Below the pieces are notes generated by a model. The model saw only the letters and a list, made by a program, of their open reading frames with translations. It was not told where the DNA came from and searched no databases. Made by a program: the position numbers and the translations under genes. Source: Catellatospora bangladeshensis (GTDB lineage Bacteria > Actinomycetota > Actinomycetes > Mycobacteriales > Micromonosporaceae). From it: DNA of 64,000 nt. Location of the stretch: positions 124,001 to 188,000 of the forward strand of contig NZ_BONF01000017.1 of the NCBI RefSeq assembly GCF_016862575.1. The letters are read 5' to 3'. How positions within the stretch are numbered: position 1 is the stretch's first letter; the number at the start of each line of letters is the position of its first letter. Below are positions 1-64,000 of the stretch, piece by piece.

Positions 1-171
1 GAACAGGCCCACGGGAACCGCCACGGCGACGGGCAGGCCGAACAGGTCGGCGTACGTGGGAGCGGCGGCGACGAGCCCGGCTCCGGACACTAGCCCAGCG
101 ATCGAGTCGATCCGCAGCACGGTGCGCAGCATTCGGGACGGGACAGGCGCGGTCAGTGCGTCGTATGTCAT
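1..171 (-). CDS. Membrane protein, N-terminal part (runs off left edge)
   Basis: Open frame of 57 codons from an ATG at 171 to the window edge. The start is MTYDALTAPVPSRMLRTVLR, followed by a hydrophobic stretch (SIAGLVSGAGLVAAA) and a second one beginning near the edge (LPVAVAVPVGLF), so it looks like the first two helices of a small integral membrane protein. It is divergent from the FAD oxidoreductase, with a palindrome between them. I do not recognise the family. The ribosome-binding site is weak, and the rest of the gene is outside the window. Confidence 0.55.
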   Translation of the reverse strand, partial: MTYDALTAPVPSRMLRTVLRIDSIAGLVSGAGLVAAAPTYADLFGLPVAVAVPVGLF

Positions 172-207
172 GCCTGCCACGTTGCCCTGCCGGGTGCGCG
201 CGGTCGA

Positions 208-231
208 TTACCCGGCAGGTAATGCCGGGTA
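208..231. promoter_or_regulatory. Palindromic operator candidate in divergent promoter region
   Basis: A perfect 9-bp inverted repeat, TACCCGGCA (209-217) and TGCCGGGTA (223-231), has a 5-nt spacer. A second overlapping one, TTACC (208-212) and GGTAA (218-222), shares the same bases. The pair sits between the divergent starts at 171 and 321, where a regulator of both genes would bind. No regulator is assigned. Confidence 0.4.
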
Positions 232-320
232 GTGACCCATGCCATACCCGGGTCCTGTCAGCAATCGGCGAGCTGTCCCGCTCAACTCACGGGAGTCAAG
301 CAAACCGACAGGAGCAGCAG

Positions 321-1520
321 ATGAGACACCGCATCGTCGTCCTCGGCGCCGGGTACGCCGGGGCCTACGTGGCCGGAACCCTGGCCCGCCGGCTGTCCCC
401 GGCCGACGCCGAAATCACAGTGGTCAACGCGGAACCGGACTTCGTCCAGCGGCTGAGGCTGCACCAGCTCGCGGCCGGCCGCGACATCGAGGCCCCGAGG
501 CTGGCCGACGTCTTCGACGGCACCGGGGTCCGGTTGCACGTGGCCCGTGTCACCGCCGTCGATCCCGACCGGCGGGTCGTCGCGGTGGCCGACGCCGACG
601 GCGGCGGTGTGCTGGGCTACGACACCCTGCTGTACGCGCTGGGCAGCCACGCCGCCGGCCATGACGTGCCCGGCGTAGCCGAGCACGGCTACGACGTCGC
701 AGCCCGGCCCTCGGCGCGGCGCCTGCGTGAGCGCCTGGACAGCCTGGACGGGCGCGGCGAGGGCGGCCGCGTGCTGATCGTCGGCGACGGGCTGACCGGC
801 ATCGAGACCGCCACCGAGATCGCCGAAGCCCGGCCCGGCCTGTCCGTGACGCTGGTCGCCAGCAGCGAGCTGGGTGCCCGACTGTCCGCTGGAGCCCGGG
901 GTCACCTGCGCCGGGCCTGCGAGCGGCTGGGCATCACCGTCGTCGAACACACTGTCGTCCAGGCCGTCGAGGCGACGGGTGTTCTATGCGCCGACGGTGC
1001 AGCTCTGGCGTCGGATGCGACGGTGTGGACGGCCGGCTTCGCGGTCGACTCCATCGCCGCCGCCGGCGGGCTGGAGGTCACCGGCAGCGGCCTGATCGTC
1101 GTCGATCGCACCATGCGCTCGGTGTCGCATCCGGACGTGTTCGCCGCCGGCGACAGCGCCTACGCCATCGGCGACAACGGGCTGCCGCTGCCGATGTCGT
1201 GCGCTTCGGCCGGTTACACCGGCCGTCAGGCCACCGAAGCGATTCTGGGGCGCCTGACCGGCCGCAAGGTCGCGAACACCGCGCTGAGCTACGTGGGCAA
1301 CCACATCAGCCTCGGGCGGCACGACGGGATCCTTCAGCCGGTCGACGCCCAGGCGCAGGCCGGTTCCAGGTACGTCGGTGGCCGCAAGGCAGCGCGGATC
1401 AAGGCGGCCATCGTGTGGATGTCGCTGTGGGCCGTCGGGCACCCGACCTTCGGCCTGCCCCAGCGCAGGCACCGCCTGGCCGCCGCGCACGACGCGTCCG
1501 CCGCCAGGGCGCTCGCGTAA
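321..1520 (+). CDS. NAD(P)/FAD-dependent oxidoreductase (NDH-2 type)
   Basis: 399-residue two-dinucleotide-binding-domain flavoprotein of the pyridine nucleotide-disulphide oxidoreductase class 2 family, which includes type II NADH dehydrogenases. Visible motifs: the N-terminal FAD-binding VVLGAGYAG (residues 5-13), a central NAD(P)-binding loop VLIVGDGLTGIE, and the C-terminal FAD-contacting VFAAGDSAYA. Start 321 is chosen because GGAG lies at 311 and the Rossmann motif begins at once; longer frames lack this. It lies 9 nt upstream of the ECF sigma factor, probably co-transcribed. ECF41-type sigma factors are typically encoded beside an oxidoreductase, epimerase or carboxymuconolactone decarboxylase gene that they control, so this is the likely target. 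Substrate unknown. Confidence 0.88.
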   Translation: MRHRIVVLGAGYAGAYVAGTLARRLSPADAEITVVNAEPDFVQRLRLHQLAAGRDIEAPRLADVFDGTGVRLHVARVTAVDPDRRVVAVADADGGGVLGYDTLLYALGSHAAGHDVPGVAEHGYDVAARPSARRLRERLDSLDGRGEGGRVLIVGDGLTGIETATEIAEARPGLSVTLVASSELGARLSAGARGHLRRACERLGITVVEHTVVQAVEATGVLCADGAALASDATVWTAGFAVDSIAAAGGLEVTGSGLIVVDRTMRSVSHPDVFAAGDSAYAIGDNGLPLPMSCASAGYTGRQATEAILGRLTGRKVANTALSYVGNHISLGRHDGILQPVDAQAQAGSRYVGGRKAARIKAAIVWMSLWAVGHPTFGLPQRRHRLAAAHDASAARALA

Positions 1521-1529
1521 CCGCCTAGG

Positions 1530-2492
1530 GTGGTCCGCGTGGACGACACCGTTGTCGACGGCTTCGACACCGGCCGGTTCGAGGCCAGCCGCACCCGGCT
1601 GGCCTCGCTGGCATACCGGCTGCTGGGGTCGGCCGCCGACGCCGAGGACGCTGTGCAGGACGCGTACCTGCGCTGGCAGGCCGCCGACCGTCGACACATC
1701 AACGTGCCCGAGGCGTGGCTGACCAGGGTCGTCACCAACCTGTGCCTGGACCGGCTGCGCTCGGCGCAGGACCGCCGCGAACGCGCCGTCGGCGCGTGGC
1801 TGCCCGAGCCGCTGCTGGCCGGCGACCCGATGCTCGGCCCGGCCGACACGTACGAGCAGCGCGAATCGGTGTCCCTGGCGGTGCTGACCGTGATGGAACG
1901 CCTGTCACCGCACGAGCGGGCCGTGTACCTGCTGCGCGAGGCGTTCTCCTACAGCCACGCCGAGATCGCCGGGATCCTCGACATCACCGAGTCCGCGAGC
2001 CAGCAGCACCTCCACCGGGCCCGGGGCCGCATCACGGCCGTACGCCGCCCCGGCGGGGAGACCGACCCGGCGGCGGCGCGCAGGATCGTCGAGGAGTTCC
2101 TCGCCGCCGCTTCTTCCGGCCGCACCGAGCGACTGGTGGAGCTGCTCACCGATGACGCGACCGCGATCTCCGACGGCGCCGGGCTGACCGCGACGCTGCT
2201 GCGGTACACCACCGCCCAGCGGATCGCCGCCGTCGCCCGGGCCGGGTTCGCACCGACACCCGCCAAGCGGCGACTCGCCGGCGGCACGCCCGCCGTCCAC
2301 TACACGATCGTCAACGGCGCCCCGGCGGTCCTGTTCGTCGTCGGCGACCAGGTGGTGGGCGCGGTGACGTTCGACATCGCCGACGGCAGGATCACCACGG
2401 TGCGCGGTGTCGCCGCGCCCACCCGCCTGGCCCGCCTCACCGACGCCTGGCGGCGGCACGTGCCCGACCCGCCGCTCATCGCCCAGTGGTGA
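1530..2492 (+). CDS. ECF sigma factor with SnoaL-like C-terminal domain (ECF41/SigJ-like)
   Basis: 320 residues: sigma-70 region 2 (about 10-80, with the DAEDAVQDAYLRW helix), region 4 (about 115-165, helix-turn-helix YSHAEIAGILDITESASQQH) and a C-terminal NTF2/SnoaL-like domain (about 175-300). The inter-domain motif WLPEPLL is the mark of the ECF41 group, in which the C-terminal domain replaces an anti-sigma factor. The usual DGGGK of that domain reads DGAGL here. GTG at 1530 and GTG at 1539 are both possible starts. I looked for the ECF41 promoter (TGTCACA, 16-18 nt, CGTC) before 321 and found only a poor match near 256. Confidence 0.85.
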   Translation: MVRVDDTVVDGFDTGRFEASRTRLASLAYRLLGSAADAEDAVQDAYLRWQAADRRHINVPEAWLTRVVTNLCLDRLRSAQDRRERAVGAWLPEPLLAGDPMLGPADTYEQRESVSLAVLTVMERLSPHERAVYLLREAFSYSHAEIAGILDITESASQQHLHRARGRITAVRRPGGETDPAAARRIVEEFLAAASSGRTERLVELLTDDATAISDGAGLTATLLRYTTAQRIAAVARAGFAPTPAKRRLAGGTPAVHYTIVNGAPAVLFVVGDQVVGAVTFDIADGRITTVRGVAAPTRLARLTDAWRRHVPDPPLIAQW

Positions 2493-2506
2493 CCCTGCCC
2501 CCGTTC

Positions 2507-2590
2507 CTATTGTTCGGCGGCTCGCAGTTCGCGGTTCTCGCGGATGAGGAAGTAGCTCAGCAGCGAGCCCGTGACGAGGTGACCGCCGCT
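2507..2590 (-). pseudogene. C-terminal fragment of a membrane protein
   Basis: About 27 codons ending in a stop read as a coherent protein end: a hydrophobic turn (GSLLSYFLIREN) then RELRAAEQ. No start or further domain lies upstream in frame. I read it as the decayed tail of a small membrane protein; the family is not identifiable. Confidence 0.25.
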
Positions 2591-2642
2591 CGCCTCGTGG
2601 CCAGACCGGCACATCGATCGGCCAGGTCACGCTGCCCACCGG

Positions 2643-2729
2643 TCACCAGACGAACGGGATCAGCCGCTTGCGGGTGGCCGCGTACTCGGCGTAGGCCGGA
2701 CCGAGATCGCGCAGCAGCGCCGTCTCCTC
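2643..2729 (-). pseudogene. C-terminal remnant of an isoprenylcysteine carboxyl methyltransferase-like protein
   Basis: The last 28 codons (ending LLRDLGPAYAEYAATRKRLI-PFVW) match the usual end of bacterial ICMT-family membrane methyltransferases, where a Tyr-rich helix precedes a terminal RLIP-Φ-W. The catalytic membrane domain is missing, since the frame upstream does not encode helices. It is a truncated remnant inside a 660-bp stretch (2493-3151) with no intact gene. Confidence 0.35.
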
Positions 2730-2821
2730 GACCCCGCGGGTAGGCAAGACGACGGCGCCTGCGCCGGAACAGACGACCGCGGATCCGACGCGGCAACCAC
2801 CGACTCGGAGGTGAACCCGCA

Positions 2822-3058
2822 TCACAACGCCCCGGGGTAACCCGGGTACAGCGACAGACGCATGTGCCATGACTGCGGTAAGGCGATCCGGGGCGAGGTG
2901 CTCTTACCTGCCGGCATCGCCACAGGCCACGGCCGTAACAGCGGCATCACGGCGGCGACGTCGGCGGGCAGGTGCTCGCGGAGGGTCGCGGCGAGGTCTG
3001 CGGCGGCGGGGCGTTGTTCGGCGGTGGGGTCTCTTGGCCGGGCCGTTACGGCAGTCAA
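2822..3058 (-). pseudogene. Possible remnant of a Ser/Thr protein kinase C-lobe
   Basis: The 78-codon frame contains PRDPTAEQRPAAADLAATLR, which resembles the end of Hanks-type kinase domains (DP..RPTA.ELA..L). No catalytic motifs precede it, and the downstream part (after about residue 50) looks non-coding. The assignment is tentative. Confidence 0.25.
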
Positions 3059-3096
3059 CGACGACGGCGTGTGGCGTGGCCGATTGCGCTGACAGG

Positions 3097-3132
3097 GCTG
3101 TGCCCGCCTCCCGGGCGGGAGGCGGGCACAGC
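3097..3132 (-). terminator. Intrinsic-type hairpin after FG-GAP gene
   Basis: Perfect 17-bp arms (GCTGTGCCCGCCTCCCG and its complement) with a 2-nt loop lie 20 bp past the stop of the minus-strand repeat-protein gene. There is no U-tract, as is common in high-GC actinomycetes. Confidence 0.7.
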
Positions 3133-3151
3133 TTGCCGGCGGGTAGCCGGG

Positions 3152-4279
3152 TCAGCCGTACGTGACCCCGAAGGCGTTGCCGGTGGACAGTGTGCAGCGT
3201 GGCACCCCCGACTCCACCCGGCAGGCGTCGGCTCGGTAGTCGAGGTTGAAGTCGGTCCAGCCCAGCGAGCCGTAGCCGGAGATCGGTGTGCTGAAGGTGG
3301 TGCCGAACCCCGAGCCGGTCGACAGCGTGCAGCGGGCCTGCGGGCCACCGACGATGCGGCAGTAGTCCTGTCGGCCGTCGGCGTTGACGTCGGCCCAGCC
3401 GCCGGTGTTGGCGTAGCCGGCGTCCAGGGTCGGCGAGGTGAACGTCAGGCCGAACCCGGTGCCGGTCGACAGGGTGCAGCGCAGGTTCGTCGAGGAGTAC
3501 AGCGCCGAGCCGACGATGCGGCAGTAGTCGGCCCGGCTGTCGCCGTTGACGTCGGCGAAGCGGCGGCTGTCGTCGTAGCCCGGGTCGAGCCCGGCCGAGG
3601 TGATGGTCGCCCCGAACCCGCTGCCGCTGATCAGGGTGCACTGCAGGTACTTGGTACCGCTGCCGACGATGCGGCAGTAGTCGGCGCGGTTGTCGCCGTT
3701 GACGTCGGCCCAGGTGCGGCCCTGGTCGTAGCCGGGGTCAAGGACGCCGGAGGTGAACGTGTCGCCGAAGCCCGTGCGGGTGGACAGGGTGCACTGCACC
3801 CGGTAACCACCCGAATTGATCAAGCGGCAGTAGTCGGCGGCGTAGTCCGCCGTCACGTCGACCCAGGCACGGCCGGCATCGTAGCCGGGATCGACCGCCC
3901 CAGACGTGTACGTGGCACCGAAACCCGACGTCCCCGCGACCGTGCACTGCAGGAAGAACGTTCCACTGTTGACGACCCGGCAGTAGTCGGCCTTGGCGTC
4001 GGCGTTGAAGTCCATCCACGCCCGCCCGGCCGCCCAGCCGAGGTCACCGCCCAACGCCCAGGTGGCACCGAACCCGGTAGCCGTCGCGAGCCGGCAGCCG
4101 CTCTGCCCGCACAGATCGGAGTGGCCGTCGCCGTTGACGTCGGTCCAGCCCCACGAACCCTGCGCCCCCTGGAAACCGGTCACCGTCGCATGGGCCGGGG
4201 TCGGCACGACCAGTATCGCAGCGGTAGCCAATCCGAGTACGCCGAGCAGCGCCGTCCACAGCCATCGCCTGAGTGTCAC
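3152..4279 (-). CDS. Secreted FG-GAP/VCBS-like repeat protein
   Basis: 375 residues. A signal peptide (residues 1-31, cleavage after PTPAHA) is followed by seven repeats of about 50 residues. Each repeat carries a Ca-binding-type loop (TDVNGDGHSD, MDFNADAKAD, ADVNGDNRAD, ADVNADGRQD) followed by a paired-Cys element of the DYCRIVGS type. Such repeats fold as a β-propeller in FG-GAP/VCBS proteins; no enzymatic domain is attached, so a surface or matrix-binding role is inferred. Start is GTG at 4279 with AAGGAG 8 nt upstream. A second VCBS-type protein with different repeats lies at 44298-46370. Confidence 0.85.
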   Translation of the reverse strand: MTLRRWLWTALLGVLGLATAAILVVPTPAHATVTGFQGAQGSWGWTDVNGDGHSDLCGQSGCRLATATGFGATWALGGDLGWAAGRAWMDFNADAKADYCRVVNSGTFFLQCTVAGTSGFGATYTSGAVDPGYDAGRAWVDVTADYAADYCRLINSGGYRVQCTLSTRTGFGDTFTSGVLDPGYDQGRTWADVNGDNRADYCRIVGSGTKYLQCTLISGSGFGATITSAGLDPGYDDSRRFADVNGDSRADYCRIVGSALYSSTNLRCTLSTGTGFGLTFTSPTLDAGYANTGGWADVNADGRQDYCRIVGGPQARCTLSTGSGFGTTFSTPISGYGSLGWTDFNLDYRADACRVESGVPRCTLSTGNAFGVTYG

Positions 4280-4790
4280 GTCTTTCTCCTTCTGCCGCAG
4301 GTCCTGACCCCGTAGACGGTAGAAACCCAGCTACGGCGCAACATCAGTGCTCACACGTAACATCAGTCGGCCTGCTGACAGCGGACAAGCGCCGCAGCCC
4401 GCAGCGACACGGCCCGGCCAAGCAACTGGGTTATCTGTCGGCGGGCAGGTCGAGGCCATGATGGCTGGGCTGCCTCGGCCCGCGAACGCACTGCCACGGC
4501 TCGGGCCGGCCACGAGACCGCGGTGGCCTCATCATCGGGATCTTCCTGGGAATGTCCATCGTCAGGGGACGCCGCGAATACTGACCTGCGATGGCGGGTG
4601 GAGGGTCGTCATGACCGCTTGCCTGCCACGCTTTTGCCTGCAGGATGCGCGCTGACCAACCCGTCGCCACGGGTCATTGCCGGGCAGAGCACATCGCTTC
4701 CCAGCTCGTCAGCGACAGGCACGCGGACGCGCACTGGCAGTTTGCCGACAGACGGCGGGCGGTGCGCAGACGCGGTGGGATGGTTCGCCG
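4280..4790. promoter_or_regulatory. Divergent intergenic region with 9-bp direct repeats
   Basis: 511 bp between two divergent secreted-protein genes. I see no convincing gene. AACATCAGT is repeated at 4340-4348 and 4359-4367 (19-bp spacing, about two helical turns), 60-90 bp upstream of the GTG at 4279, which would suit a dimeric activator site. Promoters for both genes must lie here but no clear -10/-35 can be called. Confidence 0.35.
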
Positions 4791-6122
4791 ATGATGCCGA
4801 AACTGTTCCGCGCCGGTATGGCGGCTGTCGCGTTCGTCGCTCTGACCGCGACTGCGGCGGGCGCCGCCGAGGAAAGGCCGCGCAAGTACAGCACCCTGCG
4901 GCTGTGTGACCCGACGGCCTGCTACGTCGCCTGGTCGGTGGTCGACTCCGACCACGACGGCGTCTGCGACGCCGACGAGCTGCGAGCCGGCACCGCCCCC
5001 TACGATCCGGCCAGCCGACCGGGCCTGGAGCTGATCGCCGAGCTGCTCACCGCCCGGCAGTTGCCGTCGTTCGAGTACGGCCTGGCCTCGCTGGTCCTCG
5101 TGCCCGCCGAGATCATGAAAGCGCGTCAGGAACTCGGCGTCGACCTGCTCGGGGCCTTCCCCGTCCACCAGCGCGCCGACATGCTCACCCGGCTGGGCAT
5201 CTCCGCTGAGAAGCTGGCCGAGTACGGCATCTCACCGGATCGCGACGGGTTCGCGCTCGGGCTCGACGACCTGCGACCGGCCGACGCGCCCGCGGAGGTC
5301 CGGGTGAGCGGCATCAAGGTCAGCCTCATCAGCGGCGGCGGCGCCAAGAGCCCCCTCAACCACGTCCACGGCGGCGGGGTCGTCGACGTCGACACCGCAT
5401 GGGGCGGCCGCACGGTACGCACCTACGCCGACGAGTCCAAGGAGATCATCACGCCCATCAAGGACGGCGTCAGCAAGGAGATCATCGACGCCGAGGGAGA
5501 CAAGGTCGGCACGATCGTGACGCAGGGCTACTCCACCAAGGAGGGCACCACCGAGGTCGTGTTCGAGGACGTGAAGGTCCTCGACAGCGACGACAACCTG
5601 ATCCAGTCGACGCACACCGAGCAGGTCCTCGAAGCCGACGGCTCGCAGACGACCTACACCTCCACCACCGAGTACGTCCGCGACGAAGACGGCAACCTGA
5701 TGGGCACCAGGACCACCGAGACGACCGAGTACACCTCAGGCGACGGGTCGACGCACTCCACGACCACGACGACCACCGTGTGCGACGCCAGCGGGACACA
5801 GTGCTCGAAGCAGACGCACTACCTCGACCCCGAGCAGGCGTACAACGTGATGGTCACCCAGGAGATGGTGGATGCCACGCTGCGCCTGCGCGGCGCGGCG
5901 ATCAACGTCGTGCCCGGCTGGAACGCCCCCGGCATGGAAGAGCAGCCCGAGGACCCGCGCAACCCGACCACGATCATGCTGGTCGACGGCACCGTCGGTG
6001 AGCTGTTCGTGCTGACCGAACCGAAGCGGATCACGACGGCGCAGCCGGAGGGCCACCCCGACCTGCCCAGCCCGATCATCGCCGCTCCCCCGGGCGTGGG
6101 CGGCTGCGACGGGCTCTGCTGA
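4791..6122 (+). CDS. Secreted acidic protein with a single EF-hand-like Ca site
   Basis: 443 residues, family not recognised. ATG at 4791 or 4794 begins a clear signal peptide (MMPKLFRAGMAAVAFVALTA, cleavage near AAGA-AEE). Longer frames from 4677 add an implausible basic extension. Residues about 45-60 hold DSDHDGVCDADEL, a DxDxDGxxD calcium loop as in thrombospondin type 3/EF-hand proteins, flanked by two Cys. The middle (about 250-355) is a Thr/Ser/Glu-rich β-repeat-like stretch with many TTETTEYTS-type units; the C-terminus has a CDGLC pair. No membrane anchor. Probably a secreted surface or matrix protein; function unknown. Confidence 0.7.
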   Translation: MMPKLFRAGMAAVAFVALTATAAGAAEERPRKYSTLRLCDPTACYVAWSVVDSDHDGVCDADELRAGTAPYDPASRPGLELIAELLTARQLPSFEYGLASLVLVPAEIMKARQELGVDLLGAFPVHQRADMLTRLGISAEKLAEYGISPDRDGFALGLDDLRPADAPAEVRVSGIKVSLISGGGAKSPLNHVHGGGVVDVDTAWGGRTVRTYADESKEIITPIKDGVSKEIIDAEGDKVGTIVTQGYSTKEGTTEVVFEDVKVLDSDDNLIQSTHTEQVLEADGSQTTYTSTTEYVRDEDGNLMGTRTTETTEYTSGDGSTHSTTTTTTVCDASGTQCSKQTHYLDPEQAYNVMVTQEMVDATLRLRGAAINVVPGWNAPGMEEQPEDPRNPTTIMLVDGTVGELFVLTEPKRITTAQPEGHPDLPSPIIAAPPGVGGCDGLC

Positions 6123-6127
6123 CCTCC

Positions 6128-6172
6128 GCTGCGGCCGCTGCCCTCGGCGCGCTCGAGGGCAGCGGCCGCAGC
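6128..6172 (+). terminator. Strong hairpin terminator
   Basis: Perfect 19-bp arms (6128-6146 and 6154-6172) with a 7-nt loop start 6 nt after the stop of the secreted protein gene. Confidence 0.8.
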
Positions 6173-6567
6173 AGGTGAAGACCCCGTCTCGGCGTCAGCA
6201 CAGAACGGCTCTGGTGCCAGCCCTGACCCGTACAGCTGGACACGTTGGCCAGGCCGCCTGCGACGTGCACAAGCTACGTGGTCACGTCTATCAACCGATC
6301 GTGGCGTGGCATGATCGCCGGGAGACGACGCTTCAGCCCGACGACCCGAACGAGGAACCTCCGGCAGATCCCGAGCAGGCGAAGGTCTGGCACCTCATTC
6401 GCCGGGTCGAGGGGACTGTGCCACAAACGGCTCTGGCTCAAATGCGGTGCTGATGATGCGTAACCGCGATGAGCCGCCGGGATAGTAATCCGATGTGCGA
6501 GCTGTGCCCGTCAAAGCTCAGCAGACCAGCTGCCACCCTTAGCTGCGCGGCCCCTTATGATTGCGCG
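6173..6567. other. Intergenic, no supported gene
   Basis: 395 bp between a terminator and the DUF2809 gene. A 92-codon + frame (6175-6453) has no ribosome-binding site and no recognisable protein character. I see no RNA structure here. Confidence 0.4.
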
Positions 6568-6978
6568 ATGTCTCTCGCAGTGCGCTGGACTCGGCTGCTG
6601 ATGGTGGCATGGGCAGCCGGCTTTACAGGGGCTGCCTTCGCAATCCGCGCCGCGATGGACGGGCCTATCGAACAGTACTCAGGCGCCGCCTTGTCCGCGG
6701 CCATCGTCTACACGATAGTGATCTTCATATGGCCGACGGTCTCCCCTCCGGCCGCCGGCAGCGCCGCGATCGCATACTGCTGGTTCATCGAGTTCGCGCA
6801 GCTCACCCCCATACCTGCGGCACTCTCCCAACGCAGCTGGTTCGTGCGCCAGCTGCTAGGCGCCCAGTTCGACCTCATCGATGTCGCCTGGTACCCCGTC
6901 GGCGTCATTCCATTGGTCGCCGTGCATTCGCTCCTCCGTGCCCGCACACGTTCCCAAGAAAACCCCTCACTGTCCTAA
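6568..6978 (+). CDS. DUF2809-family membrane protein
   Basis: 136 residues with four predicted membrane helices (about 8-28, 40-60, 62-82, 108-128). The family hallmark is the central WFIEFAQL, then LGAQFDLIDVAWYPVG near the end; DUF2809 proteins are small four-helix membrane proteins of unknown function. ATG at 6568 starts just before the first helix, so I prefer it to the longer frame from 6469. Monocistronic between unrelated neighbours. Confidence 0.7.
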   Translation: MSLAVRWTRLLMVAWAAGFTGAAFAIRAAMDGPIEQYSGAALSAAIVYTIVIFIWPTVSPPAAGSAAIAYCWFIEFAQLTPIPAALSQRSWFVRQLLGAQFDLIDVAWYPVGVIPLVAVHSLLRARTRSQENPSLS

Positions 6979-7008
6979 GTGTGACTTAGGCAGTAGCCGG
7001 TTCGAATA

Positions 7009-7641
7009 TCACTGCTGCCAGCGCCAGTTGAGCTCGGCGGCTGTCGGGGGCGGGCCAGGCAGGTCGGCAGCGTCACGGGCGGCCCATCCGGCCAGGTGAA
7101 CTGCCAGATAGCGACGGCGTAGGGCGGCGGTGCGGTCTGGGTCGGGTACGCGCACCGCGGCACAGCCCTCCAGCAGCAGAATGAGGTCGGCAGTGACCAC
7201 GTCGGGGCGCAGCCGGCCTGAACGGTGAGCCCGCCGCATCAGTGCCTCGGCGAGCTCGCTGGCGCGGACCGCGTCGCGGCCCATCTGCTCGGTCGGGATG
7301 AAGGTGCCTGCCAGATGGACCGTCAGCGAATGGACGTCGGCGGCGACGATCCGCTCCACGAACCCGGTGAAGGCGCGCCAGTCGTCGGGTTCGTCGGCGG
7401 CGGCCTCCGCCTCGGCGATGTATCGGCGCAGACCCTCATGGCACAGGGTGCGTAGCAGTTCCTCTTTGCTCGGGTAGCGCCGGTAGAGCGCGCTGATGCC
7501 GACCCCGGCCCGCTCGGCCACGGCCGCGATGGGCGCGGACGGGTTGGCCAGGAAGACTTCGCGGGCTGCCGCGAGGATGACCTCGTCGTTTCGGGCCGCC
7601 TGCCCGCGCCGGCCCGGAAGCCCGGAAGTCGCTGTCGTCAT
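7009..7641 (-). CDS. TetR-family transcriptional repressor
   Basis: 210 residues. The N-terminal TetR helix-turn-helix spans about 18-64 (EVILAAAREVFLANPSAPIA then GVGISALYRRYPSKEELLRT), followed by an all-helical ligand/dimer domain. ATG at 7641 is the only start that begins directly ahead of the HTH; the open frame continues upstream to 9093 but overlaps the epoxide hydrolase and is not real. It faces the epoxide hydrolase gene across 87 bp holding two repeat operators, so it most likely represses itself and that gene, with induction by an epoxide or related lipophilic compound (inference). Confidence 0.88.
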   Translation of the reverse strand: MTTATSGLPGRRGQAARNDEVILAAAREVFLANPSAPIAAVAERAGVGISALYRRYPSKEELLRTLCHEGLRRYIAEAEAAADEPDDWRAFTGFVERIVAADVHSLTVHLAGTFIPTEQMGRDAVRASELAEALMRRAHRSGRLRPDVVTADLILLLEGCAAVRVPDPDRTAALRRRYLAVHLAGWAARDAADLPGPPPTAAELNWRWQQ

Positions 7642-7658
7642 GCGTCCACCATAGCAGT

Positions 7659-7707
7659 GGAACAGATCGTTCCGCTCTGCTAAGCTGAAACGGAACGAAG
7701 CATTCCG
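7659..7707. promoter_or_regulatory. Two TetR operator-like repeats
   Basis: Site 1 (7659-7673) is GGAAC-N5-GTTCC and site 2 (7692-7706) is GGAAC-N5-ATTCC, each continuing GCTCTG on the same side, so the same element occurs twice as a direct repeat 33 bp apart. Site 1 is 18 bp before the TetR ATG; site 2 is next to the hydrolase ribosome-binding site (GAGGAGA, 7716-7722). This is the usual layout for a regulator that controls a divergent pair. Confidence 0.65.
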
Positions 7708-7728
7708 CTCTGATTCGAGGAGATCGTC

Positions 7729-8868
7729 GTGTCTGCCATCCGCCCCTTCCGCATCGACGTCGCGCAGTCCCGCCTCGACGACCTCCGCGACCGCCTGACC
7801 CGCGCCCTGTGGCCGCACGAACTGCCCGGCGTCGGCGCCGCCTACGGCGTGACCAACGACCGGATCCAAACGCTGGCCCGCTACTGGCTCGACGAGTACG
7901 ACTGGCGCGTCACCGAGCAGCGGCTGAACTCCTACGACCAGTTCACGACGGAAATCGACGGCGAGAACATCCACTTCCTGCACGTGCGCTCGCCGCGGCC
8001 GGACGCGACCGCGCTGATCCTCACCCACGGGTGGCCCGGCTCCGTGCTGGAGTACCTCGACCTCATCGCACCGCTGACCGACCCGGCCGACCTCGAGGCA
8101 CCGGCGTACCACCTGGTCATCCCGTCGCTGCCCGGCTTCGGTTTCTCCGGTCCCACGCGCACGCCCGGCTGGAACCGGCACCGGACCGCACGCGCCTGGG
8201 CCGAACTGATGAGCAGGCTGGGCTACGACCGCTACGGCGCGGTCGGCAACGACGCCGGCTCGATGATCGCGCCGCTGCTGGGGCAGGTCGCACCAGACAA
8301 CGTCATCGGTGTGCACGTCACGCAGATCTTCTCCTTCCCCTCCGGCGACGCCGCCGAGTTCGACGGACTCGATGCCGCCGACCTCGCGGCACTGGCCAAG
8401 CTGCAGTGGTTCTACGAGAACATGTTCGCCTTCAACACCCTGCACAGCCAGCAGCCGCAGACGATCGCCTTCGCGCTGGCCGACTCCCCCGTGGGCCTGC
8501 TGGCCTGGAACGGGCAGCTGTTCGGAGAAGGCCTCGACCCGGAGTTCGTGATCGCCAACGTCGCCCTCTACTGGCTGACCGGCACGTCCGGCTCGTCGAT
8601 TCGGTTCTACTACGAAGACGCACACCACACCCCCGAGTCCACGGGGCCGACGACCGCGCCACTGGGTCTGGCGATGTTCGCCGGAGACTTCCAGTCGATC
8701 CGACGGTTCGCCGACCGCGACCACGCCAACATCGTCAGCTGGCACTCCTACGACACCGGCCGGCCCACCGGCTCGCCACGCGACGCCGCCGGGCACTACG
8801 CCGCGCACGAATCGCCCGAGGTCCTCGCCGGCGACATCCGCCGGTTCTTCGCCACCGTGATCGGCTGA
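7729..8868 (+). CDS. Epoxide hydrolase (EHN plus α/β-hydrolase fold)
   Basis: 379 residues. The N-terminal epoxide hydrolase domain (about 4-105, starting IRPFRIDVAQSRLDDLRDRL) precedes an α/β-hydrolase core with the oxyanion motif HGWPGS (about residue 100) and nucleophile elbow GNDAGS, whose Asp attacks the epoxide. The late GHYAAHESPE supplies the catalytic His; two lid Tyr are likely in RFYYEDAH. Family enzymes hydrate epoxides to diols in the cytoplasm. GTG start at 7729 follows GAGGAGA by 6 nt. Confidence 0.92.
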   Translation: MSAIRPFRIDVAQSRLDDLRDRLTRALWPHELPGVGAAYGVTNDRIQTLARYWLDEYDWRVTEQRLNSYDQFTTEIDGENIHFLHVRSPRPDATALILTHGWPGSVLEYLDLIAPLTDPADLEAPAYHLVIPSLPGFGFSGPTRTPGWNRHRTARAWAELMSRLGYDRYGAVGNDAGSMIAPLLGQVAPDNVIGVHVTQIFSFPSGDAAEFDGLDAADLAALAKLQWFYENMFAFNTLHSQQPQTIAFALADSPVGLLAWNGQLFGEGLDPEFVIANVALYWLTGTSGSSIRFYYEDAHHTPESTGPTTAPLGLAMFAGDFQSIRRFADRDHANIVSWHSYDTGRPTGSPRDAAGHYAAHESPEVLAGDIRRFFATVIG

Positions 8869-8897
8869 CCGACCCCACACCGTCCCCACGGAGCACC

Positions 8898-8932
8898 AGC
8901 GGTCCGGGTCGCCGACGTCGACCCGGACCGCT
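8898..8932 (+). terminator. Hairpin terminator after epoxide hydrolase
   Basis: Perfect 14-bp arms AGCGGTCCGGGTCG and its complement (8898-8911, 8919-8932), 7-nt loop, 30 bp past the stop. Confidence 0.7.
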
Positions 8933-9093
8933 GGGCTGTCACCGGGGTTGCCCGGTGCCGGCCCACTTTCCACCGTCGGGCTGCAGACTGCATCGAAGTC
9001 GAGCTCCGCTCCGGGTCGTGGCACGGCCAGCGCGGCAACTGCCCGCCCTGTTCGAGGCGCTGCGGCTGCACGCACGGTGCAGCATGACGACAA

Positions 9094-9141
9094 GGCTCAC
9101 GGTGGCCGCCCCCGCTGTGCGGGTGGTGGCCGCCGTGAGCC
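9094..9141 (-). terminator. Hairpin terminator of the minus-strand secreted protein gene
   Basis: Arms GGCTCACGGTGGCC (9094-9107) and GGCCGCCGTGAGCC (9128-9141) pair with one G-U, about 20 bp past the stop at 9164. Confidence 0.6.
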
Positions 9142-9163
9142 GGTGATCAGCTCGCTGTCGGGG

Positions 9164-10708
9164 TCACGGCAGCGACGGCGGGTTGCCGACCTGGTACTTG
9201 CGGTCGACGAAGTACGTCATCCAGGACTTCTCCGGGTGCTCGAGGTAACGGTAGGAGGTGGTGCCCGGCGACGGGACGAGCGTGAGCCGCTCTCCGGGGT
9301 AGTTCGGGTCGGACACGAAGATCTTCAGGTCCTCCTTGAACGCTCCGAGGTCGCCGCGGTAGCGGCCCATGTCGTACCCGATGGCGACGACCTGGTGGTG
9401 CGGCGCCACTCCCCCGTTGCCGGCGGCGAACAGGCCCAACGGGGCGGGCCGGCCGGTGTCGACGAGCCAGCGCAGCTCCTGCAGCCGTCCGCCGTCGTAG
9501 TCCTGCAGGCCCCAGTTGAAGAACTCCTGGGTCCGCCAGCCGAACGGGTTCACCAGCAGCTCGGCCCACTTGTCGGCGTTGTCGACGATCGAGTTGACCT
9601 GCCGGTTGTAGATGTAGCTCTGCAGGGTGGAGCCGTTGGGCGGCAGGGTGTTCTGCTGCGGGATCCGCATCGACCGGAAGTAGTAGTCGAGGCTGGCGTA
9701 TGACATCCCGCCGCACAGGCCGCCGAACTTGACGCCGGAGATCGGCTCGGACACGAACGTGTTGACGAACTTGAACCCGTGCACGGCGGGCTGGAAGGCG
9801 GTGTTGCGACGGCCCAGCGGACGCTGGAACGTGCGGCCGTCGGTGTGCTGCTGGTAGATGAAGCTGGGGCCGACGGCGACCGCGGCCGTGGCCGGGTTGC
9901 TGTCGAGCAGCTCCCAGCCCGCGCCGGTGTGGCGGAACACCGATCCGGTGTGGTGGCGCTGGACGAGGGTCCCGCCGTGGGCGGCGATCGCGGCGGTTGC
10001 GGGGTTGCCGTCGAGCCAGGCCCAGCTGGTGGGTGTGCGCTTGTAGATCGCGCCGGTGCGGTGCATCTGGTAGAGGTCCTGGCCGTCGGCGACGATGTCG
10101 ACGCTGGCGGGGTTGGTGTCGATCAGCTGCCAGCCGGCGCCGACGAGCTTGAAGATGGATCCGGTGTCGTGGATCTGGTACAGGTTGCCGCCGGCGGCTG
10201 CGATCTTGCGGGTGGCGGGGTTGGCGTCCAGCAGCTGCCATCCAGAACCGGTGTACCGGAAGATCGAGCCGTTGTAGTGCCGCTGGTAGAGCAGGTTGCC
10301 GTCGGCGACGATGTCGGCGGTGGCCGGGTTGGCGTCCAGCTGCTGCCAGCCGGTGATCGGCACGCCCAGGTACTTCCAGATCCGGCCGTCGCCGTGGCGC
10401 TGGTAGATGTTGGCGCCCGATGCGGCGATCTGGACGGTCCGCGGGTTGTTGTCGAGGATCTGCCAGGTAGGCGGGGCACCGGTGTAGAGGTGGATCTCGT
10501 TGCGGTGGTTGCGGCGGACCAGCCCGATGTCGGCGGCCGCGACGTTGTAGGAACCGGTGCTGTCGATGAGTTCCCAGGTGCCGGTGACGGCGTGGGCGGG
10601 CTGCGCGGGACCGGTGAAGACGATTGCCGCGCCAGCGGTCAGTGCCAGGACCGCCAGCCGCAGCACGGTGACGGCCGTACGCGGTCGGCTTGGCGTGAGG
10701 GTGGACAT
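9164..10708 (-). CDS. Secreted tectonin-like repeat protein with C-terminal papain/C39-like peptidase domain
   Basis: 514 residues. Signal peptide 1-40 (cleavage after QPAHA). Residues about 44-300 hold seven repeats of some 37 residues built on W-x-LLDANPAT-x-x-IAADG-x-LYQ-x-H-x-TGSI, the pattern of tectonin/PLL-type β-propeller lectins. The C-terminal 310-514 contains GGLCGGMSYASLDYYF (Cys332 at the start of a helix), APHHQVVAIGYD (His437/438) and SDPNYPGE (Asp467/Asn469), in the order Cys-His-Asn of papain-like and C39-like peptidases. Start ATG 10708 has GGAAGGGGAG upstream. Peptidase activity is inferred from motifs only. Confidence 0.75.
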   Translation of the reverse strand: MSTLTPSRPRTAVTVLRLAVLALTAGAAIVFTGPAQPAHAVTGTWELIDSTGSYNVAAADIGLVRRNHRNEIHLYTGAPPTWQILDNNPRTVQIAASGANIYQRHGDGRIWKYLGVPITGWQQLDANPATADIVADGNLLYQRHYNGSIFRYTGSGWQLLDANPATRKIAAAGGNLYQIHDTGSIFKLVGAGWQLIDTNPASVDIVADGQDLYQMHRTGAIYKRTPTSWAWLDGNPATAAIAAHGGTLVQRHHTGSVFRHTGAGWELLDSNPATAAVAVGPSFIYQQHTDGRTFQRPLGRRNTAFQPAVHGFKFVNTFVSEPISGVKFGGLCGGMSYASLDYYFRSMRIPQQNTLPPNGSTLQSYIYNRQVNSIVDNADKWAELLVNPFGWRTQEFFNWGLQDYDGGRLQELRWLVDTGRPAPLGLFAAGNGGVAPHHQVVAIGYDMGRYRGDLGAFKEDLKIFVSDPNYPGERLTLVPSPGTTSYRYLEHPEKSWMTYFVDRKYQVGNPPSLP

Positions 10709-10897
10709 GAGGGCTCCCCTTCCAGGAGTTCGCCGGGATGCCGGGCTGCCGTGTTCTGGCAGCTCCAGCCCGTTCAGGATCCGTTGCGGGAGGGGCGCGG
10801 CGCATCGTGGCGAACCATGAGACGGGGTCATGCGAATCCATGACTTTGCCCGTCCGGACGGTGTCTCGCACACGAACCGTGACGGAAGAATCGCGGT
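10709..10897. promoter_or_regulatory. Divergent promoter region
   Basis: 189 bp between the secreted repeat/peptidase gene and the sensor kinase. The response regulator encoded next to the kinase is a candidate regulator, but I see no clear palindrome. Confidence 0.3.
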
Positions 10898-12664
10898 GTG
10901 GTGGCACGCACGAGTAGCGGGCCGTCGGGTCCGCTGCTGTCCGCCCACTCGTCGATCGTCGCCGTGCTCACCGCGGTCAACCTGTGGCTCGGCCTGCGCT
11001 ACAGCGGCCTGCCGGGCCTGGCAGTCGCATCCGAGACCGGCGTCGGCGTCTGCTTCGCCGGGCTCGGGCTGCTCGCGTGGTGTCTGCGGCCGCGCAGCCG
11101 GACCGGTCCGTGGCTGCTGGCGCTGGGCGTGGCGGTCCTGCTCACCAACCCGTACGACTTCCGCCTGCCCGCCGACCTGCCGGGCAAGGGCCTGATCACC
11201 TCGGTCGGCGGACTGACCGTGTGGCTGCAGTACGCGATCGCGGGTCATGTCCTGCTCGGCTACCCGTCCGGCCGCCTGAACGGGCGGCTGGAGCGGATCC
11301 TGGTCAGGGCGGCGTTCACCCTGGCGCTGGCCGGCGGTGTCGTGCTGCTGCTGACGCTGACCTCCGATCCGGCGACCTGCGCGCAGTGGTGCATGCACAG
11401 CCCCGTGCAGCTGGTCGCCGACCGGCAGCTGTACGTGTCGATCCGCGCGGCCGTGCTGGCGGGCTGGCTGGTCCTGGCGGTCGTGACGCTGATCGTCCTG
11501 GCCAGGAGGCTGGCCCGGTCCTCGCGACGGCAGCGGCGCGTGTTCGGGTTCGTCGCGGCCGCGCTGGGCCTGTCGGTGGTCCTGTTCGCGGCGTTCACGG
11601 CGACCGTCGCCGCCGGCGGAGCGGGCACGGCCACGGCCGCGATCCTCCAGTACGGCCACCACTGGGCCGGTGTGGCCGCGCTGCCGGTCCCGTTCTTCGC
11701 CGGGCTGATGCGTGAACGCCTCGCCTTCGCCTCGGTCGGCACGCTCGTGGCACGGCTGGAACACGTGTCGGCCGCTTCCGTCGAGACCGCCCTGGGCCAG
11801 ACCCTGCGCGATCCGCACCTGCGGGTCGCGTTCCCCGCCTCCGGCGGCTGGGTCGACGTGTCCGGCCGCCCCTACCGCCCACCCGACGACGGCTCCCAGA
11901 CCCTCACCCGCCTGGGCGAACCGCCGATCGCCGTGCTCGTGCACGACCCCGCCCTGGCCGAGGAGACACACCTGCTGCAGGCCGCCGGCGCCGCCGCCCG
12001 CCTCGCCCTGGACAACGCCCGCCTGCACGCCGAGCTACGAGCACGGCTGGCCGAGGTCCGGGCCTCCCGGCAGCGCATCGCCGCCGCCACCGACGCCGAA
12101 CGGCAGCGGCTCGAACGTGACCTGCACGACGGCGCGCAGCAACGCTTCCTCGGCGTCGGCATGGGACTGAGCGTGCTGCGCAACCGGACGGCCGACCATC
12201 CCGACCGTGAGCTGATCGACGAACTGAGCCGCGAGCTGCGGGCCGCGATCGGCGACCTGCGCGACGTGGCAAACGGCATCCGGCCGGCCGTGCTGACCGA
12301 CCAGGGGCTGGCCTCGGCACTGGCCGACCTCGCCCGGCGGTCGCCGGCGCCGGTGACGCTGGACGTGCGCGTCCCCGACCGGCTCGACGCGATCGTCGAA
12401 GCCACGGCCTACTACCTCGTCAGCGAGGCCCTGCAGAACGTGGCCAAGCACGCCGGTGCCGCCACCACCCGCGTCCGGGCGGTCGTCCAGGCCGGGCACC
12501 TGGTCATCGAGGTCGGCGACGATGGGCCCGGCGGGGCGTCGCCGCAGCGGGGCAGCGGCCTGCGCGGACTGGCCGACCGGGTCGACGCGGTCGGCGGGCG
12601 GCTGCACCTGGACTCGCCGCCCGGCGGCGGCACGACACTACGAGCGGAGCTGCCATGCGCGTGA
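10898..12664 (+). CDS. Sensor histidine kinase (NarL/DesK class)
   Basis: 588 residues. The N-terminal half (to about 275) has several membrane helices; a cytoplasmic linker leads to a HisKA_3 dimerisation domain with the phosphoacceptor His410 in RLERDLHDGAQQRF, and a HATPase domain with N box EALQNVAKHA and G1 box VGDDGPGG. It autophosphorylates and passes phosphate to the adjacent regulator, whose ATG overlaps its last 10 nt. Signal unknown; the divergent secreted gene is a possible target. GTG start at 10898, just before the first hydrophobic segment. Confidence 0.9.
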   Translation: MVARTSSGPSGPLLSAHSSIVAVLTAVNLWLGLRYSGLPGLAVASETGVGVCFAGLGLLAWCLRPRSRTGPWLLALGVAVLLTNPYDFRLPADLPGKGLITSVGGLTVWLQYAIAGHVLLGYPSGRLNGRLERILVRAAFTLALAGGVVLLLTLTSDPATCAQWCMHSPVQLVADRQLYVSIRAAVLAGWLVLAVVTLIVLARRLARSSRRQRRVFGFVAAALGLSVVLFAAFTATVAAGGAGTATAAILQYGHHWAGVAALPVPFFAGLMRERLAFASVGTLVARLEHVSAASVETALGQTLRDPHLRVAFPASGGWVDVSGRPYRPPDDGSQTLTRLGEPPIAVLVHDPALAEETHLLQAAGAAARLALDNARLHAELRARLAEVRASRQRIAAATDAERQRLERDLHDGAQQRFLGVGMGLSVLRNRTADHPDRELIDELSRELRAAIGDLRDVANGIRPAVLTDQGLASALADLARRSPAPVTLDVRVPDRLDAIVEATAYYLVSEALQNVAKHAGAATTRVRAVVQAGHLVIEVGDDGPGGASPQRGSGLRGLADRVDAVGGRLHLDSPPGGGTTLRAELPCA

Positions 12665-13302
12665 CCGTCGTCGACGACTCCGTCATCGTCCGTGAAGGCC
12701 TGCGGCGGCTGCTGGAATCCGAAGGCCACCACGTCGTCGACACCCTCGCGCACCCGGGCACCGTCGCCGCCGCGGTCGCCGAACGGACCCCCGACGCGGT
12801 CGTGCTCGACATCCGGATGCCGCCCACGTTCACCGACGAGGGCCTGCACACCGCCGCGGCGCTGCGCCGGGAGCACCCGGGCCTGGCCGTGCTCGTGTTG
12901 TCGCAACACGCAGTGCCCGAATACGCCACCCGGCTGCTCGACGGCGGCGCCCGCGCGACCGGATACCTGCTTAAAGACCGGATCCTGGAGCCTTGGCAAC
13001 TCAGCCAGACCCTGGCACGGCTGGCCGAGGGCGGCTGTGTCGTCGACCCCGACGTCGTCGGCGACCTGCTGGCCACCAGGCGCAACACCGACCGGCTCAG
13101 CTGCCTGACCGAACGCGAACACGACGTGCTGCGGCTGATGGCCGAAGGCCTGTCGGACAAGGGCATCGCCCAGCGGCTGTTCGTGTCGGCCAACACCGTC
13201 GGCACCCACGTCCAGCGCATCTTCCGCAAGCTGGACCTGCCCGACGGCGTCGAGGACAACCGGCGGGTGCTGGCCGTGCTCGCACTGCTGCAGGCGCGGT
13301 GA
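12655..13302 (+). CDS. LuxR/NarL-family response regulator
   Basis: 215 residues. Receiver domain 1-120 with acidic pocket VDD (6-8), phosphoacceptor Asp52 in VVLDIRMP and a Lys in LLKDR. The C-terminal LuxR-type HTH (about 145-205: LTEREHDVLRLMAEGLSDKG, then FVSANTVGTHVQRIFRKL) binds DNA. It overlaps the kinase gene by 10 nt, so the pair is translationally coupled. Confidence 0.92.
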   Translation: MRVTVVDDSVIVREGLRRLLESEGHHVVDTLAHPGTVAAAVAERTPDAVVLDIRMPPTFTDEGLHTAAALRREHPGLAVLVLSQHAVPEYATRLLDGGARATGYLLKDRILEPWQLSQTLARLAEGGCVVDPDVVGDLLATRRNTDRLSCLTEREHDVLRLMAEGLSDKGIAQRLFVSANTVGTHVQRIFRKLDLPDGVEDNRRVLAVLALLQAR

Positions 13303-13386
13303 CACGCACGTCGCGGGTGCCGTACCGCCGGGTATGAGCAAGCAGCGGCGGGCCGGGCCCGCGGCTCCTCACGACCGCGAGCGCGG

Positions 13387-13601
13387 TCAGGTGGTCTTGA
13401 ACAGGGCGATCACGGTGACTCCGTCGACGGTCGAGACGCGAACTGGTAGCACAGGCCCTTGGTCTTGGGGGTCTGCGGGTTGTAGACGTACTGCCCGCCG
13501 GTGCTGTCGTAGCGCAGGCTGGTGTTGCCGGTCGCGGTGACCTCGACCGGGTCGAGCGGGGCGTTGGGGTCGCAGTTGTACGAGCGACCTGACCCGGCCA
13601 T
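13387..13601 (-). pseudogene. Frameshifted C-terminal fragment of a PxKF-domain surface protein
   Basis: Frame 1 (down to 13410) encodes [20 protein letters not shown] then KGLCYQF. This matches the end of PxKF-type domains of actinobacterial secreted proteins, usually LrYD...GQyvYnWKT...G.CY. After CYQF the frame is lost. A -1 shift restores the expected ending [17 protein letters not shown] and stop at 13387. One base is therefore missing near 13432. No N-terminal part survives. The rest of 13303-13842 has no supported gene. Confidence 0.55.
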
Positions 13602-13842
13602 TCATCCAGCAGCACTGCGACCCCGGACACGGAGAAACCCGACCCAAGCCGGGCCATCAGCATGCCCGCCACCAGCAGGAATCGACAGACATCATCGCAC
13701 ATCCGAATGCACGACAAGATCTACTACTCGTGAAAGACCGAGGCTAGTCGATGGTGCCGTCGGCTGGGATGAGCGTGATGGTAGTAATTGAAGCTCGCCC
13801 GTGCGAGTTCTCTCACGGTCTGGCAACGTGGGCAGCACCAGA

Positions 13843-16062
13843 TCAGAACGGCCACGCGTTCATGGGCCGACGATCCGGCCTGCCGCCGGCGGTGACCGCC
13901 TGCAATTCGCTGAGAACCTCCGTTTCGTACGGTCGAAGTCGCATCTGGCGTGCAATGGTGAGCGCTTCGCGGTACCAGTGTTCGGCTTCAGGTCTGCGGC
14001 CGAGTTCCAGCAGCAGCCGGGCGAGGGTCAGCGCGAACCAGGCGATGCTGCGCAGGTTCCCGGTCTGGCGCTGTGCCTGAATCGACTCCAGCAGGACGTG
14101 CTCGGCTTCGTCATGGCGTTCGAGGGCCGCGTATGCCCCGGCTAGGTAGTACCCGAGCCAGTGCCACCGTTCCCCGGTGGCCTGCCGGTACAGGCCGTCC
14201 GCCAGGTTGTAGCACTCCAGCGCCTGCTGCGGCGAGCCGGTGTCGAAGTATGCCGCGCCGAGGTGGGTGTGCACCCACGCGTGGGTGTGCAGATCCTCGA
14301 TACCGTCGAGGTGCTGGCATGCCTGCTGGAGGACCTGCATGGCCTGTTCGGTGTCGCCCTGGTGCCGGTACACCTCGCCGAGGTGGGTGAGCGCCCCGAC
14401 GAGCAGGGGTTGCGGCCCGGCCGGGGCCAGCAGCTCACAGGCCTCGCGCAGGCTTGCCGCGGTCTGGTCGGGCCGGCCCATCTCGTTGAGGATCGAGGAT
14501 AGCTCCACCAGTGCCTGTGCGATGGCCTGGGGCCTGCCGAGTCGGCGCGCCGCCGCCACCGCCGTGCGGCAGAGCTGTTCGCCCTGCTCCCAGAGCCCTC
14601 GGTAGCGGAAGAGGTCACGGATGGCGGTGGTCGTGTCGCACACGATCTCCCATTGGCCGGCGTTGAAGGCGTCGGTTACGGCACCGAGCAGGCCGAGCCG
14701 CTCGGCGTCGAACCACTGCAGTGCGCCGGGGTCGGGCTGCTCGCCGTCGGCGGCCAGGGATAGCCAGTGACTGGCCGACTGCAGATGCCACTGGGCGACG
14801 CGGGATTGCGCCGCGGCCAGGTGGGTGGCGTCTTCCTGTGCCTCGGCGCGCTCTCGTGCGAACAGCCGCAGCAGGTCGTGCATGCCGTACCGGTCGCCGC
14901 CGCGGCCTTCGACGAGCTGGGCTTCCGTGAGCCGATCCAGGTCGGCGGCAGCCTCGTCGAGGGGTTTGGCGGTGAGGGCGGCCACCGTGGCGGCCGAGAA
15001 GTCGAGCCCGTGCAGCAGGCCCAGCAGGCGGAAGGTGTGTGCCACCGACGGATGCTGCGGGGCGTAGCTGACCGCGAAGCTGGCTCGTACCTCCAGGTCT
15101 CCGACCCGGAGTTCGCCGAGGCGGCGATGCTGGTCCTCCAGACGGCGCAGCAGGTCGGTGACGGTCCAGTCGGTGCGCTCCCGCAGCCGGGACGCGGCGA
15201 TGCGCAGCGCGAGCGGCAGGTTGCCGCAGGCCACGGCCAGACGGTCGACGTCTTGCGGCGAGGCGTCGGGCAGGGCGCTGGTGGCCGGGCGCAGCATCGC
15301 CGCAGCATCCGCGGGCGGCAAGGGGTTGAGGCGGATGAGATGGGCGCCGGCGAGCGCTGCCAGCGGTGCCCTGCTGGTGACGATCACGGTGCATCGTGTC
15401 TCCGCGGGGAGCAGGGGGCGGACCTGCACGGCGTCGGATGCGTTGTCCAGGAGCAGCAGCACGTGCTTGCGGTGCAGCGAGGTCCGCAGCAGGGTGGATG
15501 CGTCTTCGAGATGGCTGGGCCGCTCGGATACGCCCATGGCGACGAGGAACCCCACGATGATCTCGATGGGTGAGCGGGCTTGGGGGTCGGCGCCGCGGAG
15601 GTCGGCGTAGAGCGATCCGTCGGGGTGCCGGGCTGAGATCAGGTGGCCGAGGCGGACGGCCAGTGTCGACTTGCCCACTCCTGGAGGTCCGAAGATGTGC
15701 AGGACGAGCGGTCCCTGGCTGCGGGTGCGGCGGTGGTGCCGGATCAGGCGCTGGAGTTCCTTGAGCTCGGCACGGCGGCCGGCGAAGTCGGCGATGTCGG
15801 GCGGCAGTTGAGCCGCGACCGGCGCTGCCGCCTGCAGGGTGCCGCCGGGCCCGGCGGTGCGGGCCCGGTTGGAGTGCCACTCGGCCAGCGCGGCCGCCAC
15901 GGCCGCGAGCGCGAGCACGGCCACAGCGGGCCAGGCGAGAGCTTCGTGGCCGGCGAGCCATCCTGGCAGGGTGCCTCCGGTCGCGACGTTGGTGGCGATG
16001 CCGATGGCGACTGTCAGCAGTACGCCGATGATCGCGAGGATGACACCTGAGCGGGACCGCAT
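13843..16062 (-). CDS. Membrane-anchored STAND NTPase (NB-ARC plus TPR)
   Basis: 739 residues. Two N-terminal membrane helices (about 7-27 and 42-62) place the rest in the cytoplasm. NB-ARC domain about 90-420: Walker A GPPGVGKST (125-133), Walker B HVLLLLDNAS, sensor VIVTSR, GNLPLAL motif, and an MHD-like YGMHDLLRLFARE. The C-terminal third (about 480-720) is helical TPR repeats. Such STAND proteins are signal-responsive switches. Unlike AfsR-type regulators it has no DNA-binding domain. It starts 1 nt after the GT4 gene ends, so they form an operon. Possible roles are regulation or a defence-type sensor; no effector domain is visible. Confidence 0.85.
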   Translation of the reverse strand: MRSRSGVILAIIGVLLTVAIGIATNVATGGTLPGWLAGHEALAWPAVAVLALAAVAAALAEWHSNRARTAGPGGTLQAAAPVAAQLPPDIADFAGRRAELKELQRLIRHHRRTRSQGPLVLHIFGPPGVGKSTLAVRLGHLISARHPDGSLYADLRGADPQARSPIEIIVGFLVAMGVSERPSHLEDASTLLRTSLHRKHVLLLLDNASDAVQVRPLLPAETRCTVIVTSRAPLAALAGAHLIRLNPLPPADAAAMLRPATSALPDASPQDVDRLAVACGNLPLALRIAASRLRERTDWTVTDLLRRLEDQHRRLGELRVGDLEVRASFAVSYAPQHPSVAHTFRLLGLLHGLDFSAATVAALTAKPLDEAAADLDRLTEAQLVEGRGGDRYGMHDLLRLFARERAEAQEDATHLAAAQSRVAQWHLQSASHWLSLAADGEQPDPGALQWFDAERLGLLGAVTDAFNAGQWEIVCDTTTAIRDLFRYRGLWEQGEQLCRTAVAAARRLGRPQAIAQALVELSSILNEMGRPDQTAASLREACELLAPAGPQPLLVGALTHLGEVYRHQGDTEQAMQVLQQACQHLDGIEDLHTHAWVHTHLGAAYFDTGSPQQALECYNLADGLYRQATGERWHWLGYYLAGAYAALERHDEAEHVLLESIQAQRQTGNLRSIAWFALTLARLLLELGRRPEAEHWYREALTIARQMRLRPYETEVLSELQAVTAGGRPDRRPMNAWPF

Positions 16063-16063
16063 T

Positions 16064-17107
16064 TCACCGTCCCTGGGCTGCGCTGCTGATGCGCGCGGTG
16101 GTTCCGGCGTGGCCTCGGGTGCGGGGATCGTGCAGGTCGGCTACGACGGCTTGGGCGACCGATCGGTGTTGTGCCAGCGCGGCAGTGGCTGCCCGGCGGC
16201 CGGCGGCTGCGGCGTCGTGTGAACGGCGCGTATCGGTGAGCAGGGCGTGCAGCTTCTGGGCGGTCTCGGCGGGCGATCCGGGGTCGGTGACGCCGCAGAT
16301 CCGGGCCAGGTCGGGGTCGTCCCATGCCCAGCGCAGCGTGGGCCCGAACAGCACCGGAACGCCGGCGAGCATGAGTTCCGCTGCGCTGTAGCAGAACGAC
16401 TCGCTGAGGCCCGTGCACAGCCCCACCGCTGTCTGGTGAAGGTAGTCGGCGAAGCCGTCCTCGGGCACGCTGCCCACGGTCGTCAGCGCGACGCCGAGGC
16501 GCTGGGCGAATGCAAGCAGGCTGGCTGAGGCGTAGCTTGTCTCCACGCGGAGCGCGAGCCCGCTGAGTGCAACCGCGGCGAGCTGGCAGTAGACGTTCTT
16601 GTGGCGGTAGTAGGGGTCGGCGTCGTCGAGTGTCATCGGCAGCCAGCATCGTGGTGGCTGCGGCGCGGGCGGGCCGACGACCCGGCGCGGGCGTTGCGGC
16701 GCGGGCGGCGGGCAGTGCGGGAGCCATACCACTCTGGCCGGTCCGGACATCTTCTGCAGGACCTGCGCGGTCTGCCGGTCGGCGGCGAGGATCAGGCCCA
16801 CCGTGGGGTCGGCCAGCACCTCGAGGGTGCCGTCGATCTCGGCGCTGAGGTCCATCTGCAGCAGCGGGCTGTGCAGTAGTACCGCTACGTCTCGCGGTGG
16901 CCGAGGGGGCCATGCGGCGAGCAGGGCACGTCCGTCGTCACCGATGTGTCCTTCGAAGACGACGAGGTCATCGTGCTCGGGCACGGGAACGGTGTCCTCG
17001 CCCAGGTCGAGGATCCGGATGTGGCCGTCTGCAGCATGAGCCAGACCGCGGGCGTATGTAGCCGGGCCGGAATGGGGTCGTCGCCGACGCACCAGTAGGT
17101 AGATCAT
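16064..17107 (-). CDS. GT4-type glycosyltransferase
   Basis: 347 residues. The C-terminal half has the group 1 glycosyltransferase features: a nucleotide-sugar-binding stretch GLCTGLSESFCYSAAELMLA (E-x7-E type: Glu in LSESF and Glu in SAAEL) followed by GVPVLFGPT. The N-terminus MIYLLVRRRRPHSGPATYAR is the expected GT-B first strand with a Gly loop. ATG 17107 has GGAG 7 nt upstream; a 36-codon upstream extension overlaps the divergent GT2 gene and is unlikely. Cytoplasmic; acceptor unknown. Forms an operon with the STAND NTPase. Confidence 0.75.
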   Translation of the reverse strand: MIYLLVRRRRPHSGPATYARGLAHAADGHIRILDLGEDTVPVPEHDDLVVFEGHIGDDGRALLAAWPPRPPRDVAVLLHSPLLQMDLSAEIDGTLEVLADPTVGLILAADRQTAQVLQKMSGPARVVWLPHCPPPAPQRPRRVVGPPAPQPPRCWLPMTLDDADPYYRHKNVYCQLAAVALSGLALRVETSYASASLLAFAQRLGVALTTVGSVPEDGFADYLHQTAVGLCTGLSESFCYSAAELMLAGVPVLFGPTLRWAWDDPDLARICGVTDPGSPAETAQKLHALLTDTRRSHDAAAAGRRAATAALAQHRSVAQAVVADLHDPRTRGHAGTTARISSAAQGR

Positions 17108-17192
17108 CTCGCTCCGTGATCTGGCCGCTTCGTCTCGCCCGCGCAGTGGGAACAGCCGCTGCGGGCGGACGCATCCAAGACAATATCGTGGC

Positions 17193-18377
17193 ATGTCTAT
17201 CGCTCCTGTGATCACGGCACTGACCGCTTACGCGGGATTCGCTGTGTGGCACGCTCGGCGGCAGCGGTCGCGTGCCCGCATCGTGCACACCCGCGCACCT
17301 GCCGCTGCCGGGCCTGATGCTCAGGCGGCCACCGCCGTCGACGTCATCGTCTGCTGTCACAACGAACAGCCGCAGGAGCTCGGCCGGTGCCTGTCAGCAC
17401 TGGCGGGGCAACGCTACGGCGGCGAACTGCGGGTGCACCTGGTCGATGACGGCTCACACCGGCCCGAGGAGATCGAAAGGGAGTTCCACCGACATGCGGC
17501 TGCCGGATGGCGGCTGTTGCGGCTGCCTGAGCGGCGTGGCAAAAGACTGGCCCAGCATGCGGCGTTCCAGGACTGCTCCGCCGAAGTCATCGTGTCCGTC
17601 GACTCCGACACCGTGATAGATCCCGGCGCGATCACGGCTCTGGTCGGCGCGCTCGACGGCGCCGATGTCGTGGCGGCGACCGGCACGGTCACTATCCAGC
17701 CGCCACTGCGGACCGTTCTGCATCGCCTGCTCGACATGCGCTACCGGTTACTGCACGAGACCGGCAGAGCCGCACACAGCTTCCACGACGCCGTGCTGTG
17801 CTGTGGAGGAGCGCTGACCGCATATCGGCGCAGTGCGCTGCTGGCCGTCTGGCCGGACTACATCAGCCAGCGGTTCCGCCGCGTCGCCTGCAACCACGGC
17901 GAGGACATGTACCTCACGCTGCTTCTGCTCCGTCCCGGCCGGGCGACACGCTTCGTGCCGCAGGCGAGCGCACGCACCCAGGCCCCACGCGACGCGGGAG
18001 ACCTGCTACGCCAGCAGCTGCGCTGGACTCGCAGCTACTACCGGGACTTCGTGATGCTGCTGCGCATCGTGAGAGCACGTCCGCGCTACCTGCTCGCCGA
18101 TGTCGTCGCCGGCGAACTGCTTCCGGTGATGCTGCTCCTGTCCGGCGCATCCGCGCTACTTGCAGGCCAGGGCCTTCTCGGCTGGGCTGCCGTGGTGGCT
18201 CCTGCAGCATTGGTGGTAGACACCGCGGTCACTGTCTATCTGACCGGCCTCGGACCTGCGCTGTGCCTGGGCTACGTCGTGATCTGGCATTGGATGTCGC
18301 TGCCCGTCCGGTGCTGGGCGCTGCTGACGCTGGGGAACCAGGAATGGGGCACCAGGGGGCGGACGCCGAGGACGTGA
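17193..18377 (+). CDS. Processive GT2 glycosyltransferase (hyaluronan/NodC-like synthase)
   Basis: 394 residues. N-terminal helix, then a GT-A domain: VDVIVCCHNEQ, HLVDDGS, DxD motif VSVDSDT, acceptor Asp in HGEDMYL and the QQLRW (QxxRW) product motif. Four hydrophobic helices follow (about 290-385) as in membrane polysaccharide synthases. These enzymes polymerise UDP-sugars and extrude the chain. Starts divergently, 85 bp from the GT4 gene, suggesting a shared envelope-glycan function with it. Confidence 0.88.
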   Translation: MSIAPVITALTAYAGFAVWHARRQRSRARIVHTRAPAAAGPDAQAATAVDVIVCCHNEQPQELGRCLSALAGQRYGGELRVHLVDDGSHRPEEIEREFHRHAAAGWRLLRLPERRGKRLAQHAAFQDCSAEVIVSVDSDTVIDPGAITALVGALDGADVVAATGTVTIQPPLRTVLHRLLDMRYRLLHETGRAAHSFHDAVLCCGGALTAYRRSALLAVWPDYISQRFRRVACNHGEDMYLTLLLLRPGRATRFVPQASARTQAPRDAGDLLRQQLRWTRSYYRDFVMLLRIVRARPRYLLADVVAGELLPVMLLLSGASALLAGQGLLGWAAVVAPAALVVDTAVTVYLTGLGPALCLGYVVIWHWMSLPVRCWALLTLGNQEWGTRGRTPRT

Positions 18378-18642
18378 GCCATACCGCAGGACCGTTCGCG
18401 ATCTTCCAGCCGTTGCACACGTTCTGCAGCGGTGTCAGCAGCCAACACCCGGCAACAGGTGCACCCCTTCCGATCGTCGCAGGCGAGGGGGCCACGTCGC
18501 AGCTGCTGCCGGGGGCGGGCCGGATCCGTCGGCGTCGGCGTCGGTCCTGGTGTTGGGCTGGGACGCCGTTGTTGTTGGGCTTGCCGTGGCCAGATGGGCT
18601 GATGCGCTGCGATCTGGTGGCGCCTGGCTCGGTGGGGTTGCG
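18378..18642. other. Boundary intergenic region before the secretion locus
   Basis: 265 bp with no gene I can support. Codon bias in the last 90 bp ahead of 18643 is poorer than inside the next gene. No tRNA or attachment-site-like repeat was found that would mark an integration end. Confidence 0.35.
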
Positions 18643-19413
18643 ATGTCGCTGGTGGTCCGTCGTTCGTGCTTCGATGCGGTGCAGGAGCGTTTCCTGGCGT
18701 TGGTCGAGGCTGGGCAACTGCCGCTGCCGCCGGAGCTGGAATCGGTTGTCGCGTCGCGTGTCGGGCTGCCGCAGCTGCGCGACTTGATGCTGGGCGGCGC
18801 GGTAGGCGACGGGGTCGCCGACCGGTTGTGGCGAGGTCTGGTCCAGCGGTCACGTCTGGAGGCGGGCGCGTGGACGGTCGCGGCGTTGGGTATGGCTCTG
18901 CCTGGCCTGCGGCGGGTGGCGCGCGACTTCCGGTCGCGGTGGCGCGGCGATGTCGAGGACCTGGAGTCAGAGCTGTTCGCGGGCTTTCTGGACCGGCTGC
19001 GGACGGTTGACATCGAGGCGCCGCGGATCTGTGGTCGGCTGATCGACGCGGCGGTGCGGGCGGTCCGGCGGGCGGAGCCGGCGGGACCGTGGTCTCAGCA
19101 GCCGAGCTCCCTCGCCGCTGGGCCCGCGGTTCCCGGCTTGCCGTGGGATCACCCGGACTACGTTCTGGCCCGGGCGGTGGCAGCTGCGGTGTTGTGCCGT
19201 GAGGAGGCGGACGTGATCGGCGCGACGCGGCTGGGTGATACGACGTTGGGGCAGGCGGCGTCAGCGCTCGGGTTGGCCGAGCCGGCTGCGCGGCGGTGGC
19301 GCCGACAGGCGGAGCTGCGGTTGAGAGGTGCCATCCGCTCCGGTGAACTCGCGTTCGTTGCGAAGCCTCGCCGTCTGGGGCGGCAGCCCGCCCCGGCGTC
19401 GGCCGTGGCGTGA
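18643..19413 (+). CDS. Sigma-factor-like helix-turn-helix protein
   Basis: 256 residues, family not certain. The middle (GDVEDLESELFAGFLDRLRT) looks like a sigma-70 region 2 helix. The C-terminal part has a HTH-like TLGQAASALGLAEPAARRWR with EEADVIGATRLGD before it, as in region 4. It could be a divergent sigma-70-family or transcription factor controlling the secretion genes that follow. ATG 18643 with GGTGGGG upstream is preferred; GTG/TTG near 18550 would add 31 residues of weaker codon bias. Confidence 0.6.
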   Translation: MSLVVRRSCFDAVQERFLALVEAGQLPLPPELESVVASRVGLPQLRDLMLGGAVGDGVADRLWRGLVQRSRLEAGAWTVAALGMALPGLRRVARDFRSRWRGDVEDLESELFAGFLDRLRTVDIEAPRICGRLIDAAVRAVRRAEPAGPWSQQPSSLAAGPAVPGLPWDHPDYVLARAVAAAVLCREEADVIGATRLGDTTLGQAASALGLAEPAARRWRRQAELRLRGAIRSGELAFVAKPRRLGRQPAPASAVA

Positions 19414-19421
19414 CAGCAGGC

Positions 19422-19535
19422 GTGTTGGGCGGGTGTTGGGTGGTGTTGGCCCGCGCTGTGGTCGATCGGCGACCAACAGCAGCCTTTGGTAGGCGACGGG
19501 AGTTTCGCGCCGACGTTGCGGCGCCCGTCGCGCCA
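19422..19535. promoter_or_regulatory. Phased GTGTTGG repeats and nested palindromes upstream of the T4SS operon
   Basis: GTGTTGG occurs at 19422, 19433 and 19443 (11- and 10-bp spacing) and inverted as CCAACA at 19473-19478. A palindrome TGGTCG-N5-CGACCA spans 19459-19475. A cruciform-type repeat follows: GCGACGGG (19493-19500)/CCCGTCGC (19524-19531) enclosing GCGCC (19507-19511)/GGCGC (19520-19524). The density of symmetric elements ahead of the pilin gene suggests an operator, or possibly a transfer origin. Neither is demonstrated. Confidence 0.4.
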
Positions 19536-19656
19536 GCTGCAGCGGCGACCCGATCGGTCGGCAACCGGTACCTGCCGCCTACCGCGGCTGGTTTCTGCGC
19601 TGGCGCACCTCGTTTCCGTACTACGCCCCGGCCAGGCCGGGGCCGGAGGTGCTGCC

Positions 19657-20007
19657 ATGTTCCGTCGACTCTTGCGTCTCGCGTGCACCGTGACATTGAC
19701 GGTGACCGCCGCCGTCAGCGTCGCTGCGTCCGCTGTCTACGCCGCGCCCACCCCGGGCGGCGGCACCAAGCCCGATGAGCTGGATCTCGCCGCGATCATC
19801 GGCAATATCCAAGGCCTGGTGACCGGGCTGCTCATCGGCCTGGCGACCCTGTTCCTCACGCTGGGCTGCGTCCGCTACATGATGGCCAACGGCGACCCGG
19901 CCGCCACCGAGAAGGGCAAGGGCGCGTTCCGCAACGCGCTGATCGGCTACGCCCTGGCGATCGTGTCCCAGCCGGCGCTCGCGCTGGTCAAGAACATCGT
20001 CGAGTAG
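19657..20007 (+). CDS. VirB2/TrbC-like pilin
   Basis: 116 residues: signal peptide (cleavage near VYAAP), then two hydrophobic segments (GLVTGLLIGLATLFLTLGCV and ALIGYALAIVSQPALAL) separated by a polar loop with RYMMANGDPAATEKGKGAF. This is the two-helix layout of VirB2/TrbC major pilins of type IV secretion, often seen before a TrbL-like gene in actinobacterial elements. ATG 19657 follows a full GGAGGT by 6 nt; it heads the secretion operon and ends 2 nt before the next start. Confidence 0.75.
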   Translation: MFRRLLRLACTVTLTVTAAVSVAASAVYAAPTPGGGTKPDELDLAAIIGNIQGLVTGLLIGLATLFLTLGCVRYMMANGDPAATEKGKGAFRNALIGYALAIVSQPALALVKNIVE

Positions 20008-20009
20008 CC

Positions 20010-21266
20010 GTGAGCGCGATCGCGGGACAGATGATCGGGGCGTTCATCGCGTGGCTGGCCACCAACGTCGACAACACCCTGAACACCATGTGGGACCTGC
20101 TGTCCAACGCGCTGCTGCGCAGCCCGGACGTCACGGCCCTGCCGCAGGTGAAGGAGTTCGCCAGCACGTCGCTGACGGTCGTCAACGCCGCCTACATCCT
20201 GGCGGTCCTCGCGACCGCCTTGATGATCATGGGGCGGGACACGATCATGACGCAGTCCCCCTACGGACCCGGAGAACTGATCCCGCGGCTGATCATCGGG
20301 CTCATCGGCGCGAACTCCGCCCTGCCGCTGACGTCGCTGATCATCCGAGGCGCCAACTCCGTCACCGCGGCTCTGGCCGAAAGGCCCATCGCCGACCAGC
20401 AGACACTGCCATACCTGCGGCAACTGGTCAGCTCCGCGCTGCCGCAGGCAGGCACCGGCTCCATCGGCACCTCGCCCAGCCCGAACGCGTTCCTGCTGGT
20501 CCTCATCGGGCTGCTCATCGCGGTGCTGCTCGCCATCCTGCTCGCACAGTGGATCACCCGCCTGGGCCTGCTGCTGGTCCTGGCAGGCATCTCACCGGTC
20601 GCGCTGGCCCTGCACGGCACGCCATGGACAGAGCCGGCGGCGAAGCTGTGGTGGCGGTCGGTGCTGGCCACGCTCGGCACGGTGACCGTGCAGGCCCTCT
20701 GCCTGCATCTGGCGATGCGGATCCTGCTGACCCCAGCCGACAACCTGCCGATGCTCGGCATACCCGGCGACCCGGGCGCGGTCCTGAACCTGATGGTCGC
20801 CGCCTGCATCCTGATCGGCGTCATCAAGATCCCCGGGCTGATGAAACGTCTGGTACTGCGAGGCGGGTCCAGCGGCGGCCGGGTCATCGGCTTCCTCGTG
20901 CTGCAGCAGGCGACCCGCATCATCACCGGCCGCCTGCCGGGCTTCGGCCGCAGGGCGCCGCTGGCCGCCATCGGCGCCCGATCCGGCAGCAGTGGCGGCG
21001 GTGGGTGGCCACGGATCGAGATGGCTTCCGAGCCGGCCACTCCGGGCCGCGCGCCGTGGCGTGGCCGCCCCAGCTGGCAGTCCGATCCGAGCGGGTCTTC
21101 ACGCCCCGGCGGACTGGCCGGCCCGGCTGGCCGCGCCGCGCGACGCTCCCCGGCTACAGCGGCCCAGCCGGCACGTGCACGCCCGAAGCCGTACACAGCC
21201 GACGAACTGGCCGCCGGAGTTGACCTCTACACCCGCCGGATGAAGAAACCGCGAGGAACCATCTAA
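20010..21266 (+). CDS. TrbL/VirB6-like channel protein
   Basis: 418 residues. About seven membrane helices (first hydrophobic core about 55-75, then 90-110, 160-185, 190-210 and others up to about 290), then a Pro/Ser/Arg-rich cytoplasmic tail. The polytopic layout and its place between pilin and PrgI genes match TrbL/VirB6 inner-membrane channel subunits. GTG start at 20010, 2 nt after the pilin stop. Sequence similarity in this family is low, so the role is inferred from topology and context. Confidence 0.7.
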   Translation: MSAIAGQMIGAFIAWLATNVDNTLNTMWDLLSNALLRSPDVTALPQVKEFASTSLTVVNAAYILAVLATALMIMGRDTIMTQSPYGPGELIPRLIIGLIGANSALPLTSLIIRGANSVTAALAERPIADQQTLPYLRQLVSSALPQAGTGSIGTSPSPNAFLLVLIGLLIAVLLAILLAQWITRLGLLLVLAGISPVALALHGTPWTEPAAKLWWRSVLATLGTVTVQALCLHLAMRILLTPADNLPMLGIPGDPGAVLNLMVAACILIGVIKIPGLMKRLVLRGGSSGGRVIGFLVLQQATRIITGRLPGFGRRAPLAAIGARSGSSGGGGWPRIEMASEPATPGRAPWRGRPSWQSDPSGSSRPGGLAGPAGRAARRSPATAAQPARARPKPYTADELAAGVDLYTRRMKKPRGTI

Positions 21267-21275
21267 GGAGCACCC

Positions 21276-22217
21276 ATGCGCCACGATCCCGACGTCGTTC
21301 CGGTCACCCGGATCCCCGCCGACGTCAACACCCCCGACAAGATCGCCTTCGGGCTGACGGCCCGCCAGCTCGCGGTCCTCAGCATCGCCGCCGTGGCCGT
21401 CTACGGCGTCTACCGCGCCCTGGCCGGGTATGTCAGCCCGTCGGCGATGCTGGCGATCATGCTGCCCCTGGGCGGCCTGGCCACGGCCATCGCGATGGGC
21501 ACCCGCGACGGCCTGCCTCTGGAATCGTGGCTGCTGGCAGCGCTGCGCTTCCTGCCGGCACCGAAGGCGCTTGCCCCAGCCGCCGACGGGCTGCACCATC
21601 CCCCACCCGTATGGGCACCGCAGGTCGACAACCTGCGGCTGCCTTCAGTGCTGAGGCTGCCCGCCAGCGGCATCGACGAGCAGGGCATCGTCGACACCGG
21701 AGAAGCGGCCGTGGCGCTGGTGGCGTGCACGACCCTGAACATCGGCCTGCGCACCGGAGACGAGCAGGCCGCGCTGCTGGCCGGATACGGCCGGTGGCTC
21801 AACAGCCTCACCGGGCCGGTCCAGGTCGTAGTGTCGACGCAGCGCGTCGACCTGTCCAGCCACGCCCAGCGCATCACCGAACGCGCCGACCTGCTCACCA
21901 GCCCGGCTCTAGCGGCGGTGGCCGTGGAGTACGCCCGGTTCCTCAGCGACCTGGCCGAGCACCACGACCCGTTGTGGCGGACCGTCACCATCGCCGTCAC
22001 CGCCACCGCCACCGGAGACAAGACCCGCAGCAGCGAGGCGACCCGCCGCGCCGAGCAGGCGGCGACCGCGCTGACGGCGCTGGGCGCCAGCGCCGCGGTC
22101 CTGGACGGTGCGCGCGCGACCGCGGTCCTGACGACCGCGGTCGACCCCTACATCCCCACCGACGCGACCTGGCCACGGTCGCGCCCCACCGATGTCGTCA
22201 CCGGAGGCAACCCGTGA
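21276..22217 (+). CDS. PrgI-family T4SS protein (VirB3-like)
   Basis: 313 residues. The N-terminal 90 residues show PrgI features: VTRIPADVNTPDKIAFGLTA, then two close membrane helices (about 34-52 and 56-76), as in VirB3/PrgI proteins that dock to the VirB4 ATPase. The remaining 200 residues form a soluble domain (ACTTLNIGLRTGDEQAALLA) that in this group corresponds to VirB4's N-terminal domain. Strong site AAGGAGC before ATG 21276. The stop overlaps the VirB4 GTG (GTGA), so they are coupled. Confidence 0.8.
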   Translation: MRHDPDVVPVTRIPADVNTPDKIAFGLTARQLAVLSIAAVAVYGVYRALAGYVSPSAMLAIMLPLGGLATAIAMGTRDGLPLESWLLAALRFLPAPKALAPAADGLHHPPPVWAPQVDNLRLPSVLRLPASGIDEQGIVDTGEAAVALVACTTLNIGLRTGDEQAALLAGYGRWLNSLTGPVQVVVSTQRVDLSSHAQRITERADLLTSPALAAVAVEYARFLSDLAEHHDPLWRTVTIAVTATATGDKTRSSEATRRAEQAATALTALGASAAVLDGARATAVLTTAVDPYIPTDATWPRSRPTDVVTGGNP

Positions 22218-24031
22218 AGCTCCCCCGCGCACTGCGCAGACTCTCCCCCGCCACCGCTGCGAGCCCCGCCGATTCGGCCGGGCTCGCAGCGGTTGTGGGC
22301 CCGTCAGCGGTGGAGGTGACGCCGAACTGGCTGCGGGTCGGTGACGGCTACGCCGCCACCCTCGTGATCAGCGGGCTGCCGACGCTGGTCGGTCCGGCGT
22401 GGCTGTCGCCGCTGACGTCGTGGCCGGGCCGCATCGACATCACCCAGCACATCTCGCCGTTCACCGGCCCGCAGTCGGCGCAGATGCTGCGCCGCCAGCG
22501 GGCCCGGCTGGAGTCCAGCCGCCGGCTCGACGCCGACCAGGGACGGCTTACCGACCCGGCGACCGAAGCCGCGGCCGAAGACGCCGCGGACCTGGCCGAC
22601 CGGGTCGCGCGCGGGCAGTCGAAGCTGCACGACGTCGCGACCTACGTGACGATCCACGCCACCGACCTCGACGAGCTTGCCGAAGCCGTCGCCCACGTAC
22701 GGGCCAGCGCCGCGAGCACGATGCTCGACACGCAGCCGGTGACGTTCCGGCAGCTGCAGGGCTGGACGTCGACCCTGCCGTTGGGCACCGACAGTCTGCG
22801 GATGCGCCGGGTCATGGACACCGAAGCCCTGGCCGCGGCGTTCCCTCTCGCGAGCGCGGACCTGCCGGCGCCGCTGCCGGGTGAGCCGGCTCCGGCCGGT
22901 GGGGTGCTGTACGGGATCAATCCGGATTCGGCTGGGGTGGTTTGGTGGGATCGCTGGGCGCAGCACAACCACAACAGTGTCGTGGTGGCCCGTTCCGGTG
23001 CTGGCAAGAGCTACTTCGTCAAGCTGGAGGTGCTGCGCAGCCTCGCCGACGGTGTGCACGTCGCCGTCGTCGACCCTGAGGACGAGTACGTGCGCCTGGC
23101 CCGGGCCGTCGACGGGACCGTCATCCAGCTCGGTAGACCCGGTGTGCGGGTCAACCCGCTCGACATCCCGCCAGGCGACCGCCGCAGCGACGCACTGGTA
23201 CGGCGGGCCCTGTTCGTCCACTCGCTGGTCGCGGTCCTGCTCGCCGAGCAGCCTACGGCCGCCGAGCAGGCCGCTCTGGACACGGCAATAGCCACGGCGT
23301 ACGCCGGTGCGGGCATCTCCCACGACCCGGTCACGTGGACGCTGCAGGCGCCGCTGCTGCGTGACGTCGCCGCAGCCCTGGCCGAGCAGGGCGACGATGC
23401 CGCTGCCGGGCTGGCTGCCCGGCTCACGCCGTGGACGACCGGGTCGTTCAAGGAGCCTTTCGACGGGCCGACGACCACGGTTCCCGCCGGGCAGCTGGTG
23501 GTCTGGTCGACGCGGCAGCTGGCTGACGAGCTGCGGGCGCCGGGCATGCTGCTGGCGCTCGATGCGATCTGGCAGGACGTCGACGCCGTCCCCGCGCGCG
23601 GCGGTTCGGCACTGCGGCGGCTGGTGATCGTCGATGAGGCGTGGCGGCTGCTGCACGACGGTGAAGGCGCCCGGTTCCTGTTCCGGTTGTCCAAGCAGGC
23701 CCGCAAGCGCCGCGCCGGGGTGTCGGTCGTGACGCAGGACGCTGCTGACCTGCTCGGCTCGCAGCTCGGGCAGGCCGTCATCGCCAATGCGGCCACCCAG
23801 GTGCTGATGCGGCAGGCGCCGCAGGCCATCGACGAGATCACCGAGGCGTTCGGGCTGACCACCGGCGAAGCCCGCGCCCTGCTGGCAGCACGGCGCGGCG
23901 AAGGGATCCTGCTGGCCGGCGCTCACCGGGTGTCGTTTCAGGCCTTGGCCAGCCCGGCCGAGCACCGGCTGTGTGTCGGTGATCTCGACCGGCTCGACGA
24001 AGACGACGAGGACGAGGAGGCGCCCCGATGA
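22214..24031 (+). CDS. virB4: VirB4/TraC-type secretion ATPase
   Basis: 605 residues. The N-terminal CagE/TrbE-like region is followed by an AAA/FtsK-HerA-type ATPase core with Walker A ARSGAGKSYF (about 259-268), Walker B LVIVDEAWRLL (about 470) and a conserved QDAADLLGS/ANAATQVLMRQ region. The enzyme powers pilus assembly and substrate transfer at the inner membrane. The GTG start is fixed by the 4-nt overlap with the upstream gene; a longer frame from 21527 is spurious. It overlaps the coupling protein ATG by 4 nt. Confidence 0.9.
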   Translation: MKLPRALRRLSPATAASPADSAGLAAVVGPSAVEVTPNWLRVGDGYAATLVISGLPTLVGPAWLSPLTSWPGRIDITQHISPFTGPQSAQMLRRQRARLESSRRLDADQGRLTDPATEAAAEDAADLADRVARGQSKLHDVATYVTIHATDLDELAEAVAHVRASAASTMLDTQPVTFRQLQGWTSTLPLGTDSLRMRRVMDTEALAAAFPLASADLPAPLPGEPAPAGGVLYGINPDSAGVVWWDRWAQHNHNSVVVARSGAGKSYFVKLEVLRSLADGVHVAVVDPEDEYVRLARAVDGTVIQLGRPGVRVNPLDIPPGDRRSDALVRRALFVHSLVAVLLAEQPTAAEQAALDTAIATAYAGAGISHDPVTWTLQAPLLRDVAAALAEQGDDAAAGLAARLTPWTTGSFKEPFDGPTTTVPAGQLVVWSTRQLADELRAPGMLLALDAIWQDVDAVPARGGSALRRLVIVDEAWRLLHDGEGARFLFRLSKQARKRRAGVSVVTQDAADLLGSQLGQAVIANAATQVLMRQAPQAIDEITEAFGLTTGEARALLAARRGEGILLAGAHRVSFQALASPAEHRLCVGDLDRLDEDDEDEEAPR

Positions 24032-26070
24032 GCGGCCCGCTCGCCACAGGGCTTGCGCAGGGCCCGGATTCGGCGCGTGAGCTGTCCGACGCTGTCACCG
24101 CCGCGGCAGCGTGGTGCCGGGACCGTGCGTGGGTGGGGCTGGTCGCGTTCGCGGTGGTGTTGGGCGTTGCCGCGGCTCGTGCCGGGTGGCTGCGGCGCGC
24201 CGACCGGATGCTGCAGGCCGGCGCCCAGCAGGTCACGATCGCGGCGCCGCCGCAGGTCGACCCGGCCGGGATCACCGCGTTCTGGGCGGCCATGGCAGCG
24301 CTGCTGACGCGGGGCCGCTGGCGGCTGTGGCGGCCGCGACCGCACGTGGCCTGGGAGTACCGGTGGGCCGGACGGGAGCTCACGATCGTGCTGTGGGTGC
24401 CGGGCACGGTCAAGGTCACGCCGGTGCTGGCCGCGATCCGGGGCGCGTGGCCGGGCGTGACCGTATCGGCGACCGATGCCGGGCCCGCGCTCAGCCGTCG
24501 GCAGGGCGGCCCTGTCGCGGCGTCGGCGGGCACCGCGTTGGTACCGGTGATGCCGGCCTGGTATCGGCTGCTCACCGACCACGACACCGACCCGCTGCGG
24601 GCCGTCGTGGCTGCGGCGTCGGGGCTCAAGGACAACGAGTCCGCGTGTGTGCAGATCCTGACCCGCCCGGCGTCGCGGCGGCAGCTGCGGCAGCTGCGCC
24701 GGGGCGTGGCCGCGCTGCGCACCGGCCGCAGCCCCGGCAGCGTCGCCGATCCCGGCTGGTGGCTCAGCGCGGCACTGGACGGGCTCGAGCGGCTGATCAG
24801 CCCGTCGCGGCAACCGCACCCGAGTACGGGGCCGTCGCAGCAGGCGTTGCTGGCCGTCGACCCGCAGCGTGACCGCGACGCCCGTGCCGCGGTCGAGAAA
24901 CTGGCCGCAGGTCCTCAGTGGGAGACCGCGATCCGCATCGCGGTGGCCCACCACGCCGCACCCGGGCGGCCGCCGGGCGCGACCGCTCACAGCCGCCTTG
25001 TCACGGCGGTCGAGGCGCTGGTCGGTGCGACCGGTCCGTGGACGGGACGCAACCGGCTGCGGCGGCTGCGGATGCCACATCCGGCGGCGGTCGTCGCGGC
25101 CCGGTCCCTGCGGCACGGATGCGTCCTGGACGCCGTGGAGCTGGGCAGCCTCGCCGCGCTGCCACATGACCTGGCCGTGCCGGGCTTGCTGCGGGCGCGG
25201 GCCAAGACGATGCCCGCGCCGGTCGATGTCCCCACCGGCGGCCGCGGCACCAAGGTCCTCGGCCGGGCCGAATGGGGCGGGCATCCGGTCGCGCTGCCGG
25301 TCGCCGACGCCCGCCAGCACGTGCACATCGTCGGCAGCACCGGCTCCGGCAAGTCGACCCTGATGCTGAACATGATCCTCGACGACATCAGCTCAGGGCG
25401 CGGCGCGGTCGTCATCGACCCCAAGGGTGACCTGGTCCGCGACGTCCTGGACCGGATGTCGGCGAAGAAGGCCAGAAGCGTCGTGCTGATCGACCCCGAC
25501 ATCGACACCGGAACGACACTCAACCCGCTGCTGGGCGATGACCACGACTTGGTCGTCGACAACATCGTGTCGATCTTCTCCAGGATCTTCGCCAGGCACT
25601 GGGGACCCCGCATCGACGACGTGCTGCGGGTGTCGTGCCTGACGTTGATGCGGCACGCCAACGCGACGCTGACGCTGGTGCCGCCGCTGCTCAACGACTT
25701 CAAGTTCCGGCGCCGGTTCACCGAGGACCTCACCGACCCCGAAGGCCTGCGCGGGTTCTGGGAATGGTTCGAAGCCACCCCGCCGGCCGTGCGCACACAG
25801 ATCATCGGGCCGGTCCAGGCACGGCTGCGGTCGGTGCTGCTGCGCCCGTTCGTCCGCCGCACCCTCGGCACACCGTTCAACTCCTTCGACATGGGCGAGA
25901 TCCTGGACGGCGGCGTGCTGCTGGCCCGGGTGCCCAAGGGCGTCATCGGTGAGGACACCGCCCGCCTGATGGGCTCGTTCGTCCTCGCCTCGGCATGGCA
26001 GGCCGCCACGGCGCGGGTCCGGCTCGACGAAGCCGACCGCCGCGACAGCGTGACCTACGTCGACGAGTGC
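24028..26070 (+). CDS. virD4: VirD4/TraD-like coupling ATPase, 5' exon (interrupted by group II intron)
   Basis: Residues 1-681 of an 829-residue protein. N-terminal membrane helix (about 35-52), soluble region, then the P-loop HIVGSTGSGKST (about 436-444) and the DPKGD motif after VVID (about 462-468). The exon ends in SVTYVDEC, the second conserved (Walker B) motif of this family, normally DE[CF]HNFL. The frame past 26070 runs into intron sequence and stops at 26091, which mimics a truncated gene. Precise splicing joins Cys681 to His682 and restores YVDEC-HNFLNLP. Coupling proteins bring DNA-protein substrates to the secretion channel. ATG overlaps the VirB4 stop. Confidence 0.88.
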
Positions 26071-28277
26071 GTGCGCCAGGAAGCGCTGTAGTCCCAGGTC
26101 AGCTTGCTGACCTGGGGATGCAACACCGGGAGGGGATGAAAGAGCCCCTCCACCGGCCAGTCGCAGCTGGCTGGTGAAGCTGAGGACAGCCCGATCCGGG
26201 AAACGCCGGTGAGGGTGAGAGCAGTCCTGACAACGACGGGACGGTCTGGAACTACCAGACAGGCCGGGCCCGGCGAGCAACGCGGAAAGGTGTACGAGAG
26301 GAACCGGCGTTTGAACCCCCGTAAGCGACGTGCCAGCTCAAATCTGGTGGATATGGGCTGGTGTGCAGTGCGTGACCACCGCCGCGACACAGCGACGGTG
26401 GTCAACTCCGTAACCGTTTGGCATTCGACGGGAAGGAGGCCAGTGGGAAAGCCTGCGGCGTACCACTGGCGATGCTGCCGGGGCAGAGTCGGGCACCTAA
26501 TCCGTGGACCGGTGTGCAGTGAACCTGGGAACCATCCGTGGTCGCCCTACCGGCCGGGAAGCCATCCCGGTCGAGGGCAGGACCGTTGTCGTCTGACGGC
26601 CACGGCATGGGACGGAGGACCCGTAGTAGTCCGAGCGCGGGAAAGCCGCGTACATGGCGAAGGGGTCCAGCAAGTCAAGCAGCCGAAGAACTGGAAGATC
26701 AGGAGGTCCGTCGGTGAATACCGATGAGCTGGCCTCGGCTCTGATGAGGGCCGAGATCCGGGTACTGGAGATCCAGACCAAGCTGCACCGTTGGGCGACC
26801 AACGATCCTCACAAGAAGTTCGATGATCTGTTCAACCTCGTCACTGACCCGGCGTTCCTTCTGGTCGCCTGGGATCGGGTGCGGGGCAACAAGGGTGCCA
26901 AGACCGCCGGGGTCGACGGCCGCACTGCGGCGTCGATCCAGGTCACAGTGGGAGTGCAAGAGTTCCTGAACGGGCTTCGCAGCTCGTTGAAGGACCGCAC
27001 GTTCTGCCCGCTGCCGGTGCGTGAGCGGATGATCCCGAAGGCGGGCGGCAAGCTGCGCCGTCTGGGGATTCCGACGATCGCCGACCGGGTGGTGCAGGCG
27101 TCCTTGAAGCTGGTGTTGGAGCCGATCTTCGAGGCGGATTTCCTCCCGTGCTCCTACGGGTTCCGCCCCAAGCGCCGGGCCCGCGATGCTGTCGCGGAGG
27201 TGACCTTCCTGACCAGCGGCAACAGCCGCTACGACTGGATCGTGGAAGGTGACATCAAGGCGTGCTTCGACGAGATCTCCCATCCTGCCCTGATGCATCG
27301 GGTGCGGATGCGGATCTCCGACAAGCGCGTGCTGGACCTGGTGAAGGCGTTCCTGAAGGCGGGCATCCTCTCCGAGGAGCGGATGCTGCGCAAGACCGAC
27401 GCCGGCGCCCCGCAAGGGGCGATTCTTTCTCCGCTGCTGAGCAACGTGGCCCTGGCGGTGCTGGACGAGCACATCGCCCAAGCGCCTGGGGGTCCGTCGT
27501 CAGCGGCCCACGTCAGGCTCAGACGCCGCGCGAAGGGGCTGCCGAACGTCCGGCTGGTCCGCTACGCCGACGACTGGTGCCTGATGGTGGCGGGCACCCG
27601 CGAAGACGCGGACGCCCTACGGGAGGAGATCGCCGGGGTCTTGGCCACGATGGGCCTGCGCCTGTCGGAGGACAAGACCTTGATCACCCACATCGAGGAG
27701 GGTCTGGACTTTCTCGGCTGGCGCATCCAGCGCCACGTCAAGAAGGGCACCGCAGACCAGCGCCACGTCTACACCTACCCGTCGAAGAAGGCCCTGGCCA
27801 ACATCACCGGGAAGATCAAGACGCTGTGCCGACAGACCACGAACCAGACTCTGGCCGACCTGCTGCTTGGCCTCAACCAGGCAGTTGCGGGCTGGTGCCA
27901 ATACTTCCGACCCGGGGTGTCGTTCCAGACGTTCCAGTACCTACGCGCGTTCCTCTGGAAGCACGTGTGGTCCTGGATCCGTCGCAAGCACCCCAAGACC
28001 ACCTGGAAGGACCTGCGCCGCCGCTACAGCGGCGGACGCTGGTGGCCCAGCGACGACGGGATCACCCTGTTCGACCCCGGCAAGGTACGCACGATCGTGT
28101 ACCGCTACCGGGGAGCGAAGATTCCGACGCCATGGTCAGAGCCCATCTGAGGATCACACCGCACAACGGGACTTGTGGAGAGCCGGATGCGCTGAGAGGC
28201 GCACGTCCGGTTCGGGAAGCGGTCCGCAGAAACCCACTGGCGGGAACACCAGCAGGGCGCTGCGGGCCGACTTTCAC
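26071..28277 (+). mobile_element. Group II intron (complete, 2207 nt)
   Basis: 5' end GTGCGCC at 26071, 3' end AC at 28277. Domain V is the 34-nt hairpin 28180-28213 with the AGC triad at 28181-28183. Domain VI pairs 28215-28229 with 28260-28275 and leaves a bulged A at 28270, 8 nt from the 3' end. EBS1 GCATTCG (26421-26427) pairs with IBS1 CGAGTGC (26064-26070, one G-U); EBS2 CGACGT (26326-26331) pairs with IBS2 ACGTCG (26057-26062). The intron-encoded protein lies in domain IV. All parts needed for splicing are present, and the host gene is in frame across the junction. Confidence 0.92.
26714..28150 (+). CDS. ltrA: Group II intron reverse transcriptase/maturase
   Basis: 478 residues from GTG 26714, chosen because AGGAGGT (26701-26707) is 6 nt upstream; ATG 26654 in the same frame would add 20 basic residues. 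RT domain with PKAGGKLRRLGIPTIADRV, FEADFLPCSYGFRP, GDIKACFDEI, GAPQGAILSPLLSNVAL and catalytic YADD (about 284-287). Maturase domain X follows (GLNQAVAGWCQYFR). The C-terminus ends in a basic DNA-binding-type segment without the Cys/His pattern of an HNH endonuclease, so mobility would use the retargeting route of endonuclease-less introns. Lies wholly in intron domain IV. Confidence 0.92.
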   Translation: MNTDELASALMRAEIRVLEIQTKLHRWATNDPHKKFDDLFNLVTDPAFLLVAWDRVRGNKGAKTAGVDGRTAASIQVTVGVQEFLNGLRSSLKDRTFCPLPVRERMIPKAGGKLRRLGIPTIADRVVQASLKLVLEPIFEADFLPCSYGFRPKRRARDAVAEVTFLTSGNSRYDWIVEGDIKACFDEISHPALMHRVRMRISDKRVLDLVKAFLKAGILSEERMLRKTDAGAPQGAILSPLLSNVALAVLDEHIAQAPGGPSSAAHVRLRRRAKGLPNVRLVRYADDWCLMVAGTREDADALREEIAGVLATMGLRLSEDKTLITHIEEGLDFLGWRIQRHVKKGTADQRHVYTYPSKKALANITGKIKTLCRQTTNQTLADLLLGLNQAVAGWCQYFRPGVSFQTFQYLRAFLWKHVWSWIRRKHPKTTWKDLRRRYSGGRWWPSDDGITLFDPGKVRTIVYRYRGAKIPTPWSEPI

Positions 28278-28724
28278 CACAACTTCCTCAACCTGCCCGG
28301 ATCGGTCGGCGACATGCTCGCCGAGGCCCGCGGCTACCACTTCGGCCTCGTCCTGGCCCACCAGAACCTCACCCAGCTGCCCCGGGAGACGCAGCTGGCC
28401 CTGTCCGCCAACGCCCGCACGAAGATCTTCTTCTCAAGCTCGCCGGAAGACGCCACACACCTGGCCAAACACACCAACCCCGAACTCGACGACCACGACC
28501 TGTCCCACCTGGACGCGTTCCGGGCAGCCGCACGCCTGCTGGTCAACAACCGCGAGACCGCGGCGTTCGTGCTCCGCACCAATCCCGCACCGCCGCTGGC
28601 CAACGAGACCACCGCCGTGCGGCAGGTCATCACCGCGGCCGCCCGACACCGGCGCACGGCCGCGGTCGCCCGCCTCGCTGGCGTCGGCGACACCGATGCC
28701 GCCCCGGACGAACCCGGTGCCTGA
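28278..28724 (+). CDS. virD4: VirD4/TraD-like coupling ATPase, 3' exon
   Basis: Residues 682-829, starting HNFLNLPGSVGDMLAEARGY directly after the intron. LVLAHQNLTQLP is the conserved sensor region of coupling ATPases, and the segment LSANARTKIFFSSSPEDATH is also typical. It has no start codon or ribosome-binding site of its own, so it is only expressed through splicing. Stop at 28722, followed by a hairpin. Confidence 0.88.
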   Translation, partial: HNFLNLPGSVGDMLAEARGYHFGLVLAHQNLTQLPRETQLALSANARTKIFFSSSPEDATHLAKHTNPELDDHDLSHLDAFRAAARLLVNNRETAAFVLRTNPAPPLANETTAVRQVITAAARHRRTAAVARLAGVGDTDAAPDEPGA

Positions 28725-28728
28725 CCTC

Positions 28729-28758
28729 GCTGCCCGGCAGCCGCGGCTGCCGGGCAGC
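28729..28758 (+). terminator. Hairpin terminator after the coupling protein gene
   Basis: Perfect 13-bp arms GCTGCCCGGCAGC and complement with a CGCG loop, 5 nt past the stop. Confidence 0.7.
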
Positions 28759-28783
28759 ACAACCCACACCAGGAGGAGATCAG

Positions 28784-28984
28784 GTGACAGGACAAGACAC
28801 CGCCCTTCCCGCCAGCCGGCAGCTCCGCCGTCGGCGCCAGGCAGGCCCGCTCTGGCGGCTGCCGACGCCGCCCCCACCGCCGCACCGAACGCGTCACGCC
28901 TACGTCCGCGCACTGGTCAACCGCTGGCACCGCAACGGCCGCATCCGGCACTGGGCGGCCACGCCCCGACGGCGTCGGTCCTGA
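28784..28984 (+). CDS. Small Arg-rich protein of unknown function
   Basis: 66 residues from GTG 28784, preceded by AGGAGGAGATCAG, one of the best ribosome-binding sites in the region. The protein is basic (RQLRRRRQAG, TPRRRRS at the end) with a Pro run in the middle and resembles small nucleic-acid-binding proteins, but I do not recognise it. It lies between the coupling protein terminator and the Replic_Relax gene. Confidence 0.55.
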   Translation: MTGQDTALPASRQLRRRRQAGPLWRLPTPPPPPHRTRHAYVRALVNRWHRNGRIRHWAATPRRRRS

Positions 28985-29086
28985 CCCCGGTCCTGCCCTG
29001 ACTCCCACGTGCACGTGGGTCCGGTCCGTGTACTGCCGGCCCGCTGCCGCCCCGACTCAGCTGAAAGATCCAGCCAGGAGCACACG

Positions 29087-30055
29087 ATGACCGACGCACG
29101 CGAATCGCGACTGTCCCTTCAAGGGGACTCTTCCCTACCGGGGAACGATGACAGAGCAAAGACTCGCAAGCGCCCGCTGACGGCGCGGCTGCCGACCCTC
29201 ATGGACCTGTCCGGGCGCCTCAACGCCCGCGACTACACCATCGCCCACCTGCTCGACGAGCACACCGCACTCACCACTCCGCAACTGACCGCGATGCTGT
29301 TCGGCAGCCAGATCACGTGCCAACACCGGCTCAACAGCCTTCGCAAGCTACGGTTCGTCGACAGGTTCATCCGCAACCAACCCACCAGGCCGCGACCTAT
29401 GTGTTGGGTGGTCGGCCCCCTGGCCGCTCGGTACGTCGCGCTGGCCCGCGATGAGGCTCCACCAACACCCAAGGCCGTCCAACAGCGCGCCGAACGGATA
29501 ATGGCCAGCCCCAGGCTCGACCACCTTCTCGGCGTCAACGGCTTCTTCGGCACCCTGGCAGCCCACACCCGCACCGACCCGTCGACGCGCCTGGCGCGGT
29601 GGTGGTCCGAGCGCAGCAGCACCGCCGCCTACGGACGCCGGATCCGCCCCGACGGCCACGGTGTCTGGACCAAGGGCACCGCGTCCGTCGGCTTCTTCGT
29701 CGAGTACGACACCGGCACCGAACCCATCGGCCGCCTCATCGACAAGCTGCCCGCCTACCAGCGGCTGTGCGAGGACGGCGGCCCTAACTACCCGGTCCTG
29801 TTCGTGCTGCAGAGCCCCGTGCGCGAGCAGCACCTGCATCGGCGTTTGGGCGCTGGGGTGGGTACGACGGTCACGGTCGCCACGACGTGTCCGCAGGCCG
29901 GCACCGACCCAGCAGCTGCGGTGTGGGAGCTGGTAGGCGACGGCCGTCGACGCCGGCTGGTGGACCTGCCGAGCTCGCACGGCCAGACAGGCCCAATCAA
30001 TCCCGGGCCGCCATCGGCCGCAGACGACCCGCTGCGGCTGTTGCAGCACCGTTGA
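29087..30055 (+). CDS. Replication-relaxation family protein (Replic_Relax)
   Basis: 322 residues. The N-terminal winged helix (about 45-110: LNARDYTIAHLLDEHTALTT, then QLTAMLFGS) and the later FFVEYDTGTEPIGRLIDKL-PAYQ match the plasmid Replic_Relax family, in which an HTH is joined to a nuclease-like fold. These proteins are encoded with conjugation genes on actinobacterial plasmids and integrative elements and are thought to act in plasmid DNA processing. ATG 29087 has AGGAG upstream; the extra 26 residues from 29009 are not supported. It is the only candidate DNA-processing factor seen in this locus. Confidence 0.82.
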   Translation: MTDARESRLSLQGDSSLPGNDDRAKTRKRPLTARLPTLMDLSGRLNARDYTIAHLLDEHTALTTPQLTAMLFGSQITCQHRLNSLRKLRFVDRFIRNQPTRPRPMCWVVGPLAARYVALARDEAPPTPKAVQQRAERIMASPRLDHLLGVNGFFGTLAAHTRTDPSTRLARWWSERSSTAAYGRRIRPDGHGVWTKGTASVGFFVEYDTGTEPIGRLIDKLPAYQRLCEDGGPNYPVLFVLQSPVREQHLHRRLGAGVGTTVTVATTCPQAGTDPAAAVWELVGDGRRRRLVDLPSSHGQTGPINPGPPSAADDPLRLLQHR

Positions 30056-30542
30056 CCGCTGCCGGCGGCATCAGGCATCGGCCGAGACCCGAGTGGAGCG
30101 GCTTCCGGTGCGGTGGGTTGCGTGGTTACCAAGCGGGTGGGCGAAACTTTCTCCGCGACGTGACCAACACCAGGTCAGCGACTGTACGCAGTCGCTGGCG
30201 CACTGCCTGCCCTACTCGGCACGTCGGGCAAACCCGCAGTTCAGACACCATCCCGTTCCGGCGGTCTGTGAGGTGCGTTGGGCAGGGGCCATACGCTTGG
30301 GTCATCTCCTAGAGACAACCAGTACGTACCACCCCAGGGCTTGTCCGCCACGACCTGCGGTCGTAACCGCCCACCCGCCACAAGCCGGTCGGCCCGCAAC
30401 CACAACGTCGGCGAACACCCCGTTCCCGGTCCCTGACCGGAGGCAGCGCGGTGACATCACCCGCGCCACTTCACCCTGCCTGCCAGCACCGCCTGACCAG
30501 CGGTGCGTTTCCGCGTATCCGCACGCAGAAGGAGTCCACCTC
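30056..30542. other. Intergenic region with two small symmetric elements
   Basis: 487 bp with no supported gene. It contains TGACC-N7-GGTCA (30161-30177) directly followed by a perfect hairpin GCGACTG-TACG-CAGTCGC (30178-30195). These could be a regulator site and an attenuator for the gene at 30543. The rest shows nothing recognisable. Confidence 0.4.
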
Positions 30543-31253
30543 ATGCCGCAAATCGTCACCGTCTGCCTGCCCGCAGGTCCCGACAAGCCCGCTGTCCGCC
30601 TAGGCCACGAGGCTAAAACCGCCTACATACGAGCCCTGTCTGCCAGCACCCCCGCTACGATCGCTGTCGCCTCACCCGACTACGCCAACAACCCCTACCC
30701 CCACTTCGTCCACACCGCGAACCGACGCAGCCGGGGCGAGCTGTTCGCCCCACGCGAGCACCTGGCCGCGGGAGGTCCGGTGAGGCTGCTGAACCTGGGC
30801 TGGATGGCGCAGCACAACGCGACCGTTCACCGCCGCCGCTGGCACGTGTGGCGTCAGGTCGTGCAGGGCACCCGGGACGCGCAGCCCCTGTGGCGATTCG
30901 TCGACCGGCACCTCACCACCCCCAAGCGCGGGTACAGCCTGGAACAGGCGCACCGCGACTTCCGGGCACAGCCCCGGATCGCGGCGATGGAGATCTACAA
31001 CAACTCTGGCCGCGCCGTGACGCCGCTGCCCCTGGATCACCTGGAGGCATTTCAGGTGGGCTGCGAGGCCTACGTCGAACTCGGCTACCACACTGCGGTG
31101 CCCGGCAACGCGATGGTCGCCCTCGGCGGCCAGATCTTCGAGTGCCGACCCAACCAGCCGCTGTCGCAGTTGTGGGAGTTCATGAAGTTCGCCGCCATCG
31201 CGATGCGGCAGATGTCGCCCGACGACTGCATGGTCGCCCTGCTCGAGCACTGA
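30543..31253 (+). CDS. Hypothetical protein in the secretion locus
   Basis: 236 residues; not recognised. ATG 30543 has AAGGAG (8 nt upstream) inside the leader GGAGTCCACCTC, which recurs before 32712. No signal peptide or membrane helix. The C-terminal part (about 160-236) has AVPGNAMVALGGQIFECRPN and a helical MRQMSPDDCMVALLEH end, compatible with a compact cytosolic protein. A strong terminator follows, so it ends a transcript. Confidence 0.7.
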   Translation: MPQIVTVCLPAGPDKPAVRLGHEAKTAYIRALSASTPATIAVASPDYANNPYPHFVHTANRRSRGELFAPREHLAAGGPVRLLNLGWMAQHNATVHRRRWHVWRQVVQGTRDAQPLWRFVDRHLTTPKRGYSLEQAHRDFRAQPRIAAMEIYNNSGRAVTPLPLDHLEAFQVGCEAYVELGYHTAVPGNAMVALGGQIFECRPNQPLSQLWEFMKFAAIAMRQMSPDDCMVALLEH

Positions 31254-31257
31254 CCCG

Positions 31258-31309
31258 ACGACGGCGAGGGCTCAGATCCGGTTCGACGGATCCGAGCCCT
31301 CGCCGTCGT
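31258..31309 (+). terminator. Long hairpin terminator
   Basis: 16-bp perfect arms (31258-31273, 31294-31309) extended inward by GATCCG/CGGATC across one A-C mismatch; begins 5 nt after the stop at 31253. Confidence 0.85.
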
Positions 31310-31588
31310 GGCCCGTTCAGGCGAGCACCCACCGGCCTGTGTCTGGTTGTGGCCAGGGCGCTCAAGTCTTCGTTTCGTGCCGCGCCGAAAATGCCTGGCC
31401 GGCTGCCGCTGTTCCCAGTACACGCTCGGAGTCGTCTTGGCTTTCGCACCTGACGGCACCCGGGACGAGATCGTCGCCGACGACCGCGGCGACGACACCG
31501 TGAACATGGACTTCCACCGTCGATCCCGCGGTGTGGCGCGCGACGCTGCCCGTGGCGGCAATGCCCAGACGGCCACGGTTCGTCTGGG

Positions 31589-31855
31589 GTGGCGGCGATG
31601 CCGTCCTGGATCCGGTCGCTGCAACCCTGCCCGTGGCGGCGCTGTTCGGGCGCGGACGACGCAGTCCTGTTCAGGTGTGCCGGTCCTGCAATACCGATCC
31701 GGTGCCGCGACATCCAGCTCATCGCCGTCCTCTGCGACCACCACGACCGCGACGACGTCCCCGAAGCGGCATACTGCCCGGCCTGCGACCAGCTGTGCCG
31801 ACTCACGCTGGCCGCCGTGAAGGCCGACCGGCAGACCGCCGTCACACGACGCTGA
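31589..31855 (+). CDS. Small Cys-rich (zinc-ribbon-like) protein
   Basis: 88 residues if ATG 31589 is used; 31598 is also possible. The last 60 codons have clear coding bias and carry Cys/His pairs: RRCSG, LFRCAG, VLCDHHD, YCPACDQLC, consistent with a metal-binding ribbon. The first 25 residues are less convincing and the ribosome-binding site is weak, so the gene may be partly decayed. The stretch 31310-31588 upstream holds nothing I can support. Confidence 0.4.
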   Translation: MAAMPSWIRSLQPCPWRRCSGADDAVLFRCAGPAIPIRCRDIQLIAVLCDHHDRDDVPEAAYCPACDQLCRLTLAAVKADRQTAVTRR

Positions 31856-31933
31856 GCCGCAACAACTCTGACACCAGGCCCGACGCCTCCTGCTGTCGGA
31901 CCTCCATCAACCGTCTCGACCTAAGGAGTCCTC

Positions 31934-32527
31934 GTGGCGGAACCTTCCGACTACAAGCGCTGCTTCAGCCGTGAGCACGCCCAACAGCAGTTCGACGCCA
32001 TGGCCGTGCCGGTTTCCATTCCCGGCATCCGCACGACGATGGCGGCGATGCGGATGGGCTCACTGCTGGCGACAACCCACGGCCTGCACCTGCCGACCTG
32101 GGAATCGGTCCAGGTGCAGGTGTTGGCCGGGGTCTGCGACGAAGCTCAGATGTGGACGGCCATATGCCTGCTCCACCAGACACGCCCCAGCCTCTGGACC
32201 GACCGCCTCGCACCCTGGGCCGGTCCCTACGACAACCCTGCGCAGGCGCTGACCACCTTCGACGAACGGCTCGCGGCACTGCCGCAGCCGACCACCGCCG
32301 ACCGGCGCACGCTCGCCCGTGCGTGGCTGACCATGACATTGGCCCTGCATCAGGTGCAGCTGACCGGCTGGGAGACCACAGTCGTCAAGCACCTGGCCGC
32401 CAAAGCACCGATCCCCACGATCCAGACCCTCGTCGGCTGGATCATCGGCATCGGCCAAGCCACCGACGCCGCAGCTGCGATCACGCCCGGCAGGCACGGC
32501 CGTCATCACGCCGCTGCCAGACGCTGA
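31934..32527 (+). CDS. Hypothetical helical protein in the secretion locus
   Basis: 197 residues, not recognised. GTG 31934 has AAGGAG 7 nt upstream. The sequence is helical throughout (LAGVCDEAQMWTAICLLHQT; ARAWLTMTLALHQVQLTGWE), with no signal peptide; the C-terminal tail is His/Arg-rich. Probably cytosolic. Followed by a hairpin terminator. Confidence 0.68.
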   Translation: MAEPSDYKRCFSREHAQQQFDAMAVPVSIPGIRTTMAAMRMGSLLATTHGLHLPTWESVQVQVLAGVCDEAQMWTAICLLHQTRPSLWTDRLAPWAGPYDNPAQALTTFDERLAALPQPTTADRRTLARAWLTMTLALHQVQLTGWETTVVKHLAAKAPIPTIQTLVGWIIGIGQATDAAAAITPGRHGRHHAAARR

Positions 32528-32651
32528 CGTGAGCGGTCCCACCAGCGCCGTAGGCAGAGCACGCGGACCACCGACCCGTCTGCGCGCTCGCCAACTGCAT
32601 CAACACCCAGCGACTCCCCGGCCGAGCCTGGCCGATCGCGCAGCAGCGCGT

Positions 32652-32681
32652 TCCGGGCACGGCCGACAGGCCGTGCCCGGA
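32652..32681 (+). terminator. Hairpin terminator
   Basis: Perfect 13-bp arms TCCGGGCACGGCC and complement with a GACA loop. It lies 125 bp after the stop at 32527 and just before the ribosome-binding site at 32699, so it could also act as an attenuator. Confidence 0.65.
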
Positions 32682-32711
32682 CTCCCATCCTTCGCCATAG
32701 GAGTCCACGCC

Positions 32712-33134
32712 ATGACCTAAATACGCACGCCCTCAGCCGGCGCGGGACCGTCCGCAGCGCAGCAGCCCGTCCACCTCAACGTCGGCTCGACGTGGCTGCC
32801 CGCCACCGTGACCGAGGTCCTGACCGGCGGCAGGGTCACCGTCCACTACCTCGTCGGCACCGTCCCGATGACCGCGATCGTCGCGGACTGGCTGGTCCGC
32901 GCCGCCGAGGTGCCTTGTTCGGCCCTGTTGCCGACACGTCGCCGCTGTCATGACACCAGCGTGTGGACGTGTCCTGCTTTGCGGCGCCAACGCCGCGGTA
33001 CGGGTTCCGGCCCGTGCGCACCCGGCCAAGCCGGGTCATCCGTCCGGCATCACCGGACGACAACGGCCTCAGACGAGGCAACGCCTGAGGCCGGACGAGC
33101 AATGGTCACTCTGGTAAGGAGCCAAGACCGATGA
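32712..33134 (+). pseudogene. Small gene with a stop at codon 3
   Basis: AGGAG (32699-32703) and ATG 32712 are placed as for neighbouring genes and share their GGAGTCCAC leader, but the third codon is TAA. The same frame then stays open to 33134, encoding HLNVGSTWLPATVTEVLTGG and VHYLVGTVPMTAIVADWLVR, which looks like a small β-barrel (SH3-like) domain. GTG 32808 in frame could restart translation. The end overlaps the DUF932 ATG as ATGA. The last 70 codons have weak coding bias. Either a recent nonsense mutation or translation from 32808. Confidence 0.4.
33020..33094 (+). promoter_or_regulatory. Three consecutive stem-loops before the DUF932 gene
   Basis: Perfect hairpins ACCCGGC-CAA-GCCGGGT (33020-33036), CGTCCGG-N5-CCGGACG (33041-33059) and CGGCCTCAG-N12-CTGAGGCCG (33065-33094) follow one another within 75 nt, 37 nt before ATG 33131. 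In RNA they would form a structured leader, as terminators or translational control elements. Confidence 0.5.
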
Positions 33135-34348
33135 CAACCGTAGCATTCGGCCCTCACGCCGATGTGAACGACGCGTTCGCCAGCGAGCGGGCCCGGCAGC
33201 TGGAGGCTGTCGAGCGCAGGCAGGCGGACCTGAAGACCCGGCTGGACGCCGGGACCCTCATCCCGCTGGGCGACGGCCGCTACCGGGTCAACGACCCGGG
33301 CAGCTGGGACAACGGCGAGATCTGGATCCAGCAGGACAGCGGCCTGGTCGTCCCGCAGCACGGCCTGGACATGTCCACCGGCCGGGCGGCGCTTTACACG
33401 GCCAAGCCCGCCTGGCACCAGCTCGGCACCGTGATCGAGGGCGGCACCACCGACATCGACACCGTACTCAAGGCTGGCGCGATCGACTTCGCCGTCGAGA
33501 CGTTCCCGGTGCTGTTCCGCACCCCCGACGGGCAGCTGCACGAGCTCGACGACCAGCGGGTCACCGTCCGCCGGGACACCGACGCCGGGCTCGGTGTGGT
33601 CGGCAACCGGTACGAGGTCGTGCAGAACCGCGACATCTTCGGGTTCCTGCAGGCGCTCGTCGGCCGCGACGACGTCATCTGGGAGACGGCTGGTGCGCTG
33701 CGCGGCGGGCGGCGGGTGTTCGTGACGATGCGGCTGCCGGACACGATCGTCATCGACCCGGCGGGCATCGCCGACGTCGTCGCGCCGTTCCTGGCCGCGT
33801 TCAACTCCCACGACGGCCTGACCGGCTACGAGTCGGTCGTGACGCCGTGGCGGGTGTTGTGCGGCAACACCGAGCGGTTCGCGGCGCGTGACGCCGTCGC
33901 CCGGTGGAGCACCCCGCACGTCGGCGACCCCTTGGCGCGGCTGAGGCAGGCCGAGCAGACCCTGCGCATGACGCGCAGGTACTACGCGTCGTTCGCCGCC
34001 GAGCAGGAGCTGCTGCTGGCCACCGAGCTCGCGATCGACGAGTACCTGGCGGTCGTCGCCGACGTCTGGGCCCCGCCCGGCGACGACGACGCGGATAAGG
34101 CCAAGGCCAAGTACCGGCGGTTCGCCGACGGCATGGTCCACCGGTTCGAGCAGAACGCCGACAAGCTCGGCCGCAACGCCTACGCCGCGGAGCGGGCCAT
34201 CACCGAGTTCATGGACTGGGGGCGTGGTGTGCGGGCGCCGAAGTCGATGACCGAGACGGCCTGGCGTGCCAGCCAGGCCCTTGAGGGAGACCAGGACGGA
34301 AGGAAGAACACCGCCCACAAGCGGCTGCTCACTCTCGTACGTCGCTGA
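33131..34348 (+). CDS. DUF932 phage/plasmid-like protein
   Basis: 405 residues. Matches the DUF932 / TIGR03299 'phage/plasmid-like protein' family. AKPAWHQLGTVIEGGTTDID is the usual opening of the domain, followed by GLGVVGNRYEVVQNRDIFGF, FLAAFNSHDGLTGYESVVTP and RVLCGNTE. The family is common on plasmids, phages and conjugative elements and is of unknown biochemical function. ATG 33131 has AAGGAGCC 10 nt upstream and overlaps the preceding frame by 4 nt. Confidence 0.9.
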   Translation: MTTVAFGPHADVNDAFASERARQLEAVERRQADLKTRLDAGTLIPLGDGRYRVNDPGSWDNGEIWIQQDSGLVVPQHGLDMSTGRAALYTAKPAWHQLGTVIEGGTTDIDTVLKAGAIDFAVETFPVLFRTPDGQLHELDDQRVTVRRDTDAGLGVVGNRYEVVQNRDIFGFLQALVGRDDVIWETAGALRGGRRVFVTMRLPDTIVIDPAGIADVVAPFLAAFNSHDGLTGYESVVTPWRVLCGNTERFAARDAVARWSTPHVGDPLARLRQAEQTLRMTRRYYASFAAEQELLLATELAIDEYLAVVADVWAPPGDDDADKAKAKYRRFADGMVHRFEQNADKLGRNAYAAERAITEFMDWGRGVRAPKSMTETAWRASQALEGDQDGRKNTAHKRLLTLVRR

Positions 34349-34692
34349 CCTTCCCGTGAACACGGCCTGAGCAGGTGGGCTGCGGGAAGGCGCGCTACGC
34401 GCCCGCCTGCGGCCCACCACGCTGACCCGCCCGACCGGCGCTGTACGCCGCGTGGCCCGGTGGCGCCGGCTTCAACCGGCATCGCCGGACGAAGAGACCT
34501 GGCACGCACCGACCGCCGGTCATCGCGAACGCTGCCGCACCGCGCGGCTGAACCACAGCACCGGCGGCTCCAACGGAGTGCCGCCCCGAACTGCGAGGCA
34601 GCCCGCCCGCTGCCGCGGGAACGGTCTGCGCGTGCTCGGCGCGCCACTCCACCCCATCACCGACCCGCTCGGACAACTGACGGAGACCTACC
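34349..34692. other. Intergenic, hairpin only
   Basis: 344 bp without a supported gene. A stem CCTTCCCG (34349-34356)/CGGGAAGG (34383-34390) directly follows the DUF932 stop and may end its transcript. The rest shows only shadow frames. Confidence 0.4.
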
Positions 34693-35217
34693 GTGACCGA
34701 ACCGATGCCCGTACCGACTGGGCACGCCGCTCCCCTGCCCTACCCGCCGCCGGCCGACCTGCCGGGCGACCCGCTGCAGCTGGCCGGGGACCTCACCGGG
34801 GCGTGGGGCTACCAGCTCGACACACCCCAGATCGCCTACGGCCGGGGACCGTGGCCGTACCACCGGCACGGCAAACCGGCGACGGTGCGCCTGTCGCCCG
34901 ACATCGCCCACCGCGCATGGCAGACCCACTACGTCATCGCCGGGCCGGCCGGCGACGACCAGGCCTACCTGATCCTGACCTGCCACGACAGCGCCGACGG
35001 CAACCGCCCGGCCCGGGTGTACGCGAGCCTGGACCTGTCCGGGCGCCGCATCGTGCTGCCCAAGGACCTGCCCATGCGCCTTATCCCCCAGGCGATCGGC
35101 AAGGCCAAGAAGGTTCTGCAGCTGCTCGACGCCGCCCGCGCCGACCGTGCGATCCACGCTCGCCCGGTCACCGCCGACATGCGGGCCCTGGCCCGCCTCG
35201 CCCCCATCACCCGCTGA
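34693..35217 (+). CDS. Hypothetical protein in the secretion locus
   Basis: 174 residues from GTG 34693. Pro-rich N-terminus (PLPYPPPADLPGDP), then a soluble domain with HYVIAGPAGDDQAYLILTCH and a helical end RLIPQAIGKAKKVLQLLDAA. Not recognised; no signal or membrane helix. Conserved-looking codon bias throughout and a terminator 5 nt downstream. Confidence 0.65.
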   Translation: MTEPMPVPTGHAAPLPYPPPADLPGDPLQLAGDLTGAWGYQLDTPQIAYGRGPWPYHRHGKPATVRLSPDIAHRAWQTHYVIAGPAGDDQAYLILTCHDSADGNRPARVYASLDLSGRRIVLPKDLPMRLIPQAIGKAKKVLQLLDAARADRAIHARPVTADMRALARLAPITR

Positions 35218-35221
35218 CCTC

Positions 35222-35250
35222 ACCGGGCCGCCCACCGTGGGCGGCCCGGT
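35222..35250 (+). terminator. Hairpin terminator
   Basis: Perfect 13-bp arms ACCGGGCCGCCCA and complement with a CCG loop, directly after the stop at 35217. Confidence 0.8.
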
Positions 35251-35337
35251 TCCGCCCGTGCGCACCCGCCGCAGCGGCTGCGCACCACACCACCGCGGGA
35301 GGACCGCCGCACACACGCGGCACACGAAGGAGGAACC

Positions 35338-35370
35338 ATGCCCCCACAGTTCGAGACGGCCCGGACATGA
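35338..35370 (+). CDS. Ten-residue leader ORF coupled to the muralytic enzyme gene
   Basis: ATG 35338 with a strong GAAGGAGG site encodes MPPQFETART and stops at TGA 35368-35370, which overlaps the ATG (35367) of the transglycosylase/M23 gene. The downstream gene has no good site of its own, so its translation probably depends on ribosomes finishing this ORF. No regulatory residue run is visible. Confidence 0.55.
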   Translation: MPPQFETART

Positions 35371-36407
35371 CCGGCCGCACGATCAGCATCATCGTCGCCG
35401 CGGTCCTCGGCGTCACCGTCTGCTGCGTGGCCGGCGTGGTCGGCCTCAGCGGCGCCGCCACCGCCTGCGTCCCGCCCACCGCCGCGGCCCCGTCCGGGGC
35501 GGCGTGGACCGGACGCTACGACAGCGAGCAGACCGGGCACGCGGCAACCATCGTCACCGTCGGCGCCGGCAAGGACGTGCCCGTCCGTGGGATGGTCATC
35601 GCGGTCGCGACAGCGATCCAGGAGTCGGGGCTGCGCAACCTCGGCCACCAGGGCGACGCCAACGACCACGACTCGCTGGGCCTGTTCCAGCAACGGCCCA
35701 GCCAGGGCTGGGGAACGCCGGAGCAGATCATGGACCCGCGGTATGCGGCCGGTAGGTTCTACGGCAGGCTCCTGGACGTCGACGGCTGGCAGCAGATGCC
35801 GCTGACCCAGGCGGCGCAGGCTGTGCAGCGCAGCGCCTACCCCGACGCGTACGCCAAGTGGGAGCCCGATGCCACCGCGCTGGTCGCAGCCGCCCTCGCC
35901 GCCGCCGGGATCGATCCGCCGGGCGGGTTCGGGTTCTGTGTCAGCGGGGCGTGGGTCAAACCGGTCGACGCGCCGCTGAACTCCGGGTTCCGCACCGGTT
36001 CACGGCCGGGCCACGACGGCGTTGACCTCGGCGCTGGACGGGGCACACCGATCCGGGCCGCGTCGTCCGGTGTGGTGATCAAGGTGCGGTGCAACGCCTA
36101 CAACGCCGACGGGTCGCCACGCTCCTGCGACATCGACGGCAACCTCAGTACCCCCGGCTGCGGCTGGTATGCCGAGATCCTGCACACCGACGGGACGGTC
36201 ACCAGGTACTGCCACATGCTGCGCCGCCCGACCGTCGCGGTCGGCGAGCAGGTCATCGCCGGTCAGGTCATCGGCCTGGTCGGCAGCAGCGGCCACTCCT
36301 CCGGCCCGCACCTTCACCTGCAGACCCACACGGGCCGGCCGGCCATCGTGGCCAACGCCGTCGACCCGGTGCCGTTCTTCGCCAGCCGCGGCGTCGACCT
36401 CAGCTGA
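35367..36407 (+). CDS. Bifunctional peptidoglycan hydrolase: transglycosylase-like plus M23 peptidase (VirB1-like)
   Basis: 346 residues. N-terminal membrane anchor (about 6-28). Residues 70-170 form a lysozyme-like transglycosylase domain (Glu86 in ATAIQESGLRNL, then GLFQQRPSQGWG). Residues 200-340 form an M23/LytM domain with zinc ligands His216 and Asp220 (GHDGVDLG) and His315/His317 (GPHLHL). It would cut glycan strands and peptide bridges so that the secretion apparatus can cross the wall, as VirB1 does in other systems. ATG 35367 overlaps the leader ORF stop. Confidence 0.9.
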   Translation: MTGRTISIIVAAVLGVTVCCVAGVVGLSGAATACVPPTAAAPSGAAWTGRYDSEQTGHAATIVTVGAGKDVPVRGMVIAVATAIQESGLRNLGHQGDANDHDSLGLFQQRPSQGWGTPEQIMDPRYAAGRFYGRLLDVDGWQQMPLTQAAQAVQRSAYPDAYAKWEPDATALVAAALAAAGIDPPGGFGFCVSGAWVKPVDAPLNSGFRTGSRPGHDGVDLGAGRGTPIRAASSGVVIKVRCNAYNADGSPRSCDIDGNLSTPGCGWYAEILHTDGTVTRYCHMLRRPTVAVGEQVIAGQVIGLVGSSGHSSGPHLHLQTHTGRPAIVANAVDPVPFFASRGVDLS

Positions 36408-36522
36408 ACACAACCGCATCGCCGTGCATCCTCCGCCACCTCTGCCGGGCCGGCCTGCGCGATGACGTCCTGTCGGCCTTGCTCCACAACCGGTGCCACC
36501 CGGCCCGGTCTGGCCGATCCGC

Positions 36523-37004
36523 TCAGCTGAACCGCGGCTGCGCCAGCAGCACCACTCTGTCAGCAGCAGGATCGAATCCGAGGACCGGGTTGGCGTAGCC
36601 ACCCTCGGCCGTCATGACTACCGGCTTGCTCAGGTGGCGGCCGATGTCGCGCATGAAGCCACACAGGGTGTCCACTCCTGGCCCTGCAGTTCACGAAGAT
36701 CGACATCAAAGTCGATCTCGTCGGCACCTCTCGGACGGAAGACCGCCAGCACATCCGGCACCGGCCAGACCCTCAGATCTGCCATGTCAGCATCGGCCGG
36801 ACGTGACAGCACCTGCGCTGCCGACGGCAGCGGGCCGACGACACCGCCCACCGAGTACTCGAACGTCCAACGTTTCGACCTGACCAGGCCGAACACCGCC
36901 TGCCAGTCCCCGACCGAGGCATCCGCCACGTGGAGATCCGGCAGAGCGCCCATCAGGTCAGGGTCGAAGAAGTCCCTGACATCATCCCACAGCAGGTCCG
37001 GCAT
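36523..37004 (-). pseudogene. Frameshifted unknown gene
   Basis: From ATG 37004 the frame encodes MPDLLWDDVRDFFDPDLMGA through to DEIDFDVDLRELQGQE near 36675, then loses sense and stops at 36630. A one-base deletion explains this: the other frame continues VDTLCGFMRDIGRHLSKPVV and GYANPVLGFDPAADRVVLLA to a stop at 36523, giving a coherent 160-residue acidic protein. It resembles small immunity-type proteins in size and acidity, but no family is assigned. A second decayed gene of similar kind lies at 40435-40801. Confidence 0.55.
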
Positions 37005-37212
37005 TCCGCCATGCTGCCTGGCTGCATGCCCGCACGCAGCCCGATTTCCTGACGAGGCGCAGGGGCGGCAACCGTGCGGCCACCACGTCACCATCCGCCG
37101 TCACGGTGATCATCGAGCGGCTCTGCTGCCGCGGCCAGGTCCGCAATACCGCGGTCTCCGCAGCACCGAACGCCGCCGCCGTACCGCCTCGCGGCAGAAA
37201 CCACACAGCAAC

Positions 37213-37235
37213 ACGGCCCGCCGTCGGCGGGCCGT
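37213..37235. terminator. Hairpin with short T run
   Basis: ACGGCCCGC (37213-37221)/GCGGGCCGT (37227-37235), followed by CGCCGTTT, 70 bp before the GGDEF gene. It may insulate that gene from read-through. Confidence 0.5.
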
Positions 37236-37304
37236 CGCCGTTTAGTGCCCGGGACGCCAGCTTCGACAACTACGCCCCGGGCTCTCCAAACCTGGAGGGT
37301 TCAA

Positions 37305-37985
37305 GTGTCCGAGTTCATCCCCATGATCGCCAGCTGGGTGGTGGTCTTCCTGCTCGGCAGGTTCGCCGCCGTCCCCGCCACCCGCAGGCTGCGGCGCCGG
37401 CTCGCCGGCGCCGTTCGGCAGCTGGAGCACGACCCGCTCACCGGCCTGCTCAACCGGCGCGGCCTGGCCGCCGCGCACGACCGGTGGCAGCGCAAACACC
37501 ACCGGCCGCTCGCGCTGGTGTTCCTCGACCTCGACGACTTCAAGGCCGTCAACGACACCCACGGCCACCACGCCGGTGACGAGCTGCTGATCGAGGTCGC
37601 CCACAGGCTCGCCGAGATCGCGGACCTCTACGGCGGCGCCGCCGCGCGCCGTTCCGGCGACGAGTTCGCCGTCCTGCTTCCCGCTCACCGCGACCTGGAA
37701 CGCACCGTCGATGCGATCGTCGCCGTCGTCAGCCAGCCCGTGAGGATCAGCATCGACGGCACCGCGGTGGAGCTCCCGGCGTCAGCCAGCGCCGGCGTGT
37801 GCATCAGCGAGCCGTCCGACGACCTCGACACGCTGCTGCACCGCGCCGACGTCGCCCTCTATCACGCCAAGCACACGTGGCGGCTGTTCGTTATGCACCG
37901 GCCGGGCATGGCCATGCCCGAGGCCCGGCATCGGCAAGGCCCACGCCGCCGCGACCGCCGCGAGCAGCAGCAGGTGATGCGATGA
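37305..37985 (+). CDS. Membrane-anchored GGDEF protein (diguanylate cyclase-like)
   Basis: 226 residues from GTG 37305 (GGAGGG 6-7 nt upstream). One N-terminal helix (about 5-24), then a GGDEF domain: DPLTGLLNRRGL, metal-binding FLDLDDFKAVND, GHHAGDELL and the active-site loop SGDEF (117-121), a variant seen in active enzymes. The RxxD inhibitory site five residues ahead is absent, so product feedback is unlikely. Predicted to make c-di-GMP near the membrane. The stop overlaps the next ATG (ATGA). Confidence 0.85.
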   Translation: MSEFIPMIASWVVVFLLGRFAAVPATRRLRRRLAGAVRQLEHDPLTGLLNRRGLAAAHDRWQRKHHRPLALVFLDLDDFKAVNDTHGHHAGDELLIEVAHRLAEIADLYGGAAARRSGDEFAVLLPAHRDLERTVDAIVAVVSQPVRISIDGTAVELPASASAGVCISEPSDDLDTLLHRADVALYHAKHTWRLFVMHRPGMAMPEARHRQGPRRRDRREQQQVMR

Positions 37986-39289
37986 CCCGCGAGTTCGGCT
38001 GCCAGATCTGCTCCCATGTCCTCAACCGGCGTGCTGACGAGCACGGCCTGGCCGTGTACGAACACCCGCTGATCCTCGGCCTGGTCGACCACCGGCCGGT
38101 GCCGGTGCCGGCCGAGCGGCTGACCGGCCTGCGCAGGCTGTGCGACTTCTGCGGGTCCGGCAGCGACCCGCTGCTGTTCGTCTACCGCACGCACCCGATC
38201 AGCGCGCTGGCCGTGGGCGCCGGTGTCGAACACGTCGAGTACTACGGCACCCGCTGGTCGGCATGCGACATGTGCTCCCACTGGCTCACTGTCGGCGACG
38301 CCGGCCGGCTGCTGGACCGCGCGGCCACGGGCAGCGGCCTTCGCCGCGACGCCGCCGGGCTCGCGATCACCGGCCATCTGCAGCGTGTCGTGCTCGACAG
38401 CCTGCTGCCCGGCCGGGTGCTGATCACGACGGGCCGATGGCCGTCGGCGGCACCCGCCGCGCGGCTGCTGCCGAAGGTCCGCGACCGGCTGGCCGCGCTG
38501 CTGCGCGGCCCCGACCACATCGACACTCCGCCGCTGGAACCGGTCCGGCATGACCTCGCATCAGGCCTGGACCAGGCCCGGCTGTACTACGTCGACGCCC
38601 ACTTCAGCCAGATGGTCCAGCACGCCACGGCCGCGCTGCCGCCCACCACGGCCGCCGCTGCGCTCGCCCCGGCTGACCACGGCCTGCTCACGTGGGCGGA
38701 GCCGGTCGCGGGAGCGGCGGCGGCGAGCTGGACGGCCGGCCCCGACGGATGGGAGGTCGTCGAGTACGCGGGCCTGGGTGCCGAGGGCCGCCCGGACGAG
38801 GCCGTGCAGCACCTGCGGGCCGCCGTCGGCTGGCTCATGCCGATACGGACGTCGCATCTGCGGCGCGGGCAGCTGGCCGCCGGCAGCCACCCTGCAGCGG
38901 CCCTGCTCACGACGTGGCTGCTCATCGGCCAGCAGTCGGTCGCCGACGTCGCGCCTGCCGAGGTTGATCCGGCGATCCGCAAGGCCTACCAGCGCGCCAG
39001 GCGGCCCGCACCGGACGTGCGGCTCATCCGCATCCGGGGCACCGCAGCCGTACGGCCGCCCGCTGCATCGGCAGCGCACGGCGAGCAGGTTCGCACCCAC
39101 CGGTGGTGGACGTCGGGGCACTGGCGCAACCAGGCCCACGGACCGGGCCGGGCGCTGCGCAAGCCGGTGTACATCAGCCCGTTCCTCAAAGGGCCCGCCG
39201 ATCTGCCGATCCGGCACTCGACCACGGTGCGGGTCCTCGGCCGGACAGGTGCCGACACCGACGGCCCCACCGGTACGGCTGCGCCGTAA
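37982..39289 (+). CDS. Hypothetical protein with N-terminal zinc-finger-like cysteines, coupled to GGDEF gene
   Basis: 435 residues from ATG 37982. Cys pairs CQICSHVL (about 8-11), LCDFCGSG (about 55-60) and CDMCSHWL (about 98-101) suggest metal binding. The long middle part is helical. The C-terminus HRWWTSGHWRNQAHGPGRAL then KPVYISPFLKGP is a basic ending seen in many actinobacterial phage and plasmid proteins. The 4-nt overlap with the GGDEF gene indicates joint expression; function unknown. Confidence 0.72.
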   Translation: MTREFGCQICSHVLNRRADEHGLAVYEHPLILGLVDHRPVPVPAERLTGLRRLCDFCGSGSDPLLFVYRTHPISALAVGAGVEHVEYYGTRWSACDMCSHWLTVGDAGRLLDRAATGSGLRRDAAGLAITGHLQRVVLDSLLPGRVLITTGRWPSAAPAARLLPKVRDRLAALLRGPDHIDTPPLEPVRHDLASGLDQARLYYVDAHFSQMVQHATAALPPTTAAAALAPADHGLLTWAEPVAGAAAASWTAGPDGWEVVEYAGLGAEGRPDEAVQHLRAAVGWLMPIRTSHLRRGQLAAGSHPAAALLTTWLLIGQQSVADVAPAEVDPAIRKAYQRARRPAPDVRLIRIRGTAAVRPPAASAAHGEQVRTHRWWTSGHWRNQAHGPGRALRKPVYISPFLKGPADLPIRHSTTVRVLGRTGADTDGPTGTAAP

Positions 39290-39478
39290 CGCACCGCCAC
39301 GTGCGTGGCCGCAGCCCGCGGCACCCGGCGCCCATACACGCAGCTCCTGGATGGGCTGCCACAGCCCGCGGCGGTGTCCCTGCGCGGGCGTCGCCGCGGT
39401 CGCGGCAGGCATGGCCCCGCTCTACAGCGGCACACCTGGCCGCCGCATGACACCGATCGTTAGTACGAGGAGACTTAC

Positions 39479-40018
39479 ATGATCCAGAACGATGTACTTC
39501 TGAGCCTTGTCTTCCAGACCGAAGCCGAGGCGGACCTGCACGGCTGGGACGCCCCACCGAACCTGATCATCTTCCGGCAGCGCGGCCCCGTGATCAGCGC
39601 GAATGTGGTCACGACGCCCGAGCCCATCGCCGACGCGGCCGGCTACCTGGAAGAGCTCGCCTGGGCGGTCACCGCTCACCCGATCGTGGGTGCCAGCTTC
39701 GTGTCGGGCCTCGGTCCGGGCGTCGTCGGCCTGGGCGTGGTGACCGAGGCGTGGGCCGTGTCCGATCCCACCGCGCTCGAACAGGTGCGCAACTCCCGGC
39801 TTACCCGTCCGATCAGCCGTCACCCGCAGCGGCAGGAGGTGCGCATCATGTCGGCTGCCCTCCCCGGCCGGGACCTGTGTGTCCAGCGCATCCGAGGCAG
39901 CGAGCCGGCGGTCTTCTACGACTCGGCCGACGACGCGTTCGGTCTTCGCGTCGAGGGTCGGGTGCCCGCATCGCTCAGGGCCTTGCTGAGCGCCGTCCAC
40001 GCCCACAGCCTGAACTAA
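39479..40018 (+). CDS. Hypothetical protein in the secretion locus
   Basis: 179 residues from ATG 39479 with AGGAG about 7 nt upstream. Soluble, acidic N-terminal half (VLLSLVFQTEAEADLHGWDA), Gly/Val-rich centre and C-terminal VFYDSADDAFGLRVEGRVPA. Not recognised. Good coding bias; isolated by 189 bp upstream. Confidence 0.65.
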   Translation: MIQNDVLLSLVFQTEAEADLHGWDAPPNLIIFRQRGPVISANVVTTPEPIADAAGYLEELAWAVTAHPIVGASFVSGLGPGVVGLGVVTEAWAVSDPTALEQVRNSRLTRPISRHPQRQEVRIMSAALPGRDLCVQRIRGSEPAVFYDSADDAFGLRVEGRVPASLRALLSAVHAHSLN

Positions 40019-40434
40019 CGCTGCCTGTGCCCACTGCGCTGAAGACGTAGGTCCGGGAGGCTGAATCTCTAGAACAGGCGACCACACCCGCCCGGATGCG
40101 GGAACCATTGCCGTGGCGGCCCTGCCAGTCTCGGCCCGTGATGCCAGCGCGTCGGAGTCGAGCCGGCCGGGCCGCTTCGGCCGGGTTGGTAATTAGGTCG
40201 CGGCAGGTAGCGCACCCGGCCGTCGTCGGGGTCTAGGTATCCCATCGTGCGCTGCGAGGGCGGGCCCGCGCCAACGTCGGCGGCATCTGTCTGGCCGGAT
40301 ATCTCGTTGCCGGCCAAGCCCGGCCGGATGCCGACGGCGCTGTACCCGCGACCGCCCAGGTCAGCAAGCCAGGCATCGATCGGCCTGCGCCAGGCAAGGG
40401 ATGCCACGCTGTCGCAGGGTCGCCAGCCATGTGC
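40019..40434. other. Region without a confident gene
   Basis: 416 bp. A 112-codon minus frame (40069-40407) has no ribosome-binding site and ends in a Pro/Gly-rich stretch; it might be a decayed continuation of the broken gene next to it, but I cannot support it. Confidence 0.3.
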
Positions 40435-40801
40435 TCACCGGAGCGCGGCTCGGGCCAGTGCGCCCAGGGGCAGGTAGAAGTCCAGTCGGTCGGGGACGTT
40501 GTCCTCACGGACTGCCATGACACCGCAGACGATCGCTGCTCCGTTGGGCGTCCGTATCACGCCGTGCAGGCGGCGCAACCGTTCCAGTGACGCCACGGTG
40601 CACGGTACGGCCTGCGGGAAGACGGGGGCATCCGGTGGCAGCCGTATGCCTCTACTCCGCGGCCGGCTATAGGACGCCCAGCGCGGTCTCCAGCCGCACG
40701 TCGCTCGGTTCGCCAAGTTCAAGCGCCAGCTCGTAGAAGCCGCCGAGCCAGTTGTCGGCGAGCGTGAAGTCCGCGGACTCGATCACCTGGCGATCATCCA
40801 C
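40435..40801 (-). pseudogene. Frameshifted small gene, unknown
   Basis: GTG 40801 begins MDDRQVIESADFTLADNWLG and GFYELALELGEPSDVRLETA-LGVL. It then stops, while the neighbouring frame takes over with PDAPVFPQAVPCTVASLERL and VREDNVPDRLDFYLPLGALA to a stop at 40435. Both halves have coding character, so one frameshift near 40675 is inferred. The protein (about 120 residues, acidic) may be an immunity-like protein; not recognised. Confidence 0.45.
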
Positions 40802-40987
40802 CCCAGCACATGGGCACCCGATTCACCAGCCGACTCCTTCACCGTGGCTGGTCGCGGCCTACCCCGTCCCGTCCGCCCGCCGGATCTCCCGCTGGCCGCT
40901 GTCAGCGGCCGTTTGCACCGCATCAGGGGCAAGCCGCTTGCCCGAGAACATCACCGGCACTCGAACTACCGATAGGAAGCCAGATCC

Positions 40988-41251
40988 ATGAGGAAGCTAT
41001 GGGCGCTGCCGTTCGCGTCGCGCCAGAGCAACGACGCCTTCCCCGGCCATCAGGGACCGTCCTGCCACACATGCGCCGCATACCAGTCCGACCGGCATCG
41101 TCGCGCCGAGCAGTCACCGATGCTCCGCGACCTGCGAAACCGGCTCTACAAGTCGCCGCACGCCGCCACCTACCTGTTCGAAGCCCGCTACTCACGCTGG
41201 GCGTGCACGCAGGGAGCCCACGGCCCGCTGCAGGAGCACGGGCCCGTTTGA
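40988..41251 (+). CDS. Small hypothetical protein
   Basis: 87 residues from ATG 40988, with AGGAAG 10-15 nt upstream. Contains GPSCHTCAAYQ and WACTQG (three Cys with a His, perhaps metal-binding) and a basic centre LRDLRNRLYKSPHAATYLFE. Not recognised. Weak spacing of the ribosome-binding site lowers confidence. Confidence 0.5.
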   Translation: MRKLWALPFASRQSNDAFPGHQGPSCHTCAAYQSDRHRRAEQSPMLRDLRNRLYKSPHAATYLFEARYSRWACTQGAHGPLQEHGPV

Positions 41252-41338
41252 CACCCACCACGGCGGCCGACCGTCCCGCGCGGCAGATACCCGCGGGCCC
41301 GCGGCCCTGACCTCCACCCGCCGAAGGAGACACACGCA

Positions 41339-41764
41339 GTGACACTGTTCGAAACGATCGTCTACCACAACAACGAGACGCTGTTCATCCCATACAAGGA
41401 CGGCCAGCGACTGACCGCGGCCATGTCGCACTGGCGCGACCTGCCTGCCGCCACGCAGCCCGAGACGCTCGCGGAGTGGGCGTTCCACATCTACAACGCA
41501 GACCTCGAACAGCTGGAGCGGGAGCGATCCGGCCCCGACGGGGAGCTGGCATTCCTCAACGCCTACGTCTACCGGCTGCTCGGGCTGCGATCGCTGTCGG
41601 TCGGCGACGTGCTCGCGGTGACCGCGGACACGGGCCGAACACGGTGGCTGGCATGCGAGACGCTCGGCTGGCGACGTATGACGCCTCCGCCCAACACCTC
41701 CGGCCGCCCGCTGCCGGCGCAGCAGGTCTGTGCACGACTTCGTGTTGGCGGGACCGGCCGATGA
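41339..41764 (+). CDS. Hypothetical protein
   Basis: 141 residues from GTG 41339, with AAGGAG 13 nt upstream. Starts MTLFETIVYHNNETLFIPYK. A helical centre LAEWAFHIYNADLEQLERER is followed by VGDVLAVTADTGRTRWLACE. Not recognised; soluble. The stop overlaps the ATG of the next gene (ATGA), so the two are coupled. Confidence 0.68.
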   Translation: MTLFETIVYHNNETLFIPYKDGQRLTAAMSHWRDLPAATQPETLAEWAFHIYNADLEQLERERSGPDGELAFLNAYVYRLLGLRSLSVGDVLAVTADTGRTRWLACETLGWRRMTPPPNTSGRPLPAQQVCARLRVGGTGR

Positions 41765-42138
41765 CCCGGCAAGTCTCCAAAGCCGCGATCGACGCGCTGG
41801 CAGACATGGAACTGCCGATGATCTTCCACGCGTTCGCCCTCCTCAAGGCCTCCGCGGAAGAGGCCGGAGTTCCTTTCGCCGCAGCGTGGCAGCTCGACTT
41901 CCACACCGGAGCAGCACCCATGTGGCGCATCGTGGACTTCGGCGCCGACCGCGACCCGGACGGCACCGGCAACACCGCCGTCGCACTGCAGGCGGCCACC
42001 GTTGCCGCACTGCACCTGGAACTGACGGCCTACCGCCTGGCCGTCCTGGGCATGACACAGATTCGCCACACGGGCTGCAGCGAGCACTTGATGGCACCGG
42101 CTCGGCGGCAACGACCGCCCATGACCGCCCGGCGATGA
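41761..42138 (+). CDS. Hypothetical protein, coupled to the preceding gene
   Basis: 125 residues from ATG 41761. Helical N-terminus (SKAAIDALADMELPMIFHAF), then FAAAWQLDFHTGAAPMWRIV and a helical end with a basic tail. Soluble, not recognised. The 4-nt overlap with the upstream gene suggests their products work together. Confidence 0.62.
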   Translation: MTRQVSKAAIDALADMELPMIFHAFALLKASAEEAGVPFAAAWQLDFHTGAAPMWRIVDFGADRDPDGTGNTAVALQAATVAALHLELTAYRLAVLGMTQIRHTGCSEHLMAPARRQRPPMTARR

Positions 42139-42458
42139 CCTCCGCCCGGGCGTCTTCGCGACACCGGCGGAGACAGCCGACGGCGCCCACGCCCTGCCTG
42201 CTCGCTCGCAGCCGGCCCCTGGAAGCGGCCCGCCAAGGTACGCCTCAGCCCGCAACTGAGCCGGCTGCACGCAGCACGGCGGCCTGACGGGTCCTTCGCA
42301 CCGGACAGATCGCCGTGCCGGGCGTGCGGTTCGCCGCCCTGATCACGCGTGCAGAAATCCGGCGGCAGGCCCGCAGGCTTCAACACCTTCCTTGCGCTCG
42401 ACGGCGAGAGATCGCCGAAAGACGGGTCGAGCGCCCCACCATCTGCAAGGAGTTCGTC

Positions 42459-43376
42459 ATGGACGACAACGTGTTCTTCTTCGACCTCGAGTGGGTGCTG
42501 CGCCTGGCGTCGCACGCCGCGGTGACCCCTTCAAGCGGGCCGTGCAATGAGCACCCCGACGGCGAATGCCCGGGATCTCTGCTGTGGGTGTCCGACGACA
42601 CGGGCGTCTACCTCGAGTCCAACGGGCTGCCTGCGGCCGAGTTCGGCCCGGGCACCAGCTCCCTGATCTACGCACGGGGATGGGAGCCGGGCGGCGAGCA
42701 CCAGGACCCTGACAGCCCGTTCGACGGCGGCTTCGTCAGCCCCTTACACCTGCGGTCGGCGACCGAGCCCGCGACCGCACTGCTGAAGCGGATGCGTGCT
42801 TCCGGCTTCCGTTTCATGTACCTGCGCCTGCCCGACGACGACGTCATCGAGGTCGGCTTCGCCGAATCCGCCGAGCTGCACCCGCAGCGCCCGGTCACCG
42901 CTGAGGAAGTCGCCCGGCGGCGGCAGACGCTCATCGAGAACATGCGGGCCACCGCGGACGGCGGCAAGTTCACGATCATGAACATCCATGCAGACAGCGA
43001 ACTTCCGACCTCCATGCTCTACACCGTCGGCCTGACCGCAGCTGGCCAACCTGAACTGCTCACCGTCGGCCTGGCCGTCGACGTCGCCCACCACATCCTC
43101 AACGACCTCGGCGAGTCCATCCGGGCAGGCGAGCGCAGGCTGCACCACGCCCAAGTCCTGACCGACGTCCTCGACGGCTTCGACGTGTGCGTGATCGAGG
43201 CGGACATGCATCTCCCCGGGCGGCTGGTACCCGGCATGGCGTACGAGGTCTTCGGCCGGCGCAACGTGCGGTTGCAGCAGATCGTATGGCCCGACGCGCT
43301 GCACCAGTTCCCGTGGGACAGCGGGTTCGACAGCGGACTCGTCCAGCCCGTGATCGGCCGACCGGCCATGCGCTAG
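42459..43376 (+). CDS. DUF4262-domain protein
   Basis: 305 residues from ATG 42459 (AAGGAG 8 nt upstream). The C-terminal DUF4262 domain (about 175-300) is clear: SMLYTVGLTAAGQPELLTVG, HHILNDLGESIRAGER and the closing LQQIVWPDALHQFPW. The N-terminal 165 residues are unassigned (FFFDLEWVLRLASHAAVTPS; acidic). DUF4262 is of unknown function and frequent in actinobacterial accessory regions. Followed by a terminator; it is the last intact gene of the secretion region. Confidence 0.85.
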   Translation: MDDNVFFFDLEWVLRLASHAAVTPSSGPCNEHPDGECPGSLLWVSDDTGVYLESNGLPAAEFGPGTSSLIYARGWEPGGEHQDPDSPFDGGFVSPLHLRSATEPATALLKRMRASGFRFMYLRLPDDDVIEVGFAESAELHPQRPVTAEEVARRRQTLIENMRATADGGKFTIMNIHADSELPTSMLYTVGLTAAGQPELLTVGLAVDVAHHILNDLGESIRAGERRLHHAQVLTDVLDGFDVCVIEADMHLPGRLVPGMAYEVFGRRNVRLQQIVWPDALHQFPWDSGFDSGLVQPVIGRPAMR

Positions 43377-43391
43377 CCGTCCGGCCGGTGT

Positions 43392-43423
43392 GCCGCCGCC
43401 TGCTGCCTCTGGCAGGCGGCGGC
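43392..43423 (+). terminator. Hairpin terminator after DUF4262 gene
   Basis: Perfect 12-bp arms GCCGCCGCCTGC and complement, 8-nt loop, 15 bp past the stop. Confidence 0.75.
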
Positions 43424-43554
43424 CGTGTCCGAACTCAGCATCCCGACTTTCATCACGCCAACACCGCGCCGCCCGCCGGAAGTTGCGGTACATGATTCGC
43501 AGCCAGCCGCCCACGGCAACAAACGTGTCCAGCGTTGGCGGCGGCTACCTGCCG

Positions 43555-43770
43555 TCACCGCACGCAGTGATTGCTTCTTTCGCCTTTGGCTAGGGCCCGC
43601 CTGCGGCGACGATTCGACGAAATCGTCGTGAGCACTTGGAGCAATGAGCAGATCCGCGCCGTTGTGGCGCTTCGCGACGCCTGCGCGGTGTTGACCTTGG
43701 TAATCCAGGCGGTGACCGCGCGGGCGTGGTGCACCGAGTGGTTGTCGGTGACGATCACGATCGGGTCTGC
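43555..43770 (-). pseudogene. IS630-type transposase remnant
   Basis: About 65 codons around LLRDVADPIVIVTDNHSVHH-ARAVTAWI resemble the second catalytic-Asp strand of IS630/Tc1-like DDE transposases (V..DN.S.H....V..W). After TAWITKVNTAQ the match is lost. No terminal repeats or other domain remain. It marks past insertion at the right edge of the secretion region. Confidence 0.45.
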
Positions 43771-43839
43771 GACGTCGCGCAGCAGCCTGGCACGGCTGGA
43801 AGATCTTAGGTTCGGTCTAGGTCAGCGGTACCTCTACGG

Positions 43840-44102
43840 CGAGGAACCGGATGTTGGCCGCGTTCAGAGCGCGGACAGCCGCCGTCCCTTACCGCCTAGC
43901 ACTGACCAGCACCATCACGACCGAGATAATCGCCCTGACTGTCGCCGAGGCCCGGTGCCTGATCAACACGCTGCGCTTCGCGCCACCCGACATCGCCCGC
44001 CTGCTGCGCTGGTCTCGACTGGTGACGCCGACACCGAGACCGTCGCACGGATCAGCCACTTCGCCGCTGGAGACCGGTCACGGAACTCGCCTGCTCCACT
44101 GA
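43840..44102 (+). pseudogene. C-terminal remnant of a DDE transposase (IS701-like end)
   Basis: The frame with YRLALTSTITTEIIALTVAE, ARCLINTLRFAPPDIARLLR and WSR matches the common C-terminal end of actinobacterial transposases (LTV.EVRRL...L......HWSRWRRRHQ). The expected basic WRRRHQ tail is lost through a frameshift. Only this fragment survives. Confidence 0.4.
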
Positions 44103-44297
44103 TCACGACATCACCCAGCTAAGGCCCGGCGCACTTTTCGATAGCTGTACCTTTAATCACGTCATACGCTAACTTGTAAGCATTCGTTGAATTTGAGAAG
44201 TTCTCCTTGTGAGTTAACTTCGTTCTCAGCGGCCTCACGTGGACATAGCCTGCCGGGCATCTCCTCTTTGGAAACGCGTCCGTCGATTGAAGGGCTT

Positions 44298-46370
44298 ATG
44301 AAGCGAACGTCACGCGTGCTGGTTATTGGCGCCCTCATCCTCGCAGCCACCGGGATAGTTGCGGTTGAACCTGCGACAGCAGATTCACCGTCGCGTGAGC
44401 CACAGTGCCGAAAGCAGGGTTCCGCAGCCGGGGGAACCACCACCGCCGACAATCTTAGTAATGCCATAGCGGCACTCACCCGGTCAGGACTGGGAGGCGA
44501 GGCCCTAGAGGAAAAGATTGCATCCGATTGGTGCCTAAAGAAGGTTTCAGGCACCGACGGTGCCACGCAAGTCTCCTCGCGGGGCGTTAGCGTCCTAACG
44601 GAATCCGAATTCTCCATACCCAATGACGTCGGCATCTACAATGTGGCGCTGTACAAGGATCAGTATTCTAATCACTTCTACGCTTCTGGCGTATTCGAAT
44701 GGAACAACTCGAACTACTCCAAGGATGCCACGGATTTTCTCTGCAATGGCGAGAACGTAGGTGGCCTCGACGGCGTAGGTATCCGCGTTACGGGCCCTAG
44801 CTCAGGTTACTTCCATTTCGCGTCGTCTCTAACCTACTGGGGAAACCCCAGTATGGACCAGTATCCCAATGACCACGGCACTCAGACGATCAGCGCCACT
44901 CGGAGTTCTGCTCCGGGCGGCGTATCGCAGAATGAGTTCGGGGTCACGTTCATGCTGCAAGACGAGTTGATGGGGCTGAAAACCCCGGACTTGCCGCCCT
45001 TTGACGGTCACTACGCGTGCTCTATAGGCAACCTTGTAGAATCCAAATATGACTTCAATATGCATGGCGGTGCCATTGTCTACGGCTTCGACCTATTGAA
45101 CGTCACAGACCCTGAGTGCATCTTCCAAAAGGCATACATGGTCTACGGCCACTCGTACGCGGACTGGACTCCGACCGGATTTCAGGCCAGTAGAGACGGA
45201 TTCGGAGCCAGCTGGAGCGTAGTCGACAAGAGTTGGCAGGCTGGCGCGGTCGAATCCAATGCCTACAACGTCTGCCGCAATCGAACTTCTGCTCCCGGCA
45301 GCGCTGAATATGTACTGCCAGACCCAGACGTAAATCAAGGTTCGGATCCAAGCGGCGGCTCGGATCCGAGCGGCACCATCAGCCGTGCAGAGCCGGCGAT
45401 GGCGAGAGACAACGGCGACAACAGCATGACTGTCTGGCGTTGGTCCTCCAACGGTAGCGGATTCAACCGCACCACGAGTTACGAATCCGGCACCTTCCAG
45501 TTATCTGCGGTAGGTGATCGTGTCGCTAGTGGCGACGTCGATGGCGACGGGAAAGACGATATCGTCATGGCCTACCAAAACCCAGACGCGGAGAATACAT
45601 TCAGCTTCCACGTCTGGAAGAATGGGAACTCCTACGCCGGAAAGTGGTATACGTCCTCGACATTCTCGCTGGTCCCGGTGGGCGGTCGACTCGTCGTCGA
45701 CGACTTTACCGGAGACGGCAAAGCCGAACCAGCTCTCGTTCGAGATGATGGCGACGGGACCATGACGATCTGGCGATGGCAGTCCACTGGATCTTCATTC
45801 CAGCGGATCACAGATTGGAGCGCCGCTAGCGGGTTCGACCTGGCCAATGTTGGCGATCGTGCCGCGAGCGGCGATGTCGACGGAGACGGCAAGGCCGATA
45901 TCGTAATGGCCTATCAGATCAGTGACGGCACCTTCGGTTTCTATGTTTTCAAGGGAGGAATCACAAATGCCGGACGGTGGTATACCTCTGGCCAGTTCAA
46001 TTTGAGCGGCGTGGGCGGTCGGCTTGTCGTCGCAGATTTCGATGGGGACGGCAAGGCCGATCCAGCTCTTGCTAGAGACCACGGCGACACCATGACCATC
46101 TTCCGCTACCACTCCACGGGCTCGTCGTTCACTCATACAACCGACTATGTATCAGGTACGTTCCGGCTGAGCCAGGTCGGCAATAGAGTAGCTGCTGGGG
46201 ATGTCGACGGCGATGGCGATGGCGACATCGTAATGGCCTACCAGAACAGTGACGCCACCTTCACCTACCACGTCTTTAAGGGTGGAAACTCATGGGCTGG
46301 CTGGTACACCTCAGGGGCGTTTAATCTCAGCGGCGTGGCAGGGCGACTCGTTGTGGGCAATTTCAAATAG
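44298..46370 (+). CDS. Secreted VCBS-repeat protein, low GC
   Basis: 690 residues. ATG 44298 begins a signal peptide (MKRTSRVLVIGALILAATGI, cleavage near ATADS). A 330-residue N-terminal domain with several Cys is unassigned. After a GSDPSG linker (about 355-370) come alternating VCBS/FG-GAP half-repeats: DVDGDGKDDIVMAYQ, DFTGDGKAEPALVRDDGD, DVDGDGKADIVMAYQ, DFDGDGKADPALARDHGD, DVDGDGDGDIVMAYQ, each with a Ca-loop, forming a β-propeller. Codons with A/T in the third position are far more frequent than in any neighbour, so recent transfer from a lower-GC donor is likely. Weak site AAGGG upstream. Confidence 0.85.
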   Translation: MKRTSRVLVIGALILAATGIVAVEPATADSPSREPQCRKQGSAAGGTTTADNLSNAIAALTRSGLGGEALEEKIASDWCLKKVSGTDGATQVSSRGVSVLTESEFSIPNDVGIYNVALYKDQYSNHFYASGVFEWNNSNYSKDATDFLCNGENVGGLDGVGIRVTGPSSGYFHFASSLTYWGNPSMDQYPNDHGTQTISATRSSAPGGVSQNEFGVTFMLQDELMGLKTPDLPPFDGHYACSIGNLVESKYDFNMHGGAIVYGFDLLNVTDPECIFQKAYMVYGHSYADWTPTGFQASRDGFGASWSVVDKSWQAGAVESNAYNVCRNRTSAPGSAEYVLPDPDVNQGSDPSGGSDPSGTISRAEPAMARDNGDNSMTVWRWSSNGSGFNRTTSYESGTFQLSAVGDRVASGDVDGDGKDDIVMAYQNPDAENTFSFHVWKNGNSYAGKWYTSSTFSLVPVGGRLVVDDFTGDGKAEPALVRDDGDGTMTIWRWQSTGSSFQRITDWSAASGFDLANVGDRAASGDVDGDGKADIVMAYQISDGTFGFYVFKGGITNAGRWYTSGQFNLSGVGGRLVVADFDGDGKADPALARDHGDTMTIFRYHSTGSSFTHTTDYVSGTFRLSQVGNRVAAGDVDGDGDGDIVMAYQNSDATFTYHVFKGGNSWAGWYTSGAFNLSGVAGRLVVGNFK

Positions 46371-46384
46371 TCGAGGCCATTGAC

Positions 46385-46443
46385 GGCACGATGGCGGGTA
46401 GCCAGCTGAATGCTTGCGGCCCGCCATCGTGCCTCAGAGCCTG
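46385..46443 (+). terminator. Hairpin terminator after the VCBS-repeat gene
   Basis: Perfect 14-bp arms GGCACGATGGCGGG and complement (46385-46398, 46430-46443). Confidence 0.7.
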
Positions 46444-46501
46444 GCCTCAGGCGGGGCCAGGCCGCTGTCCTGCGTGTTAACGTGGCCACAACATCCGATG
46501 A

Positions 46502-46922
46502 TCAGGCGACGGTAGCCTCCCCGCATTCGGGCAGCTCGTCCCACGAACCGGCTGCCGTCCTAGGTCTGCGCCTCGTGATCGTGATGGTGGAGCGCTCGTG
46601 CCCGACCATCACCAGGTGGTCGAGCTGTTCGGCGATCACCGGTGCGGGCGCGGCGAAGCGGCGTACCGCCAGCTCGTCGATGATGACTTCGTAGGTGGGT
46701 GGGGCCATCGGGTCGTTCGAGTACGACCTGGCGGTCGCCACGGGCTTCCAGTGCCCTGGCGTGGCTATAAGTTGCTTGGTCCGGGCGGTCCATCAGTACA
46801 CGCGCTTCGGTGTACGACGGTAGTAGCCCGGGCAGGTAGACCATCTGGTATTCGTGGATCTCACTGGCGCCGACTTCGAGATCGGCGTAGAGCGCTTGGC
46901 GCGTTCCCATCTCAGAGTTCAC
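46502..46922 (-). pseudogene. Broken DUF5753 (XRE-type regulator) C-terminal domain
   Basis: One frame gives LYADLEVGASEIHEYQMVYL, PGLLPSYTEARVLM and ARGDRQVVLERPD. The next frame gives PPTYEVIIDELAVRRF then EQLDHLVMVG and STITI. Together they follow the DUF5753 pattern (I..Y....VPGLL....YAR...R..RQ..L.....Y..V.DE..L...V) found C-terminal to XRE helix-turn-helix regulators. A frameshift near 46700 breaks it, and the HTH end is cut off at 46922 by the adjacent transposase. Confidence 0.6.
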
Positions 46923-48052
46923 CGACCGGTTCGGTAAGGGCGGTGAGGTGCTGTTCGACCGGATCTGCCGGGAGAACGGCGTCGTGCATCGGCTGACGCA
47001 GCCGGCTTCACCGACGACGACGGGGAAGGTGGAGCGGTTTCATCGCAGCCTGCGCGAGGAGCTGCTCAACCACTCCGGGGTGTTCGCGGAGGTGGCCGCG
47101 GCGCTGGCGGCCGTCGACGCCTGGGTGGCCGAATACAACACCGCCCGGCCGCATCAGAGCCTGGACATGGCATCTCCGGCGCAGCGGTTCCGCCCGGTCG
47201 AGGACCCGGTGGAGATGCCGCTGCGGCTGCCTGTGGGGCTGCGTGAAGCGGTGAACGAGCGTGTGTCGGCGGACGTGGCCGCGATGGCGATGCCGCTGGT
47301 CGCGCAGCCGTGGGACGGCGGGCCGGTGGAGTTCGACCGGGTCGTGGCGCCCAGCGGGAACATGGAGGTCCGTGGCAAGCAGTTCTGGCTCGGCCCGGCG
47401 CGGTCAGGGGTTTTGGTGACGTTCTGGGCCGACACCGACGTGATCCACCTACTGATCGGCGGGTCGCGGGTGAAGTCGGTGCGGTCGCACCTGTCCGTGA
47501 CCGACCTGGAGATCCTGGCCCGTGACGGCGGCCGTCGCGCTGGGCCGTCGCCGCTGCCTCCGCCGACGCCCGGGTAACGTGGTGGAGGTGGACCGGACGG
47601 TCAACCGGACCGGTTCGGTATCGCTTGGTCAGCACATCGTGCTGGCCGCTGACATCCTCGGCGGGCGCAGGGTGAGCATCAGGGTGGAGGAGCACACGTT
47701 GATGTTCTTCGACCCGCAAACCCGTGAGCTGCTGCGCACCCGCCCGAACCCGCTAAGCCCGGCGGAGGTCGCTCGGCTGCGCGGCGCCCGTCCGGCCGGG
47801 CCGTCTCCGCAGCCGGTGGACGAGCCGGTGCGGGTGCAGCGCCGGGCCAGCAACAACGGCGTGATCATGGTGGTCGGGCAGAAGGTCGCTCTCGGTCGGG
47901 TCCACGCGGGCAAGACACTGACCATCGCCGTGTCGGAGACGCATCTGGCCGTGGAGTGCGACGACGGCGTGCGGACCGTGCGCCGCACCACTGACCAGGC
48001 CGTCACCCGGATCAGAGCGCACCGTCCGAGGCTGGTGGCATCCGATGCGTAG
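46916..48052 (+). pseudogene. 5'-truncated, frameshifted IS481-family transposase
   Basis: Begins abruptly inside the integrase core (EFTDRFGKGGEVLFDRICRE), with the last catalytic region SPTTTGKVERFHRSLREELL and YNTARPHQSL intact. The first frame ends at 47577 (PPTPG then TAA). A shift at the same spot continues NVVEVDRTVNRTGSVSLGQH, LGGRRVSIRVEEHTLMFFDP and RRASNNGVIMVVGQKVALGR to 48052. That is the usual long C-terminal extension of actinobacterial IS481 transposases. The N-terminal HTH and first DDE residues are missing, so the element is dead. Confidence 0.75.
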
Positions 48053-48108
48053 ATCAATAGGCCGGAAACCCGGAGTGCGTAGACGGCCTTCATGGGTAGG
48101 GTCCGGCC

Positions 48109-48570
48109 ATGCGCCTGCGCCAGTACGCGTACTTCGCGTTGAAGTCCGAGGCAGTCTCGGCCTCCGAGATGACCGCGTGGTTGGGCATCGAACCCGACGA
48201 GGTCGGGGTGCGCGGCAGTCGCCAGACCGACCCGTTCGTGCGACCGGTATGCCATGTCTGGAAGATCGTCTGCCGCGAACCGAACTTGACCGTGGACGAG
48301 CAGATCGAACACATTCTGGATCGGCTGCTGCCGGCTGCCGACCGCATCGGTGGGCTGGCTGCCGAGCCGGGCCGAGACCATGAGCGGACGATCTCCAGCG
48401 TTCTGCAGGTCGTGCGGTACTTCGGTGACGAGGACGAGGACTCGACCACCACGCTTGAGCAGGAGTCGCCAGAGCAGCGCAACCTGTTCGGCTGGCACGT
48501 CGACGCTCGGGTACTGGACTTTCTACGGCGCACCCACGCCGAACTGGACGTCGACGAGTACGGCGACTGA
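48109..48570 (+). CDS. DUF4279-domain protein
   Basis: 153 residues. The opening MRLRQYAYFALKSEAVSASE and MTAWLGIEPDEVGVRGS are characteristic of DUF4279, a small soluble domain of unknown function common in bacterial accessory loci; QTDPFVRPVCHVWKIV continues the pattern. The C-terminus is acidic (TEL..DEYGD). It lies 56 bp after the transposase remnant. Confidence 0.78.
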   Translation: MRLRQYAYFALKSEAVSASEMTAWLGIEPDEVGVRGSRQTDPFVRPVCHVWKIVCREPNLTVDEQIEHILDRLLPAADRIGGLAAEPGRDHERTISSVLQVVRYFGDEDEDSTTTLEQESPEQRNLFGWHVDARVLDFLRRTHAELDVDEYGD

Positions 48571-48794
48571 CGGCGTTGCCAGCCGACACAGCACAACGAC
48601 CCCGCAAGGTCGCAACCATTTCTAGGTCACCGGTCAAGCAGCTACTGGGACGGATCGGTCAAGCAGGAGGGACTAGACACGTCGATGCTCGGCGTATGAG
48701 CTTCAAGGCCCATGTCTCACTTGGCGTTGAACTGGCTAGCGAGTTCAACGACCAGCCGTCATAGACGGGATCAGGCTCGCGACAAGCGTAAACA

Positions 48795-49190
48795 TTAGCA
48801 TCGTTGGTCGTCGTTGTCTGCTGCCAGTTGACCTAAGACGGCCTGGCGGACGTGGACCAGCACGATGCAGAGACCCTCGTCGCGCTCATCCCAACCTCGC
48901 TCCGTGTACTGCCAGTTCGCCGGGTCTGCCAGCAACTCGTCTAGGTCCGCGCGGCTCACCACGTCATAACGGCCTGCCCGATCTAGCTCCGGCGTGATCC
49001 GGCGAGACTCGATGAGGCCTCGGTCGATGAGACCCAGCAGCGCCTCCGCCAGCACTGGAAGCCGTGGCAGTTTGTCCACCAGCTCCAGATCCGGCAGCCA
49101 GTCCCATAAGGTCCCTGGCAACAGATCATGTTCACTGGCGTTGATCAGGAGACACTCCTCCTCGTGACTCAGCTCTCCCAATTCCTGCAT
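48795..49190 (-). CDS. Small hypothetical acidic protein
   Basis: 131 residues from ATG 49190. Helical and acidic: MQELGELSHEEECLLINASE, then LLPGTLWDWLPDLELVDKLP and LAEALLGLIDRGLIESRRI, reminiscent of a winged-helix-sized domain ending in VVSRADLDELLADPANW. Not recognised. The stretch between it and the DUF4279 gene (48571-48794) is empty. Confidence 0.6.
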   Translation of the reverse strand: MQELGELSHEEECLLINASEHDLLPGTLWDWLPDLELVDKLPRLPVLAEALLGLIDRGLIESRRITPELDRAGRYDVVSRADLDELLADPANWQYTERGWDERDEGLCIVLVHVRQAVLGQLAADNDDQRC

Positions 49191-49314
49191 GGGCAGATGG
49201 TGACATCTCCCCCCGCGACTCGTGCAGCTGGGTTACCTCACCCCAACTCCGCCCGACCAGCGGCAGGCGTTATCGACACCCAGCGCTGCCGTTAGCACGG
49301 CCCCCTTCCGTGGA

Positions 49315-49908
49315 CTACCGCGTGTCATCTGCGTTGCAGCGCCTGTTCTGGCATCCCTGTCGCCCGCAGGGCCGACCCCGTTCGTGCAGCGCGGCGTCGG
49401 AAAGCAGTTCGCGCATGTCGTCGTTAGCCCATGCTGGCGGCATGGTCACTGCGTGGAGATCAATTGGTGCACCGGCCCGGGCTCCACGGCGAGTCGCCCC
49501 GCCATGTTGGCCGCGTTCTGCGCGGGCCCTTTCCAGCGCCCGTTGATGTACCTCGTCGGTTCTGCCGTCGGTGTGCCGGGTTAGGCTGGCGGCCTGAGCG
49601 ATGCTTCGTACGGCAGCGCGCAGCCGGGGATCGCCGATGTCACCCGTCTGCAGCCGCTGCGGCTCGCGGGTTGCCAGCCGCTCTCTGCGCTCGTGTTCGG
49701 CCCGGACCATCCGCACGGTTTCGACCAGGTCGACGGGCCACATCCGCTGGCGGCTGGTGGCGTAGAAGCGCGACACGGCCTGCATGGCATGCTCGAAGTC
49801 CAAGTGTCCGACGGCTTCATGCCAGGCCATGACGTCGGACTCGCCGACGGTGCGTGAATCGAATGCGGCGCACTTGGCCAGCACCTTCCCCATCTCGCTC
49901 GGCTTCAC
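49315..49908 (-). CDS. Phage/ICE-type replication accessory protein (helicase-loader-like)
   Basis: 197 residues from GTG 49908 (GAGG motifs upstream); ATG 49893 is also possible. The N-terminal AAFDSRTVGESDVMAWHEAV, then FEHAMQAVSRFYATSRQRMW and PVDLVETVRMV, match a small helical protein family encoded beside replisome-organizer genes in actinophages and integrative elements. It has a His/Cys-containing tail (GRPCGRQGCQNRRC). Its GTG overlaps the stop of the small upstream ORF, so it is the last gene of a coupled three-gene unit. Role inferred from context. Confidence 0.6.
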   Translation of the reverse strand: MKPSEMGKVLAKCAAFDSRTVGESDVMAWHEAVGHLDFEHAMQAVSRFYATSRQRMWPVDLVETVRMVRAEHERRERLATREPQRLQTGDIGDPRLRAAVRSIAQAASLTRHTDGRTDEVHQRALERARAERGQHGGATRRGARAGAPIDLHAVTMPPAWANDDMRELLSDAALHERGRPCGRQGCQNRRCNADDTR

Positions 49909-50159
49909 CCTCGGACCTCTGCACCGGGCGGCCGAACCGATGTCCGTCTTGGCAGGGTCAAGACGGCGGTCTCGGCCACGACCGCAGGCCACCTTAGGCG
50001 CCTGCCGCAGGCACGATCCTGGGTCACGGCCTGCACGGCTCGGCTGAAGGCGGCGTGGGCGGCGGTTGCGGGCCGGGCACCGACCCCGGACTGTGCGACG
50101 AGCCGGCTGCCGGACGGCGGGCGATTGGCCGGAGCCGGGCATGTCTTCGCTGGTGGCAT
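49905..50159 (-). CDS. Small coupled ORF, unknown
   Basis: 84 residues from ATG 50159, which overlaps the upstream stop (TGATG); its own stop overlaps the next GTG (GTGA). Strong third-position GC supports coding. The sequence (ATAAHAAFSRAVQAVTQDRA in the centre, basic end) has no recognised domain. Both junctions fit a translationally coupled gene rather than a spacer. Confidence 0.45.
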   Translation of the reverse strand: MPPAKTCPAPANRPPSGSRLVAQSGVGARPATAAHAAFSRAVQAVTQDRACGRRLRWPAVVAETAVLTLPRRTSVRPPGAEVRG

Positions 50160-51400
50160 CAGATTTCTCCTCGTGCTTCACGTTCTGCGAAGATCGCCGC
50201 GACGGCCAGACCTGCCTGGACCCGCTGGTCGGCGGTCGACAGGACCCGGTCGTCTTGGGTGGGCAGTTCGTCCAGCCAGCGCCCGGCGCGCAGCCACGTG
50301 CCGGGGTGTGCGGTGTAACGGTCCCCGGCACGGCGGCGGGCGCTGTCGTCGCGGTAGCGCTCGGCCCCGATGACGATCGTGTCGAGATCGGCCCTGAAGT
50401 CTTTTGCGATCTTGTTCCAGGCGTTGCGGGCGTCCTGCTTAGCCACCCGCTTCGGGTAGGCGGCCCAGAAGCGGTTGAACGCAGCTTCGACCTCGGCTGC
50501 TGGGCGCGACGGATGACGGGCCGCCACCGGCGACGGACGGCATACGACGGCACCAGGGTGATCGCCCGGCATGCCGGGCAGTGTCTGCGGCTCGCTGGAC
50601 GGGCCCGGCAGTGCCGGTGGCCAGGTGGCGATGAGCGAGTGTGTGTCGCTTGCTCCCTGATCCCTGCTCCTTCTTCCCTGTTCCCTGCTCCCTGTTCCCT
50701 GTTCCGGACGCTGCAGTGTCGCGACAGTCTCGCGAGCCCCGGGGGAGGCTGCCTGGTCCGGCGTCTGTGACGTGGCCTTCTGCGCAGGCTCGGAGTGCTG
50801 TTCCCGGGTGAGGTGGGCGGCTGGCTGGCCGGGTTCGCCGCCGGGCGGCTGGCCGTCGTCGGGTCGTTGGCGGCGGCGGACCTCGATCGTGATGTAGCGG
50901 CGGCCGCGGGCGGCGAACCTGCCGGTGCGCCGCCGGTAGGCACTCGCGGCGCACCGCTGTGGAGGCTCTGCTGCCGGGCCCGGCGATGGGGACGGGGACG
51001 GCCAGGTGGCGGTGTCGAGTGCGTGGGCACATTCGGGTGTCAGGATCTGGGCGCCGTCGGCGTCGGGTTGCGGGTAGCGCGGTTTGCCGGGCCGATCGAT
51101 GCGCTGGTGCTCGTCCCACCCGGCGACTTTGAGGTAGCGCCTGCCATCGACGATGTAGCGGATGATGAGGCCCTGCTCGGCGAGGCTCGCGAGGTCGTCG
51201 CGAGTGCTGTCGCGGGCTTCGCGGGGGTCGGCTTCCAGGGGGTAGACGGTGCTGGCGATGAGGCAGTGGTTGTCGCGGCCGACGCCGTTGTCGTCGACGT
51301 AGGTCCACGTCCCGGCGAAGGTCATCCGGGCTCTGATCGAGACCTTCGCGAGGGTCTCGCTGGCCCAGAACTCCGGTTTGATGGTCCTGATCCTGCCCAT
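50159..51400 (-). CDS. Replisome-organizer-like (DnaD/phage replication) protein
   Basis: 413 residues. N-terminal wHTH: MGRIRTIKPEFWASETLAKV, then FAGTWTYVDDNGVGRDNHCL, the start of phage/ICE replisome organizers that bind an origin and load helicase. KVAGWDEHQRIDRPGKPRYP is the family's second hallmark. Residues about 110-300 are a low-complexity linker that includes a heptanucleotide repeat (GTGSREQG...RSRDQG). The C-terminal RFWAAYPKRVAKQDARNAWN and HPGTWLRAGRWLDE are typical of DnaT/DnaD-like ends. AAGGAG before ATG 51400. Start of the three-gene replication unit. Confidence 0.75.
   Translation of the reverse strand: MGRIRTIKPEFWASETLAKVSIRARMTFAGTWTYVDDNGVGRDNHCLIASTVYPLEADPREARDSTRDDLASLAEQGLIIRYIVDGRRYLKVAGWDEHQRIDRPGKPRYPQPDADGAQILTPECAHALDTATWPSPSPSPGPAAEPPQRCAASAYRRRTGRFAARGRRYITIEVRRRQRPDDGQPPGGEPGQPAAHLTREQHSEPAQKATSQTPDQAASPGARETVATLQRPEQGTGSREQGRRSRDQGASDTHSLIATWPPALPGPSSEPQTLPGMPGDHPGAVVCRPSPVAARHPSRPAAEVEAAFNRFWAAYPKRVAKQDARNAWNKIAKDFRADLDTIVIGAERYRDDSARRRAGDRYTAHPGTWLRAGRWLDELPTQDDRVLSTADQRVQAGLAVAAIFAEREARGEI
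50652..50705. repeat. Heptanucleotide tandem repeat (TCCCTGN)
   Basis: About seven and a half copies of TCCCTG(T/C/A), with one degenerate TCCTTCT unit, inside the linker of the replisome-organizer gene. Since 7 is not a multiple of 3, copy-number change would shift the frame except in steps of three. Confidence 0.8.
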
Positions 51401-51481
51401 GCTGTTCTCCTTACCTGTTCAGTTGTCGCCGGTACGCGGGCTGCATGGAGCCGGGGGCATCGGCTGGTGGCAGGCGGCGCG

Positions 51482-51503
51482 GCCCCTGGCGGTGGTCAGG
51501 GGC
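51482..51503 (-). terminator. Hairpin at the end of the Tad operon
   Basis: GCCCCTG (51482-51488) and CAGGGGC (51497-51503) with an 8-nt loop overlap the last stop codon (51496) of the operon. Confidence 0.5.
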
Positions 51504-54150
51504 GGAGCCGGCCTGCGGGGTGGGTGGTCAGACTGGTGAGCAGTTCGTGGGCCAGCTGGGCGGTGCTGTCGGACATTTCGAGCCCTGCCTGGTGCAGGTC
51601 GCGGGTTAGCACGGCTAGGCGGTGCCCGACGGCGTCGGCGTCGCCGTGCGCGGCCGCGGCGCGCATCGCACGTCCGGCGAGCTCCTGCGACAGCGGGTCG
51701 ACGGCGCACGCCGCGTCGAGCAGGGTGCGGGCCTGGTGCGGGTCGGTGTCGGCGTACATGGCCGCGGTCTGTGCGTAGATGCTCAAGGTGCAGCGGCGCA
51801 CACGTTCCTCGTCGACGGTGCTCCACTCGTACAGGCATCCCTGTGCCAGCGGCCCGGTGATCTCGGCGAGCGCGGCGTGCAGGTGTTTGAGCCGGTGCTG
51901 GTCGTCGGGTGCGGCGGCGACCTGGGCGTATTCGTCGGTGATGGTCCACCAGTCGGCGGCGACGATGTCGGGGTTGAGCCGGTAGCGGCCGCCGGTGTTG
52001 ACGACTGGTTCGAGGCGGCTGCCGTCGTGGCTGGGTCCGGCGACGGTGCGGATGACGCGGCGCAGGTTCGCCAGGTTGGTGGACAGGCGCTCGCTGGCCC
52101 GGGTGACGGTCGCGTCGGGGTAGATCGCTTCGAGGATGTCGGCGATGGGGGCGCCGTCGCGGTGCATGACGAGGTAGACCATGAGTTCGGTGGCGGCGGT
52201 GCGCAGCCTGGGTGCCGGTTTTCCTGCTTGGTCGAGAACGGCGGGGGTGCCGAGCACTCTGAGGCGGACGGGCGGCTGGTGGCCGTGTTCGGCGCGGCTC
52301 GGCGGCCGGGCGGGCGGTCCTGGTGCGGCGGCAGCCGGGGGCGTGGTCGCGGGCTGGTGGGGTGCGGGGTGGTCGCCGTGGGCTTCGCGCAGTACTGCGA
52401 GGGCTTGTGTGGCGGTGGCGGTGTCCAGGACTGCGAGGCGGTGTGCGGTGGTGTCGGTGGTGCCGTCGGCGGCGACTTCGAGGGTGGTGCCGCGGGGCCA
52501 TTCGCCGATGATGACGGTGCCGATGCCGACGGATTCGCCGAGGGCGACGGCGGTGGCAAGGCGTGTGTGCCAGCGCGGGTCGGGGGTTCCGGCGATGAGC
52601 AGCAGTTGCGGCAGCGGTTCGGTGTAGGCGTCGGGGTTGTGCAGGTCGGCGGCTTCGGTGGTCTGGGCGTCGGCGATGATCCGCGACCGGCGGATGATCT
52701 CTTCTTCGAGGTGGGCGACGGCTTCGCCGATGGTTTCGGTGACGTGCAGGCGCCGGATGGGGGTCACCAATTGCGAGCCTGGGCCTAGGAGCATGTGGAG
52801 GGTGTCGGTCGGCATGACGGCCTGGCCTTGGGCGTCGGGGTCGCCGTGGTGGCCGGAGGACAGGGTCGCCACGAGCATGCCGCGGGCTGCGTCCAGCGCG
52901 CCCGGCCCGACCAGTCCCAGTCCCGCGGTCAGTGGCAGGTCACCGGCTCCTGCGAGTTCGGCGCCTGTCGGCCCGCTGGCGGGTGTACCTGTGTCGGGGG
53001 CATCGGCGGGTGGCCGCCTGCGTAGCGCCTGACGGATCAGGATCAGCCACGTCGGCTGCTCGGGTGGCGGCGGTACCGCGGCCAGGTCGACGGCGGCCTG
53101 CGGGACGTAGTAGGCGCGGCGGCGCCGCCACACCAGCGCGGCGGCGGCAGCGAGCGCCGCGGCGAGCCCGACGGGCGTCCAGCCGCCCGGCAGGGGGATG
53201 CCGTCCTCGGCGCGGCCGGCGGCCGGTTCCGCTTCGGCTGCCTTCGAAGGCTGGCGGTGCTGCGGGGTGCGGTGCGCGGTCTGCTGTGTGGTGCCGGCCG
53301 CGGGCGGGCTAGGCATCGGTGATGGTGCTGGAGCGACGTCGGCGGGTGCGGCCGGGGCGGCGGCAGGCGCTCGCTGTGGGACCCGATCGTGGGCCGGTGC
53401 TGGTGGCGCCGGTGCATGTGCGGCGGTCGGGGGCTTGGCGTCGTCGGGTAGCCGCAGGTCCCATCTCGGGTAGATGAGGTCGCAGTCGCGTAGTGTGCCG
53501 CCGGCCTTCGGGAAGTGGCGGTGGAGGTTGAGTTCGCAGATCTCGGGCCACCGGTCCGGGTCGCCTAGCCACCCCCCGGCGATCTTGGACATGGTGTCGT
53601 TGGGGCGGACGATGACGTGGTAGCGGTGTCCGCGCACGACGAAGCGGACGCCGGTGTCCTTGCCGCCGGCGGCGATGGTCCCTGGCGCCGGCGGGGCGGC
53701 CGTCGGGCGTGTGGCCGCCTGCCCGGCGGGAGGTTCCATGGCCGTGGCGTGGGTTGCCGTGGCTGCAGGCGGTGCTCCTCCGGCGGGAGGTGCGGCCAGG
53801 GCCTGGGCGGGGGCGGCGAGGACACCGGCGATGAGCAGCCCCGCCAGCGCCCGCAGCGGACCCCGGCTGTTACCGGCCGGTCCTGGCCGCGGGTTGCGAC
53901 TGCGGTGCAGCGCGGCGATGACGTGGATGGCGAACTGGGCCCAGATGATCCATCCGGCGATCGCGGCGGCGTCGGTGTAGACGGTGTCGGGCAGCGGGCT
54001 GGTCAGCCACTGCCCTACCTCCCCGCCGCTCGGGATGTGGTCGGGCAGCGGCCAGCCGGCGGTGGCGGCGAGCAGTGCCGGCACCCCGATGAGCAGCGCG
54101 AGCAACGCCAGGAGGCTGGCGACGCGGCCTGCCAGGCGTGGGGCGGGCAT
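51496..54150 (-). CDS. Transmembrane LysM plus winged-helix/BTAD regulator of the Tad locus
   Basis: 884 residues. Three N-terminal helices (about 10-32, 62-82, 99-119). An external LysM domain follows (about 176-232: HVIVRPNDTMSKIAGGWLGD and ICELNLHR). After a Pro/Ala-rich spacer comes a fourth helix (about 322-341) ending WRRRR, so what follows is cytoplasmic. The C-terminal 255 residues are a SARP-type winged helix (628-725: RLRVLGTPAVLDQAG and YPDATVTRASERLSTNLANL) and BTAD domain (730-875). This joins peptidoglycan contact outside to transcription control inside. Last gene of the operon; starts 1 nt past the TadG-like stop. Confidence 0.82.
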   Translation of the reverse strand: MPAPRLAGRVASLLALLALLIGVPALLAATAGWPLPDHIPSGGEVGQWLTSPLPDTVYTDAAAIAGWIIWAQFAIHVIAALHRSRNPRPGPAGNSRGPLRALAGLLIAGVLAAPAQALAAPPAGGAPPAATATHATAMEPPAGQAATRPTAAPPAPGTIAAGGKDTGVRFVVRGHRYHVIVRPNDTMSKIAGGWLGDPDRWPEICELNLHRHFPKAGGTLRDCDLIYPRWDLRLPDDAKPPTAAHAPAPPAPAHDRVPQRAPAAAPAAPADVAPAPSPMPSPPAAGTTQQTAHRTPQHRQPSKAAEAEPAAGRAEDGIPLPGGWTPVGLAAALAAAAALVWRRRRAYYVPQAAVDLAAVPPPPEQPTWLILIRQALRRRPPADAPDTGTPASGPTGAELAGAGDLPLTAGLGLVGPGALDAARGMLVATLSSGHHGDPDAQGQAVMPTDTLHMLLGPGSQLVTPIRRLHVTETIGEAVAHLEEEIIRRSRIIADAQTTEAADLHNPDAYTEPLPQLLLIAGTPDPRWHTRLATAVALGESVGIGTVIIGEWPRGTTLEVAADGTTDTTAHRLAVLDTATATQALAVLREAHGDHPAPHQPATTPPAAAAPGPPARPPSRAEHGHQPPVRLRVLGTPAVLDQAGKPAPRLRTAATELMVYLVMHRDGAPIADILEAIYPDATVTRASERLSTNLANLRRVIRTVAGPSHDGSRLEPVVNTGGRYRLNPDIVAADWWTITDEYAQVAAAPDDQHRLKHLHAALAEITGPLAQGCLYEWSTVDEERVRRCTLSIYAQTAAMYADTDPHQARTLLDAACAVDPLSQELAGRAMRAAAAHGDADAVGHRLAVLTRDLHQAGLEMSDSTAQLAHELLTSLTTHPAGRLRP

Positions 54151-54151
54151 G

Positions 54152-54580
54152 TCAGGGGCCTCCGATCGGGTCGGCGGTGTATGGCTGTGCCGCCGCGGTC
54201 GCGGTCACGGTGACTTGACCCCCGAGGCCGAACACGGTGAGCAGTGGCACGGACTGTCTGCTGGTTGCGGTGACGGTGATCCGGTTGCCGGTGACTGTCG
54301 CGGTTCCGGTGGCACCGGCGGCGGCGAGGTGCGCCTCGGCTGCGGTGCTGGCTAACCCGGGTTGCAGGACGAGGCGTCCGTTCGTGCGGTAGGCGGTGAG
54401 GTCGATGTGCTGGACGCCGGCGCGGGCGGCTTCGGCCGCGAGGCCGGCTGCGCGGACTCGGGCGGCTTGGACCTGCGCGAGTGCTACCACGGTGAGTGCG
54501 AGGGCCACGGCCAGGACGCTCATGGTGGCGGTCCACGCCGCTATCGCACCCCGGTCTCGGCGGCTGCAGCGGCGCGTCAT
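54152..54580 (-). CDS. TadG-like pilus-associated protein
   Basis: 142 residues. RRDRGAIAAWTATMSVLAVA followed by LALTVVALAQVQA is the TadG-type N-terminal helix with a prepilin-like D-R-G-A motif. AARAGVQHIDLTAYR is also typical. The rest is a small β-rich extracellular domain. Overlaps the TadE-like gene stop (ATGA); minor or structural pseudopilin of the Flp pilus. Confidence 0.72.
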   Translation of the reverse strand: MTRRCSRRDRGAIAAWTATMSVLAVALALTVVALAQVQAARVRAAGLAAEAARAGVQHIDLTAYRTNGRLVLQPGLASTAAEAHLAAAGATGTATVTGNRITVTATSRQSVPLLTVFGLGGQVTVTATAAAQPYTADPIGGP

Positions 54581-55059
54581 GGAGTGGGCTCCTGTCGCCA
54601 GCGGTCGATGGGGCTGGTGGCGCTCTGCCGGGTGGTGATCTGTGCGGGCAGGCCGATGCCGGTCAGGTGGTGCAGGTCGGCGGTGCAGGCGACGGTGACG
54701 GTGACGGCACCGCCTCTGGCGAAGCGGCTGGTGTCGACGGTGACGGCGATGCTCTGGCACAGCCCGGCCAGCGCGGTCGTGGCGCTGTCGTGTGCGGCAT
54801 CGCCGGCCAGGCCGGGAGTGCGTTGCGCGGCGGCGGCGCGGGCGGCGGCCGATGCAGCCGAGGTGACGTCGATGTGGGCGGCTCCCGCGCGCAGGCACAC
54901 GAGGATCAGCAGGACTCCTACCAGCAGTATCGGGACTGCCAGCGCGAGTTCGACCGCGGTCGAGCCCTCGTCGGCGATACGCCGGCCCGCGGGCGGTGGT
55001 GTCGCACTGGGTCGCTGGGCGGTAGTGGTGTGCGGCCGCTGTCGGGCTGCCCCGTGCAT
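54577..55059 (-). CDS. TadE-like pseudopilin
   Basis: 160 residues. After a polar N-terminus, DEGSTAVELALAVPILLVGV carries the TadE signature: Gly then Glu five residues into a hydrophobic helix. The helix is followed by a region with AASAAARAAAA and two Cys in the C-terminal domain. Minor pilin of the Tad system. Its stop overlaps the TadG-like ATG. Confidence 0.8.
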   Translation of the reverse strand: MHGAARQRPHTTTAQRPSATPPPAGRRIADEGSTAVELALAVPILLVGVLLILVCLRAGAAHIDVTSAASAAARAAAAQRTPGLAGDAAHDSATTALAGLCQSIAVTVDTSRFARGGAVTVTVACTADLHHLTGIGLPAQITTRQSATSPIDRWRQEPTP

Positions 55060-55080
55060 GGGTCACCTCCTTGGGTCGGG

Positions 55081-55452
55081 TCAGGGCTGGGGTGACCAGC
55101 GTTCGGTCGAGCCGCTGGCCGTGTACGCCACGGGCAGGACACCTACGGGCGTGGGGATGGTCGCGGTGACCGTGGCGGTGGTGGCCTGGGCGTCTTTCGT
55201 GACGGTGACGTGGATGCCGGTGGCGGCGCCGCCGAGGTCGTCCATCTGCTGCCAGGCAGCGGACTGCGCGGCGGTGGGGTCGCCACCGATGACCCGGGCG
55301 CTGTTGACGGCGGCCTGTGCGGCGGCGCGGGCGGCGTATGAAGCCTGCGCCCAGGCGAAGCCGTAGCCGACGGCGGCCAGCAGCAGTATGAGGATCGGGG
55401 CGGCGACTGCCCATTCGACGGCGGCGGCGCCGCGGTCGGGTCGGTGGCGCAT
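55081..55452 (-). CDS. TadE-like pseudopilin
   Basis: 123 residues. DRGAAAVEWAVAAPILILLL is the TadE helix with Glu13, followed by ARAAAQAAVNSAR and a small β domain. ATG 55452 overlaps the stop of the Flp pilin gene (TGATG). With the neighbouring TadE-like protein it probably initiates or decorates the pilus. Confidence 0.82.
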   Translation of the reverse strand: MRHRPDRGAAAVEWAVAAPILILLLAAVGYGFAWAQASYAARAAAQAAVNSARVIGGDPTAAQSAAWQQMDDLGGAATGIHVTVTKDAQATTATVTATIPTPVGVLPVAYTASGSTERWSPQP

Positions 55453-55625
55453 CAGAAGCCCCAGCTGTCGAGGACCGCTTCCACTCTGGTGCGGTAGGCG
55501 ATCATCACGATGAGGACGAGGGCGGCGGCCAGTCCGATCGCGATCGCGTACTCGGTCGAGAACGCGCCCCGGTCGCTTGCTGCCGTACGGCGGGCACGGG
55601 TGGCCGGTGTCGTGGCGGGCTTCAT
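55452..55625 (-). CDS. Flp-type major pilin (57 residues)
   Basis: ATG 55625 encodes 57 residues: a basic leader (MKPATTPATRARRTAAS), then DRG-AFSTEYAIAIGLAAAL and VLIVMIAYRTRVEAVLDSWGF. The Gly followed by a hydrophobic helix with Glu at position 5 is the prepilin peptidase motif of type IVb/Flp pilins. Its size and place directly after tadC fit the major pilin. It ends by overlapping the next ATG. Confidence 0.78.
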   Translation of the reverse strand: MKPATTPATRARRTAASDRGAFSTEYAIAIGLAAALVLIVMIAYRTRVEAVLDSWGF

Positions 55626-55635
55626 CGCGGTCTCC

Positions 55636-56484
55636 TCAGAGGGTGTCGAATGCGGCGGTGATCAGGAAGACGGCCAGCAGCCCGGACAGCAGCATCAGCG
55701 GGGCGGCCATCCGTTCGGTGGCGGATGCAGCGCGGGTCTCGGTATCGGCGGTGATCTTCTGGGCGAGGGTGTCGGCGCGGGCGGTGATCGCCGTCCGGAT
55801 GCGGGTGCCTTCGCCGGAGGCCAGGCGCAGACTGGTCGCCAACTGCCGCAGCGCCGGGACGTGCAGCCGTGTGCCGAGCTCGTCGACGGGCTGCCACAGC
55901 GGCAACTGCCCGGCTCTGGCGGTGGCCAGCGCCACACGGATGCGGTCGGCTGCCCAGCCGGTGCACACCGATGCCGCATCCCGCATCGCCTGCTCCACCC
56001 CGGCGCCCGCGGCAAGCGCCGGGGCGACGAGGTCCAGCATCGTCGACAGGGTGTGCTCCGTCAGCAGCCTCCGGGCCGCTGCGGTGCGCCTCACCCGCAG
56101 GTCCGGTATCAGGTATCCGGCTGCCGCGCAGGCCAGGCTCATCCACGTGGGCAGCACAAGGCCCGGGCCTGCGCCTACGAGGCCGAGTAGGGTGAACAGG
56201 CCCGCGGGTGCGGCCAGGCCGATGGTGGCGTAGGTGAGCTGCGCGGCGACGTGGGCGGCCGGGTCCGTCTCGCATACCGCCAGATCTGCCAGCAGCCGCG
56301 CCGGCGGCAGCCCCCGCTGCTGCAGCGCCTGCACCAGCCTGGCCCGGCGGCCCGGCAGCGGCGTGCCGATCCGGGGGCGGTCCAGTGCGGCGGCCAGCGG
56401 CCTGCGGGGCGGGAACAGGCCCCAGGCGATGACGGCAAGGCCCGCGCCGACCCCGGCTCCCGCGAGCGCGATGTGCCCGATCAC
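55636..56484 (-). CDS. tadC: TadC-like pilus assembly membrane protein
   Basis: 282 residues from GTG 56484 (GTGA overlap with tadB). GspF/T2SSF-type domain with membrane helices at both ends and in the middle; TMLDLVAPALAAGAGVEQAM, then RIRTAITARADTLAQ and the final helix APLMLLSGLLAVFLITAAF. Inner-membrane platform protein paired with TadB for Flp pilus extrusion. A much longer open frame (to 57558) runs over tadB and is not real. Confidence 0.85.
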   Translation of the reverse strand: MIGHIALAGAGVGAGLAVIAWGLFPPRRPLAAALDRPRIGTPLPGRRARLVQALQQRGLPPARLLADLAVCETDPAAHVAAQLTYATIGLAAPAGLFTLLGLVGAGPGLVLPTWMSLACAAAGYLIPDLRVRRTAAARRLLTEHTLSTMLDLVAPALAAGAGVEQAMRDAASVCTGWAADRIRVALATARAGQLPLWQPVDELGTRLHVPALRQLATSLRLASGEGTRIRTAITARADTLAQKITADTETRAASATERMAAPLMLLSGLLAVFLITAAFDTL

Positions 56485-57389
56485 GGCCGGCTCGCCCAGG
56501 CCGGGTTCCGCCACTGCGGCGCCGCCGCCGGTGTGGCCGGGGTCGTGGTGGTGAGGATGCGCGGCATGTCGGCGATCGCCGCCAGCCGGTGCATCCACCA
56601 CAGGCATCCCCCGGCGGCGGCGCCCATCAGCGCCAGGCGCAACTGGCCGCCGGCGGTGGCGTACCCGGCGAGGAAGTCCGCGGCCAGCAGCTGCAACCCG
56701 GCGACGACCGCGACGATGACGGCGGTGACGATCCGGGCCGCCGAGCGGCTGCGGGCCCGAGCTGCTGCGATGCGCATCCGGGCCGCGGCCTGCCGTCGCG
56801 CGGTGACCGCGACGGCGTCGAGGCTGCCGGCGATGTCCCGCGCCGGGCGCGTCGCCGCATACAGCAGCACGGCCGTGACCAGGTCGACCGTCGGGTCGGC
56901 GAGGTCGTCGGCGAACTCGCGCAGCACCTGGTGCAGCGGCAGGCCTCGGCGCAGCTGAACAGCCAGGGCGGTCAGCTGCGGGGCGAGCGCGGTCGGGGCG
57001 GTCTGCGCGGTCTGCATGACGGCCTGATCGAGGCCCCGGGCGGCGCGCATCGTCCCGGCGAGGTCCTCGGCCCAGGACGCGACGGCTTCCATCCGCGCCA
57101 GGCGCTGCTCGTGGGCGCGGTCGCGGCCCAGCGCCCGCGGCAGGGTCAGCGCGGCGACCGCGGCCAGCAGCCCGCCGACCGGCCAGCCCGTCAGCACGGC
57201 CACGACCAGCCCGCAGACGGCGGCCGCCACCGCCCGGGCCGTGGTCACCCCGGTCCGGTCCAGCAGCCGCCTCTCGCGCGCCACCTCCCGAGTGGACCGG
57301 GGCAGGCGGGTCCGCAGGGCCGTGACCACAAGCCAGATCCCGGCGGCGAAACCCGCCGCGGACAGCATTGCCAGCGCTTGCATGCTCAC
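56481..57389 (-). CDS. tadB: TadB-like pilus assembly membrane protein
   Basis: 302 residues from GTG 57389 (overlaps the tadA stop; 57392 is one codon longer). N-terminal helix, two central helices (about 55-90), then the T2SSF domain with EDLAGTMRAARGLDQAVMQT and RRGLPLHQVLREFADDLADP, and C-terminal helices. It forms the inner-membrane platform with TadC. Its stop overlaps the tadC GTG. Confidence 0.85.
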   Translation of the reverse strand: MSMQALAMLSAAGFAAGIWLVVTALRTRLPRSTREVARERRLLDRTGVTTARAVAAAVCGLVVAVLTGWPVGGLLAAVAALTLPRALGRDRAHEQRLARMEAVASWAEDLAGTMRAARGLDQAVMQTAQTAPTALAPQLTALAVQLRRGLPLHQVLREFADDLADPTVDLVTAVLLYAATRPARDIAGSLDAVAVTARRQAAARMRIAAARARSRSAARIVTAVIVAVVAGLQLLAADFLAGYATAGGQLRLALMGAAAGGCLWWMHRLAAIADMPRILTTTTPATPAAAPQWRNPAWASRP

Positions 57390-58717
57390 CACCGGCCGGT
57401 GGTGTCCAGGACAGCAGGGTCCATGCCCGCGGCGACGAGGTCGGCGGCGGTGGCGGCCCGCAGCGGAGCGGCCGCCACCGCACGCCGGTCCGGGCCTGGG
57501 GCGTAGACCTCGTTGGTGTAGACGTCACGGCCGTCGGCGTGCAGCACCTCCCGCACACTCGACACCACCCGGGTTCCGTCCGGCGCGAACGCCAGGTGCA
57601 CGATGAAGTGCACGGCGCCCGCGGTGAGCATCGCCGTCGATTCGAAACTCAGCCGCTCCGGCGCCTGTGCCGCGTACGTCATCAGGCGGGTGATCGCCTG
57701 CCCGGAGCTGGACGCGTGGATCGTGGCAAGCGACCCGTCGTTGCCCTGCGACATGGCGTTGAGCAGCGGCAGGACCTCGCTGCCGCGGGCCTCGCCGACG
57801 ATGACCCGGTCCGGTGCCATCCGCAGCGCCCACCGCACCAGCTCCGCCTGGTCGACCGCGCCCCGGCCCTCGAGGTTCGGTTCCCGCGCCTGCAGTGCGA
57901 CGCAGTCCGGGTGGTCGGGGTCGCCGTCCAGGCCCAGTTCGTAGGTGTCCTCGATCGTGATGATCCGCTCCCGGGCCGGGATCGCCCTGGCCATCGCGCG
58001 CAGCAGGGTGGTCTTGCCGGTGTCGGTGCCTCCGGCGATGACCACGTTGCGGCGGGCGGCGACGACCGCGGCCAGCAGCCGCGCGAGGGGAACGCTCATC
58101 GCGCCACGGGCGACGAGGTCGTCGAGACTGACGCGCAGCAGCTGGTGGCGGCGGATCGACAGCGACGGCCGCTGCGCCAGGGCCTGCACCGCGAACAGCC
58201 GCGCCCCGCCGGGCAGTTGCAGCGACAGCCGCGGCTGGGCGAAGTCCCACCGCCGCTCCTCCCCCGCACCCTCACGGCCGGCGGCAAGCAGCCGGATCGT
58301 CTCGATCAGCTCGGCGTCGCTGGCGGCGACCGGCGGCGCCTGCGCCTTGCTGCCGTCGGTGCGCCGCACCCACACCTGGTCGGCGCCGTTGGCGAAGATG
58401 TTGGTGATCTGCGGGTCGTCCAGCAGCAGCTGCAGCCCACCGGCCGGGGTCAGCAGCCGGATCGCCTGTGCCTTGGCCGCTGCGATCAGCGGCGCGGCAG
58501 GCAGCGCCCGGCCATGTTCCAGGGCGTCGGCGCCGAGGTCGTCGATCGCCGTGTCCAGCAGCCGGCCCAGCCGCGCAGCCCACTGCTCGGCGGGCAGGCC
58601 GTCGAGTTCGGCCAGGCGCGGTCGGAGGCGTTCGCGCAGCTGCCGGGCTAGCATCAGCTGCCCGCCGTCAGAATGCGCGCTCGCGGTGGTGGTCAGGTCA
58701 CGGGCAGGATGCGCCAC
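57386..58717 (-). CDS. tadA: TadA/CpaF secretion ATPase
   Basis: 443 residues. GspE-type hexameric ATPase with an N-terminal domain (ITNIFANGADQVWV), Walker A GGTDTGKTT (229-237), Asp box IITIEDTYEL, Walker B RMAPDRVIVGEARGSE, and the His box ATIHASSSGQAI. It powers pilin polymerisation in the cytoplasm. It is encoded between the TadZ-like and tadB genes and overlaps both (58693 and 57389). Confidence 0.93.
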   Translation of the reverse strand: MAHPARDLTTTASAHSDGGQLMLARQLRERLRPRLAELDGLPAEQWAARLGRLLDTAIDDLGADALEHGRALPAAPLIAAAKAQAIRLLTPAGGLQLLLDDPQITNIFANGADQVWVRRTDGSKAQAPPVAASDAELIETIRLLAAGREGAGEERRWDFAQPRLSLQLPGGARLFAVQALAQRPSLSIRRHQLLRVSLDDLVARGAMSVPLARLLAAVVAARRNVVIAGGTDTGKTTLLRAMARAIPARERIITIEDTYELGLDGDPDHPDCVALQAREPNLEGRGAVDQAELVRWALRMAPDRVIVGEARGSEVLPLLNAMSQGNDGSLATIHASSSGQAITRLMTYAAQAPERLSFESTAMLTAGAVHFIVHLAFAPDGTRVVSSVREVLHADGRDVYTNEVYAPGPDRRAVAAAPLRAATAADLVAAGMDPAVLDTTGRW

Positions 58718-59526
58718 CGGTCCTCCTCAGTGTCGAAGCCGGCCGCCGGCTCACCGCCGGACGGGGCGAAGGCGGCGGTGCCGGTGGCGGATTCAGGTAC
58801 CTCGTCGAGGTCGTAGGGGCCCGGTTTGACCAGCGGCCCGGCCTCGTGCAGCACCTGGGCCAGCAGCGCGGCCCTGCGGAACAGGCCGAACAGCCGCCAG
58901 TGCCGCGACCACCGCTCGCCGCGCAGCAGCGGCCCGGCGAGCCGGTCGTGCGGGACCTGGCCGAGGTGCGGCATGCCGACGGCGGCGAGGATCTCGCCGC
59001 TGCCGAACGGTCCCCTGCCGACGGTGGCCAGCCAGACCTGCCCGCCGGTCGCGGCCTTGACCGCATCGGCGTGGCCCTGTACGAGCGCGAGCTCGGCCTC
59101 GACGGGGCGGGCGACGATGATGACATGGTCGGCGGCGGCCAGGAACCCGCCGCATGCGCCGCCGCGTTCCAGCCGCCCGACGTCGGCGATGACGACGTCG
59201 GCGGTCGGGATCGCACCCGACCGGTCGGCGGCGACCTGAGCGGCCCGGCCGTTGTCACGGGCCTGCCCGGCGACGACGTCGACACCGATCGGCAGTCGGA
59301 TCGCGTGCTCGCGGGCACGCCAGGCGTTGCCCCGGCGAAGGTCCTGCGCCAGCGACCAGAGGCCGGGCAGTTCGAAGAACTGCCAGTAGGCGCCGATCTG
59401 GCCGCCTGCGGGGTCGGCTTCTAGCAGCACCGGTCCGGGCTGGCCGCCAGGCCACGTCGCCGCGAGCGCTAGCGCGAGGGTGCTGGCGCCGGGTGAGCTT
59501 TTGAGGCTGCCGACGACGACGAGCAT
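58693..59526 (-). CDS. TadZ/CpaE-like MinD-family protein
   Basis: 277 residues from ATG 59526. SIMIBI fold of the ParA/MinD type: MLVVVGSLKSSPGASTLALA, LEADPAGGQIGAYW and VVIADVGRLERGG. The P-loop keeps the early Lys (KSSPGAS) but lacks the usual GK[TS], so ATP hydrolysis may be lost. Actinobacterial TadZ-like proteins often look this way. Likely places the pilus at a cell pole or septum. Coupled at both ends (TGATG with the CpaB-like gene). Confidence 0.78.
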   Translation of the reverse strand: MLVVVGSLKSSPGASTLALALAATWPGGQPGPVLLEADPAGGQIGAYWQFFELPGLWSLAQDLRRGNAWRAREHAIRLPIGVDVVAGQARDNGRAAQVAADRSGAIPTADVVIADVGRLERGGACGGFLAAADHVIIVARPVEAELALVQGHADAVKAATGGQVWLATVGRGPFGSGEILAAVGMPHLGQVPHDRLAGPLLRGERWSRHWRLFGLFRRAALLAQVLHEAGPLVKPGPYDLDEVPESATGTAAFAPSGGEPAAGFDTEEDRWRILPVT

Positions 59527-60200
59527 CAGGCGGCTCCCCACACGATGACGGCCACGTCGGTGCTGCGGGGCACGCCCAGCAGCGGGGCGTCGGCGGCCGC
59601 GACGAGGACGGTGACCACTGACCCGGGCTGCTCGGCGGCGGTCGTCACGGCGACGACGGTGCCGCGGACATGCATCACCGGTGAGGCTGGGCCCGCTGGC
59701 GGAGCTGGTTGCCCGGGCGTCGCGGTGCTGGCGCTTGGCGCGGCGGGCGGCGGTTTGCCCGCTGCGGCGTTGGCGGTGGCGATGATGCTGACCTGTGCGC
59801 CGGGGACGACGCCGGTTGGCAGGTGTGCCTCGCCGACGCCTACGGCGATCAGGGCGCGGCCGGGCGGCGGCCACGTGCTGGGGCCCAGCTGCGACGGGGC
59901 GAGCAGCTGCCCAGCGTGCAGTGGCACCGCCGCCGGGCGGCCGACGACCTTCTCCAGGTCGGTGGCGGGGACGAGGTGCACGCCGCCGTCGGCGCCGACC
60001 ATGACCTGGCGCAGGTCGGCGGCGGTCAGCTCCTGCCCGGCGGGGACGTCGCGGGCGGCGGCCAGCGCGCTGGTCCGGTCGTCGACGCGGCCGTAGACCT
60101 GCAGCGACAGCAGCACGCAGACCGCGATAAGCAGCAACCCGGCGAGCAGGTGCGCGACGGGGAGCCGGCGCGGCGTGATGGCGGGCGGGGTGTGGGTCAT
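59526..60200 (-). CDS. cpaB: SAF-domain CpaB/RcpC-like protein
   Basis: 224 residues. Membrane helix (about 15-35), then a SAF domain: AARDVPAGQELTAADLRQVM and GRPAAVPLHAGQLLAPSQLG, followed by LIAVGVGEAHLPTGVVPGAQ. CpaB/RcpC proteins act in the periplasm or wall with the Flp pilus. ATG 60200 overlaps the upstream stop (ATGA). Confidence 0.85.
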   Translation of the reverse strand: MTHTPPAITPRRLPVAHLLAGLLLIAVCVLLSLQVYGRVDDRTSALAAARDVPAGQELTAADLRQVMVGADGGVHLVPATDLEKVVGRPAAVPLHAGQLLAPSQLGPSTWPPPGRALIAVGVGEAHLPTGVVPGAQVSIIATANAAAGKPPPAAPSASTATPGQPAPPAGPASPVMHVRGTVVAVTTAAEQPGSVVTVLVAAADAPLLGVPRSTDVAVIVWGAA

Positions 60201-61090
60201 CGGCTGCCGCCGACGTTGAGCCCCTGCACCTCGGCGACCACCAGCGGCACCGTCGCCGTGGTGGTGATCGTGCCGGCGTTGCCGGACATGCCGGCACCCG
60301 CCCAGGTCACCTCCCATGTGACGACAGCCTGCAGAGCGAAGGCGCCGCCGGGCAGGGCAGCCGAGGCGCGGGTGTAGGCGTGCGAGCACGCCGACGACCC
60401 GAGCGGGTCACCGCCTGCCCATGCCAGACCCGGTCCGGTGCAGAGCAGGCGGCTGCCGTCGCCGGGCAGCCATTCCACCGAAACCGGGGTCGCTGTCGCG
60501 GTGATCGACGCCCCGCCGGCCGATGCGGTCGCCGGCACCGGCCGCCAGGTGACCGCGTCAACCCACAACCACGTCGGCACGTGCACGATGGGGACTGCTG
60601 GCGGGCCCGGGTTGGTCCGCACCGTCGGCACCGGTGGGCGCAGCGCCGCCAGCGCGGTGGCGATGAGGGGGCCGGTGCCGGGGGCATCGCGGTCGGCGAA
60701 CCACACCCGGGAGTTGCCCATGCCGCCGCCGATGGCGCAGCTGCGGACATACCACGCGCCGGGCCGTGGCCCGGCTTGCGGTGGTGGGTCCTGGACGGCT
60801 GCGCGCCGGTAGCGGCAGCCGTCGCGGTGCAGCCACCCGAAGTCCGGGTCGTAGCACGCGACCTCTTCGCCGTTGAGCCAGCAGCGCATCCGGCCGTCTG
60901 CCCCGGTGCCGCCGTTGCCGGTAACTACGATCACCACGACGGTGCACTCCTGCGGGCGCGGCTCGCCGTCGCAGGTCACTGCGCCACCGGCGTCCGCGCT
61001 GGCTGTGCGTGCTCCGCCGAGAGCGGTGGTCAACGCGGCGGCCAGGCACAGCGCGGCTGTGAGCAGCCTGCGGCTGGTCGTGGTCAGCAT
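60197..61090 (-). CDS. Secreted protein of the Tad operon
   Basis: 297 residues. Signal peptide MLTTTSRRLLTAALCLAAAL, cleavage near TASADA. Six or more Cys (CDGEPRPQEC, MRCWLNGEEVACYDPDFGWL, DGCRYR, RSCAIG). C-terminal β-rich part ending AGTITTTATVPLVVAEVQGL. No family recognised. Its ATG overlaps the lipoprotein gene by 7 nt and its stop overlaps cpaB, so it belongs to the pilus operon; possibly a wall-spanning or tip component (inference). Confidence 0.72.
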   Translation of the reverse strand: MLTTTSRRLLTAALCLAAALTTALGGARTASADAGGAVTCDGEPRPQECTVVVIVVTGNGGTGADGRMRCWLNGEEVACYDPDFGWLHRDGCRYRRAAVQDPPPQAGPRPGAWYVRSCAIGGGMGNSRVWFADRDAPGTGPLIATALAALRPPVPTVRTNPGPPAVPIVHVPTWLWVDAVTWRPVPATASAGGASITATATPVSVEWLPGDGSRLLCTGPGLAWAGGDPLGSSACSHAYTRASAALPGGAFALQAVVTWEVTWAGAGMSGNAGTITTTATVPLVVAEVQGLNVGGSR

Positions 61091-61632
61091 GAGCCCACCT
61101 GCTCGAGGCGGATCTGGTTGACGCGCCACTTGCCGTCGGCCGATAGCGCGACTGAGGCCGTCATCTGCCTGCGGCCACCGGGGGCGTCGGCGTACGGGCT
61201 GCCGTCGAACCGGTACACACGCGTGGCAGAAGTGTCCATGCAGTCGCTGACCGTGACCCGTGTCGGGTCGGCCATCGGGTGAACGCCGGTGGCCTTCGGC
61301 GACAGCAGGGTCGCGCCTGAGCCGCGCAGCCCGGCTGCCGCCGTCGAGCGCACCGCCCGGCTCAGCAGCAGCAGAGCAGGACCGTCGGCATACTCGGCCA
61401 GGAACGGCGAATCGGCGCTGCCCTCGGCCAGGGCGCGTTCGTAGGCCCGCCACATCTCCACGTAGATGCCGACGGCGTGCGTACGGGCGTCGGGCGACTG
61501 CCCCAGTGGCTGCGGCGACGCAGGTGCCGACGGAGTGGGCGGCCCTGGTGGCGTTGGCTGCTTGGCGGCGCAGGCTGTGACAGCCAGTATCAGCGCTCCT
61601 GTGATGATCGCGTCGTAGGCGCGTATCCGCAT
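61084..61632 (-). CDS. Lipoprotein, first gene of the Tad operon
   Basis: 182 residues. MRIRAYDAIITGALILAVTA-C has a lipobox (VTAC, Cys21), then a Pro-rich spacer and a domain (VGIYVEMWRAYERALAEGSA; GKWRVNQIRLEQ) like small NTF2-fold lipoproteins. ATG 61632 has AGGGG 8-12 nt upstream; ATG 61647 would add 5 residues. It overlaps the secreted protein gene. Possibly an anchor for the pilus machinery. Confidence 0.75.
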   Translation of the reverse strand: MRIRAYDAIITGALILAVTACAAKQPTPPGPPTPSAPASPQPLGQSPDARTHAVGIYVEMWRAYERALAEGSADSPFLAEYADGPALLLLSRAVRSTAAAGLRGSGATLLSPKATGVHPMADPTRVTVSDCMDTSATRVYRFDGSPYADAPGGRRQMTASVALSADGKWRVNQIRLEQVGSC

Positions 61633-61769
61633 CTGCTTACCCCTCATGTCGAGGACGTGGGCCGCTGCGTTCCGACGACATCCGGCCACGCAGCAGCTGC
61701 GCCGCAAGGCTGTCGCTTATGGACTCGCGCGGCACTCTGCCATCATGGGCAACACCAGAAGGTTTGACA

Positions 61770-61791
61770 AGACAAACTTGAGAATTTGTCT
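61770..61791. promoter_or_regulatory. AT-rich palindrome upstream of the Tad operon
   Basis: AGACAAA-N8-TTTGTCT, a perfect 7-bp inverted repeat in otherwise GC-rich DNA, 138 bp before the operon's first ATG. It is a likely operator for the operon or for a lost divergent gene. The rest of 61633-61880 holds no supported gene. Confidence 0.45.
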
Positions 61792-61880
61792 AGCCGAACG
61801 ATCATTCCAGACGTCGGGGTGTGGAGATCACGCGCTGGGCAGCATGGCGGTACAGTCCGACGAAGGGTTTCGCTACTGAC

Positions 61881-62157
61881 CGCCTGCTCGCTGGCCCGTC
61901 AGTGCAGGGGTGGCGGGTCGTCGAGCGTGTGGACGAGCGCGACCTTGCCGCGCTGCTCGACGCGTCCCGGCTCTAACTCGGCACCCGCGGGCGATGTGGC
62001 GGGCGACCCGCTCCGGTTCGCCGAGGACGTCATCGCCGCGGCGATCTGGTCCTGGCAACGGAACCTGCTCCGCTCGATCGGCGCCGACGCCGAGACCGCC
62101 GTACACGTGCGACCGTTCTACTTCACCTCACCGCACACCGCCGCGAGACGGCCGTGA
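61881..62157 (+). pseudogene. Decayed unknown gene fragment
   Basis: Two frames carry protein-like segments: VQGWRVVERVDERDLAALLD-ASRL, ended by a stop near 61978, then in a neighbouring frame DPLRFAEDVIAAAIWSWQRN and LLRSIGADAETAVHVRPFYF to 62157. Together they look like one gene broken by a frameshift; no start or family can be given. It overlaps the end of the WD40 gene. Confidence 0.35.
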
Positions 62158-64000
62158 CCGACTGCCAGCTCGATGAGCACCCAGCCCTGCATACCGGTGA
62201 GTACCAGCCCACCGTTCCAGGCGACTGCGCCTTCGTCGGGCAGCTCGGCCGGAATGACCAGACCGATCGTGCCGTCGGCCGGATCCAGCAGCTCGATGTG
62301 CCCCTGCCCCCTGGCTACCACGAGCCACGTGCGGTCACCGACACGCCACTGGCACAGGCACGACACCCAGTCATCAGTCGCCGCTCCCCACGCGTGCAGG
62401 GGTCGCGACATCGTCTCCGCCGAACGCGGGTCCCAGATGCACACACGGCCGTCGTGGTTCACGGTGGCGATCCGGATCGTCCCGTTCCCGGCGCGGAACG
62501 TCACGACCGACGAACTCTTGGCCGGCGCTTCCCACCACGGTTCGCCGGCCGGAAGCCGCCAGGCGGTCAGCACGCCGTCATCGACCCGGTACGCCGTCAG
62601 CAGCAGCCCGTCTTCGGCGTCGATGAAGGCCATGCTTCGCACGGGGCGCTGCTCGTCTATCGCGCACACAGGATGATCCAGGTCAGCGGCGAGCCACACG
62701 AGGATGCGCTCGCCCGTCCATGCCGCCAGCCACGCTTGCCCGGACGGGTTCTGGTAGGTCTGCAGTAAACGGACCGGCTCGCCAAGCGAGCTGCGCAGCA
62801 GCTTCACCGGTGCGGTTCGGCGCCACCGTCGATGCGGATGCCACACTCTCGGCTCGCCGTCCTGGCTGGAGCCGACCAGCAGTCGCATGCCGCCTGAATC
62901 CGGCAGGACGGCCAGATTGTTGACGGGTGCAGGTGCCTGCAGCAGGTATTCGGCCGCGTTCGGCCGATCAGGGTGCCAGACGGCGATGTTCCCCATGCCG
63001 CAACTGGTCGCGAGCCAGGTCCGCCCGCCCGGGCCGGTGAACGTCACCGAATGATGCACCACGCCGTACGGGTGCGGGTTGTGCAACGTCGCGGCCCGGA
63101 TCGGTTGGGTGCGTTCGTCGAATATCCGGTCGTTGTCCACGAGGACCATGGCCGGATCCAGCACCCGTACGGTCCTGTCCTCGCCGGCCGCCACCAGCAG
63201 CGTGCGGCCGTTTCCGTCGGCGAAGGCCCGCACCGCGTGCACTGGCTGGCCCGAACCGTAGAGCGGCTGGCCCACCTGGCCCACGCCGTTGGGGTCCCAG
63301 ATGCGGACGGTGCTGTCGAATCCTGTGGACACGATCAGCACGGTGCCGTCAGGGGCGGTCCAGACGTCCATCGAGTAGACGTTGCCGGTGTGCCCGACCA
63401 GCGCGCGGATCGGCTTGCCCGGAGCTCTGGGGTCCCAGATCTCGATGTCGGCGTTGTGGCTGATCGCCGTGAGCGGCTGCCCGTCACCCCCGGTGAACGA
63501 CACGGCGGCCCACCGCTCCAGCGGGAACAGCGACGGAATGTGCGGCTGGAGGGTCAGCGTCTCACGGTGCTCCGACGGGTCCCAGGACCGGATGGTGCCG
63601 TCACCTCCCGCAGTGATCAGCATCGGCGCACCGGAGTCGCTCGCGATGGCCGTGACGGCGCCCAGCCACCGGTGGTGACCGTGCAGCGCCGGGCCGGCGA
63701 GCCGGCCTGTGTCCGGGTCCCACAACCTGACCACACCGTCGTATCCTGCGCTCACCAGGCGGTCCGCTCCCGTGGGCAGGCGCAGGAACATCGTGGTGTT
63801 GACACCTTTGGCGTGCCCGAGAAGCGGCGGGTGGATCCGGGATGCGGTGACCGCGTCCCACAGCATGACCTGCCCGTCCGCGCCACCGGTAGCCACCAGC
63901 GCGCCACCGGGCCGGGAAAGCACCGACACCGAGCGGATCTCGCCGCGATGACCGGTGTCGACCCGCCACAGCTCAGTACCGTCATCGGGGTCCAGCAGAC
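62118..64000 (-). CDS. WD40-repeat protein, C-terminal part (runs off right edge)
   Basis: The frame is open from the window edge (LLDPDDGTELWRVDTGHRGE, itself a WD repeat) to the stop at 62118, over 620 residues. It contains about 12 WD-type repeats, e.g. LVATGGADGQVMLWD, LVSAGYDGVVRLWDP, LIVSTGFDSTVRIWDP, IRIATVNHDGRVCIWDP. These form one or two β-propellers. In actinomycetes such arrays are often fused to an N-terminal kinase, NACHT or peptidase domain, which would lie outside. GTG 63929 in frame is only an internal codon. Confidence 0.88.
   Translation of the reverse strand, partial: LLDPDDGTELWRVDTGHRGEIRSVSVLSRPGGALVATGGADGQVMLWDAVTASRIHPPLLGHAKGVNTTMFLRLPTGADRLVSAGYDGVVRLWDPDTGRLAGPALHGHHRWLGAVTAIASDSGAPMLITAGGDGTIRSWDPSEHRETLTLQPHIPSLFPLERWAAVSFTGGDGQPLTAISHNADIEIWDPRAPGKPIRALVGHTGNVYSMDVWTAPDGTVLIVSTGFDSTVRIWDPNGVGQVGQPLYGSGQPVHAVRAFADGNGRTLLVAAGEDRTVRVLDPAMVLVDNDRIFDERTQPIRAATLHNPHPYGVVHHSVTFTGPGGRTWLATSCGMGNIAVWHPDRPNAAEYLLQAPAPVNNLAVLPDSGGMRLLVGSSQDGEPRVWHPHRRWRRTAPVKLLRSSLGEPVRLLQTYQNPSGQAWLAAWTGERILVWLAADLDHPVCAIDEQRPVRSMAFIDAEDGLLLTAYRVDDGVLTAWRLPAGEPWWEAPAKSSSVVTFRAGNGTIRIATVNHDGRVCIWDPRSAETMSRPLHAWGAATDDWVSCLCQWRVGDRTWLVVARGQGHIELLDPADGTIGLVIPAELPDEGAVAWNGGLVLTGMQGWVLIELAVGHGRLAAVCGEVK

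Follow-up and report, generated by a model that had tools for sequence, protein, structure and literature searches.

The window (the whole 64,000-nt stretch of DNA that was analysed) contains a transfer module in which the gene of a VirD4-type coupling protein is interrupted by a group II intron with its own open reading frame. The features of this locus are as follows.

21527..24031, + strand: VirB4-type ATPase belonging to this transfer module (P-loop_TraG, 63.1 bits; CD1110 family, 260.9 bits, under its cut-off of 325)
24028..26070, + strand: VirD4-type coupling protein, exon 1 (681 codons), with YVDEC at its end (TrwB_AAD_bind, 28.3 bits, cut-off 20.5)
26057..26062, + strand: IBS2 (−14 to −9), from EBS/IBS covariation and its own pairing
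26064..26070, + strand: IBS1 (−7 to −1), from EBS/IBS covariation and its own pairing
26071..28277, + strand: group II intron, GTGCGCC...AC, 2207 nt (Rfam match, empty-site alignment, aligned ends of relatives)
26089..26091, + strand: in-frame TAG, the seventh codon of the intron, terminating the unspliced reading frame
26326..26331, + strand: EBS2, from EBS/IBS covariation and its own pairing
26421..26427, + strand: EBS1, from covariation and its own pairing (shifted by one base to the 3′ side of the family's column in the alignment)
26486, + strand: EBS3 (G), partner of IBS3 C28278 (Watson-Crick in 87% of 67 sites against an expected 25%)
26654..28150, + strand: 498-aa intron-encoded protein with reverse transcriptase (YADD) and maturase domains (RVT_1, GIIM; TIGR04416, 350.8 bits, cut-off 300)
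28180..28213, + strand: domain V, 34 nt (RF00029 match and fold)
28215..28275, + strand: domain VI, with the bulged branch-point A at 28270 (fold)
28278, + strand: IBS3 (C, position +1 of exon 2), from EBS3 pairing
28278..28724, + strand: coupling protein, exon 2 (148 codons), starting HNFLNLP (open frame, homologue alignment)
29009..30055, + strand: member of the Replication-relaxation family, encoded downstream of the coupling-protein gene (Replic_Relax, 156.2 bits)

Anatomy of the intron

Read without splicing, the VirD4 gene looks cut off at 26091, as the initial annotation had stated, since the ORF 24028-26091 (687 aa) stops at the TAG of 26089-26091. That annotation had proposed a complete group II intron of 2207 nt instead, with GTGCGCC at 26071, AC at 28277 and a 34-nt domain V at 28180-28213, and all of these were found. 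The covariance-model check that it had called for gave an RF00029 match at 28178-28277 (58.1 bits, E 8e-9, gathering cut-off 40); the Rfam scan of the window at the gathering threshold returned nothing besides RF00029, and a whole-genome search gave no second match to this model. The GUGYG-type 5′ start, the AY 3′ end and a bulged A in domain VI are all present, and A28270 is the sole bulged A of the folded domain VI, lying 8th from the 3′ end. The fold has a z-score of −5.6 when domain VI is taken by itself and of −6.2 when domains V and VI are folded together.

The exon-binding pairings of 7 and 6 bp that had been claimed likewise hold, with EBS1 (26421-26427) paired to 26064-26070 at 7/7 positions (6 Watson-Crick, 1 G.U) and EBS2 (26326-26331) to 26057-26062 at 6/6. 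For the covariation test, 75 relative introns were paired and three of them (L103, L076 and L055) were excluded because their ends misfit the end patterns, leaving 72 plus the window's intron; these 73 introns supplied 67 distinct sites, and by our filter 44 of the 73 intron sites lie in an open sense frame and 29 do not. Pairing was 0.83 for EBS1-IBS1 (best shuffled value ⩽0.555) and 0.77 for EBS2-IBS2 (best shuffled value ⩽0.590), and because the covariation over 67 sites beats 20 of 20 shuffles, both pairings exceed chance.

Two observations go beyond the initial annotation, namely relatives at the same site (described below) and the pairing of EBS3 at 26486 with C28278. The EBS3 column pairs with the +1 exon base in 87% of the 67 sites, while the runner-up column, by excess over expectation, reaches 40%. 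Pairing of the +1 exon base with a separate EBS3, and not with the base next to EBS1, was our test for the IIB class, and the intron is thus IIB-like by its EBS3-IBS3 pairing, the fold covering domains V and VI only.

RVT_1 and GIIM are the only matches in the ORF 26654-28150, with no HNH model at E ⩽ 0.001, in agreement with the earlier statement that the maturase lacks an HNH domain. The C-terminal overhang of family reverse transcriptases (RTs) past the end of the window's protein was never larger than 17 residues (69 measurable of 71), and the RT dN/dS is 0.25 against the relative in genome G729 and 0.25 against that in G253. A complete group II intron with an intact RT/maturase ORF and without an endonuclease domain is supported.

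The interrupted gene and its empty counterparts

Both exons are open and in frame. PF10412 scores over its cut-off in exon 1 and a VirB4-type gene lies immediately upstream, as expected of the T4CP class, and a P-loop (GSTGSGKST) is found approximately 240 residues ahead of the junction. The annotation had placed the split exactly in the Walker B motif; the junction is indeed exact and in frame, but the boundary falls one codon past the Asp-Glu and not inside it. This Asp-Glu is present at the junction in 31/31 homologues. The Walker B name itself is weakly suggested by the motif, its spacing and a weak TraG-D_C match that begins at the junction motif (18.3 bits in the empty-site homologue, cut-off 22; 25.6 bits in an Embleya homologue). 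A search of solved-structure sequences with the empty-site homologue as query reached no further than the first part of the motor domain in a single T4CP, and so gave no confirmation of Walker B. The junction is not the most conserved stretch of the protein, as it ranks 81 of 819 ten-residue windows, with the P-loop ranking first.

A genome of the same genus provides a natural empty site, its VirD4 homologue being 86% identical in amino acids and the genome having no match to the intron. The alignment of the window to it breaks at 26070 and restarts at 28277, at one single subject base, and YVDEC runs there unbroken into HNFLNLP, exactly the join that intron removal had been said to produce. 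The alignment to uninterrupted VirD4 homologues, also suggested beforehand, showed 31/31 without a gap at the junction. In the natural empty site of genome G009, 13/13 positions pair with EBS1/EBS2.

The same junction is occupied in other genomes

Relatives of the intron were found at the identical VirD4 codon junction in three other genomes (G253, G268 and G729), in host genes that are 42–50% identical in amino acids to the window's; with the window included, five VirD4 genes across four genomes are occupied. In G253 the intron is 82.3% identical in nucleotides and the VirD4 protein 42%; in G268 the junction is the same at both intron ends, which fall on two contigs; and in G729 two VirD4 genes (47% and 50% to the window's) are entered at this junction. 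G729 carries three 100% identical intron copies of 2201 nt each, the third sitting at a look-alike site inside rtcB, where the flanks on both sides match PF01139. Its two VirD4 genes are 67–72% identical in aligned nucleotides, and no further VirD4 homologue was detected in this genome at E ⩽ 0.001.

Sites of an intron's own sublineage pair at 11–13 of the 13 EBS1 and EBS2 positions, as against 7–9 of 13 for sites of the other sublineage. The pairing in G729 is imperfect, with 3 G.U in EBS1 of copy c, and only 4 Watson-Crick pairs plus 1 G.U over the 6 positions of EBS2 in copy a. The three RTs of the VirD4 lineage group in a single clade (support 100/100), and the five intron-bearing VirD4 genes were placed at four positions of the VirD4 tree, among 31 empty ones.

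These same-site relatives were detected by a degenerate DNA pattern run across genomes. The first pattern, which under-counts because it misses the window's own copy, showed an intron at 2 of 16 places, and a wider pattern that matches this copy showed one at 4 of 16, own copy counted; no intron was found in the rest of either set. The VirD4-site intron is rare, being present in 2/354 genomes of the family and in 2/394 genomes of a class draw made with a pattern that cannot match the window's own copy. A first scan of 108 other intron loci had shown no VirD4 homologue beside the intron and suggested a site unique to the window, an idea overturned by the relatives found with the degenerate pattern.

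A probable lineage homing to coupling-protein genes

We consider it very probable, on comparative grounds, that the window carries a complete, probably active IIB-like intron of a small lineage that homes to the Walker B codons of VirD4-type coupling proteins. The homing site of the lineage would be the codons for hhDE[C/A] before and [H/Q]N after the junction, in VirD4 genes on actinobacterial conjugative elements, and the DNA site would be recognised by pairing of EBS1, EBS2 and EBS3 with the approximately 14 nt that encode the conserved motif. Because the pairing target encodes a conserved motif, diverged elements could be entered at the same codon, and the same pairing may occasionally accept look-alike codons in another gene, as in rtcB. 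After insertion, splicing from the mRNA would be needed for the coupling-protein frame to be restored, an unspliced message giving a protein that stops 6 residues past the junction, without the final 148 residues. From the identical G729 copies we infer retrohoming as the route; splicing in the cell and the dependence of conjugation on it are likewise presumed. The initial annotation had gone further in holding that the key transfer ATPase is made only upon splicing and in tying conjugation or secretion to intron activity. Such dependence is probable for the coupling protein itself, but "key" is overstated, since the same genome encodes further VirD4 homologues, two of which were read and are uninterrupted at the junction motif; other elements in the cell therefore need not depend on splicing of the window's intron.

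A single chance insertion that landed in a coupling gene, at a site of no particular significance to the intron, would fit the one copy in the intron's own genome and the 0/108 other loci with a VirD4 neighbour, but it is hardly credible when three other genomes, one of them in two genes, have the same codon junction occupied by introns whose EBSs differ in step with their targets and whose RTs form one clade. It is also very improbable that an ancient VirD4 insertion was inherited with the gene and precisely lost from most homologues without repeated homing. All intron-bearing VirD4 genes do share the junction, and the intron lineages have diverged (82–84% nt); against this, intron identity (82–100% nt) is far above that of the host genes (42–50% aa to the window's, 67–72% nt within G729), the window's sister gene (86% aa) is empty, the intron-bearing genes are scattered over four positions of a tree with 31 empty ones, and an identical copy lies in rtcB.

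Less easily dismissed, though still unlikely, is an intron that no longer splices, leaving the coupling gene and perhaps the element dead while other VirD4 genes do the work. The two uninterrupted homologues in the genome would allow this, and the exon 2 dN/dS of 0.18 is a figure in which the times before and after insertion are inseparable. Domains V and VI, the boundaries, the EBS/IBS pairing and the RT ORF are nevertheless all intact, both exons remain open and in frame, and the G729 copies, being 100% identical, point to close relatives that move and therefore splice. The genomes thus compared argue strongly for recent mobility of the homing lineage, and on their evidence the VirD4 Walker B codons are its recurrent target, a result that matters more than what the sequence alone had revealed.

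Remoter relatives and their targets

Family relatives have RNA ends that align and RTs 51–74% identical to the window's (79 loci kept). Transposase genes, identified by Pfam on the flanks, make up 16 of 23 sampled sites of remoter relatives, a biased rate because these flank loci were hand-picked, often for a recognisable motif; the targets include IS3-type, IS66, IS110, IS256, ISL3, ISAzo13 and Tn3 transposases. The insertion-site motif statistic was 18/31 against a mean of 7.0 in the first run, and 18/30 against 6.7 with flanks kept apart and the genus Mycobacterium left out (0/5000 draws as high). Asp alone at −2 to −4 gave 15/30 against 5.4 (1/5000 draws as high). By target group the motif is seen in 11/17, where the sites are not independent and the grouping is the author's, partly by known motifs.

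We would propose only tentatively, as a plausible though less probable outcome, that the family tracks catalytic-motif codons and passes between unrelated enzymes with nothing but those codons in common, because what the approximately 14-nt target encodes is often a hydrophobic strand with Asp after it, and that where both found VirD4 genes carry the intron, the splicing of one intron wholly gates conjugation of those elements. If so, shared codons would link transposases with the RNA ligase RtcB and with a conjugation motor, the latter through its Walker B, and in the genome with the intron in both found VirD4 genes a retroelement would control the vehicles that carry it. The three identical G729 copies, two in VirD4 and one in rtcB, look like a snapshot taken soon after the intron moved, and with them the look-alike-codon idea can be tested directly. 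For annotation, the locus is a warning that split VirD4 genes may be functional.

Comparison with known systems

Ll.LtrB belongs to the IIA class and has an endonuclease domain. Together with Ef.PcfG it represents group II introns that reside in relaxase genes, and these resemble the window's intron in interrupting a conjugation gene at a conserved catalytic motif, in the need of that gene for splicing, in entry at the same position in different conjugative elements and in a case of an ectopic chromosomal copy (PMC5072309). The window's lineage likewise occupies one site across different conjugative elements (four genomes, five VirD4 genes). The known pair differ in interrupting a relaxase at its catalytic histidine motif, instead of a coupling protein, and in residing in lactic acid bacteria and enterococci, instead of an actinomycete.

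A VirD4 homologue, that of plasmid pAW63, is interrupted by B.th.I2, which is also a group II intron within a VirD4-type coupling-protein gene (PMC1196294). In contrast to the window's intron with its RT/maturase, it is ORF-less (in a 935-bp gap) and lies much nearer the N terminus, with 223 aa before and 660 aa after it (printed CDS lengths, minus strand) as against 681 and 148 in the window (PMC1196294). Besides pAW63, our literature search found no other VirD4-intron case; prior publication is possible, as the terms group II intron, VirD4 and Walker B all occur in an Orientia paper (PMC10732058).

RmInt1, in ISRm2011-2 of Sinorhizobium meliloti, resembles the window's intron in an intron-encoded protein without an endonuclease domain, in its EBS3-IBS3 pairing, and in its home, a mobile element whose dissemination it may limit (PMC4238363, PMC8914252). 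This likeness is one of described features, and RmInt1 sits in an insertion sequence instead of a conjugation gene. The actinobacterial introns in transposase genes belong to the same family as the window's but have different targets. Set beside these systems, the present lineage would widen the range of conjugation genes that house introns, from that of the relaxase to that of the coupling ATPase at its Walker B codons, with a conserved protein motif apparently kept as a homing site across genes 42–50% identical to the window's, the EBSs having changed to fit.

A predicted group II intron in a coupling-protein gene

From its sequence, the interval 26071-28277 is a complete group II intron interrupting a VirD4-type coupling-protein gene, as the initial annotation had proposed. 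The suggested covariance-model search gave a match of Rfam RF00029 at domains V/VI (58.1 bits), which fold with a z of -6.2 and carry one bulged A at the eighth position counted from the intron's 3′ end. The 498-aa ORF contains reverse transcriptase (RT) and maturase domains with no recognised domain C-terminal of them, consistent with the earlier claim that an HNH domain is lacking. Since no RT extends more than 17 residues past the end of the window protein (69 of 69 measured, from 71 family proteins), an endonuclease domain is absent from the family as sampled. The intron is present once in its own genome (8.83 Mb, 115 contigs), and the unspliced VirD4 product would end after 687 residues.

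Features of the window
26071-28277, group II intron, 2207 nt
26654-28150, RT/maturase ORF within the intron
33131-34348, DUF932 protein
42315-43376, DUF4262 protein
44187-46370, FG-GAP repeat protein (PF13517, 83.3 bits)

The transfer module has a similar order, PrgI - ATPase - VirD4 - replication-relaxation - NlpC/P60, on an Embleya plasmid (L141; NZ_CP108778.1, 270424-292238), which PLSDB types as non-mobilizable.

Insertion site and exon-intron pairings

The exact site is clear from a same-genus genome, G009, whose VirD4 homologue (locus L112) is 86% identical in amino acids and reads TYVDEC^HNFLNL unbroken (^, intron position); the intron has no match anywhere in that genome. The window's alignment to L112 breaks after 26070 and restarts at 28277, both positions falling on a single base of L112; this one-base overlap is a chance match. 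All 31 homologues compared at the junction (28 genomic and 3 plasmid-borne, taken from the stronger matches, with L130 excluded because it ends short of the site) run from exon 1 homology into exon 2 homology without a gap, at a DE[C/A/S][H/Q]N motif. The proposal that removing the intron restores the VirD4 family motif is borne out by the uninterrupted homologues. Its sequence, its spacing from the P-loop and the point at which a weak TraG-D_C match begins mark the motif as a candidate Walker B; the region is conserved at 3.64 bits against an average of 2.89, yet ranks only 81 of 819 ten-residue windows.

Intron ends were placed for 73 family introns, including that of the window, and 67 distinct sites entered the pairing test. 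The pairing partners of exon bases -6 to -1 lie in one block of columns (0.83 of bases paired versus at most 0.555 with shuffled exons) and those of bases -9 to -14 in a second block (0.77 versus at most 0.590); the +1 base pairs with a third column (window 26486) at 87% of sites, where 25% is expected. These pairings fix the EBS1, EBS2 and EBS3 positions and class the family as IIB-like. In the window intron, EBS1 pairs at 7/7 and EBS2 at 6/6 positions, so that the annotated 7- and 6-bp pairings stand, with covariation across the 67 sites behind them.

Recurrence at the same codons

When 394 class genomes were scanned for an Asp-Glu codon pair followed by any codon and the intron start, 16 had matches, with an intron at 2 of the 16 places. 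The intron of G253 is 82.3% identical to the window intron over its entire length and occupies the same junction (FLDEA^QNFL) of a VirD4 gene only 42% identical to that of the window; in G268, the intron ends lie on two contigs, each adjoining its own VirD4 exon. A wider pattern matched in 14 of 397 genomes of the order, with an intron at 4 of 16 places, one of them the window copy and the other three all in G729, and a scan of 354 genomes of the family returned the same two genomes.

G729 is a single 7.07-Mb contig, and its three 2201-nt copies are 100% identical to one another and 84.4% identical to the window intron. Copies a and c interrupt two VirD4 genes, the sole VirD4 homologues found in the genome, at the same codon junction (47% and 50% amino-acid identity to the window gene; 67-72% nucleotide identity mutually where aligned). 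Copy b (L190:4174-6374; G729:C1:1390673-1392873) lies in the RNA ligase gene rtcB, with PF01139 matched on both flanks and the junction PIVDEC^HNLVEV. One intron has thus inserted into three genes, each time where the DNA encodes DEC^[H/Q]N. The rtcB of G729 would then be a splicing-dependent RNA-repair gene, if the intron splices.

This recurrence points to homing, not inheritance. The RTs of the window, G729 and G253 form a single clade (support 100/100), and in a VirD4 tree of 36 rows the five intron-bearing genes fall in four places, with 31 empty genes interspersed. Scored over the 13 EBS1 and EBS2 positions together, with G.U allowed, the window EBSs pair at 13/13 with their own site and with the empty G009 site; against sites a, b and c of G729 they score 12, 12 and 11, and against the G253 site 8. 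The G253 EBSs pair at 13/13 with their own site and at 7 to 9 with the others. Two further VirD4 genes in the window's genome carry DEA codons here and pair at only 5/7 EBS1 positions, a possible reason for their being empty.

Wider family and transposase targets

Relatives with RTs 51-74% identical to that of the window occur at no fewer than 79 loci, elsewhere than the VirD4 site. They are nearly all from actinomycetes in the intron tree, and neighbours in the RT tree often share a target gene. With flanks scanned separately at 23 selected insertion loci, transposase families scored above cut-off at 16 (IS3-type rve, IS66, IS110, IS256, ISL3, ISAzo13, Tn3, DDE_5, Mu-type and others), and none did so in the flanks of L043, L069, L063, L053, L014, L064 and L060. 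Many junctions fall at a hydrophobic-Asp motif (for example LWLDAT^YLKV, VCVDEK^TSIQ and WVADI^TY), presumably the catalytic Asp motif of DDE transposases. Such a motif ends 18 of 30 phase-0 sites against 6.7 expected (0/5000 draws as high; flanks kept apart, Mycobacterium excluded). Phase 0 holds for 34 of the 44 sites having an open sense frame, a clear one being absent for 29 of 73 introns. IS701-like and ISAzo13 sites are exceptions, without the motif as scored, and the L066:508 intron is antisense to an IS630-like CMDEK motif, which is thus struck on the opposite strand.

Ten introns from several bacterial families (L034, L037, L038, L039, L040, L041, L042, L044, L045 and L054; L043 excluded) share a site near the end of a putative IS3-type OrfA (SAFFAAEL); the one flank scanned among them matches HTH_Tnp_1. 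At L049:4446 and L050:4418 the 5′ exon closes with the beginning of a further family intron (GTGCGCCACGAGGCGCT), so that the introns are nested. A gap of more than 1.7 kb separates the first 65-74 intron bases from those that follow in L097 (1842-1915, 4445-4903) and L100 (2686-2751, 4523-4995), which would fit another element nested within the intron.

Proposed mechanism and known systems

Most likely, the RNP would locate about 14 nt of target through EBS1/2/3 pairing and reverse-splice into it, the RT would then copy the intron, and splicing would restore the interrupted gene. Because the endonuclease domain is absent, some other primer would be required. For RmInt1, which likewise lacks this domain, the main target of reverse splicing is reported to be single-stranded DNA at the lagging-strand template (PMC8914252). 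In L. lactis, spliced Ll.LtrB is described as re-opening relaxase mRNA and reducing conjugation (PMC6003770); the spliced window intron could, by analogy, re-open coupling-protein mRNA and lower conjugation.

Our literature search found no description of an actinomycete intron lineage that homes to the proposed Walker B codons of the coupling protein, of EBSs changing together with their target, or of an rtcB copy. Already described are introns that lie in the catalytic motifs of relaxase genes and enter distinct conjugative elements (PMC5072309) and, on pAW63, an intron lacking an ORF in a VirD4 homologue (PMC1196294).
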